Origin: Maribacter sedimenticola
GTDB lineage: Bacteria > Bacteroidota > Bacteroidia > Flavobacteriales > Flavobacteriaceae
Reading direction: 5' to 3'
NCBI RefSeq assembly: GCF_900188415.1
Contig: NZ_FZNV01000001.1
Coordinates: 282,764 to 335,514, forward strand
Length of the DNA: 52,751 nucleotides
This document shows positions 1-52,751 of the stretch, piece by piece. Made by a program: the position numbers and the translations under genes. Numbering within the stretch: position 1 is the first letter of the stretch; each line of letters starts with the position of its first letter. Below the pieces are notes generated by a model. It was not told the DNA's origin, did not search any database, and saw nothing but the letters and a program-made list of their open reading frames with translations.

Positions 1-3000
1 GCCGTAAACGGATTTACGGGAGGCGATGCAGGCGATGTAACGACGAACGACACGTTGAACGGAGTTGCGGTAGACGATAATGATATTAATATTACCGTAA
101 CAAATAATGGTGGGTTGACAGGAGTTACTATTGCAACTGACGGTACTATTTCTGTACCTGCAGGAACAGCGGCCGGTAATTATAGTGTGGTGTATACAAT
201 CTGTGAGAAACTTAATACTGCAAATTGTAGTACGGCAACAGCAAATGTTGTTGTAGAAGCTGCTCCTATCAATGCTATTACCGATGATTTTTCTGGTAAT
301 CCTGTAAATGGAAAAGATGGTGGGACCATAGGTGATGTAACCACTAATGATACCCTGAACGGTGTTGTAGTTGACGATAATGATATTAATATTACCGTAA
401 CAAATAATGGTGGGTTGACAGGAGTTACTATTGCAACTGACGGTACTATTTCTGTACCTGCAGGAACAGCGGCCGGTAATTATAGTGTGGTGTATACAAT
501 CTGTGAGAAACTTAATACTGCAAATTGTAGTACGGCAACAGCAACAATAATTGTAGAAGCAGCACCTATAGTCGCAAATAATGATACTACTCCAGCGGAC
601 CTAACCTCCGTAAACGGATTTGCTGGTGGTGATGCAGGAGATGTTACTTCCAATGATACCTTAAACGGTATTGCAGTGGACGATAACGATATCACCATTC
701 TAATAACGGATACAGGTGGTCTTACAGGGGTTGCAATTGCTACAGATGGTACGTTGACCGTACCAGCTGGAACTCCGGCTGGAACATATGCAATTGAATA
801 CAGTATTTGTGAGAAACTGAACACCGCAAATTGTGATACGGCAATCGTAAATGTGGTGGTAGATGCTCCACTCATTGTAGCTAACAACGATGCCACTCCA
901 GCTGACCTTGCAACCGTGAACGGCTTTGAAGGCGGAGTTGCCGGTGACGTGACCACCAACGATACGTTGAACGGAGTTATAGTCGATGACAACGACATCA
1001 ATATTTTGGTTACGGATGATGATGGATTGACAGGCGTAACGATAGCAACGGACGGTACGTTGACGGTGCCAGCGAGCACTCCTGCAGGAACCTATAATGT
1101 GGAATACAGCATCTGTGAAAAACTGAACACTTCAAATTGTGACACGGCCATAGCAACGATAGTTGTAGAAGCTGCACCTATTGTAGCTAATGACGATAAT
1201 ACACCAGCGGAGCTTGTACCTGTAAATGGATATGAAGGTGGTGTTGCAGGTGATGTAACGACGAACGATACCTTGAACGGAGTTGCGGTAGATGACAACG
1301 ACATTAATATAACGTTAGATACAGTTAGTAATACCATAGGCGCTTCTGTTGATGCTAATGGAAACATATCTGTACCGGCTGGAACAGCCGCAGGTACATA
1401 TAATATAGACTATACTATTTGCGAAAAATTAAACACCGCAAACTGTAGTACCGCAACAGCCACAATTAGTGTTGAAGCGGCACCTATAGTCGCAAATGAT
1501 GATGCTACACCGGCAAACCTTGCTTCCGTAAACGGTTATGAAGGCGGAGTTGCCGGTGATGTAACCACCAACGATACCTTGAACGGTATACAGGTCCAAG
1601 ATGCTGAAATTACTATTTCTTTGAACGATGACGGTGGATTGTCTGGAGTAACCATAGGATCGGATGGTGTAGTAACGGTACCGGCTAAGATCAAAGCAGG
1701 GACTTATAATATAGAATATACCATATGTGAGATACTTAATCCTGGTAATTGTAGTACGGCTACTGCTACTATAGTAGTGGACCCAGCACCAATTGTTGCT
1801 GTTTCTGATGATTTTTCAACTAATCCTGTAAACGGTAAAGATGGTGGTTCCGCAGGGGACGTAACTCTTAATGATACCTTGAACGGAGACCCGGTCATAG
1901 ATAATGAAATAAATATTTCGTTGATTGATAATGATGGTTTGGTCGGGGTAAATATTAATGCGGACGGTACGGTGAACGTTCCGTCTAACACACCAGCTGG
2001 AACTTACAATATTACCTATAGCATCTGTGAGAATTTAAATCCTACCAATTGTGAATCAAATACGGTAACCATAGTGGTTGCTCCCGCTCCAATAATTGCA
2101 AATGATGATGATTTCACTGTTAATCCAATTAATGGTAAAGATGGTGGTATTGCAGGTGATGTGACTTTAAACGATACATTGAACGGTAGTCCGGTCAATG
2201 ATGGAGATATTACTATTGCGATTACTGATAATGATGGATTGAACGGTGCAAGCATTGGTCCAAACGGAAATATTACCGTTCCGGCCAATACACCCGCAGG
2301 AACTTATTATGTGATATATAATATCTGTGAAAATTTAAATCCTACCAATTGTGAATCCGGTACTGCTACTGTGGTTGTTGAGCCTTCGGTTATTGATGCG
2401 GTCAATGATGATTTTTCCGGTAATTCAATTAACGGAAAAACTGGGGGTACGGCCGGTGATGTTACCGCTAACGATACATTAAACGGAGTATTGGTAAATG
2501 ATGGGGATATTACGATTACCGTTACCGATAATGATGGATTAACAGGAGTTAATATTGCGTCAAACGGAAACATCAATATTCCTACAAATACACCTGTCGG
2601 AAGTTATTCCATTGATTATAGCATTTGTGAGAATTTGAATCCAACAAACTGTGATGCGGCCACCGCAATCGTAGTGGTTGGCGCATCACCTATTGTTGCG
2701 GTGAACGATGATTTTAGTGCTAATCCGGTTAATGGTAAAAATGGAGGAACGGCCGGTGATGTTACATTGAACGATACTTTGAACGGTACAAATGTATCGG
2801 ATAGTGAAATAACGATAACGGTAACCAACAACGATAATTTAACAGGGGTTACCATAAATGCTAACGGTACGGTAAACATTCCTGCAAATTCCCCTGCGGG
2901 CACATATACCTTGGAATATCGCATTTGCGAAAATCTAAACCCAGGTAATTGTGCTACGGCAAATGTAGTTGTAGTCGTGAATGCATCTCCAATAGATGCC

Positions 3001-6000
3001 GTAAATGATGATTTTACCGGGAATGCCATAAATGGCCAGGAAGGTGGCGCTGCGGGCGATGTAACCCTAAATGATTTGTTGAACGGAGTGTCAGTTGTGG
3101 ACGGCGACGTGGTCATCACAATAACTGATAATGGTGGCTTAAGTGGTGCAAGTATTGATGCTGATGGTACGTTGAACGTTCCCGCAATCACAGCGGCGGA
3201 TACCTATACGGTAACCTATTCGATCTGTGAAAAACTTAATCCATCAAATTGTGATTCTGCTACCGCTACTGTATTGGTAGAACCTGCAGTATTAGGTGCT
3301 ACAGATGATGATTTTTCAGGAAATCCTGTTAATGGTCTTGAGGGCGGTATTGCTGGTGATGTAACAGCGAACGATACGTTGAACGGACAACCTTTGGACG
3401 ATGGTAAAGTATTCATTACCGATGACGGCGGTATGACCAATGCCAGTATAGACAATGACGGTAACTTTATAGTACCACCAAATACCCCAGCCGGCACGTA
3501 TACCGTGGTTTATACAATCTGTGAAAATTTAAATCCGACCAATTGTGATTCTGCTACCATAACCATATTGGTATCTGCAGCACCAATAGATGCCGTTGAT
3601 GATGATTTTTCAGCATCTCCTATCAATGGTTTTGATGGCGGTACAACGGCAACTGTTTATACAAACGATGAATTGAACAATGCCGCTTTTGTGTCATCTA
3701 GCGTAATTCCTACTATTATCAATGATGGGGGAATAACCGGGGTAATTATCAATACCGATGGCACCCTGGATATACCGGAAAATATTGTTGCCGGTACATA
3801 TACCATTGGTTACCAAATTTGTGAGGCTATGAATTCAACAAATTGTGATACGGCAACGGTAACAGTGGTTATCCTAGCACCGGTAATCAATGCAATTACC
3901 GATGACTTTACATTGGCAACGGTGAATGGAAATTTTGGTGGATCAGCGGGTAATGTATTAGGTAATGATACCCTCAATGGTACATCGGTAGATGCAAACG
4001 ATGTTAATACTACCCTATTAAATGATGGAGGTATTGCCGGACTGACCATTTCTGCCAATGGTTCCGTGAATGTGCCGTCAGGAACAGCTGCGGGCACTTA
4101 TACTATTGAATATAATATTTGTGAAGTGACCAACCCTTCAAATTGTGATTCGGCATTTGCTACGGTTGAAGTAAGTGCGGGAGACCTTAATGCCATAAAT
4201 GATGATTTTTCAGGAAACGCGATCAATGGTTTTGATGGTGGTAGTCCTGGTAACGTCATACCAAATGATGAACTTGATGGGAATCCGTTCTTGGCAAGTG
4301 AAGTGAATATAGCCATTATAGACGATGGTAGAATTACCGGAATTAGTATTGATGCCAATGGGGATATTAATGTCCCTGCTGGTACGGCCGCAGGAACTTA
4401 TGATGTTATTTATCAGATTTGTGAAAAATTAAATCCAGGTAATTGTGACAATGCTGTTGTATCCATTGTTGTGACTCCACCAGTATTGGACGCGGTTAGC
4501 AATGATTTCTCCACAACTCCAGTGAACGGATATACCGGCGGGTCAACCGCTACGGTTTTTGATAATGATACGCTGAACAACGCCCCATTTGCGGCTACTG
4601 ATGTTGAGTCCGCTATTCTTGCCAATGGAGGATTGAACGGAGTAACCATAAATCCGGATGGAACTGTTAACATACCATCAGGAACGGTTGCTGGAACTTA
4701 TGTAATTACGTACCAAATCTGTGAAGTGTTGAATCCTACAAATTGTGATACTGCAGATCTAACGGTTGTGGTCAATGCTGCACCTATAGCTGCGGTAACG
4801 GACGACTTTTCCACGAACGAGGTCAGTGGGCAAAATGGGGGTGTAGCAGGTGATGTAACTACAAACGACCTATTAAACAATAATCCTGTAATTGATGATG
4901 AAATTGATATTAATCTGGATGATAATGGTGGGTTGTTCGGTGTAGCGATCAATAATAATGGAGGTATAATAGTTCCGCCAGATTCACCAGAAGGTACTTA
5001 CACCATTACCTATACAATTTGTGAAAACTTAAATGTTGGTAATTGTAGTACTACAACGGCAATTATAACCGTTGGTGTAGCAGATTTAGATGCCGTTATT
5101 GACGACTTTACCGGTACACCTGTCAACGGAAAAGATGGCGGTGTAGCAGGTGATTTAACTGCGAACGATTTCTTAAATGGTGCTTTGGTAGATGATAATG
5201 ATATCAACATTACCCTAACCGATGATGGTGGTATTTCAGGTGCAATCGTCAATAATGACGGAACCCTAGTCATTCCGCCAAATACTCCGGCAGGTACATA
5301 TACCTTGTCCTATAACATTTGTGAGGATTTGAATCCTACTAATTGTGATAATGCCAATGTGGACATTGTAGTGGCGGCATCTGCACTGGTGGCCAATGAT
5401 GATGATTTTAACGGAAACCCTGTCGTTGGAAAAGATGGCGGTATTGCAGGAGATGTTACTGCTAATGATGAATTGAACGGAAGTGCCGTAGATGATGCTG
5501 ATATTTCACTTGCGCTAACGGACAACGGTGGTCTTTCTGGAGCAGCGATCAATAATAACGGTGAAGTAATTGTTCCACCTAATACTCCAGCAGGGTCGTA
5601 TACGCTGACCTATTCCGTATGTGAGAATCTTAACCCTACTAATTGTGGGTCCGCAACGGTAACCATTACGGTTAATGCAGGAAATCTGATCGTAAACCCA
5701 GATGATTTCAATGCTAACCCGGTAAATGGTAAAGAGGGTGGCATTGCAGGTGATGTAACCATAAACGATCAGTTGAACGGTGTTGCCGTAAATGATGCGG
5801 ATATTACGCTCAGTATTGCGGACAATGGCGGTTTATCTGGTGTGGCGATCAATAATGATGGAACCATTATTGTTCCTCCAAATACTCCAGAAGGGGTTTA
5901 CACGGTAAGTTATTCTGCCTGTGAGAATCTTAATCCATCCAATTGTGCTACGACCAATATCACGCTAGTTGTGGAAAGTGCCATAATCAATGCCGTTGAT

Positions 6001-8049
6001 GACGACCTAAGTGCAACTCCGGTTAATGGTAAAGATGGTGGTATTGCGGGCGATGTTACAATAAATGATATGTTGAACGGTGTTACCGTACAGGATACTG
6101 ACATTAATATTGCAGTGGTCGATAACGATGGCTTAAATGGGGTAGGCATAAATCCTGATGGTACTATAGTTATTCCACAAAATGCACCGGCAGGAAATTA
6201 TACAATTACCTACTCAATTTGTGAAAACCTAAACCCGGGTAATTGTAGTTCGGCTACAACGGTTATCGTAGTTTCCGCAGCGGTATTGCAAGCAATTGAT
6301 GATGATTTCAGCAATACGCCAACAAATGGTATTACCGGGGGCATAGCAGGAGATGTTACTGTCAATGATCAATTGAACGATACCCCCGTAGATGATGCCG
6401 ATATCAATATTGCTTTAACGGATAATGGTGGCCTCATTGGTGCTACGATGAACAATGATGGTACGATCGTTGTTCCTCCAAGTACCCCGGCCGGTCCGTA
6501 TACCCTTACATATACAATTTGTGAGAATCTAAACCCGGCCAATTGTAGTAGTGCCTTTGTAGAAATCGTAGTTGGTTCAGCTAATATAGAAGCTGTAGAT
6601 GATGATTTCAGCAACTCATCGGTAAATGGTGTTGATGGTGGTATTGCAGGGGATTTAACGGATAACGATACAATAAACGGTATGCCGGTAGACGATGCGG
6701 ACATTAACAGTACGTTGAATGACAATGGTGGTTTGGACGGTGCCGTTCTTAATGAGGATGGAACCCTAACTATACCTTCAGGAACTACGGAAGGGACCTA
6801 TACGTTGTCATATACTATTTGTGAAATCTTGAATCCATCCAATTGTAGTTCGGCATCGGTAACAATCCTAGTAGATAATTGTTTAAGTGTAGCTACGAAT
6901 GATTGTGATGGTGATGGCTTGACCAATGAACAAGAAGTAGCAATTGGTACAGACCCCGAAAATGGGGATACGGATGCCGATGGTATTACAGATGGACAAG
7001 AAATAACGGATAATACCGATCCTTTAAATGCTTGTGATTCCAATGGCGGCACACCTCCTTCAACCGTAGTTTGCGATACTGATGGAGATGGTATCTTGGA
7101 TGATCAGGAAATGATCGATAATACCGACCCTCTGGATGATTGTGATTCAGTTGGCGGTACACCTTTGAATACATCAGATTGTGATAATGACGGACTAACC
7201 AACGGTGAGGAGGCAAGTTTGGGTACCGATCCAAATAACCTTGATACCGATGGTGACGGTATTGGTGACGGTCAGGAAGTTATTGATGGTACCGATCCCC
7301 TGAACGGTTGTGATTCTGTAGGCGGTACACCTTTGGCTGCAAGTGATTGTGATAGCGATGGACTTACCAATGATGAAGAAATACTATTGGGGACGGACCC
7401 AAATAATCCGGATACGGATGATGATATTCTTAACGATGGTTTGGAAGTTAGCATTGGCACCAACCCTAATGAGGCCGATTCTGACGGGGATGGTATACCT
7501 GATGGACAGGAAATTGAGGAAGGAACCGATCCTTTGAACGATTGTGATTCAGTAGGCGGAACGCCGTTACCTACAAGTGACTGTGATGATGACGGACTCA
7601 CCAATGATGAGGAAACAGCACTTGGTACCGATGCCAACAATGCAGATTCTGATGGTGATGGTATCAATGATGGACAAGAAGTTTTAGACGGAACCGATCC
7701 GCTAGATGGCTGTAGTTCTAAAGGAGGAACGCCTCCGGTAGATGCCGTATGTGATATCAGTATTGAAAGTGACCTTATAAATCCAAATACAAATGATGGA
7801 GCGTTCACTATAAATAATATTGAATCTTTCCCTAATAATACAGTGAAAATCTACAATAGATGGGGCGTATTGGTCTTTGAGACCAAAGGCTATGACAATG
7901 TAGAAAATGTCTTCAGGGGCATATCTAACGGTAGGGTTACGGTGAAGAAGAACGAAGAGCTACCTGTAGGTGTCTATTATTATATCATTGAATATGCTAA
8001 CAATGAAAGTTCAAGGACAATGAACGGTTACCTATATATCAACCGATAG
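1..8049 (+). CDS. Giant T9SS type-B repeat adhesin, 5' end missing
   Basis: This frame is open from base 1 with no start, so the N-terminus lies outside the window; a TTG at 55 is internal. At least 2,680 residues are visible. Order: 23 tandem Ig/cadherin-like units of about 100 residues (to about 6870), six paired DxDGDGxxDxxE thrombospondin-type-3 calcium motifs (6900-7750), and a C-terminal domain of about 85 residues with the KIYNRWGVLVFE and GVYYYIIEY cores of the gliding-motility-associated type-B T9SS signal. Each unit carries NDTLNG-, VPAxTPAGTY- and ICExLNPxNC-type blocks, so two cysteines (CX7C) recur in every unit. It is very acidic and Asp/Asn-rich, which suggests a calcium-stiffened surface rod. 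PorP/SprF- and OmpA-type genes follow in the same direction. By family knowledge it would be exported by the T9SS and used for adhesion or gliding; its ligand cannot be inferred. Confidence 0.93.
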   Translation, partial: AVNGFTGGDAGDVTTNDTLNGVAVDDNDINITVTNNGGLTGVTIATDGTISVPAGTAAGNYSVVYTICEKLNTANCSTATANVVVEAAPINAITDDFSGNPVNGKDGGTIGDVTTNDTLNGVVVDDNDINITVTNNGGLTGVTIATDGTISVPAGTAAGNYSVVYTICEKLNTANCSTATATIIVEAAPIVANNDTTPADLTSVNGFAGGDAGDVTSNDTLNGIAVDDNDITILITDTGGLTGVAIATDGTLTVPAGTPAGTYAIEYSICEKLNTANCDTAIVNVVVDAPLIVANNDATPADLATVNGFEGGVAGDVTTNDTLNGVIVDDNDINILVTDDDGLTGVTIATDGTLTVPASTPAGTYNVEYSICEKLNTSNCDTAIATIVVEAAPIVANDDNTPAELVPVNGYEGGVAGDVTTNDTLNGVAVDDNDINITLDTVSNTIGASVDANGNISVPAGTAAGTYNIDYTICEKLNTANCSTATATISVEAAPIVANDDATPANLASVNGYEGGVAGDVTTNDTLNGIQVQDAEITISLNDDGGLSGVTIGSDGVVTVPAKIKAGTYNIEYTICEILNPGNCSTATATIVVDPAPIVAVSDDFSTNPVNGKDGGSAGDVTLNDTLNGDPVIDNEINISLIDNDGLVGVNINADGTVNVPSNTPAGTYNITYSICENLNPTNCESNTVTIVVAPAPIIANDDDFTVNPINGKDGGIAGDVTLNDTLNGSPVNDGDITIAITDNDGLNGASIGPNGNITVPANTPAGTYYVIYNICENLNPTNCESGTATVVVEPSVIDAVNDDFSGNSINGKTGGTAGDVTANDTLNGVLVNDGDITITVTDNDGLTGVNIASNGNINIPTNTPVGSYSIDYSICENLNPTNCDAATAIVVVGASPIVAVNDDFSANPVNGKNGGTAGDVTLNDTLNGTNVSDSEITITVTNNDNLTGVTINANGTVNIPANSPAGTYTLEYRICENLNPGNCATANVVVVVNASPIDAVNDDFTGNAINGQEGGAAGDVTLNDLLNGVSVVDGDVVITITDNGGLSGASIDADGTLNVPAITAADTYTVTYSICEKLNPSNCDSATATVLVEPAVLGATDDDFSGNPVNGLEGGIAGDVTANDTLNGQPLDDGKVFITDDGGMTNASIDNDGNFIVPPNTPAGTYTVVYTICENLNPTNCDSATITILVSAAPIDAVDDDFSASPINGFDGGTTATVYTNDELNNAAFVSSSVIPTIINDGGITGVIINTDGTLDIPENIVAGTYTIGYQICEAMNSTNCDTATVTVVILAPVINAITDDFTLATVNGNFGGSAGNVLGNDTLNGTSVDANDVNTTLLNDGGIAGLTISANGSVNVPSGTAAGTYTIEYNICEVTNPSNCDSAFATVEVSAGDLNAINDDFSGNAINGFDGGSPGNVIPNDELDGNPFLASEVNIAIIDDGRITGISIDANGDINVPAGTAAGTYDVIYQICEKLNPGNCDNAVVSIVVTPPVLDAVSNDFSTTPVNGYTGGSTATVFDNDTLNNAPFAATDVESAILANGGLNGVTINPDGTVNIPSGTVAGTYVITYQICEVLNPTNCDTADLTVVVNAAPIAAVTDDFSTNEVSGQNGGVAGDVTTNDLLNNNPVIDDEIDINLDDNGGLFGVAINNNGGIIVPPDSPEGTYTITYTICENLNVGNCSTTTAIITVGVADLDAVIDDFTGTPVNGKDGGVAGDLTANDFLNGALVDDNDINITLTDDGGISGAIVNNDGTLVIPPNTPAGTYTLSYNICEDLNPTNCDNANVDIVVAASALVANDDDFNGNPVVGKDGGIAGDVTANDELNGSAVDDADISLALTDNGGLSGAAINNNGEVIVPPNTPAGSYTLTYSVCENLNPTNCGSATVTITVNAGNLIVNPDDFNANPVNGKEGGIAGDVTINDQLNGVAVNDADITLSIADNGGLSGVAINNDGTIIVPPNTPEGVYTVSYSACENLNPSNCATTNITLVVESAIINAVDDDLSATPVNGKDGGIAGDVTINDMLNGVTVQDTDINIAVVDNDGLNGVGINPDGTIVIPQNAPAGNYTITYSICENLNPGNCSSATTVIVVSAAVLQAIDDDFSNTPTNGITGGIAGDVTVNDQLNDTPVDDADINIALTDNGGLIGATMNNDGTIVVPPSTPAGPYTLTYTICENLNPANCSSAFVEIVVGSANIEAVDDDFSNSSVNGVDGGIAGDLTDNDTINGMPVDDADINSTLNDNGGLDGAVLNEDGTLTIPSGTTEGTYTLSYTICEILNPSNCSSASVTILVDNCLSVATNDCDGDGLTNEQEVAIGTDPENGDTDADGITDGQEITDNTDPLNACDSNGGTPPSTVVCDTDGDGILDDQEMIDNTDPLDDCDSVGGTPLNTSDCDNDGLTNGEEASLGTDPNNLDTDGDGIGDGQEVIDGTDPLNGCDSVGGTPLAASDCDSDGLTNDEEILLGTDPNNPDTDDDILNDGLEVSIGTNPNEADSDGDGIPDGQEIEEGTDPLNDCDSVGGTPLPTSDCDDDGLTNDEETALGTDANNADSDGDGINDGQEVLDGTDPLDGCSSKGGTPPVDAVCDISIESDLINPNTNDGAFTINNIESFPNNTVKIYNRWGVLVFETKGYDNVENVFRGISNGRVTVKKNEELPVGVYYYIIEYANNESSRTMNGYLYINR
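73..244 (+). repeat. 172-bp block identical to 373-544
   Basis: Bases 73-244 match 373-544 exactly, at an offset of exactly 300 bp (one repeat unit). The flanking bases diverge at both ends. Identity including third codon positions is much higher than between other units of the adhesin, which points to a recent duplication or gene conversion. Confidence 0.9.
373..544 (+). repeat. 172-bp block identical to 73-244
   Basis: This is the second member of the exact 172-bp pair inside the adhesin gene. It lies one repeat unit downstream of the first copy and in the same reading frame. Confidence 0.9.
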
Positions 8050-8079
8050 GTAAAACATTATAAAATTTTAAAAATTACT

Positions 8080-9018
8080 ATGAAAAGATTTTTCTTACTT
8101 ACACTATTAATGGCCGGTTCCATTTGGTGTTCCAATGCTCAGCAAGATGCCCAGTATACCCAATACATGTATAATACCGTGGCGGTAAATCCTGCATATG
8201 CGGGTAATAGGGGCGTGCTAAGTATTGCAGCGTTACATAGGTCGCAATGGGTGGGTATAGATGGTGCGCCAACCACCCAGACCTTGAATATCCACACCCC
8301 AATATCACAACGTGTGGGGCTTGGACTGTCCATTGTAAACGATGAAATAGGTAACGGTACCAATCAAGACACGTATTTTGATGCTGTATTTTCCTATACG
8401 GTACCTACTTCGGAATTTGGCAAATTGTCCTTTGGACTTAAGGCCGGAGGTCATTTATTAAATATTGATTTTAATCAATTGAGAAATTATGATCCTTCTA
8501 GCGCCGCAGTTGGTCAGAACAATATTGACAAGCGTTTTTCCCCAAATTTTGGGGCGGGTATTTATTACCATACCGAGGAGTTCTATGCAGGAATTTCGGT
8601 GCCTAATATTTTAGAAACGGAACATTTTGACTCATCAGGTTCCAGCGCATCCTTTATTGCACAAGAGCGTATGAACATTTATTTTATTTCAGGATATATT
8701 TTTGAAATTAATCCAGATGTAAAGCTTAAGCCCGCAATATTGTTTAAGGCGGTGGAAGGTGCACCATTACAAGCAGATCTTTCGGCTACGGTACTTCTAA
8801 ACGATAAAGTTTCATTGGGTGCCGCCTATAGATGGGATGCCGCATTAAGCGGACTCGTAGGGTTTCAATTGAACGATAAAATAATGTTGGGACTTGCCTA
8901 TGACCGGGAAGTAACAGAACTTGGCAATACCGCCTTTAATGATGGCTCGTTTGAAGTCTTTTTAAGGTTCGAATTCCTTACCCGATACAAAAACATCATA
9001 GCACCAAGATTCTTTTAA
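8080..9018 (+). CDS. PorP/SprF family T9SS-associated outer-membrane protein
   Basis: This 312-residue protein has a clear signal peptide (MKRFFLLTLLMAGSIWCSNAQ) followed at once by the family hallmark QDAQYTQYMYN and NPAYAG segments near residues 22-42. The rest alternates short amphipathic strands, as expected for an outer-membrane beta-barrel, and ends in aromatic FLRFEF-type strands. The length fits the family (about 300). It starts 30 bp after the adhesin stop and ends 12 bp before the OmpA gene, so the three are probably one transcript. In known systems SprF/PorP-type proteins are needed for export or anchoring of one particular large type-B substrate; by context the substrate here is the upstream adhesin. 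Confidence 0.93.
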   Translation: MKRFFLLTLLMAGSIWCSNAQQDAQYTQYMYNTVAVNPAYAGNRGVLSIAALHRSQWVGIDGAPTTQTLNIHTPISQRVGLGLSIVNDEIGNGTNQDTYFDAVFSYTVPTSEFGKLSFGLKAGGHLLNIDFNQLRNYDPSSAAVGQNNIDKRFSPNFGAGIYYHTEEFYAGISVPNILETEHFDSSGSSASFIAQERMNIYFISGYIFEINPDVKLKPAILFKAVEGAPLQADLSATVLLNDKVSLGAAYRWDAALSGLVGFQLNDKIMLGLAYDREVTELGNTAFNDGSFEVFLRFEFLTRYKNIIAPRFF

Positions 9019-9030
9019 ACTATTCTAGAA

Positions 9031-10986
9031 ATGACCGAACGAACAAACTACGTATATTTTCTTTTCCTCGCAATTGTATTGGTGGGTGCCGCTACACATG
9101 CACAGGATAGAAAATTGAAAAGTGCACAAAACGAATTTAAGAATTATGCGTATGCAGAGGCTATAGAGGCATATGAACAATTGGTAGAAGATGGTTATGA
9201 AACCAAGGACATCTACAAGAACCTTGGTGATTCTTATTACCAAAAAGCAGATTATAATGCAGCTGCACACTGGTATGGTCAATTGTTTGCTCTAAATGAT
9301 TCCACTGTAGAAGCGGAATACGAATACCGTTATGCACATACCTTAAAATCTGTAGGTGATTATAAAGCTTCCAATGAATGGATGAAAACCTTTAGCGCAA
9401 ACAATCCACAGGATTTAAGGGCCATCAAATTTTTGGAGGACACCCAATATTTGGAAAACATAAAGGCAAAAGCCAGTAGGTATGACATCAAAAACGTGGC
9501 GATTAATTCACCTGCATCAGATTTTGCACCATCGTTAAAAGGATCAGAGCTTGTATTCTCTACCGCTAGGGATTCTGGAAAAATTTCCAAGAATTTACAT
9601 AAATGGAACAATAGGCCTTTTTCCAATCTTTATAGCGCCACGGTTCTGGAAGATGGCACATTTACCGAACCTATGCGTCTTTCAAAGAAGCTGAACAAAA
9701 AAACCCATGAAACCTCAACTGCTTTTACAAAGGATGGTAAAACGGTTTATTTTACAAGGAATAACTCAAAAAACGGAAATTTTGCAAGAGATGATAAAGG
9801 GCTTAGTAGGTTAAAGATTTATAAGGCAACCCTTCAAGATGGCGAATGGATGCATATTACCGAATTACCTTTTAATAGTGATAACTATTCCGTAGCGCAC
9901 CCAACACTTAGTGCAGATGAACGTAAAATGTATTTTGCCTCAGATATGCCCGGTACTTATGGCAAGTCGGATATTTTTGTGGTAGAAATTAATGAGGATG
10001 GTAGTTTTGGGACACCTAAAAATTTGGGTAATCAAGTAAATACGGAAAGTCGAGAAACCTTTCCGCATATAACTCAAGAGAATATTCTATATTTTGCCTC
10101 TGACGGTCACCCGGGATTGGGCGGTTTAGATGTTTTTGCAACACGCATAAACGATCATTTGGATCAGGGTTTTGTGGTAAATGTAGGTGAACCTGTAAAT
10201 AGCGAACAGGATGATTTTTCATTTGTCATTGACGAAAATTCCAAAACAGGATTTTTTGCATCTAATCGTGAAGGTGGTGTTGGTAGTGATGATATTTATT
10301 CGTTCAAGGAAACCGAAGAAATTGTCCTGGAATGCCAGAAGGAAATTAAAGGTATCGTGTCGATAAAAGATACAGGTAAGGCATTACAAGGGGCCAAAAT
10401 AACGTTGTATGACAATAAGGACAACAAAGTGGCAGAATCAATTTCAGGTAAAAATGGAGGGTTTAATCTAGTTGGTCCTTGTGGAACAGGGACATACAGG
10501 GTGGAAGGTGCTAAATTAGATTTTGAGAAAGATGCTACGTCTTTTACGTGGAATGGCACAAAGGTCGCACATGAAATTGCATTGCAACTTGCCCCTGTGG
10601 TCAAGACCCCTTCAATGGGCTCTGACTTAACAACTTTTCTAGGCTTGTCTCCAATTTATTTTGATCTGGATAAATCTTTTATAAGGCAAGATGCCATAAC
10701 CACTCTTAATGAGGTCATAGCCTATATGAAACAATATCCGGAAATTAAAATTGAGGTTCGCTCCCATACAGATGCTTCTGCAGGTACTGCGTATAATTTA
10801 AGATTAAGTGAACGAAGGGTAAAGGCAACTATGGCGTATTTGGAAGAAAATGGCATAAATAAGGCTAGGCTTAGTGGACATGGTTTTGGGGAAACACAGT
10901 TGTTGAATGATTGTGTAACCAAAGATGTGTGTAATGATGCACAGCACCAGATCAACCGTCGTTCAGAGTTTATTGTTGTGGAATAA
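9031..10986 (+). CDS. TPR/PD40/OmpA-family envelope protein (PorE-like)
   Basis: This 651-residue protein has a signal peptide ending at about THAQ (residue 25). TPR-like helices follow (about 26-140), then PD40/beta-propeller repeats with ADERKMYFASDMPG- and ENILYFASDGHPG-type motifs (about 150-430), a carboxypeptidase-regulatory-like beta domain (about 435-510) and a C-terminal OmpA domain (about 540-651). The OmpA domain has YFDLDKSFI, the HTDAS Asp and the NLRLSERR Arg that bind peptidoglycan. The family is thought to tether T9SS or surface components to the cell wall. It is last of the adhesin, PorP and OmpA trio and is followed by a strong terminator. The start at 9031 places the hydrophobic segment correctly. 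Confidence 0.9.
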   Translation: MTERTNYVYFLFLAIVLVGAATHAQDRKLKSAQNEFKNYAYAEAIEAYEQLVEDGYETKDIYKNLGDSYYQKADYNAAAHWYGQLFALNDSTVEAEYEYRYAHTLKSVGDYKASNEWMKTFSANNPQDLRAIKFLEDTQYLENIKAKASRYDIKNVAINSPASDFAPSLKGSELVFSTARDSGKISKNLHKWNNRPFSNLYSATVLEDGTFTEPMRLSKKLNKKTHETSTAFTKDGKTVYFTRNNSKNGNFARDDKGLSRLKIYKATLQDGEWMHITELPFNSDNYSVAHPTLSADERKMYFASDMPGTYGKSDIFVVEINEDGSFGTPKNLGNQVNTESRETFPHITQENILYFASDGHPGLGGLDVFATRINDHLDQGFVVNVGEPVNSEQDDFSFVIDENSKTGFFASNREGGVGSDDIYSFKETEEIVLECQKEIKGIVSIKDTGKALQGAKITLYDNKDNKVAESISGKNGGFNLVGPCGTGTYRVEGAKLDFEKDATSFTWNGTKVAHEIALQLAPVVKTPSMGSDLTTFLGLSPIYFDLDKSFIRQDAITTLNEVIAYMKQYPEIKIEVRSHTDASAGTAYNLRLSERRVKATMAYLEENGINKARLSGHGFGETQLLNDCVTKDVCNDAQHQINRRSEFIVVE

Positions 10987-11004
10987 GCATAGTGGTTATT
11001 TTGA

Positions 11005-11036
11005 TAAAAAAGACAGCTTTTAAGTTGTCTTTTTTT
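11005..11036 (+). terminator. Rho-independent terminator of the adhesin operon
   Basis: The arms AAAAAAGACAGC and GTTGTCTTTTTT pair over 12 bp with one G-U, around a short TTTTAA loop, and end in a T-run. It lies about 20 bp after the OmpA-family stop codon. Confidence 0.85.
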
Positions 11037-11251
11037 ATGGGCACTAATTTTTTACCAAAGATGTTGGAATATCTTGACACTAAATTTTAAAAATTACTAA
11101 GCGTGTATTTGGTTCATATATAGTAGGTTGTAAATAGTATTGATGCGATGTAGTTTTTTTGGGATAAGACATAGTAAAAAATTAACATTTCTTTAGTTAG
11201 GGTTTTTTCGTGTTGGATTGTTTTACACCCAAACAATTAAAAATTAAAAGA

Positions 11252-12202
11252 ATGAAAAATTATTTGAAAACAGTTACAGTTGCTTTTATTTCAACATTGA
11301 TGGCCGTTTCTTGTAGTAATAATGATGACGGAGATGTAAATATGGATGCAGAATCCTATGATACCACTTTTAAGATTACCGATGCTCCAATTGATAATGC
11401 CAATGTAGAGGCTGTGTTCGTTACAGTATCCAACGTAAAGGTTGACGGAACTTCTTTGGAAGGCTTTAACAAAACTACCTTTGATTTATCTGCACTTGTC
11501 AATGGAGAAACGCTTACTCTAGGTAATTTGGAGTTAGAAGCAGGCTCCTATTCCAATATAGAACTTGAATTGGATTATGAAACCGATGCCGATGGTAACT
11601 CTCCAGGATGTTATGTTGAGTTGGTCAATGGTGAAAAAGACCAATTGGAAGCTACGGCCAGCAAAATCTCCATTACCGATTCTTTTGAGGTGTTGGCTAC
11701 GACCACCAACGAAATCATTATAGATTTTGATTTAAGAAAGACCATTAAGGAAGAACAGGGTTCCGCTAATAGTAATTTTGAGTTTGTATCCATGCAGGAA
11801 CTGTCTTCCGGTATAAGAACGGTCAATAATGATCAGGCAGGCAATATTTCCGGTTCTGCAAACGATCCGGAAAATACATCGGATAAAATCATTGTATATG
11901 CCTATGAAAAGGGAACATTTAATGCTGATGTAGAGCGTAATGGTCAAGGGGAAAGCAATGTATTATTTGCCAATGCGGTTACAAGTTCTGAAGTAAGTGG
12001 ATTAAATAACGGTTATAACTTGAGCTTTTTGAAAGAAGGGGAATATGAACTTGTATTTGCTTCCTACACTCAAGAAGGTGACGGTTTTGCATTCAATGCT
12101 TTACTGGAGGTCGAGTCCACTACAGGCCTTGACCTAGGTGCCATTAGTATAACTTCTGCACTGCAGATTAGCGCAAACGTAACGATTACGGGTACCAAAT
12201 AA
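11252..12202 (+). CDS. DUF4382-type lipoprotein
   Basis: The ATG at 11252 gives 316 residues. An upstream TTG in the same frame (11210) would place charged residues before the signal peptide and is rejected. The signal peptide MKNYLKTVTVAFISTLMAVSC carries a lipobox Cys at 21, so this should be an inner- or outer-membrane lipoprotein. Residues about 33-165 resemble DUF4382: an ITDAPIDNANVEAVFVTVSN opening, then beta strands with TFDLSALVNGETLTLGN and a GSYSNIELEL stretch. The C-terminal half is another beta domain that I do not recognise. It appears to be a single-gene transcript between two terminators. Its biochemical role is unknown. Confidence 0.85.
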   Translation: MKNYLKTVTVAFISTLMAVSCSNNDDGDVNMDAESYDTTFKITDAPIDNANVEAVFVTVSNVKVDGTSLEGFNKTTFDLSALVNGETLTLGNLELEAGSYSNIELELDYETDADGNSPGCYVELVNGEKDQLEATASKISITDSFEVLATTTNEIIIDFDLRKTIKEEQGSANSNFEFVSMQELSSGIRTVNNDQAGNISGSANDPENTSDKIIVYAYEKGTFNADVERNGQGESNVLFANAVTSSEVSGLNNGYNLSFLKEGEYELVFASYTQEGDGFAFNALLEVESTTGLDLGAISITSALQISANVTITGTK

Positions 12203-12222
12203 TAGTATAACATTAAATAAAT

Positions 12223-12256
12223 AAAAGCCCTGTCATAATGATCAGGGCTTTTTTAT
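12223..12256 (+). terminator. Terminator after the DUF4382 gene
   Basis: A perfect 10-bp stem (AAAAGCCCTG with CAGGGCTTTT), a 10-nt loop and six T's lie 20 bp after the stop codon. Confidence 0.9.
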
Positions 12257-12317
12257 TGAATTTTGGTTCGAGTTACGATCTCAAGGTATAGAGTTAAATG
12301 GTTCAGTATTAAGAGCC

Positions 12318-12325
12318 TAATTTTG
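12318..12325 (+). promoter_or_regulatory. -7 box candidate for the YqaE gene
   Basis: TAATTTTG matches the Bacteroidota -7 consensus TAnnTTTG and lies 20 bp before the YqaE-like ATG. No good TTG is seen at -33, so the call is tentative. Confidence 0.4.
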
Positions 12326-12345
12326 TATTAAATAAAAAATATACA

Positions 12346-12498
12346 ATGTCATTATTAACAATTATCTTAAATATATTATTACCACCATTGGCCGTATTTA
12401 TGAACCATGGTATAGGTACAACCCTTTTAATAAGTATTTTATTGACCTTACTTGCATGGTTGCCAGGTGTAATCCATGCCTTTATCGTAAATCAATAA
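12346..12498 (+). CDS. YqaE/Pmp3 family small membrane protein
   Basis: This is a 50-residue ORF starting MSLLTIILNILLPPLAVFMN. It has two hydrophobic segments (about 4-20 and 25-45) around a short glycine turn, and the family signatures LLPPLAVF and LAWLPGVIHAFIV. The usual length (50-60) and two-helix hairpin fit the UPF0057/Pmp3 proteolipids. Those proteins sit in the plasma membrane and are linked in other organisms to salt and cold stress and membrane potential. It is preceded by a -7-like box 20 bp upstream and by the terminator of the previous gene, so it probably has its own transcript. The family call is firm; its exact role in this bacterium is not known. Confidence 0.88.
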   Translation: MSLLTIILNILLPPLAVFMNHGIGTTLLISILLTLLAWLPGVIHAFIVNQ

Positions 12499-12551
12499 AG
12501 TAAATCAAATATTTATCTTTCCTACTTGTGTGTATGGTAAAGATAATTAAG

Positions 12552-12600
12552 GTCGAATGGCTGTCAGCATTGCGTTGATGGTTTGTTCGACTTTTTATTT
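12552..12600 (+). terminator. Possible terminator after the YqaE gene
   Basis: GTCGAA (12552-12557) pairs with TTCGAC (12586-12591) across a long loop, followed by TTTTTATTT. The stem is short and the loop long, so this is only a weak candidate. Confidence 0.3.
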
Positions 12601-12624
12601 GTAATATGTTTAACTTTTACCTGT

Positions 12625-12641
12625 AGGTATTAATAATACCT
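12625..12641 (+). promoter_or_regulatory. 17-bp perfect palindrome, operator-like
   Basis: AGGTATTA and TAATACCT form a perfect 8-bp inverted repeat around one base, about 80 bp before the next start codon. Its size and symmetry suit a dimeric repressor site. No T-run follows, so it is not a terminator. Confidence 0.35.
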
Positions 12642-12721
12642 TTATCAAATTCATATTTTTAGTACCATAATAAGTATGTATTTTAGGTGTTATTCCGTTG
12701 ATGTATAAAATTGTATAGCCA

Positions 12722-13525
12722 ATGAATCATTATTATAAGACTGCGTTGATTGCCTTGTCCCTTATAGGCTTAAATTGTAAAGATCAACCCAAGGAAAAGG
12801 GCTCGGCAGCAGACGGCACTGTTGAAACGGTTAATGATAATAATGGTGAAATAATTATAGAGGAAGCTATTAAGGCACATGGAGGCCCTTTATATGATAG
12901 TGCCAACTATCAATTTGTTTTTCGAGACAAACTCTATACATTCAACAATAAAAATGGGAATACCTATACGGTTCATTCTATTGATAGTGTTGGAAACCGT
13001 ATTGCAGATTATTTAAAAAATGGCACGTTTAAAAGAACCGTAAACGAAAACCCTGTTACGTTGTCTTTAGAAGACAAGACCAAGTATAGCAATGCCTTAA
13101 ACTCTGTTGTTTATTTTGCTACATTACCCCATAAGCTAAAGGACAATGCCGTAATAAAACAATATGTTGGTGAGGCCGTGGTAAAAGGGGAGGATTATGA
13201 TGTGGTCAAGGTCACGTTTAAACAAGAAGGGGGTGGTGCGGACCATGATGATATCTTTATGTACTGGATCAACAAAAAATCGCATTACATAAACTATTTG
13301 GCATATAGTTATAGTGTAAATGAAGGAGGTGTTAGGTTTAGAAGTGCTTATAACCCAAGAACCGTAGACGGTATACGATTTCAGGATTATATAAATTGGG
13401 AGGCTCCAATAGGAACTTCATTAAGCGACCTCCCAGCATTATTTGAAAAAGGTCAACTAAAGGAATTGTCCAGAATTGAGACCGTGGATGTTCAGAATAT
13501 GGACGCCAAGGATATAGAGGAATAA
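12722..13525 (+). CDS. DUF6503-like lipoprotein
   Basis: This 267-residue protein has a lipoprotein signal (MNHYYKTALIALSLIGLNC, lipid Cys at 19) and then a low-complexity charged linker to about residue 45. The remaining domain runs from EAIKAHGGPLYDSANYQFVF to the end. It contains LNSVVYFATLPHKL, GGGADHDDIFMYWINKKSHY and VRFRSAYNPRTVDGIRFQDY blocks. These resemble a Bacteroidota family that I recall as DUF6503, related in style to LolA/outer-membrane lipoprotein-sorting folds. It stands alone, with a perfect palindrome upstream that may be an operator. No catalytic motif is evident; I do not assign a function. Confidence 0.7.
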   Translation: MNHYYKTALIALSLIGLNCKDQPKEKGSAADGTVETVNDNNGEIIIEEAIKAHGGPLYDSANYQFVFRDKLYTFNNKNGNTYTVHSIDSVGNRIADYLKNGTFKRTVNENPVTLSLEDKTKYSNALNSVVYFATLPHKLKDNAVIKQYVGEAVVKGEDYDVVKVTFKQEGGGADHDDIFMYWINKKSHYINYLAYSYSVNEGGVRFRSAYNPRTVDGIRFQDYINWEAPIGTSLSDLPALFEKGQLKELSRIETVDVQNMDAKDIEE

Positions 13526-13565
13526 TCATAATCTCGGCTAATTAATGCATCACTTATTGTTATTG

Positions 13566-13573
13566 TATCTTTG
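13566..13573 (+). promoter_or_regulatory. -7 box candidate for the mutAB operon
   Basis: TATCTTTG matches TAnnTTTG exactly, 68 bp before the mutA ATG. A clear -33 TTG at the right distance is absent. No cobalamin-riboswitch-like structure is seen between the box and the gene. Confidence 0.35.
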
Positions 13574-13641
13574 ACTATGCTGTTTAACCTATGTGGTTAC
13601 AGCTCATTTTCTAATGTGTTGACACTTAAAAGCAACCGCAC

Positions 13642-15015
13642 ATGAATGGTAAAACCTTGTTTGACAATTTTCGGGAAATTTCCGCAAAAGAGTGGAAACA
13701 AAAAATTCAATATGCTCTAAAAGGTAAAGAGTATAATGAAGAAGTTGTTTGGGATACTCCTGAAGGCATCAAGATAAAACCTTTCTATAATTCAGAGGAT
13801 TTGGGGAATACCACTCCATTATCCGCTACAGGCGATTCATGGAAGATTGGCCATTTAGTTTATGCCGGCAATGCAAGAATGGCAAATGCTAACGCCTTAA
13901 GACATATTGAAAGAGGGGCGGAGGCTATTACTTTTTTAATCCCTAATGATACCATTGATGTGTCATCACTTTTGGACAATATTGATATCAATCTTGTAAA
14001 AATATACTTTGATATGCAATTTTTGTCCAAAAGCTATATTTCAAATTCAATACACCGTTGTCCAGATGCTTCCAAAATAAGTTTTGCGATAGATCCTGTC
14101 GGCTATTTGGCAAGAACAGGTAATTGGCATCATTCTATGAAAGAAGACCTATTGGCGGTAAAGGATATTCTTTCCCTAAATATTGAAAATGTGCTACAGG
14201 TTAATGTTGGGTTATATGAAAATGCAGGGGCGGATATTGTACAGCAATTGGCATATGCCATGGCCCATGCCAATGAGTATTTACATATGTGTCAAGAGCA
14301 AAGTGACCTCCGTCAATTAAAAAAAATGGAGTTTAAATTGGCGATAGGGGGAAATTACTTTTTCGAAATTTCAAAAATTAGGGCGCTTAGAAAACTTTGG
14401 TCCACTTTGATCGGGGCATACGAAATATCCATTCCGTGCCACATCATATCAACACCTTCAAGAAGAAACAAAACGGTATATGATTATAATGTTAATATGC
14501 TTAGGACTACGACGGAATCTATGGCAGCCGTTTTAGGGGGGTCGGATACGGTTTTTAATATGCCGTATGATGCGATTTTTAAGAAGGAAAATAAGTTTTC
14601 CAATCGTATTGCTTTAAATCAATTACTTCTTTTAAAGGAAGAGAGTTATTTCGCTAAAGTAAAAAACCCGGCAGACGGCAGTTATTATATAGAGACCTTG
14701 ACAGATCAATTAGCCGAGAAGGCATTGCTGTATTTTAAACGTATTGAAAAGGAAGGTGGATTTTTAAAACTGCTAAAAAGTCATACAATACAGCAACAGA
14801 TTGCCACTGCCGCCAAAAAACAGCAGGAAAAATTTAATTCCAAGCAAATGGTTTTAGTAGGTACCAATGCTTTTGTAACGAATACGGATACAATGTCCAA
14901 TGAGATTGAACTTTTTCCTTTTGTCAAAAGAAAACCAAGAAAGACATTGATACTTCCTATAATCGAAAAAAGATTGGCAGAAGAATTAGAGCAAAACCGT
15001 TTGTCTCATGAGTAG
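13642..15015 (+). CDS. mutA: Methylmalonyl-CoA mutase small (beta) subunit
   Basis: This 457-residue protein matches the TIM-barrel part of the non-catalytic mutase subunit. Features include [19 protein letters not shown] near the N-terminus, the substrate-entry-type [19 protein letters not shown] region (about 74-95), [20 protein letters not shown] (about 290-310) and [20 protein letters not shown] (about 344-363). It stops before any B12-binding domain. Actinobacterial small subunits (about 630 residues) keep a degenerate one, while the short form is usual in Flavobacteriia. Its stop codon overlaps the mutB start by 8 bp, so translation should be coupled. With MutB it interconverts methylmalonyl-CoA and succinyl-CoA in propionate and branched-chain degradation. 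Confidence 0.92.
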
Positions 15016-17170
15016 AAAGGACATGCAGCATATTCAATTGGCGGATACCGTTAAACCCGCACCCTTAGGCCAAACCGTTAATAAGGACAAATCATTTTTT
15101 GAAACAGCTGAAACCATCCAAATCAAACCAAAATATTCAAATGCGGATTTGGCCCATGTAGAACATTTGAATTTTGCCGCAGGTATTCCTCCATTCTTGC
15201 GTGGACCATATACCACTATGTATGTTCAACGTCCATGGACCATACGACAATATGCAGGGTTTTCTACCGCAAAGGAAAGTAATGAATTTTATAGGAAAAA
15301 TTTAAAAGCTGGGCAGAAAGGATTATCGGTTGCGTTTGACTTGCCCACCCATAGGGGTTATGATAGTGATCATGAGCGTGTAATAGGTGACGTTGGCAAA
15401 GCTGGAGTAGCCATTGATACGGTAGAGGACATGAAAATACTTTTTAAAGGTATACCGTTAAATGAAATGTCCGTTTCAATGACCATGAACGGGGCGGTTT
15501 TACCTATTATGGCCTTCTTTATTGTAGCTGCCGAAGAACAAGGAGTCTCTCTACAACAATTATCAGGCACTATACAGAATGATATTTTAAAGGAGTTTAT
15601 GGTGCGCAATACCTATATATATCCTCCAAAGGCTTCCATGCAAATCGTTGCAGATATTTTTGAATATACCAGTAAGCATATGCCCAAATTTAATAGTATA
15701 AGTATTTCTGGGTATCATATGCATGAAGCAGGTGCCCCAGCACATTTGGAGCTGGCTTACACCCTTGCGGACGGATTGGAATATATAAGAACCGGATTAG
15801 GGACAGGATTGCAAATAGATGATTTTGCTCCAAGACTCTCTTTCTTTTGGGGTATTGGTATGAACCATTTCATGGAAATAGCAAAAATGCGCGCTGCAAG
15901 AATGCTATGGGCAAAAGTGGTTCAGCAATTTAATCCCAAGAATGAAAAATCCTTAATGCTTAGAACACACTGTCAAACCAGTGGTTGGTCCTTAACGGAA
16001 CAGGATCCATTTAACAATGTTGCCAGAACCACTATAGAAGCAACAGCGGCGGTTTTTGGGGGGACCCAAAGTCTGCATACTAATGCTTTGGACGAGGCAA
16101 TTGCCCTACCTACGGATTTTTCTGCACGTATTGCCAGGGAAACCCAATTGTACCTTCAACAAGAGACCCAGATAACTAAGACAGTAGACCCTTGGGCAGG
16201 TAGTTATTATGTTGAAAAACTTACCCACGATCTTGTCCATAAAGCATGGGAACTTATGGAAGAAGTAGAGCATTTGGGTGGCATGACAAAAGCAATAGAG
16301 ACCGGAATACCCAAAACAAGAATTGAAGAAGCCGCAGCAAGAAAGCAAGCAAGAATAGATAGCTTGCAAGATGTTATTGTGGGTGTCAACAAATATCAAC
16401 TTCAGGAAGAAGACCAATTACAGATATTGGAGGTAGATAACAAAGAGGTAAGAAGACAACAGATAGAACGTTTAACCACTATAAAAAAACAAAGGAATAC
16501 GGCGAATGTTGAGCGTTCTCTAAAGGCATTGACGAAGGCTGCTAAAATTAAGCTTGAAAAAAGGGATACGAACGAAAATTTACTAGCTTTAGCAATAATA
16601 GCTGCCAGGGAAAGAGCTACACTAGGGGAAATCAGTAATGCTTTGGAAAACGCCTTTGGTAGGCATACGGCGGTAGTAAATTCATTTACGGGAGTGTATT
16701 CAAGAGAAATAAAGGAAGACAAGGATTTTAAGAGGGCACAGGAACTTGCGGATAAATTTGCAGAGCAAGACGGTAGACGCCCTCGTATTTTGATTGCCAA
16801 AATGGGACAAGATGGTCACGATAGGGGCGCAAAAGTAGTGGCTACCGGTTATGCCGATCTAGGATTCGATGTAGATATTGGTCCCCTTTTTCAGACTCCA
16901 AAGGAAACGGCAAAGCAGGCCGTAGAGAATGATGTGCATATTTTGGGTATTTCTAGCCTTGCAGGCGGACATAAAACTTTGGTACCTGAAGTAATCAAGG
17001 AATTGAAATCTTATGGCCGGGAGGATATTATGGTAATTGTGGGTGGGGTAATACCCAAACAGGATTATGCATTTTTGGAGCAAGCGGGAGCTACGGCAGT
17101 TTTTGGACCGGGAACAAAAATAAGTGAGGCGGCAATTCAATTGCTCAAATTACTTTTAACTACCGATTAA
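15008..17170 (+). CDS. mutB: Methylmalonyl-CoA mutase large (alpha) subunit
   Basis: This 720-residue protein has a catalytic TIM barrel (about 50-510) with [20 protein letters not shown] and [18 protein letters not shown] motifs and the [20 protein letters not shown] block. The C-terminal cobalamin-binding domain (about 588-715) keeps the DxHxxG ligand motif GQDGHDRG, with the cobalt-binding His at about 604, plus the GISSLAGGH and VGGVIP loops. Nothing is missing, so it should be the active adenosylcobalamin subunit. The start ATG sits inside the end of mutA (ATGAGTAG). No methylmalonyl-CoA epimerase or MeaB-type chaperone is next to it; the operon seems to be just the two subunits and ends at a bidirectional terminator. 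Confidence 0.96.
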
Positions 17171-17174
17171 AACT

Positions 17175-17213
17175 AAAATTGGCCGAATATATGGTATATC
17201 CGGCCAATTTTAA
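17175..17213. terminator. Bidirectional terminator between mutB and the MFS gene
   Basis: A perfect 11-bp stem (AAAATTGGCCG with CGGCCAATTTT) with a mostly paired inner AT segment has A-runs on one side and T-runs on the other. It sits midway between two convergent stop codons and can serve both. Confidence 0.85.
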
Positions 17214-17228
17214 GTTATGGTATTTTGG

Positions 17229-18473
17229 TTACGCTACGGCAACCTCTACTTCACTCTTTCTGTTTTTTAACCAGAAATATAATATGGTGAACAATACAAT
17301 AAGTATGGCTGGAAATAGAACCATAGTACCTAATGTTTCCTGGCCGGAAACCAGTTCCAGTTCATCACCAGTAAAACCCTGTGCCTCTGCTGCAGCTCTG
17401 TCGGCATCGATCCAACCTCCAATAATCGGTTGAAAAATTGATGTGGAAAACATCCCTATAGCACCTATGATAGACATGCCCAAAGCACCGGTTTTGGGAG
17501 TTTTGGTTGCTGTAAGCCCAATCATATTTGGCCAGAAATAGGCAATGCCCAATGCAAATATTACGGCCGCTACATAAGCCATGGTACCCGTTTGTGTACT
17601 AAACAGATATATTCCTATGGTTGCCAGGATGGCAGAACCTAATAATACCCCCGTTTGGTCAAATTTAGCAACCATGTTCCCACCAAAGTACCGTGCTATT
17701 GCCATTAACCCTGCTGTCAAAGCTAAGATTAATGTTGGCTCTGCTCCACTTTTGGAAAGTATAAGCCCTACCCATTGGTTTGGTCCAAATTCTGATATAG
17801 CCGTTAATGCCATACATACGGCAATGAACAGGAACAATGGGGTGAACATACCTTTTAAATTACCGCTTATAGTAGCCGCTTCCTCAATTTTGGCTTTTGG
17901 CCATGTCTGTCCGTAAAATAAAAAGGCATAAATAACGGCTGGTATTAATAATAACCATACCTGACTTTGACCGGTAATATCAAGATTTGTCATAAAGCCG
18001 GAAAGTAGACTACCTACTGCAATACCTCCTGGAAACCACATGTGAAAGCGGTTCAACATTTTACTCATTTTATTGCCTTTATAAGCATCAGCTATCATAG
18101 GATTACAAGCTGCTTCCGTACAACCATTACCCAAACCAATTAATAGGTTTGCAATCAAAAGGCCCATATAACTGCCGGAAAAAATCAGTAATATGATACC
18201 TATGGTATGTGCGAAAAATGCAAACTGCATTATGGCTTTTCCGCCTACTTTATGATAGATTAGACCACCTATGACCATGGCGATCGGGAAACCCGCAAAC
18301 CACATAGAAGTAATGAGCCCCGCTTGACTGGCACTAAGTTCCAGCTCAGTTTTAAGTTGGTCCAAAATACCTGCCGCAATGGCAAAAGAAAATGCCGTGG
18401 TAATTAATGCAAAACAGCTGGCATAGAAGAGCCTATTCGCATTTACTGTAGGAGTTGTACTAGAACTTTCCAT
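17229..18473 (-). CDS. MFS transporter, possibly FHS/FucP-like
   Basis: This 414-residue integral membrane protein has about 12 hydrophobic segments in two halves, the size and pattern of the major facilitator superfamily. The loop after TM2 (GGLIYHKVGGKAIMQ) is a degenerate motif A. The segment GLGNGCTEAACNPMIADAY in TM4-5 resembles FHS-type sugar transporters such as FucP, which carry an acidic residue and an NP pair there. It ends in a basic, cytoplasmic-looking KNRKSEVEV tail. It is transcribed toward mutB, with an intergenic region of 242 bp upstream shared with the divergent RidA gene. The substrate cannot be named from sequence; a sugar is a guess. Confidence 0.85.
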   Translation of the reverse strand: MESSSTTPTVNANRLFYASCFALITTAFSFAIAAGILDQLKTELELSASQAGLITSMWFAGFPIAMVIGGLIYHKVGGKAIMQFAFFAHTIGIILLIFSGSYMGLLIANLLIGLGNGCTEAACNPMIADAYKGNKMSKMLNRFHMWFPGGIAVGSLLSGFMTNLDITGQSQVWLLLIPAVIYAFLFYGQTWPKAKIEEAATISGNLKGMFTPLFLFIAVCMALTAISEFGPNQWVGLILSKSGAEPTLILALTAGLMAIARYFGGNMVAKFDQTGVLLGSAILATIGIYLFSTQTGTMAYVAAVIFALGIAYFWPNMIGLTATKTPKTGALGMSIIGAIGMFSTSIFQPIIGGWIDADRAAAEAQGFTGDELELVSGQETLGTMVLFPAILIVLFTILYFWLKNRKSEVEVAVA

Positions 18474-18715
18474 ATTTGTATTGATTTAGTTGATGTTTTG
18501 GTTAATATGCTAAACTAATAAAAATGAAATTATAACGGTGCTTTTTTAGTAAAATGATACTATAAGTGCGACATACGACATAAAAATTACTATTTCCAGA
18601 AATTTTAATGCTATTTATATAATCATGATAATCTAGTTTTTAACGCCTACTATGTTGATTCTTAACTATTAACTACCTTGTATTTCGTAAAGGGAACCCG
18701 TTAAATAATATATCC

Positions 18716-19291
18716 ATGAAAAATGTAATCTATTTATTTGTTGTTTTAGTATGGAGTAGCTGTACCAATGTGGACAGAAAATTAGAAGAGAGCACAACAT
18801 TGAACAACCAGGTTTTACAAAGTAATTATGATCCAGAAGCCAAATTAGATAGTTTGGGCATATCATTACGGGATATAGGTAATCCTTTGGCAAATTATGT
18901 GCATGCCGCTAGAAGTGGAAACTTAACGTTTTTAGCAGGTAAAGGACCAAGGCAAGCCGACGGTGAAAATATTGTTGGGAAATTGGGGCAGGATTTAAGT
19001 GTAGAAGAAGGGTATCTTGCGGCACGTGAAGCAGGAATTAATCAGTTATCCGTGTTAAAGACGGAATTGGGATCACTAAAAAAAGTAAAAAGAATCGTTA
19101 GTGTTCACGGAATGGTAAATGCTACGGCTGATTTTACCGATCATTCCAAAGTAATCAATGGATATTCCGATCTTATGGTCGCGGTTTTTGGCAATCAAGG
19201 AAAACATGCGCGTGCCGCCGTTGGTATGGTATCTTTACCCGGTAACATGGCGGTTGAGGTAGAAATGGTCGTAGAAGTATATCCGGAATAA
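18716..19291 (+). CDS. RidA (YjgF) family protein with lipoprotein signal
   Basis: This 191-residue protein has an N-terminal hydrophobic stretch ending WSSC (Cys at about 16), a loose lipobox. A RidA-fold domain follows (about 45-191). RidA proteins hydrolyse reactive enamine/imine intermediates. The domain keeps GNLTFLAGKGPRQ, the VHGMVNATADF strand, the GKHARAAVGMVSLP Arg region and a terminal VEVEMVVEVYPE strand, close to the YjgH-like subgroup. RidA is normally cytosolic, so a lipid-anchored or exported version is notable. It stands alone, 70 bp before a tRNA gene and divergent from the MFS gene. The fold is certain; location and substrate are inferred. Confidence 0.85.
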   Translation: MKNVIYLFVVLVWSSCTNVDRKLEESTTLNNQVLQSNYDPEAKLDSLGISLRDIGNPLANYVHAARSGNLTFLAGKGPRQADGENIVGKLGQDLSVEEGYLAAREAGINQLSVLKTELGSLKKVKRIVSVHGMVNATADFTDHSKVINGYSDLMVAVFGNQGKHARAAVGMVSLPGNMAVEVEMVVEVYPE

Positions 19292-19360
19292 TAAATGTTA
19301 CGCATTAATGTTATAGGAATATTTAAAATATTTTTATTTTTACCGTCTTTTAAAAATCTT

Positions 19361-19432
19361 GGCCTCGTAGTTCAATGGATAGAATAGAAGTTTCCTAAAC
19401 TTTAGATGCAAGTTCGATTCTTGCCGAGGCTA
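19361..19432 (+). tRNA. tRNA-Arg, anticodon CCT
   Basis: The 72-nt cloverleaf folds by hand. The acceptor stem GGCCTCG pairs with CGAGGCT (one G-U), the D stem is GTTC/GAAT, and the anticodon stem GAAGT/ACTTT holds loop TTCCTAA with anticodon CCT. The T arm is GCAAG-TTCGATT-CTTGC and the discriminator is A. CCA is not encoded, and a TTTTT run follows. It should read AGG codons. Confidence 0.95.
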
Positions 19433-19463
19433 CTTTTTAAATAATAATTTGATCACGGACTAA

Positions 19464-20201
19464 TTAACGTCTCTTGCCCCAAATTTCATACATAGGTTCT
19501 CCTTTACTGTTTTTACCGGTATGGTGCCAATCATCATCCTTAAGATTATAATTAAAGTTTAGGGTAGCGCCCACCCTGGTGTCATCCTTGGAGAAAAATT
19601 CTATCTGTTCCGTATATATACCATCTTTTGCACCATATGTTCCACCACCAGTTCCAGAAAAGCGAAAGGATTGTGTGTCATAGGCAATCCATTGAAAAGT
19701 ACCGTTAGTCAATAACTTTAATGTCTTTCTTGTATTGCTTTCCCCGCGCCTTTCCTGACCGTTATCCGGGCCCCTAGTGGCAAATAGCCATGCTCCGTCC
19801 AATTCTTGATTACTATTGGCCGTAGGTTTTAAGGTTAAATTTTCTGTCCAGTATAATTTTAAATTTTTTCCATCAATTGTATAAGGAATGGATAGTTGGG
19901 TCTGTGCATCTTTATTGTAGTCAGAATTAAATTCTAAACGCAGTAAAATCTGTTTTTCAGATCCGGTCATTTCATAATCCACAAAGCCGCCTAAAGTTTT
20001 AATGAACGTAGCAGGTGTTATTTCATATTCGTTATAGACAAAATAATCGTTAAAAATTTTTACTTGATGTACCTTTTTTACGCCATTGGTCTCAACCGTA
20101 TCCGTATAAACACCAGGCATAATTTGGCCATATACGCCTAAACTGATTGATAAAAACAGCATAATGATAAGCCAAAATGGAGTATGTTTATTGTTTTTCA
20201 T
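19464..20201 (-). CDS. Secreted beta-rich protein, unknown function
   Basis: This 245-residue protein has a signal peptide (hydrophobic PFWLIIMLFLSISLGVYG, cleavage probably near residue 25). The rest is predicted beta-rich, with two similar halves. Both open with short 'goes from reference to value' strands such as DYEMTGSEKQILLRLEF and TYGAKDGIYTEQIEFFSKDD, and the second half contains ELDGAWLFATRGPD and RKTLKLLTNGTFQWIAYDT. That LDGxW...LKLLxNGxF pattern recalls lipocalin-like domains found in many Bacteroidota secreted proteins. No enzyme motif is visible. It is a monocistronic minus-strand gene converging on the tRNA. I do not recognise a named family with confidence. Confidence 0.7.
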   Translation of the reverse strand: MKNNKHTPFWLIIMLFLSISLGVYGQIMPGVYTDTVETNGVKKVHQVKIFNDYFVYNEYEITPATFIKTLGGFVDYEMTGSEKQILLRLEFNSDYNKDAQTQLSIPYTIDGKNLKLYWTENLTLKPTANSNQELDGAWLFATRGPDNGQERRGESNTRKTLKLLTNGTFQWIAYDTQSFRFSGTGGGTYGAKDGIYTEQIEFFSKDDTRVGATLNFNYNLKDDDWHHTGKNSKGEPMYEIWGKRR

Positions 20202-20324
20202 TATTTTTCGTAGTATGAGCTTGTTTTTAAACTATTAAAAATAAACTAGTTACATGAGTTTTTAAAATTTAATTCAGGTAAAAAATTTTTTTTTTGCCAC
20301 TGGTCGTAAAAAAAATAAAAAGCC

Positions 20325-20354
20325 TTGTTTTTTCAATTTTTTTGATTTCATTTG
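20325..20354 (+). promoter_or_regulatory. Promoter candidate for the structured RNA
   Basis: TTG at 20325-20327 and TTCATTTG at 20347-20354 are 19 bp apart. They approximate the Bacteroidota TTG-N19-TAnnTTTG promoter with one mismatch in the -7 box. Transcription would start near 20361, at the first helix. An alternative TACTTTG box at 20371-20377 falls inside the structured region. Confidence 0.35.
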
Positions 20355-20360
20355 TCGTGT

Positions 20361-20592
20361 CCTAACACACTACTTTGTGGGTTGGAGATTTCAGGCTTTT
20401 AGCTGAACATTATGTATCGTTATTCTATGTTCGGGTTTGAGGGAAATTGGAAGTGTTTCCCGCAAATGGCTTATAAGATAGGTTGCCGATTAGTAAAGCA
20501 AACTTCCAACAAATACAACGCTATCATGCAAAGCCAGCATGATTACTTCTTCATTCCTACTACACAAAAACAGATTTTAGTCTGATTTTTTT
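20361..20592 (+). ncRNA. Structured RNA candidate with pseudoknots and terminator
   Basis: A 478-bp gap holds one compact set of perfect helices. H1 is CCtAACaCAC/GTGgGTTGG (20361-20385, imperfect). H2 is GAACAT/ATGTTC (20405-20410 with 20427-20432). H3 is GGGAAA/TTTCCC (20441-20446 with 20456-20461). H4 is ATCATGC/GCATGAT (20523-20529 with 20537-20543). The H3 loop TTGGAAGT (20447-20454) is an 8-of-8 complement of ACTTCCAA (20502-20509). The H4 loop AAAGCC (20530-20535) complements GGCTTT (20394-20399). CAGA/TCTG plus a seven-T run (to 20592) ends it. It lies on the speA strand, ending 87 bp before the start codon. It could be a free ncRNA or a leader element. Bases 20202-20360 are AT-rich with poly-A/T tracts and show nothing else. 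Confidence 0.6.
20566..20592 (+). terminator. Terminator of the structured RNA, upstream of speA
   Basis: AAAAACAGA and TCTGATTTTTTT pair through CAGA/TCTG with an A/T continuation after a one-base bulge, then a run of seven T's. It separates the structured RNA from speA, or acts as an attenuator in its leader. Confidence 0.6.
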
Positions 20593-20679
20593 ATTATGAT
20601 GGTTACGTTTTCTTAACTTTCAAAGCCTAGAGTAGTTGTTATATTTAACAAAATTCATTTTTCATTATAATTTCATTTC

Positions 20680-22092
20680 ATGAATACCAAATACATTGAT
20701 CTAATTGATCAAACTTATTATTTTCCCCAAGAAGAGTTTAATCTAGATGGTGAACACCTCCAGTTTCACGGCATACCCTTACATGAGCTAGTGCAAGAAT
20801 ATGGTAGTCCTTTAAAGTTTACATACCTGCCCAAAATTTCAGAAAATATATTACGGGCTAAAAATTGGTTCGCCAATGCCATTGAGAAAAATAATTACAA
20901 GGGAAAATACCATTATTGCTATTGTACCAAAAGTTCGCACTTTCAACATGTCATGCATGAAGCCCTTAAGAATAATATCCATATGGAGACTTCCTCTGCA
21001 TTTGATATCAATATCATTGAAAAATTAAAGGAAGACGGTAAATTAAATGATCAAACATTTGTCATTTGTAACGGATTTAAGCGTGAAAAATATATTGACA
21101 ATATTGCACGGTTAATCAATAACGGGCACCAAAACTGTATTCCTATCATTGATAACTATGAGGAAATAGACTTGTTGACAGATGTTATTGACGATACGTT
21201 TAAAGTGGGTATACGTATTGCATCAGAAGAAGAACCAAAATTTGAGTTCTATACTTCCAGGTTGGGTATAGGGTATAAGAATATAGTTCCATTCTATGAA
21301 AACCAAATAAAGGACAATGATAAGGTAGAGCTAAAAATGCTTCACTTCTTCATTAATACCGGCATTCGTGATAATGCCTATTATTGGAACGAACTTGTTA
21401 AATGTTTAAAGGTGTATGTCCGCTTAAAGAAAATCTGTCCATCCCTGGACAGTTTAAATATTGGAGGAGGTTTTCCTATAAAAAACTCATTGGCCTTTGA
21501 GTATGATTATCAATATATGATCAATGAGATCTTGAACCAGATCAATATAACCTGTTCAGAGGCAGATGTACCGGTACCTCATATTTTTACGGAGTTCGGT
21601 AGTTTTACCGTAGGTGAGAGCGGTGGGGCCATTTATGAGATTTTATATCAAAAACAGCAGAACGATAGGGAAAAATGGAATATGATCGATTCTTCGTTCA
21701 TTACCACGCTACCAGATACTTGGGCCATTAACAAGAGATTTATAATGCTTCCCATAAATCGATGGAACGATGAGTATGAACGCGTTCTATTGGGGGGCCT
21801 TACCTGTGATAGTGATGATTATTATAATAGCGAACAGAATATGAACGCCATCTACCTGCCAAAATATAAAAGGGAAAAACCATTATATATAGGATTTTTC
21901 AATACAGGGGCCTATCAAGAAACCATTGGGGGTTATGGAGGGTTGCAGCACTGCCTTATACCACAGCCCAAACATATTTTAATAGATAAGGATGAAAGCG
22001 GTAAATTTTCCTATAAATTATTTAAGGGACAACAAAAAGCGGAAGACCTTTTGGGAATTTTAGGATATGATGTGGATTCACCAGCCCAATAG
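20680..22092 (+). CDS. speA: Arginine decarboxylase, PLP fold-type III
   Basis: This 470-residue protein is an alanine-racemase-fold PLP decarboxylase of the short Bacteroidota SpeA type; classical E. coli-like SpeA is about 630-660 residues. The PLP lysine is in HYCYCTKSSHF (K84). Further motifs are SLDSLNIGGGFP (glycine loop, about 258-270), PHIFTEFGSFTVGESG (about 300) and the active-site CDSDDYYN near 387-394, supplied across the dimer. The C-terminal beta domain includes FFNTGAYQETIGGYGGLQH. It should convert arginine to agmatine. Agmatinase follows in the same direction after 121 bp, supporting arginine rather than diaminopimelate or carboxynorspermidine as substrate. Start: ATG at 20680, with a structured RNA and terminator upstream. 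Confidence 0.9.
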   Translation: MNTKYIDLIDQTYYFPQEEFNLDGEHLQFHGIPLHELVQEYGSPLKFTYLPKISENILRAKNWFANAIEKNNYKGKYHYCYCTKSSHFQHVMHEALKNNIHMETSSAFDINIIEKLKEDGKLNDQTFVICNGFKREKYIDNIARLINNGHQNCIPIIDNYEEIDLLTDVIDDTFKVGIRIASEEEPKFEFYTSRLGIGYKNIVPFYENQIKDNDKVELKMLHFFINTGIRDNAYYWNELVKCLKVYVRLKKICPSLDSLNIGGGFPIKNSLAFEYDYQYMINEILNQINITCSEADVPVPHIFTEFGSFTVGESGGAIYEILYQKQQNDREKWNMIDSSFITTLPDTWAINKRFIMLPINRWNDEYERVLLGGLTCDSDDYYNSEQNMNAIYLPKYKREKPLYIGFFNTGAYQETIGGYGGLQHCLIPQPKHILIDKDESGKFSYKLFKGQQKAEDLLGILGYDVDSPAQ

Positions 22093-22213
22093 CATATTTT
22101 CCTATCTTTAGGAGAAGATTAATCATAGGGTCAAAAAATATATAAACAATTGATTACATTTTAAAATTGAACATTTTTTCAAAACAAAACCACTTAACAA
22201 TAGCTAAAGTAAC

Positions 22214-23152
22214 ATGAGTACATCTAAGAATTATGCGGGTATTTCCGATGAATTCGCCCAACTGGAAAAATCAAAGATTATATTGATCCCTGTTCCTTAT
22301 GACGGAACCAGTACATGGGGAAAAGGAGCGGATAAAGGCCCTGAAGCTTTTTTGGAAGCTTCTGAGAATATGGAACTGTATGATATTGAAACAGATTCTG
22401 AAGTTTACAAGCAAGGTATTCATTTAACCAGTCCCATTACCGTAAATAGCTCACCAGAAGCCGTGGTAAAAGAGGTGCATGCTATTACAAAGGATTTTAT
22501 CAAGCGTAATAAATTCGTAACCTTATTTGGAGGTGAACATTCTATTTCCATTGGTTCAATAAGGGCTTTCAACGAATGTTTTGACAACCTGACCGTTCTT
22601 CAGATAGATGCCCATGCAGATTTAAGGGAGTCTTATGAAGGTAGCAAATACAATCATGCATGTGCGGTCTATGAGGCCAACCAAACCACGAATTTGGTGC
22701 AGGTTGGTATACGTTCTATGGACAGTATTGAAAAAACATTAATGGATCAAGATAAAACGTTCTTTGCCCATGATATGGTGAACGACGAGTATTGGATGGA
22801 CAAGGTTATAGATACCATGACAGATAATGTTTTTATCACCTTTGATCTTGATGCTTTTGACCCTTCAATTATGCCGTCTACAGGTACTCCAGAACCTGGT
22901 GGATTGTTTTGGTACGAAACCTTAGAGTTTTTAAAACAGGTATTTGAAGACAAGAATGTGGTTGGTTTCGATATTGTTGAACTATGTCCTAATAAGAACG
23001 ATCGATCATCGGACTTTTTGGCGGCCAAATTATATTACAAAATGCTTAGCTATAAATTTGCCGGGCAAGATATAGATCAGGAGTATGACAATACTTATGA
23101 TATCGATTACAAAGCAAATACAAATTCAAAATTTGAAGATGACGAAGACTAA
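22214..23152 (+). CDS. speB: Agmatinase (ureohydrolase)
   Basis: This 312-residue ureohydrolase has all manganese ligands: H109 in FGGEHSIS, D132/H134/D136 in QIDAHADLRESYEGS, and D211/D213 in TFDLDAFDPS. The following STGTPEPGG segment is the agmatinase-type substrate loop. The C-terminal tail after about 285 is acidic and rich in Asp/Asn (ending EDDED). It splits agmatine into putrescine and urea. The ATG of the next gene lies inside its last codons (14-bp overlap), so the deoxyhypusine-synthase-like gene should be translationally coupled. Length and motifs match the arginase/agmatinase family well. Confidence 0.94.
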   Translation: MSTSKNYAGISDEFAQLEKSKIILIPVPYDGTSTWGKGADKGPEAFLEASENMELYDIETDSEVYKQGIHLTSPITVNSSPEAVVKEVHAITKDFIKRNKFVTLFGGEHSISIGSIRAFNECFDNLTVLQIDAHADLRESYEGSKYNHACAVYEANQTTNLVQVGIRSMDSIEKTLMDQDKTFFAHDMVNDEYWMDKVIDTMTDNVFITFDLDAFDPSIMPSTGTPEPGGLFWYETLEFLKQVFEDKNVVGFDIVELCPNKNDRSSDFLAAKLYYKMLSYKFAGQDIDQEYDNTYDIDYKANTNSKFEDDED

Positions 23153-24116
23153 AGGTGCTATCACCAATTTTATAGAAAAATACTATTTACACTTTAATGC
23201 CGCTGCCTTGGTTGATGCTGCAAAAGGATATGAACAACAATTGGACAATGGAGCCAAAATGTTGGTTTCCTTGGCCGGAGCCATGTCTACGGCAGAGCTG
23301 GGTAAAATTTTCGCAGAGGTTATTCGCCAAGACAAAGTGCAGATTATTTCTTGTACAGGTGCCAATCTAGAAGAGGATATCATGAACTTGGTGGCACACT
23401 CACATTATAAGAGAGTGCCCAATTACAGGGATTTAACTCCACAAGATGAGTGGGACCTATTGGAAAAAGGCCTAAATAGGGTAACAGATACTTGTATACC
23501 GGAGGAAGAGGCCTTTAGAAGGCTACAACAGCATATATTTAAGATTTGGAAAGATGCCGATGATAAAGGGGAACGTTACCTGCCCCATGAATTTATGTAC
23601 AAAATGTTACTTTCCGGAGTGTTAGAGGAATATTATGAAATAGACCTAAAGGATTCTTGGATGTATGCCGCAGCTGAGAAGAATCTACCTATTATTTGTC
23701 CAGGTTGGGAAGATAGTACAATGGGTAACATTTTTGCATCCTATGTGCTAAAAGGGGAGTTGAAGGCCAGCACCATGAAATCTGGAATAGAGTACATGAC
23801 CTTTTTGGCAGATTGGTATACGGATAATTCTGAAAATGGTATAGGTTTCTTTCAAATTGGCGGTGGTATAGCAGGAGATTTCCCAATTTGCGTAGTGCCT
23901 ATGTTATATCAGGATATGGAGCGTACTAACACACCTTTTTGGAGCTATTTCTGTCAAATAAGTGATAGCACCACAAGTTACGGTTCATATTCCGGAGCCG
24001 TACCTAACGAAAAGATAACCTGGGGAAAGCTAGATATCAATACCCCAAAATATATTATTGAAAGTGACGCCACAATTGTTGCGCCCTTAATTTTTGCTTA
24101 CCTATTAGACATGTAG
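23139..24116 (+). CDS. Deoxyhypusine-synthase-fold protein, probable homospermidine synthase
   Basis: The ATG at 23139 gives 325 residues; an upstream in-frame start at 23085 lies deep in speB and is unlikely. The protein has the deoxyhypusine synthase fold: MLVSLAGAMSTAELGKIFAEVI and IISCTGANLEEDIMNL for NAD binding (about 45-85), PIICPGWEDSTMGNI and GGGIAGDFPICV (about 190-260), and the catalytic-lysine block KITWGKL (K297) matching the family's VSWGKI. True deoxyhypusine synthase modifies eIF5A, which bacteria lack; some bacterial homologues make homospermidine from putrescine. Following speA and speB, that reaction is the best guess. Spermidine or an aminobutyl transfer to another acceptor remain possible. 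Confidence 0.85.
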   Translation: MTKTKGAITNFIEKYYLHFNAAALVDAAKGYEQQLDNGAKMLVSLAGAMSTAELGKIFAEVIRQDKVQIISCTGANLEEDIMNLVAHSHYKRVPNYRDLTPQDEWDLLEKGLNRVTDTCIPEEEAFRRLQQHIFKIWKDADDKGERYLPHEFMYKMLLSGVLEEYYEIDLKDSWMYAAAEKNLPIICPGWEDSTMGNIFASYVLKGELKASTMKSGIEYMTFLADWYTDNSENGIGFFQIGGGIAGDFPICVVPMLYQDMERTNTPFWSYFCQISDSTTSYGSYSGAVPNEKITWGKLDINTPKYIIESDATIVAPLIFAYLLDM

Positions 24117-24118
24117 TT

Positions 24119-24442
24119 ATGGACAAGAACGCACATTTAAAAAAAGTCATTGTAGACTTTAAAAAATTGACACCAGAGGTACTTAAACTTTTGGTGGAAA
24201 GATATCCGGATGGGTATGATGACCGCAATATCATCTCATTTAGAAATGCTCAAGGAGAACGTATAGAGGCAGTTGAAGTATTGACCGAGGATACTAAGTA
24301 CTTGGTAAAGATCAGCGCCAAATTAGAGTATACCATGGAGAATTATGACGAGGACGATTATGAGGATTTTGATGATGACGATCCAACTGCGGTAGTTGAG
24401 CCGAATCCTGAGGATATGGTCGATGGCGATGATGAAGATTAA
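24119..24442 (+). CDS. Small acidic-tailed protein coupled to the polyamine genes
   Basis: This 107-residue protein starts 2 bp after the previous stop. Residues 1-70 form a small alpha/beta domain beginning MDKNAHLKKVIVDFKKLTPE, with VLKLLVERYPDGYDDRNIISF and a YLVKISAKLEY strand. From about residue 74 on, most positions are Asp or Glu (YDEDDYEDFDDDDP onward), so the tail is disordered and strongly negative. Databases often carry relatives as hypothetical or, I think wrongly, as primase-like. No enzyme motif is present. Position and spacing imply co-expression with speAB and the DHS-like gene. Binding of polyamines or another basic ligand by the tail is speculation. Confidence 0.7.
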   Translation: MDKNAHLKKVIVDFKKLTPEVLKLLVERYPDGYDDRNIISFRNAQGERIEAVEVLTEDTKYLVKISAKLEYTMENYDEDDYEDFDDDDPTAVVEPNPEDMVDGDDED

Positions 24443-24489
24443 TTTTATCATTTAATCGATTATGGCCGTTGCCCAGGCCCAGCAAATTT

Positions 24490-24527
24490 CCGGTCTAATC
24501 AAGATAGACCGGATCACTTATTTTTTC
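24490..24527 (+). terminator. Terminator candidate after the polyamine operon
   Basis: A perfect 8-bp stem (CCGGTCTA with TAGACCGG) with a 7-nt loop is followed, after 7 bases, by TTTTTT. The gap before the T-run makes it less than ideal. Confidence 0.55.
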
Positions 24528-24567
24528 CCTAATTTAAATAGATGATCGTTGTATTTACAACAGGTAT

Positions 24568-26094
24568 ATGAACATAGATGAAATTGAGAATATTGAATTA
24601 AAGTTTTTAGATCTTGATGATTATCAAGAACTAAAGACCGCCATGATATCCGCATATACCAATATGCCCGGATCTTATTGGAAAGAGGAGCATATAAAAT
24701 CCTTAATAGATAAGTTTCCAGAGGGGCAAGTGGTCATTAAAATCAATGGTCAATTGGCCGGTGTGGCATTGTCCATTGTAGTAGACTATGATGCTTTTGA
24801 CGATAACCATACCTATGAGCAGATTACGGGTAAATATACGTTTGACACCCATGATAACGAAGGGGATGTTCTCTATGGTATTGAAGTATTTATTAAGCCA
24901 AGTTTTAGAGGTCTTCGTTTGGGCCGCCGTTTATATGATTATAGAAAAGAACTTTGCGAAAAGTTAAACTTAAAGAGTATCGTTTTTGGGGGTCGTATGC
25001 CCAATTACCATGAATATGCATCGGAACTATCACCAAAGGAATACATTGACAAGGTTCGTAGAAAAGAAATTCAAGATCCCGTACTGAACTTTCAGATCAG
25101 TAATGATTTTCATCCCGCTAAAGTAATGAAGGGGTATTTGGACGGGGATAAAGCTTCCCAGGATTTTGCTATTTTAATGGAATGGGATAATATTTATTAT
25201 CAGAAACCTTCCAAAAAAGCGGCTACGAAGAAAACCGTTATCCGTCTAGGCCTTATCCAGTGGCAAATGAGACCGTACAAAGATTTGGACGAACTCTTGG
25301 AACAAGCGGAATATTTTATAGATGCCGTATCCGGTTACCGCTCGGATTTTGCCTTGTTTCCAGAGTTTTTCAATGCACCGTTAATGGCGGTAAACAATCA
25401 CATGTCCACGCCAGATGCTATTCGGGAACTGGCCAAGCATACACAGGCAATTGCCCAAAAATTTTCTGAATTTTCCATATCCTATAATATCAATATCATA
25501 ACAGGGAGTATGCCAGAAATCATAGATGGCCGCCTATATAATGTTGGGTACCTTTGTAGACGGGATGGTAGCATGGAACGCTATGAAAAACTACACGTTA
25601 CGCCAGATGAAGCTAAGGTGTGGGGTATGCAGGGAGGAACGCAATTAAAGGCCTTTGATACGGATTGTGGTAAAATTGGCGTTTTGGTCTGTTATGATTC
25701 TGAATTTCCGGAATTAAGCCGTTTATTGGCAGATGAGGGTATGGATATTTTGTTTGTTCCTTTTTTGACCGATACGCAAAACGGATATTCAAGGGTTCGT
25801 AACTGTGCGCAGGCAAGGGCAATTGAAAACGAATGCTATGTGGCTATTGCCGGTAGTGTAGGTAATTTGCCCAATGTACAGAATATGGATATTCAGTTTG
25901 CCCAATCCATGGTTTTTACTCCATGTGATTTCTCGTTTCCTACCAACGGAATAAAAGCAGAGGCAACCCCTAATACGGAAATGATCCTCATTGCAGACAT
26001 AGATATTAGCTTGCTTAGGGAACTTAACCAATTTGGGGCCGTACGTAACCTTAGGGACAGAAGAACCGATCTGTTCGAATTAAGAAAGAAATAA
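24568..26094 (+). CDS. GNAT acetyltransferase-nitrilase fusion protein
   Basis: This 508-residue two-domain protein has a GNAT fold in residues about 8-205, with LYGIEVFIKPSFRGLRLGRRLYDYR as the acetyl-CoA pyrophosphate loop (RxxRLGRR). Residues about 222-505 are a carbon-nitrogen hydrolase with a full Glu-Lys-Cys triad: E266 in LFPEFFNAP, K341 in MERYEKLHV and C375 in GVLVCYDSEFPE. Nitrilase-superfamily enzymes cleave or form amides. This fusion recurs in bacteria, but to my knowledge its substrate is not established. A nitrilase acting after polyamine genes could suggest an N-carbamoyl- or acyl-putrescine substrate, but agmatinase already makes putrescine. The next gene, 39 bp on, encodes an ATP-grasp ligase, so acylation plus amide chemistry on a small amine or peptide is a reasonable idea. 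Confidence 0.88.
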   Translation: MNIDEIENIELKFLDLDDYQELKTAMISAYTNMPGSYWKEEHIKSLIDKFPEGQVVIKINGQLAGVALSIVVDYDAFDDNHTYEQITGKYTFDTHDNEGDVLYGIEVFIKPSFRGLRLGRRLYDYRKELCEKLNLKSIVFGGRMPNYHEYASELSPKEYIDKVRRKEIQDPVLNFQISNDFHPAKVMKGYLDGDKASQDFAILMEWDNIYYQKPSKKAATKKTVIRLGLIQWQMRPYKDLDELLEQAEYFIDAVSGYRSDFALFPEFFNAPLMAVNNHMSTPDAIRELAKHTQAIAQKFSEFSISYNINIITGSMPEIIDGRLYNVGYLCRRDGSMERYEKLHVTPDEAKVWGMQGGTQLKAFDTDCGKIGVLVCYDSEFPELSRLLADEGMDILFVPFLTDTQNGYSRVRNCAQARAIENECYVAIAGSVGNLPNVQNMDIQFAQSMVFTPCDFSFPTNGIKAEATPNTEMILIADIDISLLRELNQFGAVRNLRDRRTDLFELRKK

Positions 26095-26133
26095 TTAAAG
26101 CTCCAAAATACAACGGAGACAAAATAATAGAAT

Positions 26134-27504
26134 TTGGATAATTTAAAGATTATAGGTAGTGAAGAGTGGTGTGTGTTCAATGAACTGGGTATACCGGCAA
26201 TTAAGGCCAGGGTAGATTCTGGGGCTAAAACGTCTTCCATACAGGCTACCAATTTAAAAATTGTAGTAAAGGGCGGACATGAATGGGTAAAATTTGAGGT
26301 GAGCCCATTACAGGAAAACCGTAGTATAGCCATAGAATGCCAAGCTAGGTTGGTAGATCGCAGGATGGTAAAAAGTTCTTCCGGAATTTCTGAGGAACGT
26401 TTGGTCATAAAAACCCCGGTTACCATTGGTGAAGATACTTTTGATATTGAGCTGACCTTGGCGAATAGGGATACAATGGAGTTTCGTATGCTGTTGGGTA
26501 GAGAGGCACTGAACGAACGTTATATTGTCAACCCTGCAGTAAATTATCAATTACAATCATTTGAGGAAAGTGCGGTCAACAAAAAATATGCACCTTATTT
26601 TAAGGAAAAGACAGGTTTAAAAATTGCCCTTTTGGCAAGTAATCCCAATTTATATAGTAATAAAAGAATTATTGAAGCAGCCGAGGCCAGGGGGCATGAA
26701 ATCGATTTTTTGAATGTTGAACAGGCCTATATGAAGCTTGATGCACGTTCCCCGGAAATTAGATATAGGGGAGGTATCATTTTAAAGGACTATGATGCGG
26801 TAATACCACGTATTAAGCCTTCGGTTACCTTTTACGGTTGTGCATTGATCCGTCAATTTAATAATTTGGGGGTATACTGTCAAAATTCTGCAGAAGCCAT
26901 TACACAGTCCAGGGATAAATTGTTCGCTTCACAGTTGTTTTCAAACTATGATATCCATATCCCTATTACCGGTTTTGCAAAATCACCCATGGATACCAAG
27001 GATTTGATCAAAATGGTGAACGGAGCTCCGTTGATCATTAAATTATTGGAAAGTACCCAAGGTAAGGGAGTTGTTTTGGCCGAAACCAACAAGGCTGCAG
27101 AAAGTGTTATCAATGCCTTTAAAAGTGTCAATACCAATATATTGGTCCAGGAATTCATTAAAGAGGCCAACGGGCAGGATATTCGCTGTTTCGTGGTCAA
27201 TGGTAAAGTGGTTGCAAGTATGCAACGACAAGCCCAAAAAGGTGAATTTAGGGCCAATATACACCAAGGAGGTACCGCTTCCATTATTAAAATCACCGCA
27301 GATGAAAAGAAGTTGGCATTAAAGGCGGCCAAAGTATTGAATTTGGCGGTTGCCGGGGTAGATATTATCCGATCTAATAAAGGACCATTATTGCTTGAAG
27401 TAAATTCTTCTCCCGGTCTGGAAGGAATAGAAAATGCTACCGGTAAAGATATAGCCAATGCCATGATCATGGCAATTGAAAAGCGATTGAAGTTTAGTAG
27501 TTGA
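26134..27504 (+). CDS. Retropepsin-like (RimB-type) and RimK-like ATP-grasp fusion
   Basis: This 456-residue protein joins two domains. Residues about 1-140 are the 'ATP-dependent zinc protease' retropepsin-like domain, with the [12 protein letters not shown] aspartyl motif (about 22-35) and [10 protein letters not shown]. Residues about 165-456 are RimK-like ATP-grasp: [36 protein letters not shown] (P-loop-like glycine region), [19 protein letters not shown] and the metal-binding [15 protein letters not shown]. RimK-type enzymes add amino acids, often glutamate, by ATP-dependent amide formation. No ATG exists near the N-terminus, so translation must start at TTG 26134; GGAG lies about 16 bp upstream. 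It is probably co-transcribed with the GNAT-nitrilase. The acceptor is unknown. Confidence 0.87.
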
Positions 27505-27507
27505 CCA

Positions 27508-27543
27508 ATTTGAAGAACAGGCTAAACCCTGTTCTTCAAATTT
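27508..27543. terminator. Bidirectional terminator overlapping a 3' coding end
   Basis: A perfect 15-bp stem (AATTTGAAGAACAGG with CCTGTTCTTCAAATT) around CTAAAC lies between two convergent genes. The right arm is also the last codons of the minus-strand epimerase gene, whose stop is in the loop. Confidence 0.85.
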
Positions 27544-28469
27544 TCCAACATGGTTTTCGTTGTTTTTTCAAGGTCAAATTCAGCCTTCCAGTTCCAATCC
27601 TTTTGTGCATTGCTGTCATCAATACTACTTGGCCATGAATTCGCAATTTGTTGCCTAAAATCCGGTGCATAGTCAATCGTAAAATCAGGTATTATAGCCT
27701 GGATACTGGCCGCTATTTCCTTTGGGGTAAAACTCATGGCTCCCAGATTATATGAAGACCGTTCTTTAATCTCATTCTCCGGGGTTTCCATAATTTGTAA
27801 GGTTGCCCTAATGGCATCATCCATGAACATCATGGGCAATTTGGTATCTTCTTCCAAAAAACATGTATAGGTGCCCTGTGTTAACGCTTTATGGTAAATT
27901 TCCACGGCATAATCCGTTGTGCCGCCACCCGGCATGGTTTTCCAACTGATCAGTCCGGGATAACGAATACTCCGCACATCTACACCAAATTTTTTAAAGT
28001 AATATTCGCACCAGCGTTCCCCGCTCTGTTTACTGATCCCATAAACGGTACTAGGTTCCATGATGGTGTTCTGTGGGGTATTGTTCTTTGGAGTATTTGG
28101 CCCAAAAACAGCGATACTGGAGGGCCAAAATATCTTGGTTATCTTTTTTTCCTTAGCTAGATTAAGCACGTTGAAAAGGGTGTTCATATTAAGATTCCAT
28201 GCACGCATGGGAAATTTCTCCGCTGTTGCACTTAACATTGCGGCCATTAAATAAACCTCTGAAATATCATAATAGGCAATAACTTCCTCAAGGGCATCAT
28301 AATTTGTAGCATCCAAGATTTCAAAAGGCCCAGATTGCATTAAATCCTCGTTACCTTCCCGTATGTCGCTAGCAATAATATGTTCACTACCGTATTTTTC
28401 TCTTAAGGTATAGGTGAGTTCTGTTCCAATTTGACCACAGGCGCCGATAATCAATATATATTTTGACAT
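27522..28469 (-). CDS. NAD-dependent epimerase-type L-threonine 3-dehydrogenase
   Basis: This 315-residue extended short-chain dehydrogenase has an NAD-binding GACGQIG (residues 9-15), a SSIAVFG serine region (about 117-123) and the YxxxK pair Y143/K147 (VYGISKQSGE). The motifs YPGLISWKTMPGGGTTDYAVEIY and DFRQQIANSWPSSIDDSNAQKDW match the UDP-galactose-4-epimerase-like threonine dehydrogenases known from Flavobacterium and animals. These oxidise L-threonine to 2-amino-3-ketobutyrate. No kbl gene is adjacent, so the glycine-forming partner must be elsewhere. It is divergent from the small lipoprotein gene at 28534. A different sugar-nucleotide epimerase role is possible but less likely given the substrate-loop motifs. 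Confidence 0.85.
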   Translation of the reverse strand: MSKYILIIGACGQIGTELTYTLREKYGSEHIIASDIREGNEDLMQSGPFEILDATNYDALEEVIAYYDISEVYLMAAMLSATAEKFPMRAWNLNMNTLFNVLNLAKEKKITKIFWPSSIAVFGPNTPKNNTPQNTIMEPSTVYGISKQSGERWCEYYFKKFGVDVRSIRYPGLISWKTMPGGGTTDYAVEIYHKALTQGTYTCFLEEDTKLPMMFMDDAIRATLQIMETPENEIKERSSYNLGAMSFTPKEIAASIQAIIPDFTIDYAPDFRQQIANSWPSSIDDSNAQKDWNWKAEFDLEKTTKTMLENLKNRV

Positions 28470-28533
28470 TTAAATATGCGTTAAATGAATTGCCGCATAA
28501 AGATACCTTTTCTTAAAATTTGTACATTCGCTT

Positions 28534-29034
28534 ATGCCTAAAATATTAGCTTATTTAGTTGTACTGGTCTTAATAGCTTCATGTAAAGACCCTGTTTCAG
28601 AAACGGCCGAAGCACAAGACTCCGGTTGGGAGATTGTTGTAGATAGCCTTCCTGCCAAAAGTCCGGTAAATTCAAAAGCACAATTACTTTTGAGCGATTG
28701 GAAGGAATATGTAGCCGTTGAGCGTAGTTTTGATAAACTGTACACGACGGAGTTTAGAGAGGACTTCGTACTTGTAATAGAAGAGTTGATCGAGAACCAA
28801 AAGAAAATGGAGGATAGTGTATATCCTGCTTCACTTGATATACCGCAAATTAAAAGTAGACAAAAGGTATTTAAGACGTTTATATTAAAAACAAAAGGAG
28901 ATTTGGAATACCGACAGAATCCAAAGGAATCCATTATACAAATGATTGTGGCCTTCAACAATTTACGAAATCAGGTTAATGTGGTGGTTAACAATACCCT
29001 GTTGGAAGAATTACGTGCAAATGAAGAAAATTAA
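28534..29034 (+). CDS. Small helical lipoprotein, unknown function
   Basis: This 166-residue protein has a lipobox signal peptide (LVVLVLIASC, Cys at 17). The mature part is mostly helical and charged, with a segment LEYRQNPKESIIQMIVAFNNLRNQVNVVVNNTLLEELR near the C-terminus. It overlaps the next gene by 14 bp, so the two are co-translated. I recognise no named domain. The pairing with an exported NTF2-like protein suggests a shared periplasmic role, but nothing more specific. Confidence 0.75.
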   Translation: MPKILAYLVVLVLIASCKDPVSETAEAQDSGWEIVVDSLPAKSPVNSKAQLLLSDWKEYVAVERSFDKLYTTEFREDFVLVIEELIENQKKMEDSVYPASLDIPQIKSRQKVFKTFILKTKGDLEYRQNPKESIIQMIVAFNNLRNQVNVVVNNTLLEELRANEEN

Positions 29035-29515
29035 ATTGCTTTTTATTTTAGTATCCTCGGCCATGTTTGCACAGAACAATACGAACATGGAAGTCTCACG
29101 TGCACTTGATGATTGGCATGCAGCCGCAGCAATGGCAAATTTTAAGGCCTATTTTGAACTTATGACGGATGATGCCGTTTTTATAGGGACGGATGCCGGT
29201 GAAAATTGGCAACGGGAAGAGTTTATGGCCTATGCAAAACCCCATTTTGATAAAGGCCGGGCATGGAATTTTACTGCCGTAGAGCGTAATATTTATGTTG
29301 GCGGAACAAATGATATTGCCTGGTTCGATGAGTTATTGGACACCCAAATGAAAATTTGTCGCGGTTCTGGAGTACTAAAAAAAGTGGACGGGCAGTGGAA
29401 AATTGCCCACTATGTGCTATCTATCACCGTACCCAATGCTATTGTTGAGGAGTTGGTAAAATTAAAGAATGAGAAAGATAGTCTTCTTCTGGTTGACCTA
29501 AGGTCCAAATATTAA
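29021..29515 (+). CDS. Exported NTF2-like (SnoaL/DUF4440) protein
   Basis: The ATG at 29021 gives 164 residues with a signal peptide (MKKIKLLFILVSSAMFAQ). A longer in-frame start (28946) lies inside the previous gene and lacks a signal. The mature protein has the SnoaL/DUF4440 cone fold pattern: ALDDWHAAAAMANFKAYFELMTDDAVFIGTDAGE, EEFMAYAKPHF and GVLKKVDGQWKIAHYVLSI. Such domains serve as small-molecule pockets or enzymes; in Bacteroidota exported copies are common and mostly uncharacterised. It overlaps the upstream lipoprotein gene by 14 bp and ends at a strong terminator. Confidence 0.85.
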   Translation: MKKIKLLFILVSSAMFAQNNTNMEVSRALDDWHAAAAMANFKAYFELMTDDAVFIGTDAGENWQREEFMAYAKPHFDKGRAWNFTAVERNIYVGGTNDIAWFDELLDTQMKICRGSGVLKKVDGQWKIAHYVLSITVPNAIVEELVKLKNEKDSLLLVDLRSKY

Positions 29516-29546
29516 AAAAGGCGAACAAAAGCTGTTCGCCTTTTAA
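29516..29546. terminator. Strong bidirectional terminator
   Basis: A perfect 12-bp stem (AAAAGGCGAACA with TGTTCGCCTTTT) around AAAGC has A-rich and T-rich flanks. It lies between the NTF2-like gene and the convergent TPR gene. Confidence 0.9.
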
Positions 29547-29564
29547 TTCAAAACCTTCTATTTA

Positions 29565-30269
29565 TTATTTTTTATCCTCAGGGGTATCTTTTCTAGAGGT
29601 CAACGCTTGTTTACTTAAACTTGCCAAGTTAAAGTTTGGGTCCATGGCCAAAGCTTCATCCATTGAGGCAATAGCGGCATCAATATTATTTTTATCCATA
29701 TTGTATTGAATAAGGCCCTTGATATGGAGAAAGGCAGCTTTTAAAGAAACCTCATACGGTTGTTGGCGCTCATAAAAGGCATATTTCATATCATCCGTTG
29801 CATTGGTAATACCATATTCCACATGCTTCATGGCCCCGGCATTATCACCTAATTGAACCTTCAGGTCTGCCAATTCATATGCCAAATATGCGTTTGGGTC
29901 TCTTTGGTTTAAAATCTCAAATTGTTCCAAGGAACGTTTGGGCTGGTTCAATGCTTTTAGGGATATAGCCTTTACCTGTACCGCTAGATCAGAATCCGTA
30001 TCAATCTTTTCAATGCCTATGGTGTTCAATGCTTGTAAGTGTTGATTATCATTGGCATATATATAGGCCAAGGTATCCATTCTTTCTTTGGAAGGAGATA
30101 GTACATTTAAATGGGTAAGGGCATTTATTACACCATCTATATCACCCTGTAGGCGCATTTGGTCATAAAATGCCTCATAATGTTTCTGCAATTCTGTCTT
30201 GGTCTGTGCAATGGCATAACTGCCTGAAAATAATAATGTCGTTAACACTATTAATACTGTTTTCTTCAT
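29565..30269 (-). CDS. Exported TPR protein
   Basis: This 234-residue protein has a signal peptide (MKKTVLIVLTTLLFSGSYAIAQ). About five TPR-like helical pairs follow, for example NPKRSLEQFEILNQRDPNAYLAYELADLKVQLGDNAGAMKHVEYGI (residues about 108-155) and NIDAAIASMDEALAMDPNFNLASLSKQAL near the C-terminus. It probably is a periplasmic or outer-membrane scaffold protein. It appears to be monocistronic between a bidirectional terminator and a second hairpin at 30357. Confidence 0.85.
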   Translation of the reverse strand: MKKTVLIVLTTLLFSGSYAIAQTKTELQKHYEAFYDQMRLQGDIDGVINALTHLNVLSPSKERMDTLAYIYANDNQHLQALNTIGIEKIDTDSDLAVQVKAISLKALNQPKRSLEQFEILNQRDPNAYLAYELADLKVQLGDNAGAMKHVEYGITNATDDMKYAFYERQQPYEVSLKAAFLHIKGLIQYNMDKNNIDAAIASMDEALAMDPNFNLASLSKQALTSRKDTPEDKK

Positions 30270-30356
30270 CTGTTTAGATTCTTTTTAAGGTGCGCTAAAC
30301 TATTAAAATAATTTGTATCCTCCTGTTAAGGAAAGGTTTAAATGTCCGGAAAAGAA

Positions 30357-30380
30357 AAAGGCGCTTATAAAAGCGCCTTT
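30357..30380. terminator. Terminator hairpin between two minus-strand genes
   Basis: AAAGGCGCTT pairs perfectly with AAGCGCCTTT around ATAA. The A-run on its left gives the T-run for minus-strand transcription coming from the 30403-30777 gene. Confidence 0.85.
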
Positions 30381-30402
30381 CAAATTTTTATAACATTGGT
30401 TT

Positions 30403-30777
30403 CTATACCAGTTCCAACCCTTTTTGTTTGGTACCGAACATTTTTAATAATTGAGAATAGAACCCTACGCTCTTGTTATCTTTCTCTATACAAGTTGCCA
30501 AAAAACTTCGCAGGTTTTTAAACAGCAAATTGGTATAGATGGTAGGCAAGTACGTGTTTACCCGTTTAGGATCATAGACACTCTCATCTTGGATTACTTC
30601 CATTTGAATTCTATGGCGATGATAATCAATGGTAACGTTCGTTGCATTATAGTATTTCTTCAATAAGGCAATATGTAATTGCTGATATCTTTTAGATGCC
30701 GTAGGATTTTTACAGCTTAGGGAGATGAGTTTCTCTAATTCAACTAAAACCCTCTCCCTTAAATTCGACTTTTCCAT
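30403..30777 (-). CDS. Conserved small helical protein, unknown function
   Basis: This 124-residue cytosolic protein has no signal peptide or membrane segment. It begins MEKSNLRERVLVELEKLISL, is mainly helical, and has a central basic stretch (YHRHRIQMEVIQDES) and a LRSFLATCIEKDNKSVGFYSQLLKMFG C-terminal region. It is followed by a strong terminator, so it is its own transcript. I do not recognise the family; its compact size and strand pattern do not suggest an enzyme. Confidence 0.65.
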   Translation of the reverse strand: MEKSNLRERVLVELEKLISLSCKNPTASKRYQQLHIALLKKYYNATNVTIDYHRHRIQMEVIQDESVYDPKRVNTYLPTIYTNLLFKNLRSFLATCIEKDNKSVGFYSQLLKMFGTKQKGLELV

Positions 30778-30902
30778 AACATTTTGGTTTTAAATTGAGG
30801 TATAAAGGTATGTCATACATCGATAACTACTTGTAAACCAATAATATATTAACGGTAATTAAGGGCTTTTGTTGTGAAATAGTTAATAGGTGTTGTAAAA
30901 AT

Positions 30903-31712
30903 TCAATTTATAGTTGTGAGAAAATCATAATTATTAATAAGAAAAATACTACAAGATTCTACTTTTTTGTACGCTTTTCCTAAAGTTTGGGTATAGTGTG
31001 GTAAAGGGAGATTGCGTTTTATGGCTTCTTGAGTGTAGTAGTCTTGTTTTGTTGGATGTTCAGGGTATACCGCATTGATCGTATCCCCAAAATGGTCCGT
31101 TTCAATGATCGTTTCTATAATACCGATGCAATCATCTAAATGAATTAAATTTACCGGAGCCGTACCCCCGTTTAGATTTTGCTTTCCTGCCAGTATGGTA
31201 ATTGGATGTCTGCCAGGACCGATCAAACCTCCAAAACGGATAATGGTCGTTTTAAGGGAGCTGTCATTTTTGAACAATTGTTCACATTGCACCAACTGTT
31301 TTCCGGATGAGGTGTTTGGTACGGGCAGACTTTTTTCGTTGACCATACCTTCCACATCTCCATAGACGGCCGTACTACTGGTGAATATAATATTTTGAAC
31401 GGATGATTTTTTAATAGCCTCGTGAAGCAATTGTATTTTTGCGATATAGCTTTCTTTAGGACCTTTTCCCCTTAATTTTGGAGGGATATCAATAATCAAA
31501 GTGGTTATTGTACGTAGAAAATCTTCTATTGGGCCTTGTATATTGTTTTCGGTCAGGGTAATAGGAAAAGGTTCAATTCCATTCTTTTTTAGCAACTGTA
31601 ATTTATCCTTGGATGTAGTGGTGCCTTTTACGACATACCCCTTACCAATTAAACTAACTGCTAAAGGCAGGCCTAACCAACCACAGCCTATGATGCCTAT
31701 TTTAGTAGTCAA
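30903..31712 (-). CDS. NAD(P)-binding epimerase-like protein (YeeZ-type)
   Basis: This 269-residue protein starts with a Rossmann motif GIIGCGWLGLPLA (GxxGxxG, about 7-13). It then has IIFTSSTAVYGDVEGMVNE (about 109-128, SSTAVYG like extended SDRs) and IRFGGLIGPGRHP. The usual YxxxK pair is replaced by SSGKQL, so the catalysis may differ from ordinary epimerases. Relatives are annotated as YeeZ-like NAD(P)-dependent epimerases of unknown substrate. It overlaps the upstream M28 peptidase gene by 11 bp and so is expressed with it; a functional link is not obvious. Confidence 0.8.
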   Translation of the reverse strand: MTTKIGIIGCGWLGLPLAVSLIGKGYVVKGTTTSKDKLQLLKKNGIEPFPITLTENNIQGPIEDFLRTITTLIIDIPPKLRGKGPKESYIAKIQLLHEAIKKSSVQNIIFTSSTAVYGDVEGMVNEKSLPVPNTSSGKQLVQCEQLFKNDSSLKTTIIRFGGLIGPGRHPITILAGKQNLNGGTAPVNLIHLDDCIGIIETIIETDHFGDTINAVYPEHPTKQDYYTQEAIKRNLPLPHYTQTLGKAYKKVESCSIFLINNYDFLTTIN

Positions 31713-33990
31713 ACTTAAATTTTTGAATAGTTAAAATTGCATCGTTCAAAACAAAGGGCATTGGAATGTTTTGGGAAGGTCTTTGCGGAATGGTAAACAA
31801 ACTATTGCTTAACAGATCATTGGAAGCTTCATATACCGTTAATTCCAATTGTTCTGACTCTGGTATGGTTAAATCTAGTTCAGTATACTTGATATCACTA
31901 ATATAGTGGGTGACCAACCTACTATTTCTTCCGTCTTTTAATGCAAATGTGGATAATGGTATACCGTTGACCTCAGCGCTTAAAATTTCCGAATCGTTTC
32001 TAAATATTTCCAATCTGTTAATAGACCTTTTTGGGGTTAAACATATTCTTAGGTTTCGTATTCCATTAATAACGGTATCCAATTGTATATCCATTTGTAA
32101 TGGTTCAATTTGTTTTAACGGTGCTTTTTGGGTGTAGGTAAAACCAGAACTGTATTTACTGCTTAACGTATTTTTAGTCAACACGCTATCTGCATTGTTG
32201 GTCATTGTAATATACTGCTTTGTCCAGTTAGAAGGTACATGTTCGTAAGTTGCCCACATTGCTTGGTTTTCATCCGTATTATAAACATATAGCAAGCTGG
32301 TTGGTTTTGGATTGTTTTCAGAAAAATCGGAATTCATGTGGGCGGACACCAAAAACCCTATTCCCAACAGGAAGCTTAAAAATGCCAAGGCCGCTTTTTT
32401 ACGATATCTGGTAAACAATGGTAATAACAGGAAAAAGGTCAGGGTAGTCAACAAGGTTGTGGCCACCATCATTTTAAGACCTAGGCCAATAGGAAACATT
32501 TTTATAAATGGAGAAAAAATAAATAAGGCCGGGAGCCCTAGAAATACCAGTAAATAGGAATTTGGATTTTTTTGGTTTATGTGTATATACAAAGCAACAA
32601 GAACGCTAAATACGGGAACAATAAAAAATGCCGCTCCTTTTAAATATATGGCAATTAAACCACATAGTACCAACCATAAAAAGATAGGGGCAACCAACAA
32701 ATTTGCCGTTTTTACGACCTTAAATTTATAATAGGCGTAGAAACAAATACCTATTGAAAATAGCGTAAATGCCATAATATAGGCATGTCCATTATAGGTA
32801 AAACCATGTAGCATGTCCTTATAACCGGGGTATAGCCATTTTAAAACAGACCAGCTATAAAATCCTACTACGCCATTTACAACAAGGGTAAAAAGTACCG
32901 GTATCCAACCTTTGAAAATATCCTTTACATTCAATACCTTCTTTTTAAAACCTAAAATGAGTAGCATTATAAAGCATAGTATGGCCAAGCCCAACATGGG
33001 CATTATCCATGTAAAGGGGTATGAAACCATTTTGAAAAAAGGTACATTGAAATAGACATTGTCACTCAAACTTTTTATACTGCTTAAATCTGCATTTGCA
33101 AAGTGTTTTAATAAGGGCATAAGATAGCTACCTTGGTGTGCCAATGTGTTCCGGTCCAAGCGTTCGTAATTATCCATTACGGTATGGTAATCGTAATGGT
33201 CATCTATAAAAGCAAAGTTAAATCCTTCAATATCCCCGTTTTCCCTAAATACAGTAAGGTCCGTATCATTGGGCAACATTTTATAAATACTGTAAACCAA
33301 AGAATTTGCCACAGGAAAATCTGGATTGGCCGCAATGAATTCCGTAATCATGTTACGGTTGCCCCTATTGGTTTCCATAAGCATATAACTAGGTCCGCCG
33401 CTGCCACGTGCTTCAAAATTAAGTACTAACCCTACATCCTTTAACCATTCATGCCGATCTACAAAAAGTTGGGCTCCGTTCAAACCTAGTTCCTCCGCAT
33501 CTGAAATTAAAATGATAATATCATTCTTGGGCTTGGTATCACTTTTTAAATAAGCGCGTATACCTTCTAAAATAGTTGCTACCCCACTGGCGGCATCACT
33601 TGCCCCTAGTGCAGAATGTGGGTTACTGTCATAGTGGCTCAATAACAACAAGGCTTTGCCATTTTCACTGCCCTTGATTCTAGCAAGAATATTTTCCGCT
33701 TTGCTAAGATTGGACCAATCTCCCGCAGTATAACCTTCTTGAACGGAGGTTTCAAGCCCTAGTTCATTGAGTTGCGAAATGATGTAGTTACGAGCTTTGA
33801 CATGACCGGGAAAACCAACACTATGTGGTTCTAAGGAAAGTTGTTGTACATGTTGTAACGCCCTGTCTGTAGAAAAGTTGGTTTGCGGAACTTCCATGTC
33901 CGTTTGATACTTGGGCAAAAGGGAATCAAAACTCCAATAAATAGCAAGTACTATCAAGAGTAGGGTTAATACGGTTGGTGTTTTTCTCAT
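31702..33990 (-). CDS. Membrane-anchored M28 family aminopeptidase
   Basis: Starting at ATG 33990, which puts the signal anchor at residues 8-20 (a GTG farther upstream is rejected), this is 762 residues. An M28 metallopeptidase domain (about 45-310) has the zinc ligands H119 (LSHYDS), D132 (ASDAASG), E166/E167 (SDAEELG), E193 (NFEARG) and H269 (YDYHTVMD). About eight transmembrane segments follow (about 325-590), then a C-terminal beta domain. This layout is common for exported M28 proteases in Bacteroidota; the soluble part probably trims peptides at the periplasmic face. The epimerase-like gene overlaps its 3' end. Confidence 0.88.
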   Translation of the reverse strand: MRKTPTVLTLLLIVLAIYWSFDSLLPKYQTDMEVPQTNFSTDRALQHVQQLSLEPHSVGFPGHVKARNYIISQLNELGLETSVQEGYTAGDWSNLSKAENILARIKGSENGKALLLLSHYDSNPHSALGASDAASGVATILEGIRAYLKSDTKPKNDIIILISDAEELGLNGAQLFVDRHEWLKDVGLVLNFEARGSGGPSYMLMETNRGNRNMITEFIAANPDFPVANSLVYSIYKMLPNDTDLTVFRENGDIEGFNFAFIDDHYDYHTVMDNYERLDRNTLAHQGSYLMPLLKHFANADLSSIKSLSDNVYFNVPFFKMVSYPFTWIMPMLGLAILCFIMLLILGFKKKVLNVKDIFKGWIPVLFTLVVNGVVGFYSWSVLKWLYPGYKDMLHGFTYNGHAYIMAFTLFSIGICFYAYYKFKVVKTANLLVAPIFLWLVLCGLIAIYLKGAAFFIVPVFSVLVALYIHINQKNPNSYLLVFLGLPALFIFSPFIKMFPIGLGLKMMVATTLLTTLTFFLLLPLFTRYRKKAALAFLSFLLGIGFLVSAHMNSDFSENNPKPTSLLYVYNTDENQAMWATYEHVPSNWTKQYITMTNNADSVLTKNTLSSKYSSGFTYTQKAPLKQIEPLQMDIQLDTVINGIRNLRICLTPKRSINRLEIFRNDSEILSAEVNGIPLSTFALKDGRNSRLVTHYISDIKYTELDLTIPESEQLELTVYEASNDLLSNSLFTIPQRPSQNIPMPFVLNDAILTIQKFKFDY

Positions 33991-34110
33991 AATTACGGTA
34001 TTCTTCTTTAAAGTCACAAATTATTAAAAATTACATTGCTTATATCGAATATTATTAGTAAATGTCAAATATTTTGTTATCTTTATTAATCAACCTTTAA
34101 ATAAACTGTT

Positions 34111-34575
34111 ATGGGAATCAAAAGCTTTCAAGGTGTTAGAAAGGTATTTAAAAAAGAATTTGAGGCCCCTATTTTGGTAGCCGATTACATGACCACAAAG
34201 TTAATCACTTTTTCTCCAGAAGACTCTATTTTGGCGGTAATGGAGAAATTTGCCAAACATCATATTTCCGGTGGACCGGTTTTGGACAGTAACGGGTTTT
34301 TGGTTGGAATCATCTCTGAAGCGGATTGCATGAAGCAAATATCCGAAAGTCGTTATTTTAATCAACCGATATTGGATAAAAGCGTTGAAAAATTTATGAC
34401 CAAAACCGTAGAGACCATACCACATGATATATCCATATTTGATGCTGCAGGAATCTTTGCACAACATAACAGAAGAAGGCTACCGGTAATGAAAAATGGT
34501 ATTTTGGTAGGGCAGATCAGTAGAAAGGATATTGTGATAGCAGCCTTAAAACTTAGCGGACATAATTGGAAGTAG
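34111..34575 (+). CDS. Two-CBS-domain protein
   Basis: This 154-residue protein is built of two CBS motifs: MTTKLITFSPEDSILAVMEKFAKHHISGGPVLDSNGFLVGIISEADCM (about 24-74) and MTKTVETIPHDISIFDAAGIFAQHNRRRLPVMKNGILVGQISRKDIV (about 89-140). Stand-alone CBS pairs bind adenine nucleotides and act as energy sensors for a partner. No partner is next to it. A weak hairpin terminator follows, so it seems to be a single-gene transcript. Confidence 0.9.
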   Translation: MGIKSFQGVRKVFKKEFEAPILVADYMTTKLITFSPEDSILAVMEKFAKHHISGGPVLDSNGFLVGIISEADCMKQISESRYFNQPILDKSVEKFMTKTVETIPHDISIFDAAGIFAQHNRRRLPVMKNGILVGQISRKDIVIAALKLSGHNWK

Positions 34576-34604
34576 TTTAAATTTTTATATGAATAATAGC
34601 TATG

Positions 34605-34628
34605 GGCGCTTCTATTGAGGTGCCTTTT
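34605..34628 (+). terminator. Weak terminator after the CBS gene
   Basis: GGCGC (34605-34609) pairs with GTGCC (34620-34624) including one G-U, followed by TTTT. The stem is only 5 bp. Confidence 0.45.
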
Positions 34629-34637
34629 CTTATTTGT

Positions 34638-34988
34638 TTATTCTCGCTTTACAATCATATAAAAATCATTGTCCAAAGGTAAATACCCTAAATCATATAA
34701 AAAATAATAGGTAGTTCCTTTTTTGGTAGTATATAGATTGGTGACATAGTCAAAATCAAAACCCTTGTTCATTAAACGAGTTCTTGTGGTCTTGGTTTTG
34801 CCATTGGTAAGTTTATAACTATCCAATATTTTATAATTCTTGCGCAACCTGTTGTTGATATTCCGTATTAAATTCTTGCTTTCCGGATTTACCTTGTTAT
34901 TATAGGCATTGCGACAATAATCGTTACAGAATTTCTTGTCAATTCTGCCAAAAACTTCCTTACCACATTCTAAACATTCCCGTTTCAT
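34638..34988 (-). CDS. Zinc-finger-like small protein
   Basis: This 116-residue protein opens with a treble-clef-like CxxC...CxxxC motif (RECLECGKEVFGRIDKKFCNDYCRNAYNN, Cys 5, 8, 20 and 24), as seen in small zinc-binding domains. It continues with a basic helix (KNLIRNINNRLRKNYKILDSY) and a C-terminal TTYYFLYDLGYLPLDNDFYMIVKRE strand pair. It starts immediately after the stop of the DUF6265 gene, so both are on one transcript. It may bind nucleic acid, but the zinc finger is small and this is inference. Confidence 0.75.
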   Translation of the reverse strand: MKRECLECGKEVFGRIDKKFCNDYCRNAYNNKVNPESKNLIRNINNRLRKNYKILDSYKLTNGKTKTTRTRLMNKGFDFDYVTNLYTTKKGTTYYFLYDLGYLPLDNDFYMIVKRE

Positions 34989-35480
34989 CTATTGCCTATG
35001 GTAGTTAAATTTAACCTCATTGGATTTTCCATCACCTTCACCTACATCTACATACATGTTTATTTCTTTATCAGAAATATACTCAATGGTAAAATCATCA
35101 AAATATAAACGGTCTTCCGTTATTTTGACCAACTTAAAATCTACCGTTTCATCCTTTTCTTCCCAGCCATTTAAGTCAGCGTCAAAATGTTTTAATTGAA
35201 GGAGCAAAGTACCATTCGTTTCAATAATATGTCCAAACTCATAAAAACCTACCGCACCATCTGCAATCAAACGAAATGAAAACATCATGGAACCGTTTTG
35301 TGGCGGACTCCATATTTCCTCTACAATACCACCAAATGCTTCACCTTTCCAATGGCCGGCCAACCATGAAATAGTGTCCAACTTAGCCGTTGGGCTCAAC
35401 ATTCCTTGTTCATATGAAACGGTTTGTTGTGATCGTAGCCAAATAGAGGCAAAAAGAAAGCATAACGTAATTGGTTTCAT
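34989..35480 (-). CDS. DUF6265-like exported protein
   Basis: Starting at ATG 35480 (a longer in-frame start adds residues before the signal peptide), the 163-residue protein has a signal peptide (KPITLCFLFASIWLRSQ). A lipocalin-like beta barrel follows with LDTISWLAGHWKGEAFGGIVEEIWSPPQNGSMMFSFRL, the W.AGHW...EE.WSPP..G pattern I associate with DUF6265. Its last codon abuts the zinc-finger gene. The function is unknown; relatives are exported and small. Confidence 0.8.
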   Translation of the reverse strand: MKPITLCFLFASIWLRSQQTVSYEQGMLSPTAKLDTISWLAGHWKGEAFGGIVEEIWSPPQNGSMMFSFRLIADGAVGFYEFGHIIETNGTLLLQLKHFDADLNGWEEKDETVDFKLVKITEDRLYFDDFTIEYISDKEINMYVDVGEGDGKSNEVKFNYHRQ

Positions 35481-35532
35481 TAATTTGTATTTGTAAACAA
35501 GATACAAATTAAACGTTTACAAACACTTAGGG

Positions 35533-35913
35533 TTATTTCTCATAAAATTCTATGGGAAGCTCATCCGGATCGGCAATAAAAGTAAACCGTTTATGTGTAT
35601 GCTCATCTATTCTAATAGGTTCTGCAATTACATGTTGCGATTTGCAATGAGCTATGATTTTGTCCAAATCATCTACTTCAAAGGCTAAGTGGCGTAGCCC
35701 ACAGGCTTCTGGCCTGGAAGGTCGTTTGGGAGGGTTGGGGAAGGAAAACAATTCAATAACATAATTTCCATTCAATGCTAAATCTAGTTTGTATGATTGC
35801 CGTTCTTTGCGATATACTTCACGGATTATCTCTAAACCTAAAACATCTATATAAAATTTTTTGGAAATTTCGTAATTAGAGCAAATTATGGCGGTATGGT
35901 GTACTTTGTTCAT
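35533..35913 (-). CDS. VOC family metalloprotein (YaeR/glyoxalase I-like)
   Basis: This 126-residue single-domain protein has the two-fold VOC beta-alpha-beta-beta-beta fold. It opens MNKVHHTAIICSNYEISKKFYIDVLGLE (metal His at 5 or 6), has ELFSFPNPPKRPSRPEACGLRHLAFEVDD (Glu and His) and ends FTFIADPDELPIEFYE (Glu near 123). These are the metal ligands and layout of the glyoxalase I-like YaeR/SMU1112c group. The natural substrate of this group is not settled. It is close to a lipoprotein gene 98 bp upstream on the same strand but may be separate. Confidence 0.87.
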   Translation of the reverse strand: MNKVHHTAIICSNYEISKKFYIDVLGLEIIREVYRKERQSYKLDLALNGNYVIELFSFPNPPKRPSRPEACGLRHLAFEVDDLDKIIAHCKSQHVIAEPIRIDEHTHKRFTFIADPDELPIEFYEK

Positions 35914-36011
35914 TGAGATTAATTTAAATCCACTTTTTTTGAAAGTATTGTGCTGGGTAATATCAACCTTTTAATAACCATGATGTACTTATTTTATATT
36001 TTAAGAAATAT

Positions 36012-36584
36012 TTACTCAACTTCTACCTTTTTATAAGTTTCAAATACATCTATTGCCTTTATATAATTCTTAGCACCGGCCATAGTCATATCCGTTACAA
36101 AGCCATCTAGTTTTGGGTAATTTATCTTAATCCAGTTTATAAGGGAATCTTTTTCTTGGTTCCAGTTATTCCAATTTACCCCTATGTATTCTAACTCCCT
36201 AAATGTGGTTATTTTATCATTTGCAAAGGATATTTCCACTTTATATTTTAAAGGGTTGTTTTTTAAAAATGCGTTTCTTTTATTTTTTTGGGCAACTGTA
36301 GCAATAACAACATGGTTTTTTTCTTCTAATGCAATGATTTTATAAGAGGATTTAAAAATAGAATCCCATTTAAAGAATTCATGGAAACTATTATGGTCAT
36401 AGGGGGTTATATAATCCCCGGAAATTATGGTAACACTATCGTGTAGTACATTTTTTAAAGCATTATAATTACCTGTATCCAGAGCATTGTAGTATATTTT
36501 TGTAGCCTCTTTATAATTTGGGCGTTGACAGGCGCAACTGATCAATACACCCACAAAACACAGCGTAAACACTAAATATTTCAT
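36012..36584 (-). CDS. Lipoprotein with SnoaL-like domain
   Basis: This 190-residue protein has a signal peptide ending VLISCACQ with a lipobox Cys at 17 (C19 follows). The rest has an NTF2/SnoaL-like pattern: ATKIYYNALDTGNYNALKNVLHDSVTIISGD, FHEFFKWDSIF and a YKVEISFANDKITTFRELEYI strand pair, ending in an Asn-rich acidic stretch. Only 6 bp separate it from the DUF6500-like gene upstream on the minus strand, so they are co-transcribed. Its function is unknown. Confidence 0.75.
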   Translation of the reverse strand: MKYLVFTLCFVGVLISCACQRPNYKEATKIYYNALDTGNYNALKNVLHDSVTIISGDYITPYDHNSFHEFFKWDSIFKSSYKIIALEEKNHVVIATVAQKNKRNAFLKNNPLKYKVEISFANDKITTFRELEYIGVNWNNWNQEKDSLINWIKINYPKLDGFVTDMTMAGAKNYIKAIDVFETYKKVEVE

Positions 36585-36590
36585 TTGTTG

Positions 36591-36809
36591 TTAGCTTAAC
36601 GATTTAATCATCCCCTTGATTTTTATTGCTTTCTCAAAATGATCTAACCTATGTTCCAAGATCCACCATTGGGCCACCTCCATTAACAGTTCTGGGTTGT
36701 CATTTTTATTTTTAAAGAATGCATAGAAAGAGAGTCCTACATTTTCTCCTTTAGCGGCAATTTTTGAATCGCAAACCTGAATAATTTTTTGTTTTATTTC
36801 TTGGGTCAT
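36591..36809 (-). CDS. DUF6500-like small protein
   Basis: This 72-residue helical, cytosolic protein opens MTQEIKQKIIQVCDSKIAAKG, with VGLSFYAFFKNKNDNPELLMEVAQWWILEHRLDHFEKAIKIK. The compact two-helix layout with the AQWWILEHRLDHFEK motif is one I associate with DUF6500. It lies between a pentapeptide-repeat gene (22 bp) and a lipoprotein gene (6 bp) on the same strand. Function is unknown. Confidence 0.65.
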   Translation of the reverse strand: MTQEIKQKIIQVCDSKIAAKGENVGLSFYAFFKNKNDNPELLMEVAQWWILEHRLDHFEKAIKIKGMIKSLS

Positions 36810-36831
36810 TAAAGGGTGCCTTTTTTAGTTA

Positions 36832-37428
36832 TCAATCCACGATGTTTAGTTTATACTTATGCAATAATCCTTGCAGTGTTTCCCTTGAAAAAACAGCCTC
36901 CTTTACCATATTGTTTTCTGGGTCCAAACTAAAATTTGTCGCTGTACTAAAATCTGCCTTTTGCAGATTAGTTCGCGAAAATATGGACCGTTCCAGATTA
37001 CATTCCAAAAATTTGGCATTGCTTAAATCACAATCGCTAAAATCTACTTCTTCTAGGTTACAAGACTTAAATTGTTGACCGATCAACTTCATTTCTACAA
37101 AATTTGCAAAACTTAGGTTACAGTCCGCAAAATACATTTGCATTAAAAAAGGATTGCAGGTGTTGAACGCTAACCCCATTAATTTACATTGTGAAAATGT
37201 TATTTCCTTAAATGTGGTATTCACAATGTTTGCATTACTTAGGTTGCAATCAATAAATTCACATTCCAAAAAAGTCTGGTTGTCCAAATAACCTTTATTA
37301 AAATTGCATCTTTCAAAAATGCAGTTTTCATATTCTGCCCTAGGTAACCGCTCGGAGGAAAAATTTTCTCCCATAAAGGTTTTGTCCACTATTAACTTTT
37401 CCACTACATTTTTCATTTTACTGGCCAT
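36832..37428 (-). CDS. Pentapeptide-repeat protein
   Basis: This 198-residue protein is dominated by A(D/N)LxF-type pentapeptides, such as CIFERCNFNKGYLDNQTFLECEFIDCNLSNANIVNTTF and FSDCDLSNAKFLECNLERSIFSRTNLQKADFST. It should fold as a right-handed quadrilateral beta-helix of roughly eight turns. Such proteins include DNA-gyrase protectors (Qnr, McbG), but most have unknown roles, and no gyrase-related context is seen. Several Cys residues stud the repeats. The start at 37428 or an ATG four codons later are both possible. It heads a short minus-strand run of small genes. Confidence 0.88.
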   Translation of the reverse strand: MASKMKNVVEKLIVDKTFMGENFSSERLPRAEYENCIFERCNFNKGYLDNQTFLECEFIDCNLSNANIVNTTFKEITFSQCKLMGLAFNTCNPFLMQMYFADCNLSFANFVEMKLIGQQFKSCNLEEVDFSDCDLSNAKFLECNLERSIFSRTNLQKADFSTATNFSLDPENNMVKEAVFSRETLQGLLHKYKLNIVD

Positions 37429-37626
37429 CTTGCTGATAACCGCTTAATGACGATATTTTTGGGAAGATAGCAAAAGACCTGATAATAAAATAATGGTGTA
37501 TTTGAATTTGGTAATTCTAATTTTACAAGGCCTATTTTAAGGTTTTGATCAATTTAAATTTCTTAAAATGATAAATTGATTTTAATACCGTGCAGACTTC
37601 ATTTTTTAAGTTTAATGCCTTAAGTT

Positions 37627-37632
37627 AGGAGG
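37627..37632 (+). promoter_or_regulatory. Strong Shine-Dalgarno (AGGAGG) before the fusion gene
   Basis: AGGAGG lies 3 bp before the ATG at 37636. A perfect SD is unusual in Bacteroidota, and a 3-bp spacing is very short. Confidence 0.5.
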
Positions 37633-37635
37633 CCC

Positions 37636-40224
37636 ATGGAACACCAAACTAGACTTTTAAAGCAAGAAATAAATACCCAAAAACTACAGGAATATTTTCC
37701 CAACGGTCAAATTAAAACGTATTCTAAAGGGTACGCTATTAGTTATATCCATAAAAAAGTGTCAACATTTAGATGGTTGTTAGAGGGTAGTGTCAATTAC
37801 TATATTTCATTGGAAAATCCAGAAAGCGATATTCTGGTCTGTCAAAATTCCGAACCATTTTCAACCATAGGACTAAATGGGTTCAATACCCCTAAAAGAT
37901 TTACTTATAAGGCAATTGTAGCTTCCACACAAGCAACTTTTTTTGAAATACCGTTTAAGGAACTAAAGGCGTATTTGCAAAAAGGACATCAGAACATACT
38001 CTTAAAAAATATAGGCTCAAAACTTTATCATGTTTTGCGCACGGCATTGTTAAAACAGACAGAATTGTTGAATCCTGTGCGTTTTCAACCCTTTGTGGAG
38101 GACCGTCAGTTTTTTATTTCACCAGTAGCGGAGCAAGAAGCCATTGTTTCGTTAATGAGACGCTCACCATTTTTGGATTATTTTGAAGAAAGGAATTTAA
38201 TGGCTTTGGCCGCACTGGCGGAACGTAGGGAATATGAACCGGATGAAGTGCTCTATGTACAGGATGGTTCCAGTAATGGACTTTTTATATTAATACATGG
38301 TGAAGTTACCATTAAACGGATAGAGAACACTATTGAAATTAAACAACGGTCCATTAAAAATTCCGGCTTTGTATTCGGATGGTCTTGCCTGTTAAAAGAA
38401 AAGGATATATGTTCTGCAATAACGAATACAAAAACATCTGCTTATTTTATTCCTGAGGGCGATTTAATGAAACTCTTTCAACAGGACGATATTTTTGAGG
38501 GTCAATTTTATCAACGGTTATTGTGGTTAATAGGCAACCAATTAAATGCTGCCTTTGTTCGTTATGTAGGACTATTGGGCAAGCATAACCTACAGGCCGT
38601 ATATCAATTGATCAAGAATAACAAATCCCGTTTGTTGTTATCATCGCCATTACATCAAGTACCACATCTATTAAAGAGCAATACTACAAAACAATTAGCC
38701 TATGGGGCTTTGACCAAATTGGTTAAAAGCGGAACATCCTTAGAGCGTCATATAGCTTCGTTAAGTTTAGAGTTGTTGGGAGAAGACCAAAAGGAATATG
38801 AATTTCTGAGCGGATTACAGGAAATTTATAAAAGTGTAGCCGAAAAGAACAGCAAAGATGTAAAACAAAACAGAAAATCCTGTGCGGAGCTAACCATTAA
38901 GGTATTTAATAACGTGCCCCATATCATTGAAGGATGGGAAAACCTACCGCATAATACCGGAAATATCTTTATTTACAACCATTTGGTCAATGATGCACAT
39001 TATACCCTGAACAATAATTTTCAGATTACGCTAGATTCACACTTTCTTAGTGCCATGGTTTTGTACAAGAAATATGGTGAGCCAGGTATTAGAACGGTAC
39101 GTATAGGAAAAGGACAGGAATACGGGCATCAAAATTATTATGATAACCTGGGCTACATTAATGTTTATACTAAAGAGTCTGAACAACCCACAACCGATAA
39201 GAAAGAAGAAGCAAGAAGCATTTTTTACCGTGAAGCTACCAAGCATCTAGAACAAGGATACAATTTGATCATTAGTCCAGAAGGTACTTCCTATAGAACG
39301 GAAGAATCTCCGGGGCCTTTTAAAATGGGAGCATTTAAATTGGCTTTGCACACAGAACCGGAACCGTACATAGTACCTGTGGTCATGGTCAACTTTGACC
39401 ATCGTTTAGGGAAATCATTATATTATTGCGCAATACAAAAACCTTTTTTGTTAAGTGAGAAAGTAGCCAGTAAGAGTAATCAAGATCTGTATGCCTTTTT
39501 ACAAAAATATCAAGATGAATATTCATCCTATGTACAAACTGCCATTGATAGGGCAGATGAACTCAATGTGTCCAATTCAGGATCGGATAATCTTGAAGAG
39601 CCACCTGCAATTTGGTGTAATGAAATAAAACGACTTAAAAGGCGAATCGGCAAACTGGAAACCCAAGAAAACCTTATTGCTTTTTATGGAAGTTCTTCCG
39701 TGCGATTATGGGTGAACATGCAACGGGACCTAAGCCCGTTCAATGTGGTCAATTTAGGATTTGGTGGCTCCACCTTTGCATGGTGCATTCATTACTTTGA
39801 TGAGATCTTTAAAGAAGCCCACCCATCCAAAATTGTATTATATGCAGGTGAAAACGATTTAAATGATGGCAAAACTCCGCAAGAGGTACTTTCGGGATGC
39901 ATGGAGTTGGTAACAATGATTTATGATAAATATCCTGGTGTAGAGCTGGCATTGATTAGCCTTAAACCAAGTGTTGAGCGAGAACATCTTATTCCGTTGA
40001 TTATGGAAACCAATTTAATGTTGTCCAAATATATTATTACGGAACTTAATGCTCAATACATTAATGTGTTCGCACAAATGATCACTACGGATAATAGACC
40101 TATTCCAGAGTTATACCTTTCTGACGGATTACATTTGAACAAGCAAGGCTATGCACTGTGGAGTACTGCTATTAAAAAAGCACTCCAAGCAGCGGATAGC
40201 CTTGAACTTGAAAATCAGTTTTAG
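37636..40224 (+). CDS. cNBD-cNBD-PlsC-SGNH fusion protein
   Basis: This 862-residue protein has four domains. A first cyclic-nucleotide-binding-like domain is at about 19-118 and a second at about 178-295. A glycerophosphate acyltransferase-like (PlsC) domain (about 440-650) has the NHLVND histidine motif at about 448 and SPEGTSYRTE (block III) at about 546. A C-terminal SGNH/GDSL hydrolase (about 680-850) has FYGSSSVRLW (Ser block, about 685), YAGENDL (about 738) and the Asp-His pair SDGLHLN (D830/H833). In the second cNBD the phosphate-binding cassette is FGWSCLL rather than FGE, and the usual Arg is missing, so cAMP binding is doubtful. No membrane helices are seen. It looks like a regulated acyl-transfer and acyl-hydrolysis enzyme acting on phospholipid. 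The gene stands alone, with a perfect AGGAGG in front. Confidence 0.87.
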   Translation: MEHQTRLLKQEINTQKLQEYFPNGQIKTYSKGYAISYIHKKVSTFRWLLEGSVNYYISLENPESDILVCQNSEPFSTIGLNGFNTPKRFTYKAIVASTQATFFEIPFKELKAYLQKGHQNILLKNIGSKLYHVLRTALLKQTELLNPVRFQPFVEDRQFFISPVAEQEAIVSLMRRSPFLDYFEERNLMALAALAERREYEPDEVLYVQDGSSNGLFILIHGEVTIKRIENTIEIKQRSIKNSGFVFGWSCLLKEKDICSAITNTKTSAYFIPEGDLMKLFQQDDIFEGQFYQRLLWLIGNQLNAAFVRYVGLLGKHNLQAVYQLIKNNKSRLLLSSPLHQVPHLLKSNTTKQLAYGALTKLVKSGTSLERHIASLSLELLGEDQKEYEFLSGLQEIYKSVAEKNSKDVKQNRKSCAELTIKVFNNVPHIIEGWENLPHNTGNIFIYNHLVNDAHYTLNNNFQITLDSHFLSAMVLYKKYGEPGIRTVRIGKGQEYGHQNYYDNLGYINVYTKESEQPTTDKKEEARSIFYREATKHLEQGYNLIISPEGTSYRTEESPGPFKMGAFKLALHTEPEPYIVPVVMVNFDHRLGKSLYYCAIQKPFLLSEKVASKSNQDLYAFLQKYQDEYSSYVQTAIDRADELNVSNSGSDNLEEPPAIWCNEIKRLKRRIGKLETQENLIAFYGSSSVRLWVNMQRDLSPFNVVNLGFGGSTFAWCIHYFDEIFKEAHPSKIVLYAGENDLNDGKTPQEVLSGCMELVTMIYDKYPGVELALISLKPSVEREHLIPLIMETNLMLSKYIITELNAQYINVFAQMITTDNRPIPELYLSDGLHLNKQGYALWSTAIKKALQAADSLELENQF

Positions 40225-40233
40225 ATGGTACCG

Positions 40234-41781
40234 TTAATCTTGTCCGCCTTTACGTTGTGGCGTTCTTGGTGTTGGCCATTCTCCTTGTTTGCCAGATCTT
40301 GGGTTAATGCCCAAAACAGCTTTTTCACGAGATGTTTTTTCTGGGTCTTCGCATGCCATATAGGTAAGAATAGCAGTTAATATGGCGTTGTTGCGTACAT
40401 CGTCAAAAACAATTTTATCGTAGGTGTCCAAATTGGTGTGCCAAGTATAGTTCCAATAATCCCAGCTCAACGAGCTTAGCGAAAACGCAGGGGCACCTGC
40501 CGCTACGAAAGATGCATAATCTGATCCACCACGACCGGGCGAACCGGGGAATGTAGTTTCTATTTCGTTTTTGTAGGTTTCCGGTACGGCTTCTAACCAT
40601 CGCCCTAAATAATCATATGCATGAAGAAATCCTTGCCCGGATAAACGAACCACACGGCCCGTACCATTATCTTGATTGAATAAAGCTTGTACACCGGCAA
40701 CAATCTCTGGGTGATCCTCAACAAATGAGCTAGAACCGTTTAAACCTTGTTCCTCACTGCCCCAATGCCCTACAAGAATGGTCCTTTTTGGGTTTGGATA
40801 TACTTTTTTCAGAATACGTGCTGCTTCTAGCATGGTAATGGTACCTGTACCATTATCGGTTGCACCTGTACCGCCGTCCCATGAATCAAAATGAGCGGAA
40901 AGAATCACATATTCATCAGGGAACTCTGTGCCGGGTATGGTGGCTATGGTATTAAATGTTGGTACAACGCCTAAGTCTTTGGACTCTGCCACTATTTTAA
41001 TTTTGGTATCCGCACCGTGCTCTACCATCCTATATAGCATTCCGTAATCTTCTAATGAAATATCAACAGCAGGAATTTTTTCAGTGCCTGCACTAAAAAT
41101 TTTATTGGCACCAAAACCCTCGGACCATCTTGATTGTGCAATACCTACCGCACCCGCTTTTTCAAATGCTGCATTGATGTTTCTACTGGTATAGCCGGTA
41201 TTATTAATATTCTGTCTCCAGATTTTCTCCAATGAATCGCGCTCGCTCTTCATTTTTTCAAAAGATGCTTTGGTTGCGTATTCTTCCCAGTTTTCATCTG
41301 GTCTGCCAGTAGGTTGCAACATGCTCACCATTACTATTTTTCCTTTTACGTTAGGTAGCCATTTTACAAAGGACAATGAATCTGTAAAACTTGGCAGTGT
41401 AATTAATGAAGCCGTAACACCTTTAGAGCTAGTACTTGGGTTCCATGCCAATTGTGTTGCATGTAATGATGCTACACGAGGTGAAACCATATCTACATGG
41501 GTAATACCTCTTTGCCATCCTTTCCAGGTTCCCCATTGCTGGTTTTCTGCAGAAATCCCCCATTTTTTGTAGGTGTTTACCGCCCAATCATGGGCACTTT
41601 TCATTTCTGGCGTACCTACTAATCTTGGACCGTTGAGGTCCATTAATTCGTAAGCCAATTGTTCTAGTTGAGAATTTTCAATGCCTTCTTTCTCTATGGC
41701 ATTGACCATATCTTCTACCGTTTGTGAAATTGCAAATGTGGAGCATAGAAAATATGCCCCAATGAGTAGTACTTTTTTCAT
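40234..41781 (-). CDS. Secreted M28 family peptidase
   Basis: Starting at ATG 41781 (a TTG two codons upstream is less likely), the protein has 515 residues, with a signal peptide (MKKVLLIGAYFLCSTFAISQ). A PA-type insert lies at about 120-240 and an M28 catalytic domain at about 285-500. Zinc ligands are H297 (SAHFDSWDG), D309 (GATDNGTG), E343/E344 (GSEEQGLNG), D371 (NQDNGTG) and H448 (TWHTNLD). The GSPGRGGSDYASFV loop is typical of glutamate carboxypeptidase-like members. It probably trims peptides outside the cell or in the periplasm. It is convergent with the fusion gene (10 bp apart) and on the same strand as the metabolic operon, but separated from it by 58 bp. Confidence 0.92.
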   Translation of the reverse strand: MKKVLLIGAYFLCSTFAISQTVEDMVNAIEKEGIENSQLEQLAYELMDLNGPRLVGTPEMKSAHDWAVNTYKKWGISAENQQWGTWKGWQRGITHVDMVSPRVASLHATQLAWNPSTSSKGVTASLITLPSFTDSLSFVKWLPNVKGKIVMVSMLQPTGRPDENWEEYATKASFEKMKSERDSLEKIWRQNINNTGYTSRNINAAFEKAGAVGIAQSRWSEGFGANKIFSAGTEKIPAVDISLEDYGMLYRMVEHGADTKIKIVAESKDLGVVPTFNTIATIPGTEFPDEYVILSAHFDSWDGGTGATDNGTGTITMLEAARILKKVYPNPKRTILVGHWGSEEQGLNGSSSFVEDHPEIVAGVQALFNQDNGTGRVVRLSGQGFLHAYDYLGRWLEAVPETYKNEIETTFPGSPGRGGSDYASFVAAGAPAFSLSSLSWDYWNYTWHTNLDTYDKIVFDDVRNNAILTAILTYMACEDPEKTSREKAVLGINPRSGKQGEWPTPRTPQRKGGQD

Positions 41782-41839
41782 GTTCAAGTTAGTTTAGTTC
41801 TTTGAACTAAGGTACTCATTTAAGGGCGATAGCCCGCTG

Positions 41840-42280
41840 TTAAAATTTATGGGATTTTAAAAATTGGACAAGACTTTCCTGAATTAAATACTCCCAACCC
41901 GCTTTGCCACTTTCTTTTTTAAATTCAGGAATATCGGTCGGGAAATCTTTAATAACTTCACCAGTAAGGGTAAGAAGGGTGCCTAGTTCATTTTTGGACA
42001 ACTCAAAAGTACTGATGCTTTCTCCGGGGTATTCATCAAACGTCCAACGATAACTTATTTTGGATGGTCGTGTTACTGCTATCACTTCCCAGTTGTGGGT
42101 AAAATTTCTTCCTTCGTTGGTAATGAGAAAACTGGTGGTGAAACCAACTTCTGGCTTAAAGTCCGGAATAACAGTAAAGTACCATTTTCGCATGTATTCC
42201 ACATGTGTCAATGCTTCCCATACCTGCTCAATTGAAGTGTTAAAAAGCTGAGTGACAATTATAGGCTCACTGTTTCTCAT
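41840..42280 (-). CDS. SRPBCC (AHSA1-like) protein
   Basis: This 146-residue protein has the START/AHSA1 fold: IVTQLFNTSIEQVWEALTHVEYMRKWYFTVI (about 8-38), FTHNWEVIAVTRPSKISYRWTFDEYPGESISTFELSKNELGTLLTLTGE and a C-terminal helix ending LVQFLKSHKF. These cups bind hydrophobic ligands; relatives range from Hsp90 co-chaperones to uncharacterised proteins. It begins 11 bp after the dehydrogenase gene ends, so it is the last gene of the operon. A role in the pathway is unproven. Confidence 0.85.
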   Translation of the reverse strand: MRNSEPIIVTQLFNTSIEQVWEALTHVEYMRKWYFTVIPDFKPEVGFTTSFLITNEGRNFTHNWEVIAVTRPSKISYRWTFDEYPGESISTFELSKNELGTLLTLTGEVIKDFPTDIPEFKKESGKAGWEYLIQESLVQFLKSHKF

Positions 42281-42291
42281 AAAATCATGCT

Positions 42292-43257
42292 TTAGTTGTT
42301 GTCCAGTTCTTTTTTATTGAAAACACAATTTTTCATTGGAGCTTCACTACGTAAAATTGCCAAGGTATTTTGAACCGTCATTGTACACATTTTAGTATAC
42401 GTGGTTTTGGTTAGGCTGCCTAAATGTGCGGTAATCAATACATTTTTTAATTGAAGTAATGGATCATTTTCTACTGGTGGTTCTTCTGCCAGAACATCGG
42501 CGGCGAAACCTGCTATGCTATGACTTTGCAGGGACTTGAACAACTCCTTTTGATCTATGATTCCTCCTCTGGCGGTATTGATCAACAACGCATTGGTTTT
42601 CATTAATGAAAAGGCAGCGGAATCAATTAGTTTTTCTGTTTTAGAGGTCAAGGGCAGATGTAAGCTAATTGCGTCTGAAGTGGTTAAAAGCTGTTTAAAT
42701 TCTACAAATGAGAAGGGTACATCTTCTTTTTTTGAGCTCCAATAAATGACATTCATGCCTAAAGCCTTGGCGATATGTGCTACTTTTTTTCCAATATTTC
42801 CCATACCGATAATCCCCAAAGTTTTGCTATTGGTTTCATCGCCAACATATGTTCCCCGGTCTCCCCATCTATTTTCTTTGACCATGGTAACGGCATTGTA
42901 CAAATTTCGCTGAAGCATTAATAACAGGGCAATAGTGTGTTCTGCAATGGTGTCGGCATTGGAATTTGGGGCGTTCACCACTTTAATTCCTCGTTTTGTG
43001 GCACTTGATACATCAATATTGTCCAAACCAACACCACAACGGGATATTACTTTTAAATTGGGCAACTGTTCCATGAACGAATCACGTACCAGACCTTTCC
43101 CTCGTGTAATGATGGCATCAATAGCATTGTTTTCTATCTGATGCTTTAGCGATGCTTCATCAAACCCTGTCAAAATATTCATGTCCGAAGCATTTTCCAA
43201 CATATTCATGGCATCTTCGGCAACCGTTTCCAGTAAAAGAATATTTTTTCTATTCAT
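42292..43257 (-). CDS. D-2-hydroxyacid dehydrogenase
   Basis: The ATG at 43257 gives 321 residues; longer in-frame starts lie inside the VOC gene and lack similarity. The Rossmann GMGNIG is at 141-146 and the catalytic triad R230 (NTARGGIID), E258/E259 (DVLAEEPP) and H278 (TAHLGSLT) is complete. RCGVGLDNIDV and NAPNSNADTIAEHTIALLL are SerA/2-ketoacid reductase motifs. There is no C-terminal ACT domain, so it is not a regulated SerA. Its ATG overlaps the VOC gene's stop (8 bp). With a TIM-barrel isomerase and an enolase-superfamily enzyme it likely reduces or oxidises a sugar-acid or keto-acid intermediate. Confidence 0.9.
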   Translation of the reverse strand: MNRKNILLLETVAEDAMNMLENASDMNILTGFDEASLKHQIENNAIDAIITRGKGLVRDSFMEQLPNLKVISRCGVGLDNIDVSSATKRGIKVVNAPNSNADTIAEHTIALLLMLQRNLYNAVTMVKENRWGDRGTYVGDETNSKTLGIIGMGNIGKKVAHIAKALGMNVIYWSSKKEDVPFSFVEFKQLLTTSDAISLHLPLTSKTEKLIDSAAFSLMKTNALLINTARGGIIDQKELFKSLQSHSIAGFAADVLAEEPPVENDPLLQLKNVLITAHLGSLTKTTYTKMCTMTVQNTLAILRSEAPMKNCVFNKKELDNN

Positions 43258-43744
43258 CTGATTTATGGTAAAGCGTGGCGTCTTTGGATTTGTATCCACG
43301 GAAATCATTTCTGCCCGATACATATATTCCTTCTTTGAACAACTCGTCTTCAAAAATCTTTGGGTCTATATAATCACCGGGAACGGAAGATAGTTCTACC
43401 AAATTCCCCGATGGGTCACGAACAAACATTTGTATGGCGCCGTCCGGCAGTTGACGTACATTGCCCCACGGTTTTATGTCAATGACACCAAGCTCTTTCA
43501 TTCTAAAGAATAGTGTATTGATGTCATCTACCTGAACACAGATGTGACCTCTAAACGAATACGCATCTTCCCACTCGGTTAAATGCAATTGTTGCTCCTC
43601 GTTGAATTTAAAAAATGCCGTAGGATAATCAAATAAGAATGCGGGTATGGCTTCCAAACCGAGTTCTTCCTCGTAAAATTTACAAGCTTCTTCTAAGTTG
43701 CTTACCACTAATGCAACGTGATTAATATGTACTGCCTTTGCCAT
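43250..43744 (-). CDS. VOC family protein (glyoxalase/dioxygenase fold)
   Basis: This 164-residue VOC protein opens MAKAVHINHVALVVSNLEEACKFYEEELGLEAIPAF (metal His at 9), with LTEWEDAYSFRGHICVQVDD (His about 67) and MFVRDPSGNLVELSSVPGDY (Glu about 119). The two His and one Glu fit a metal-dependent VOC enzyme such as an epimerase, dioxygenase or glyoxalase. The C-terminal 30 residues extend beyond a minimal domain. It starts 3 bp after the enolase-family gene and its stop overlaps the dehydrogenase start, so the chain is tightly coupled. Confidence 0.88.
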   Translation of the reverse strand: MAKAVHINHVALVVSNLEEACKFYEEELGLEAIPAFLFDYPTAFFKFNEEQQLHLTEWEDAYSFRGHICVQVDDINTLFFRMKELGVIDIKPWGNVRQLPDGAIQMFVRDPSGNLVELSSVPGDYIDPKIFEDELFKEGIYVSGRNDFRGYKSKDATLYHKSDE

Positions 43745-43747
43745 AAT

Positions 43748-44911
43748 TTATTGTTTAAAGTCCTTTACAAAATCCCAATTAGGGGTTAAACCGAGTCCGG
43801 GTTTGGTGGGTGCATTGAGCATACCTTCATTATCCACCGTAATTTGTTCCTCTACCAAATCATACATCATAGGGTTGCCGCCCAACGAAAACTCTATTAC
43901 ATTGGCAGAAGGGGAGGCGAATGCCACCGAAAGTCCCGCCATAAAGGAAAATGCTGATCCCCAACAATGCGGTGCCAATTCCAGTTGATAGGTATGTGCC
44001 AATTGTGAAACCCGCATGGCTTCTGTAATACCGCCAATTATGGCGCAATCTGGTTGTAACACATCTAACGCACGTTCAGCTATTAAATCTCGAACATCAA
44101 AAGCGGTGTACTCGCTTTCACCAGCAGCAATGGGTATAAAGGTATTGGCGCGAACTTCCGCAGTACCTATTTTATTATCTGGACTAATAGGTTCTTCAAA
44201 CCAGTATAAGTTGCAGTCTTCTACACCCTTTGTAAACTGCTTGGCTTCGGGTACGCTAAAAGTACCATGGGCATCGGTCATTAACTTTATGTGATCGGGC
44301 AAGGCTTCACGGGCTGCCTTTACACGTTTAATACTTTCGGCTACAGTTTGATCCATAATACCCACACGCATTTTTACACCGCTAAACCCTTTTTGGGTAT
44401 ACCCCAACAGTTGTTCGCCAATAGCATCGGCTTTTGCCCAACCACCACTGGCGTATGCTGGCATTTTATCGCGACAGCTACCACCCAACAATTCTACCAC
44501 AGGAGCTTTTAAAGCCTTTCCTTTAATGTCCCACAGCGCGGTGTCTATTCCGCTCATGGCAGAAATGGTCAATCCCCTTCTTCCTAAAATGGGAAATTTA
44601 CGACCTCTTGATAGGGAATAATGATCTCGTGTGCCGTTGTATACGTGTTCCCAAATACGGGAGATATTTCGGGCATCCTTACCTATTAATTGTGGTTTTA
44701 GTTCATTTTCTATGCAGCTAACAATAGAGGCACAAGACCCAGAAGAACCTACAGCGGCTTTTGCTTCGCCAAAACCTTGTAACCCAGTATCGGTCGTTAC
44801 CACTACCAAGGTCATATCAAAATTTGTCAATAGACCATAATCGGAAAAATGTTGCTTTTCTTTGGGTATTGGACAGCGTAACCAAAACGCTTCTATATTG
44901 GTGATTTTCAT
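43748..44911 (-). CDS. Enolase superfamily dehydratase/racemase (MLE/MR-like)
   Basis: This 387-residue protein has an enolase-superfamily capping domain (about 1-130) and a modified TIM barrel. Catalytic and metal residues are visible: KxR base K180 (FSGVKMRVG), metal ligands D213 (MTDAHG), E239/E240 (WFEEP) and E265 (AAGESEY), and D288 with H315 (LAPHCWGSAF) as the acid/base dyad of the mandelate racemase subgroup. Such enzymes remove the alpha-proton of a carboxylate, usually to dehydrate a sugar acid. The start overlaps the upstream isomerase stop by 4 bp (ATGA). The sugar-acid substrate cannot be named, but a dehydratase followed by a hydroxyacid dehydrogenase is a sensible order. Confidence 0.92.
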   Translation of the reverse strand: MKITNIEAFWLRCPIPKEKQHFSDYGLLTNFDMTLVVVTTDTGLQGFGEAKAAVGSSGSCASIVSCIENELKPQLIGKDARNISRIWEHVYNGTRDHYSLSRGRKFPILGRRGLTISAMSGIDTALWDIKGKALKAPVVELLGGSCRDKMPAYASGGWAKADAIGEQLLGYTQKGFSGVKMRVGIMDQTVAESIKRVKAAREALPDHIKLMTDAHGTFSVPEAKQFTKGVEDCNLYWFEEPISPDNKIGTAEVRANTFIPIAAGESEYTAFDVRDLIAERALDVLQPDCAIIGGITEAMRVSQLAHTYQLELAPHCWGSAFSFMAGLSVAFASPSANVIEFSLGGNPMMYDLVEEQITVDNEGMLNAPTKPGLGLTPNWDFVKDFKQ

Positions 44912-45795
44912 TTAATAAGCTCTTTTAGGGTGTCTATAGATTTTTTGGTCAGCATGGTGTAAAACTCATCGGTGACGGCAGAACTACCGTGATCTTCCAA
45001 GAATTTCTTTTGTTCTGCAGTGAGTCCCTCTGGATTTGTTTCTATGGAATTCGGATACGGATTGGCAGGTGTTCTATCTAACGGGGAACAAAATTCTACA
45101 GATAGCACCTTGTCATATTCAATCTCTTTTAACGTATTTATGATTTTGGTCCAATTGAGATGCCCCATGCCCGGTGCCATTCTATTATTATCGGCAACAT
45201 GAAAATTCACCAAACGCTTGCCTACTTTTTTAATGGTATCGAACATATTGACCTCCTCTAAATTCATATGAAATGTATCTAGGCAAACTCCGCAATTAGG
45301 ACCAACAGCTTCCGCAAGCGCCAATGCCTGTTCGCCTCTGTTGATAAAATAGGTCTCAAAACGGTTAATGGGCTCTATCCCTATTTGTAAACCATGGTCT
45401 TCGGTATATTTGTAAATTTCTTTAATGCCTTCTACCGCCCATTTCCATTCCTCTTCAGGTCTGGCATCGGGTACAATTTTGCCTACAGTTGCCGGTACCA
45501 ATGAAATGACTTTACCGCCCAATTCATATACCATTTTGGCAACATCTTTTACGTATTGTATAGACATTTTACGTTGCGCGGGGTCTTTTGCCAGTAAATT
45601 GCGCTGTTCTAACATAAGTGTAACCGAGCCCCAACATTGTATGCCGTAGAGGTCTAACTGCAACTTTGCCTTTTGGGTGTCATAACTTTCTGGTGCACCC
45701 TGTATTTCTATATGCGTATAATCTAATTTGTTGATCCTATTGAGTGTGTGCTCTAACGATTCTGCACGCATCCAATTATGTATGGCTAATTCCAT
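44908..45795 (-). CDS. Sugar phosphate isomerase/epimerase-type TIM barrel
   Basis: This 295-residue protein belongs to the xylose-isomerase-like AP-endonuclease family-2 barrel group. It opens MELAIHNWMRAESLEHTLNRI and has LQIGIEPINRFETYFI (metal Glu and Asn-Arg-Phe motif, about 138-152), CGVCLDTFHMNLEEVNMFD (Asp-His pair, about 172-190) and VNFHVADNNRMAPGMGHL (His and Asp, about 200-215). Those residues bind a divalent metal. D-tagatose- and L-ribulose-3-epimerases share the EPINRFET and FHVADNNR motifs, which suggests a keto-sugar or keto-acid epimerase. It is the second gene of the operon, 21 bp after the CDGSH gene. Confidence 0.9.
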   Translation of the reverse strand: MELAIHNWMRAESLEHTLNRINKLDYTHIEIQGAPESYDTQKAKLQLDLYGIQCWGSVTLMLEQRNLLAKDPAQRKMSIQYVKDVAKMVYELGGKVISLVPATVGKIVPDARPEEEWKWAVEGIKEIYKYTEDHGLQIGIEPINRFETYFINRGEQALALAEAVGPNCGVCLDTFHMNLEEVNMFDTIKKVGKRLVNFHVADNNRMAPGMGHLNWTKIINTLKEIEYDKVLSVEFCSPLDRTPANPYPNSIETNPEGLTAEQKKFLEDHGSSAVTDEFYTMLTKKSIDTLKELIK

Positions 45796-45816
45796 GGGTT
45801 GGTAAGGTTGTATTGT

Positions 45817-46026
45817 TTATCCGATAAATTCTATATTTCTATGTGATCCATCACAAAAAGGCTTGATTTTAGAAACACCGCAACGGCAGAATCCGGTAGT
45901 ACCTTCCTTAGTTACAATTTCACCCGAGGCCAATTGTATTTCTAGATTTCCTTTGATTTTTAGCGGACCATTGTTTGCAACGATGATTTCGGTTATGCAG
46001 GGGTCTTTTGGTTGGTTTTCATTCAT
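45817..46026 (-). CDS. CDGSH iron-sulfur protein
   Basis: This 69-residue soluble protein carries the mitoNEET motif FCRCGVSKIKPFCDGSHRN: C47, C49, C58 and H62 bind a [2Fe-2S] cluster with 3-Cys/1-His geometry. There is no membrane anchor. An N-terminal beta strand (ITEIIVANNGPLKIKGNLEI) precedes it, as usual in small bacterial single-motif versions. It lies 21 bp before the isomerase gene, so it probably heads the operon. CDGSH proteins handle redox or cluster transfer; a link to the catabolic enzymes is unexplained. Confidence 0.92.
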   Translation of the reverse strand: MNENQPKDPCITEIIVANNGPLKIKGNLEIQLASGEIVTKEGTTGFCRCGVSKIKPFCDGSHRNIEFIG

Positions 46027-46234
46027 TGTTATTGATTTATGTTAATGAACAATAGGTTTGTTCAATATTTTAGAAGTTTTAAGGTAGGAAAAAAATGCAT
46101 CTTACAGGGAATATGTAATTACCTAATTGTTAATAATTATACGCAAACACCCATAGACCATATTCCATTTTATATTAAAACGGGTACGTTGTATATTTAA
46201 CCTCTTAAATGTAAACGTTGAATTAAAGGATATA

Positions 46235-46870
46235 ATGAAGAAGGAGCTGAATATTGAAGAATGGAACAGGGCAGGACATTTTAATTTCTTTTCCCAGTTC
46301 GATGAACCTTTTTTTGGCGTTACCGTGAGGGTTAATTGTGCTAAGGCATATGAGTATGCCAAAAACACCGGGAATTCCTTTTTCCTGATCTATTTGCATA
46401 GGACATTGAAAGCAGCCAATAAAATACAACCTTTTAAATATAGAATTGAGGAGGGTAAGGTTTTCCAATATGATGATGTGCATGCTTCACCTACTATTGC
46501 CAGAACCGATGGCACCTTTGGTTTTTCCTATATGCCATATCAAGAATCTTTTTATGATTTTAAAGAGCGGGCAACAACTGAAATTGACAAGGTGGCCCAT
46601 TCAAAAGGATTAGAACTGCCCCAATGTGGATTAAACGTTATTCATTGCTCCAGTATGCCCTGGTTAGATTTTACATCCGTTTCCCATGCCAGGCATTTTA
46701 AATTTGAGGATAGTTGTCCAAAAATTTCATTTGGTAAGATGACCGGTGAAGGTGAGGATAGGTCAATGCCTATATCCATACATGTGCACCATGCATTAAT
46801 GGATGGGTATGAAGTTGGTTTGTTCGTAGAGGAGTTTCAAAAGTTAATGAATTTGGAAGGGGAAGTTTAA
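46235..46870 (+). CDS. Chloramphenicol acetyltransferase-like protein (CatA type)
   Basis: This 211-residue protein has the CAT fold: opening LNIEEWNRAGHFNFFSQFDEPFFGVTVRVN, the F-rich FSYMPYQESFYDFKERATTEI middle and the catalytic signature HVHHALMDGYEVGLFVEEFQ with H185-H186 and D190 (HHxxxDG). True CAT enzymes acetylate chloramphenicol; many chromosomal relatives in Bacteroidota do not confer resistance. Substrate-pocket residues cannot be judged by eye. It is divergent from the CDGSH operon and 45 bp before a GNAT gene in the same direction. Confidence 0.88.
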   Translation: MKKELNIEEWNRAGHFNFFSQFDEPFFGVTVRVNCAKAYEYAKNTGNSFFLIYLHRTLKAANKIQPFKYRIEEGKVFQYDDVHASPTIARTDGTFGFSYMPYQESFYDFKERATTEIDKVAHSKGLELPQCGLNVIHCSSMPWLDFTSVSHARHFKFEDSCPKISFGKMTGEGEDRSMPISIHVHHALMDGYEVGLFVEEFQKLMNLEGEV

Positions 46871-46915
46871 ATTAAAATAGAACGTCTTACTAATTATAAT
46901 CAATCATTGTTTTAC

Positions 46916-47608
46916 ATGTCCAATCTGGAAGATCAACTTAAAAACCCGGTATGGTATTCGTTAAATGAAACCCATAATAAGTATCTTATTGCGTATGAGG
47001 GGGTTCAATTTTATGATCAAGAAGTATGTACGTTCGGCTCTTTTTTTGATGAGGCACATACATTGGGAGCTTCAAGACATTATGTGGAATCTACGGATAG
47101 TTTCTTCTTCGTTTCCGAGAATAAAACGCCCATAATTGATGAATCTAAAATTGTTCTGGAGAAAAAAATAGAGGGTTGTCAAATGGTGCTTAATCAACTT
47201 CCAGAAATAAAGATTTCCGAAGATATTATTTTATTGGGCAGGGAACATATGGATGAAATCTATAATTTAATTTGGTTGGTTATGCCAGGTTATTATAGAA
47301 GAAGAACTTTTGAAATGGGCAACTACTATGGCATTTTTAAAGAAGGAAAATTGGTGGCCGTAACCGGACAGCGTCTTCAAACCGATCTATTCATTGAGAT
47401 CAGTGCAGTGGTCACACATCCAGATTATACCAGAAAAGGTCTTGCAAAACAGTTGATAGCATATACCACAAACCAAATATTAAAGGTAAATAAGAAACCA
47501 ATATTACATACTAATAAGGGTAATTTGGCCATTCCGCTTTATGAAAAATTAGGGTTTGAATTGACTAGGGATATGAATTGGTGGTCCTTCCGTAAAATCG
47601 GCTCTTGA
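46916..47608 (+). CDS. GNAT family N-acetyltransferase
   Basis: The ATG at 46916 gives 230 residues; a TTG three codons earlier is unlikely. The C-terminal two-thirds is a GNAT/FR47-like domain: YYGIFKEGKLVAVTGQRLQTDLFIEISAVVTHPDYTRKGLAKQLIAYTTNQIL (acetyl-CoA loop RKGLAKQ) and LHTNKGNLAIPLYEKLGFELTRDMNWWSF. The N-terminal 80 residues precede the GNAT core and are likely a substrate-recognition half. It may share a transcript with the CatA-like gene. The acetyl acceptor is unknown. Confidence 0.88.
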   Translation: MSNLEDQLKNPVWYSLNETHNKYLIAYEGVQFYDQEVCTFGSFFDEAHTLGASRHYVESTDSFFFVSENKTPIIDESKIVLEKKIEGCQMVLNQLPEIKISEDIILLGREHMDEIYNLIWLVMPGYYRRRTFEMGNYYGIFKEGKLVAVTGQRLQTDLFIEISAVVTHPDYTRKGLAKQLIAYTTNQILKVNKKPILHTNKGNLAIPLYEKLGFELTRDMNWWSFRKIGS

Positions 47609-47727
47609 TTTTAACTTAGAACTAGTTGAAAAACGTAGTGTTTCTTAATTATTTCCACTTAATGGCCATATTTTATAAATAAATATTTATGTGTAATCAT
47701 CAGTATAACAGTATAATATCTGTTTTT

Positions 47728-47762
47728 AAACGACTGTAAACGAATACAAACGATAGTAAACG
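47728..47762 (+). repeat. 10-bp-phased AAACG repeat array upstream of ssb
   Basis: AAACGA begins at 47728, 47738 and 47748, and AAACG again at 47758. The four copies lie exactly 10 bp apart, so they face the same side of the helix. The array ends 32 bp before a perfect -7 box. A shorter direct repeat, CAGTATAA, occurs twice at about 47701-47716. The layout suits cooperative protein binding. Confidence 0.6.
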
Positions 47763-47794
47763 TTTAATTACCGATTAATCTTTTTAGGCTGAAC

Positions 47795-47802
47795 TAGGTT
47801 TG
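47795..47802 (+). promoter_or_regulatory. -7 box of the ssb promoter
   Basis: TAGGTTTG matches TAnnTTTG exactly. Transcription would start near 47808, leaving a leader of about 54 nt. A small hairpin TCAAG-GAGA-CTTGA (47813-47826) with a GNRA-type loop sits in that leader. Confidence 0.5.
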
Positions 47803-47861
47803 CAGTGTCGGGTCAAGGAGACTTGATAGTATAAACTGTTTAACCATTAAAATTTAGTAAA

Positions 47862-48194
47862 ATGAACGCATTAAAAAACAAAGTACAGTTGATTGGTAAT
47901 TTAGGGCAAGACCCGGAAATCGTTAATATGGAAGGCGGAAGTAAATTGGCAAAATTCTCGATAGCCACTACAGAAAATTATAAGAATGCCCAAGGTGAGA
48001 AGGTAGAAGACACCCAATGGCATAATATTGTTGCTTGGGGTAAGACGGCAGAAATCGTGGAAAATTATTTAACAAAGGGAAAACAGGTGGCCATAGAAGG
48101 TAAACTTACCCATCGCTCCTATGAAACCAAGGAAGGAGAAAAGAGATATATCACTGAGATTAGATGTAATGAGTTGTTGATGTTGGGGAAGTAA
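47862..48194 (+). CDS. ssb: Single-stranded DNA-binding protein (short)
   Basis: This 110-residue OB-fold protein is a short SSB: NALKNKVQLIGNLGQDPEIVNMEGGSKLAKFSIATTENY, then DTQWHNIVAWGKTAEIVENYLTKGKQVAIEGKLTHRSYETKEGEKRYITEI. DNA-binding aromatics W and F are in place. It lacks the acidic C-terminal DDxPF tail (it ends RCNELLMLGK), so it cannot recruit partner proteins the way housekeeping SSB does; short SSBs are common as second copies in Flavobacteriia. It is monocistronic, behind a phased repeat array. Confidence 0.92.
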   Translation: MNALKNKVQLIGNLGQDPEIVNMEGGSKLAKFSIATTENYKNAQGEKVEDTQWHNIVAWGKTAEIVENYLTKGKQVAIEGKLTHRSYETKEGEKRYITEIRCNELLMLGK

Positions 48195-48210
48195 TTACAC
48201 TTTTAATTTT

Positions 48211-48231
48211 TTCAACTGCGCTCAGGATGAT
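48211..48231 (+). repeat. REP-like repeat, copy 1
   Basis: TCAACTGCGCTCAGGATGAT differs from copy 3 by one base and is the inverse of the core at 48340-48354. It lies just after ssb. Confidence 0.7.
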
Positions 48232-48333
48232 ATTTTAACAAGTTGTTTTATTGGGGCTTCAAAATTTTTATCAAATGAATCTTTGTCAAATTTTGAACAT
48301 TAATTTGATAACAAGTTACTTGCGAAAATGCTT

Positions 48334-48354
48334 GTCAGTCTGAGCGCAGTCGAA
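48334..48354 (-). repeat. REP-like repeat, copy 2 (inverted)
   Basis: Read on the minus strand it is TTCGACTGCGCTCAGACTGA, sharing a 15-base core with copy 3. With copy 1 it forms a long imperfect inverted repeat enclosing about 100 bp. Confidence 0.7.
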
Positions 48355-48392
48355 TACCCAATATTTGTTAGAATGTTTTAATTAAAACATCT

Positions 48393-48740
48393 ATGAATAC
48401 TTATGTAGTGTAAATTTTACATTGTTCAGATGATTCTTTTTACATCGGTATTTCTAGTAATATAGAACATCTATTGGTTTATCAGGAGATGGGATACTTT
48501 CGTAGTTGTTATACTTTTAAGAGGAGACCTGTAAAACTCGTTTATTCTTTAAATTTTACTGATGTTATCCAAGCAATATTATCTGAAAAAAGAATTAAGG
48601 TATGGACGCGGGCTAAAAAAATTGCATAGATAAATGAAGATTTTGATATGATTCAAATATTATCGGAATGTAGAAATTTTACACATTCTAAATATAATTC
48701 AGATTCGTGTTCCAAAGTCCTTCGACTGCGCTCAGGATGA
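48393..48740 (+). pseudogene. Decayed GIY-YIG endonuclease gene
   Basis: The frame from ATG 48393 reads MNTYVV, stop, ILHCSDDSFYIGISSNIEHL, then YTFKRRPVKLVYSLNFTDVIQA and SEKRIKVWTRAKKIA. It stops at 48627, then continues in frame NEDFDMIQILSECRNFTHSKY. That is the YxxYIL...SFYxG...RRPVKLVY...EKxIKxWxRxKK...ALI layout of the small GIY-YIG (UPF0213) family. In-frame stops at 48411 (TAA) and 48627 (TAG) break it, and its end reads into a REP-like repeat. With the stops removed it would be about 110-115 residues, near the family's usual 90-100. No insertion or frameshift is needed. Confidence 0.85.
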
Positions 48741-48741
48741 T
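48721..48741 (+). repeat. REP-like repeat, copy 3
   Basis: TCGACTGCGCTCAGGATGAT is the same sequence as copy 1 with one change. It overlaps the end of the GIY-YIG remnant. Confidence 0.75.
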
Positions 48742-48830
48742 ATATTGCCATTTTATAAAAGGGGACCGTATCAAATATTGATTATTGTTAAATAAACTTT
48801 TCACTACTTAAAGTTTAGATTTCAATATGA

Positions 48831-48855
48831 TGTCAGTCTATGTACAGTCGAAGAC
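48831..48855 (-). repeat. REP-like repeat, copy 4 (inverted, degenerate)
   Basis: On the minus strand TTCGACTG and AGACTGACA are conserved, with the centre changed. It pairs with copy 3 in the same way copy 2 pairs with copy 1, and lies 36 bp before recQ. Confidence 0.6.
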
Positions 48856-48876
48856 TATTATGGTAATTAAACTTCT

Positions 48877-48884
48877 TATTTTTG
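48877..48884 (+). promoter_or_regulatory. -7 box of recQ, near-leaderless transcript
   Basis: TATTTTTG matches TAnnTTTG and is only 6 bp before the recQ ATG at 48891, so the transcript would have little or no leader. No clear TTG is found at -33. Confidence 0.4.
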
Positions 48885-48890
48885 CATTAC

Positions 48891-50975
48891 ATGATAACTA
48901 CAGAGCAAGATTTACTCCCATTATTAAAAAATCATTTCGGTTACGATGCATTTAAGCCAAATCAGTTGGCCATTATTAAAGATGCCTTGAACAAAGAAGA
49001 TGTATTGGCTATTATGCCTACAGGTGGTGGTAAGTCGCTTTGTTATCAGATGACCGCTTTGGCTTTAGAAGGAACTGCAATTGTGATTTCACCGCTAATA
49101 GCTTTGATGAAAGATCAAGTAGATGTGTTAAAAGCCAACGGAATAGCAGCTGCATATTACAATAGCTCACAATCCCAGGAAACACAACAGGAAATTCTTC
49201 AGCAATTAGAGAAAGGGCAATTGAAACTATTTTATGTTGCTCCAGAAAGTTTGGGGTTCCTAAATGGAATTTTGGAACAGCTTAAAATTAGCTTGTTTGC
49301 CGTTGACGAGGCACATTGTATTTCGTCTTGGGGACATGATTTTAGACCGGCCTATACCCAACTGGGAAGTTTAAAGAAAAGATTCCCAAATATTCCGATC
49401 ATGGCACTTACCGCAACGGCCGATAAGACCACCCAAGACGATATCGTTGATCAATTGAGAATGCCAAATGCACAGCGCCATTTAGCTTCGTTCAACAGAC
49501 CAAACCTATATTTGGAGGTGAAACCGGCCCAAGACCGTATAAAACATATCCTGCAATTTCTGGACGAGCATCCGTTTGAAAGCGGAATTATCTATTGTTT
49601 AAGTAGAAAAAGTACCGAGTCCATTGCAGAGAAATTGCGTAATGCCGGTCATAAGGCCAAGGCATATCACGCCGGTATGTCGTCTGAGGAACGTTCCTTG
49701 GTACAAGAGGAATTTATAACGGACAAGGTTCCTATTATTGCGGCCACAATTGCTTTTGGTATGGGAATAGACAAAAGTAATGTGCGTTGGGTTATTCACT
49801 ATAATCTACCAAAGAATATAGAGGGGTATTATCAAGAAATTGGTCGTGGTGGCCGTGACGGACTCCCGGCACATGCCTTATTATTTTATAGTTTTGCCGA
49901 TGTAGCACAATTACGCAGATTTATAACACAAAGTGAGAATGCAGATGTTGAATATGCCAAGTTAGAACGTATGCAACAATTTGCGGAAGCTTTAAGTTGT
50001 AGGCGTATAGCATTATTGAATTATTTTGGGGAACAAGTTACCAAAGGTTGTGGAAATTGTGATATCTGTACATCACCTCCGGCGTATTTTGATGCTACCC
50101 AATTGGCTCAAAAAGTTTGTTCCGCTGTTGCACGGTTAAAAGAAAGGGAACCTATGGGTTTGGTCATTGATGTTTTACGTGGTGCGCAGAATGCACAGGT
50201 TTTGGAAAAGGGATATCAACATATAAAAACCTATGGTGCGGTCAAAAATATATCTTGGCTAGACCTACAGCAATACGTAATACAGTTGTTGAACCAAGGG
50301 GTGTTGTTCATAAATTTTAGGGAGGGTGCAAGACTGGGATTGACCCCTTTGGCAAAAGAGGTATTGTTCATGGGCAAAAAAATAGAACTAGCCGTATTAC
50401 AAAAAGCTTCCGATAAGAAAAAAGTAGTTGACAAGCCCATTTCTAAACGGACGGATCTGTTCGATAAATTACGGGTCTTACGTCAACAAATTGCCGTAGA
50501 ACAGAACGTACCGGCCTATATTGTATTTGGTGATGCCAGTTTAAAGGATATGGAAGCCAAATTGCCCACCACTACTACTGAATTTATGGAGGTAACCGGG
50601 GTAGGGCAGGCCAAATTGGATAAATATGCCGATGTATTCATAGAGGAAATTAGTAAACATCTTGGGACAAAAAGGACCAAACGGAAAACCCACGACCACA
50701 CCTTTGAACTATTCAATGACGGTTTGACGATCGCTGAAATTGCCACCGCTAGAAACCTATCTGAAAATACTATCTACGGACATTTAATGAAAAAGCATGC
50801 AGAAGGTGAGGAACTTGATTTAAATCAGTTTGTAAGTGCCGATGAAATTTCCAAAGTGGAAACCGCCAAAACAGAATTAACCGAAGCTAAGGGCCTAAGG
50901 GATTATTTTGAATTCTTTGAAGAGCAAATACCATACTGGAAAATCAAACTTTGCTTATATCTTTTGGAAAGTTAG
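48891..50975 (+). CDS. recQ: ATP-dependent DNA helicase RecQ
   Basis: The ATG at 48891 gives 694 residues (a TTG three codons earlier is rejected). The SF2 helicase core has the Walker A TGGGKS (about 45-50), DEAH (139-142) and ALTATAD. The RecQ zinc cysteines are C370, C387, C390 and C393 (CRRIALL...CGNCDIC). Winged-helix and HRDC domains follow (HRDC about 520-600, [15 protein letters not shown]), then a C-terminal HTH ([29 protein letters not shown]) like that of longer Bacteroidota RecQ. It unwinds DNA in recombinational repair. It is transcribed alone. Confidence 0.96.
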
Positions 50976-50991
50976 ATTACGGTATACTTAT

Positions 50992-52143
50992 TTATCGGTC
51001 TATATATAAAAAGCCTTGTATAGAGAATTCACCACCATTAACATTGGCAATGTAAAAATAAATACCTTGGGGCAATCCTTTATTTCTACTGATAGCGCTT
51101 ATATTGGTTCCTGTAAAACCATCAAATTCGTCAGTATAATTTTGAGCTTTATACACTAACAGACCATTTCTGTCATAAATTTGAAGTTCATTATTTTCAT
51201 ATTCTGCCAATTCATCAATGATGAATGTATCGTTGATTCCATCCCCATTTGGACTTACCAAATAATGATATCCTTTCATGGAAAGTTCGTTTTGAGGTTG
51301 TCCTTCAGTTTTAATGACACCAAATGTTAAAGCGGCATATTCATTGGGTATAAATGTTTGCGAGGTGACAAAACCATTATCCAAGTCACCAACACTATTT
51401 ATGCTACCCAGATTTCGCCATGTTGAAGTGGTTATTTCGAACCCTACGATGCAAATATCGGCACTTTTTTCAGCTATGGTTTCCAATGCGCTACGATCGT
51501 TCCATTGCAACGTTACCGATGTATTGTTATCACCTTTTAACAACCAAAATTCATTGGTGTTGATCGCTATTACCTCGTTATCAGTATTAAACGGGTTATA
51601 CAAAGTTGCATTATCAAAGATATAGCAACCTGTATAAGTTGATGGCGATCCGGTAGTAACAACCGACATAGGTCTTAACAATACGTCATCACCAACAGGA
51701 AATATAAAACTAGTTTCTACGTGTGTTTTCACAAAACCATTTACTTTGGAAAAATTACTGGACCCATTGTAAAAGGCACTTTCACCAAATTGCAAATAAT
51801 TTTGGTCTATAACTTTACTTGTCTCTATATCCCCAACAATGAAATTGGCGTTACTTTTTACGGCAATAGGGGTGTTCAGGACAATACGTTCTTCATTGGC
51901 AATTTCAATATCATATAGATTCAGCTCATTGGATCCAGCTACGTTAAAACCAGAAGTTCCATAAAAACCTACTAACCCTTCATTACTTTGAAATGATCCT
52001 TCATTAACAATAGAATTGAATATACCTACTTGGCTGTTGGCATGTATTTGTATATTCCCGGTGTTATGTATTTGTTGTGCTTGAATGACAAATGTTGTCA
52101 TCACGGCCCATATCATTAAATAAAAATGTGTATTCTTTTGCAT
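50992..52143 (-). CDS. T9SS type-B secreted protein
   Basis: This 383-residue protein has a signal peptide (MQKNTHFYLMIWAVMTTFVIQAQ) and a beta-rich middle (residues about 30-280). The C-terminal type-B domain starts YLVSPNGDGINDTFII (about 299-315) and has LQIYDRNGLLVYKAQNY and GIYFYIANVNG as its cores, ending GFLYIDR. The SPNGDGxND motif is diagnostic for gliding-motility-associated C-terminal domains. It is 26 bp after the collagen-like gene in the same direction, so the two form one unit. The middle domain has no recognised family. Confidence 0.92.
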   Translation of the reverse strand: MQKNTHFYLMIWAVMTTFVIQAQQIHNTGNIQIHANSQVGIFNSIVNEGSFQSNEGLVGFYGTSGFNVAGSNELNLYDIEIANEERIVLNTPIAVKSNANFIVGDIETSKVIDQNYLQFGESAFYNGSSNFSKVNGFVKTHVETSFIFPVGDDVLLRPMSVVTTGSPSTYTGCYIFDNATLYNPFNTDNEVIAINTNEFWLLKGDNNTSVTLQWNDRSALETIAEKSADICIVGFEITTSTWRNLGSINSVGDLDNGFVTSQTFIPNEYAALTFGVIKTEGQPQNELSMKGYHYLVSPNGDGINDTFIIDELAEYENNELQIYDRNGLLVYKAQNYTDEFDGFTGTNISAISRNKGLPQGIYFYIANVNGGEFSIQGFLYIDR

Positions 52144-52169
52144 AATTTGCTAAGCTGTCTGTTAAATAA

Positions 52170-52751
52170 TTATAATGCTCTTTTTAGTTTTAGCTGGGCA
52201 TTTAGTACTTGTGTTACACCAATGGCGGCAACAGCTCTTGCTATTCTTAATTCTATGACATCATTGCCATTACTAGTGTATTCAAAAAATCTACTGGTAG
52301 GGGCAGAGGTAAGGTTGATTACGTTTGGCCAAATATTTAAAATTGGGGTAACACGGTTTCCATTGACGTAAATGGCAAATCTATTCTTGAAAATTCCCAA
52401 GGTTTCCAAAATTTCCCATTGAATTTCACCTACGTATCTAGCTCCCGATACATTACTTATTACCGGGTTAAAGGTATGTGCTACAAGACTTAATTCTAAG
52501 GCACTGGAACCTAAAAGGTCACTGGTGCTGAATACACTTGATTGGCTTAAAATTTCTATCTGTAAGTAAGATGCCAAGGCAGATGTGCTAAGGGTAGTGG
52601 TTGTAGTGGGACTATCTAAATTTTGGACTATTGCCGTGGTCCCATCAATACCATCCGCACCCTGTAGGCTCAATAGCCAATCCGATTCCGTACCGGTGTA
52701 TCCGTCCGCTACGGCAATTTCGTAGGCACTTGCCCCATCCGTACCGTTGGT
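52170..52751 (-). CDS. Collagen-like protein, 5' end outside the window
   Basis: The minus-strand frame is open to the window edge, so the N-terminus is missing; 193 residues are visible, and an apparent start at 52673 is an internal TTG. The first visible stretch contains GTDGASAYEIAVADGYTGTE and then QGADGIDG, the Gly-x-x collagen-like repeats with the SAYEIAVxxGYxGTExxWLxSL module often seen in Bacteroidota and phage tail proteins. The rest is a globular C-terminal domain of about 150 residues with no recognised family. The T9SS type-B gene follows 26 bp later. Confidence 0.85.
   Translation of the reverse strand, partial: TNGTDGASAYEIAVADGYTGTESDWLLSLQGADGIDGTTAIVQNLDSPTTTTTLSTSALASYLQIEILSQSSVFSTSDLLGSSALELSLVAHTFNPVISNVSGARYVGEIQWEILETLGIFKNRFAIYVNGNRVTPILNIWPNVINLTSAPTSRFFEYTSNGNDVIELRIARAVAAIGVTQVLNAQLKLKRAL

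Follow-up and report, generated by a model that had tools for sequence, protein, structure and literature searches.

The leader of speF in Salmonella and E. coli, which carries a short reading frame (SpeFL, or orf34) in a structured RNA before a decarboxylase gene of the polyamine pathway, controls its gene by means of Rho, its own folding and paused or stalled ribosomes, according to the sections of the papers cited (PMC6386406; PMC7815308). TnaC, the leader peptide of tnaAB, has 24 amino acids, senses tryptophan, ends in proline and, in the section cited, stalls at a UGA codon with release factor 2 bound but blocked and Rho kept off (PMC8429421). For mdtU, the 34-codon gammaproteobacterial leader of mdtJI (spermidine exporter), the section cited links control to a polyamine and to Rho, and places the most conserved residues at the C-terminus and the stop codon 106 nt before the gene (PMC7815308).

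A leader with features of these systems lies before speA in the window, a stretch of 52,751 nucleotides from Maribacter sedimenticola. With a probability of about 60%, judged from comparative sequence analysis, it is a cis-acting speA leader that consists of a 57-codon reading frame with a pseudoknotted RNA in its first half and a C-terminus that would stall the ribosome at UGA upon binding of a metabolite. This metabolite is likely to belong to the arginine/polyamine pathway (arginine, agmatine or a polyamine); the specific choice and the sign of control are guesses. The locus is composed as follows.

19464-20201, minus strand: gene with a DUF4488 match below cut-off
20325..20354, plus strand: promoter-like element, TTG + 19 nt + TTCATTTG, read from the sequence
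20412-20585 (20412..20585), plus strand: leader reading frame, 57 codons and TGA, with its start codon in the P1 loop
20529..20582, plus strand: codons of the C-terminal segment QSQHDYFFIPTTQKQILV, conserved in many genera
20583..20585, plus strand: TGA stop codon, the proposed stalling site; TGA in 138 of 157 rows
20586..20679, plus strand: spacer of 94 nt between leader frame and speA; median 81 nt over 152 rows
20680-22092, plus strand: speA, predicted arginine decarboxylase and likely the controlled gene; Pfam Orn_Arg_deC_N above cut-off

The best NCBIfam matches of speA are arginine decarboxylases, yet below cut-off, and an agmatinase gene (above cut-off) follows. On the 3' side of the agmatinase gene is a deoxyhypusine-synthase-like gene (23085-24116), which we suppose may encode a homospermidine-forming enzyme within the speA operon, and after it a small gene (24119-24442, 107 aa) without a match in Pfam or NCBIfam. 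A tRNA-Arg with anticodon CCT, which reads AGG, is located about 1 kb on the 5' side of the leader (19361-19433), and an AGG codon is found inside the P2 loop in many relatives. The promoter-like element is one that we take to be of the Bacteroidota -33/-7 type; TTTCATTTG occurs within 110 nt on the 5' side of the leader start in 82 of 157 rows, and a looser form in 130 of them.

The locus resembles the speF leader in that a short reading frame in a structured leader precedes a gene for a polyamine-pathway decarboxylase, but the gene here is speA, the frame has 57 codons rather than 34, and the RNA fold lies inside it. No resemblance to the SpeFL peptide was seen, judged without alignment, and the stop codon here is UGA (release factor 2), whereas SpeFL is reported in the section cited to inhibit release factor 1 (PMC8429421). 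With the TnaC leader it shares a leader peptide, a UGA stop and a conserved C-terminus; the block of release factor 2 and the role of Rho are proposed here by analogy, and the section cited mentions no pseudoknotted RNA within the coding sequence of TnaC (PMC8429421). The mdtU leader differs in length, in host group and in the gene that follows. Riboswitch-type leaders likewise precede a biosynthetic gene and have a compact, covarying multi-helix fold in which a loop pairs with the tail as a pseudoknot, but the fold described here overlaps almost completely with a reading frame, has no Rfam match and is aptamer-like by prediction only.

Stalling at UGA is favoured because the conserved C-terminus, the preferred UGA and the distance of about 80 nt to the gene resemble TnaC. 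Transcription would start near 20360 and read on into speA. A ribosome beginning in the P1 loop would melt the fold, which could re-form behind it, as its closing strands are located before the start codon, in untranslated 5' sequence, and in codons 29-32; the re-formed fold may limit further initiation or sense the ligand itself. The C-terminal segment, once in the exit tunnel, would block the action of release factor 2 at UGA, and the stalled ribosome would decide the fate of the spacer of about 80 nt. As with TnaC, it would most probably do so by shielding the transcript from Rho, and the effect would be induction of speA.

The structured RNA core (20397-20508) comprises five helices and one pseudoknot.

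20400-20404 with 20497-20501, plus strand: helix P0, paired in 93.1% of cells; the window has 4 of 5 pairs
20405-20409 (GAACA) with 20420-20424, plus strand: helix P1; the window pairs 3 of 5 positions
20430-20434 with 20486-20490, plus strand: helix P4, paired in 96.3% of cells
20435-20446 with 20456-20467 (20435..20467), plus strand: P2 hairpin, both-side changes at 12 of 12 pairs
20469-20474 with 20478-20483 (20469..20483), plus strand: P3 hairpin, both-side changes at 4 of 6 pairs
20449-20453 (GGAAG, P2 loop) with 20503-20507 (CTTCC), plus strand: pseudoknot core

A structured RNA with three stems had been proposed here in the first-pass annotation, and the stems are present in the sequence where it placed them: the plus strand of a 241-nt stretch folds with z = -2.94 against dinucleotide shuffles (2 of 200 equally good), and the reverse strand with z = -1.15. 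What it had missed is the overlapping 57-codon frame, which falls just under a 60-aa listing limit and emerged when ORFs were listed down to 20 aa. Alignment of relatives, the check it had recommended, bore out the helices and the proposed pairing of loop 20447-20454 with 20502-20509, the 5-bp core of which is paired in 98.1% of cells over 64 loci. Comparison of relatives gave no support for a second proposed pseudoknot (20394-20399 with 20530-20535), which is paired in 83.3% of cells in the 33 genus rows against 83.4% after shuffling, with zero double changes, and in 48.7% against 45.7% in 66 non-redundant loci, a level reached by 10 of 500 shuffles.

In alignment A3, which holds 64 of the 73 non-redundant cores, 91.3% of cells are paired and double changes are found at 21 of 38 pairs. 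P2 is the main carrier of covariation. The number of double-changed cells is 140, against 39.6 (sd 7.6) after shuffling and at most 59 with the partner strand slid out of register; none of 500 shuffles reached it, in a statistic that ignores phylogeny and over rows that take in related genomes. For the pseudoknot taken by itself, 7 cells are double-changed where shuffling gives 1.1; they are G-C to A-U replacements in 7 rows and are confined to a single one of its five pairs. Nine cores were left out of A3 (L054, L098, L099, L004, L019, L028, L084, L090 and L095), and L028, L054 and L098 retain only 54-61% of the pairs. The covariation result stands with the nine restored: over all 73 rows, 89.6% of cells are paired and 173 are double-changed, against 46.1 shuffled (maximum of 300 shuffles, 67). 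The window sequence retains 87% of the family pairs and scores 98.9 bits with the RNA model, R1. For P1 an alternative pairing (alignment columns 9-13 with 33-37) is paired in 93.4% of cells with zero covariation; it may be the pairing adopted in the window, with 20428-20432 as the partner strand.

The 5' leader, which is probably co-transcribed with speA, contains a conserved, covarying, aptamer-like fold. Its junction and pseudoknot, its many near-invariant letters and its strong covariation are features that suit a riboswitch, in which the pseudoknotted RNA would bind a metabolite and control translation of the leader, the peptide being secondary. No known family accounts for it: the whole window matched tRNA alone in Rfam at gathering score, without Flavo-1, a membership that the first-pass annotation had left undecided, or any other family of Rfam 15. 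In a permissive search (E up to 10) of 20150-20750 the best match was SIB_RNA, at E 1.2 and far under its threshold, and the speF leader family matched neither there nor in the window at gathering score. The 6S-Flavo RNA of the same genome is on another contig, not at the speA leader.

The reading frame that overlaps this fold is conserved as a frame. At the codon of its start, ATG, TTG or GTG is present in 38 of 38 aligned rows, these three making up 5.8% of the other codons, and of 100 rows, 90 have an A at -3 and 92 have one at -6. In Bacteroidota, where mRNAs are without Shine-Dalgarno sequences, an A at -3 is a positive signal, according to the section cited (PMC6847099). A DNA search of 60 genomes matched 36, that of the window among them, with one match (G048) limited to about 40 bases; the 30 loci taken from this search have an open frame of one and the same length. 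A peptide search of 299 Flavobacteriaceae genomes matched 144 at a loose E <= 1, many surely by chance. Most loci were picked by peptide or RNA similarity, which makes their frequencies dependent on that selection; least affected is a frame test on 60 R1-matched loci, chosen by hand among those that the peptide search had missed or matched weakly. Four of these lacked an anchor, and in 54 of the other 56 the frame stays open for at least 30 codons past the P2 loop, against 2 and 15 for the other frames.

Against a protein collection the leader peptide gave 4 close matches as a single sequence and 60 as an alignment, none with an informative name; one is called an uncharacterized membrane protein, and one weak match carries a Pfam domain. 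Among named proteins the best match comes from Maribacter litoralis (89% identity), and the core is also found in named Maribacter records. The peptide has no match in Pfam and only weak matches, far below cut-off, in NCBIfam; no family of Rfam, Pfam or NCBIfam fits the leader above cut-off. AlphaFold2, run with 47 sequences, gave no confident fold (pLDDT 58.6, pTM 0.27), by which a folded microprotein was rejected as a candidate; this fits a leader peptide without proving one.

Two regimes of selection divide the frame. Over 435 pairs of genus loci, the fraction of synonymous sites that differ is 0.44 in the leader frame and 0.79 in the first 250 codons of speA; for non-synonymous sites the fractions are 0.17 and 0.05, respectively. 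Synonymous change in the leader frame is thus held back, which implies that the RNA is constrained too. Entropy at codon positions 1 to 3 is 0.89, 0.84 and 0.96 bits in the RNA core (94 sequences), 0.97, 0.88 and 1.50 bits in the last 18 codons (60 sequences of the class with proline at -9), and 0.57, 0.39 and 1.42 bits in codons 151-250 of speA (66 sequences). Where the residue is the same, the codon differs at a rate of 0.24 in the RNA core, 0.50 in the last 18 codons and 0.55 in speA. Together these values indicate selection that acts chiefly on the RNA in the first half of the frame and on the peptide at its end. From its start, frame and codon behaviour, and from the speA gene on its 3' side, this short reading frame is predicted to be translated.

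Conservation of the peptide extends to its last residues and to the type of stop codon. The ending [ILVFMY]x[IVL]-stop is present in 147 of 157 rows (the exceptions being L101, L137, L144, L146, L147, L153, L158, L170, L175 and L182), and where the leader stop is not TGA it is TAA (16) or TAG (3). The speA genes of the same loci (69) end in TAA in 60 cases, TAG in 8 and TGA in 1, and the stop-to-stop frames of at least 200 codons in the window in TAA (18), TAG (7) or TGA (6). In loci found by a nucleotide pattern, 118 ORFs among the matches listed include 108 with TGA and 111 with the ending. The 157 rows are those of 160 in which an ORF was scored, and L032, L033 and L034 among them repeat loci of L001-L030; these three doubled places also enter the 60-row synteny set (57 distinct) and the 33 genus rows. 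The three rows scored without an ORF are L151, L186 and L187, of which L186 and L187 do have one in frame, its start having been missed. In the commonest peptide class the codons of Q-I-x-I-stop can also form a small hairpin, and part of the TGA bias of that class could be at the RNA level. As the sole cause of Q-I-x-I-TGA the hairpin was rejected: the proline class (17 rows) loses it (2 to 4 of 6 pairs) and retains the ending, with TGA in 13 rows. Residues conserved right up to the stop are a property of arrest peptides of the TnaC/SpeFL type, and the leader has it. The C-terminal peptide is a candidate sensor at least as strong as the RNA itself, for which direct sensing of the metabolite is possible.

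That the element is a leader before speA, as the first-pass annotation had supposed, is borne out by synteny. All 60 rows of a first set and all of 40 further loci have the gene a short way 3' of the ORF, and it is within 400 nt of the RNA start in 53 of the 60 RNA-model loci that were missed or weak in the peptide search; in the rest of these it is about 1.5 kb away (L171) or absent from the stretch read (six loci). An exact 21-base pattern from the core has speA within 400 nt in 113 of the 120 matches listed, and four of the seven others are end-clipped. R1 matches 145 of the 299 Flavobacteriaceae genomes, one of them weakly (E 0.07), and is found in 121 of the 236 genera sampled. At E <= 1e-100, speA is found in 201 of the 299 genomes, and in 140 together with R1. 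No convincing R1 match was found outside Flavobacteriaceae in samples of the order (119 genomes) and the class (149 genomes). The matches there, all weak (E 0.029-0.058), come from one genome and from three of one genus (G365; G050, G501, G526), and were rejected as chance, with no speA in the stretches examined.

Several loci bear on the leader-peptide reading. R1 is absent in 61 of the 201 speA-bearing genomes, and 13 of the 20 such speA loci that were read have no peptide recognised as similar, which counts against it; in six the leader ORF closes in a similar way (L318, L320, L326, L329, L332 and L334), which counts for it, and one is doubtful (L327). In L319, L322, L323 and L324, which have speA without R1, the promoter block is kept and the leader is different: it has short hydrophobic reading frames and a segment that resembles GGGATTGA or GGTATTG. 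Of nine copies with a readable ORF and no speA close by, three retain a similar ending (L162 FRI, L171 FPI and L190 VRI), which also counts against the reading; its loss in the other six (L144, L153, L175, L221, L263 and L316) ties the ending to speA mostly, not strictly. In L144, L153 and L162 the element precedes a homolog, by reading, of the protein encoded at 24119-24442, with no speA found between them, and their genomes (G305, G077 and G335, respectively) have no speA match at E <= 1e-100. L151, L175 and L190 are second copies in their genomes and precede one type of secreted-looking protein of about 100 aa (ATYDGYEDGTYYFTD-like, without a Pfam family); at L151 the RNA model matched without an ORF, which is counted against a leader peptide.

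The spacer between leader and speA folds better than chance in a set of 11 genus loci (-17.4 kcal/mol against -6.9, sd 2.7, lowest of 30 being -13.9); the values are -16.2 against -12.1 kcal/mol (sd 3.3) column-shuffled for 17 genus loci and -3.3 against -0.1 kcal/mol (sd 0.4) for 46 loci of other genera. No structure common to these three chosen sets was seen. In the spacer, TTACGTTTTCTTAACTTT at 20603-20620 is conserved in the window's genus, a sister set having a CATGTT/AACATG hairpin there; it is perhaps a second promoter or an operator. The intrinsic terminator that the first-pass annotation saw at the end of the element did not hold up: its T-run is present only in the window among seven loci compared, and the terminator scan flagged 20523-20543 instead. 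This hairpin is largely restricted to the window's genus, where it is paired in 86.1% of cells against 82.6% shuffled (0 of 500 shuffles, 14 double-changed cells); over 66 loci the values are 46.8% and 43.8%, reached by 2 of 500.

An extension of the stalled-ribosome reading, which we hold only tentatively, has two sensors, an RNA aptamer that would gate the start in the hairpin loop and a nascent peptide that would gate the exit at UGA, both setting speA. A riboswitch with a secondary peptide appears somewhat less probable again. The second copy L151, which fits the RNA model without an ORF, adds to the architectural points in its favour. Against this reading stand the amino-acid selection on the C-terminal peptide, the similar ending kept in six R1-negative speA leaders, and the fact that the gene behind the element is speA in most loci rather than varied. 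An expression platform was also not seen in the loci and spacer sets compared: no terminator is kept in seven loci, and no spacer structure is common to the three sets. The leader's own start codon lies in the P1 loop. The frame, co-transcribed with speA, might instead encode a working small protein, for instance a regulator that acts on SpeA like an antizyme, and the fold would then only tune its expression. We consider this improbable: the peptide is conserved and its C-terminal codons behave like those of speA, but the N-terminal half follows RNA pairing, the conserved part runs to the final residues and takes in the type of stop codon, and neither the AlphaFold2 result nor the Pfam and NCBIfam searches point to a folded domain. 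A small RNA that stands alone, ends at a terminator near 20592 and acts in trans is very unlikely, although the first-pass annotation had allowed for a free ncRNA, for despite the promoter-like element on its 5' side and the T-run after a weak stem in the window, the T-run is absent in the six other loci compared, the terminator scan did not flag the site, and the conserved frame and the linkage to speA favour action in cis.

Leader-based regulation of genes in Bacteroidota has, to our knowledge, been little explored. No earlier description of this leader was found in the literature searched, which took in work on RNA motifs; the part consulted of the 104-motif list of 2010 contains none of the words arginine, polyamine and speA. 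The element is well defined, is matched in about half of the genera sampled from one family (121 of 236), precedes a predicted first enzyme of polyamine synthesis and is almost unannotated in the protein collection searched. It is also a clear example of dual selection on one sequence, as an RNA fold and as a peptide. If stalling at UGA is true, it would join SpeFL and MdtU as a leader peptide of the polyamine pathway; if there are two sensors, polyamine supply would be set in this way across a large part of the Flavobacteriaceae.
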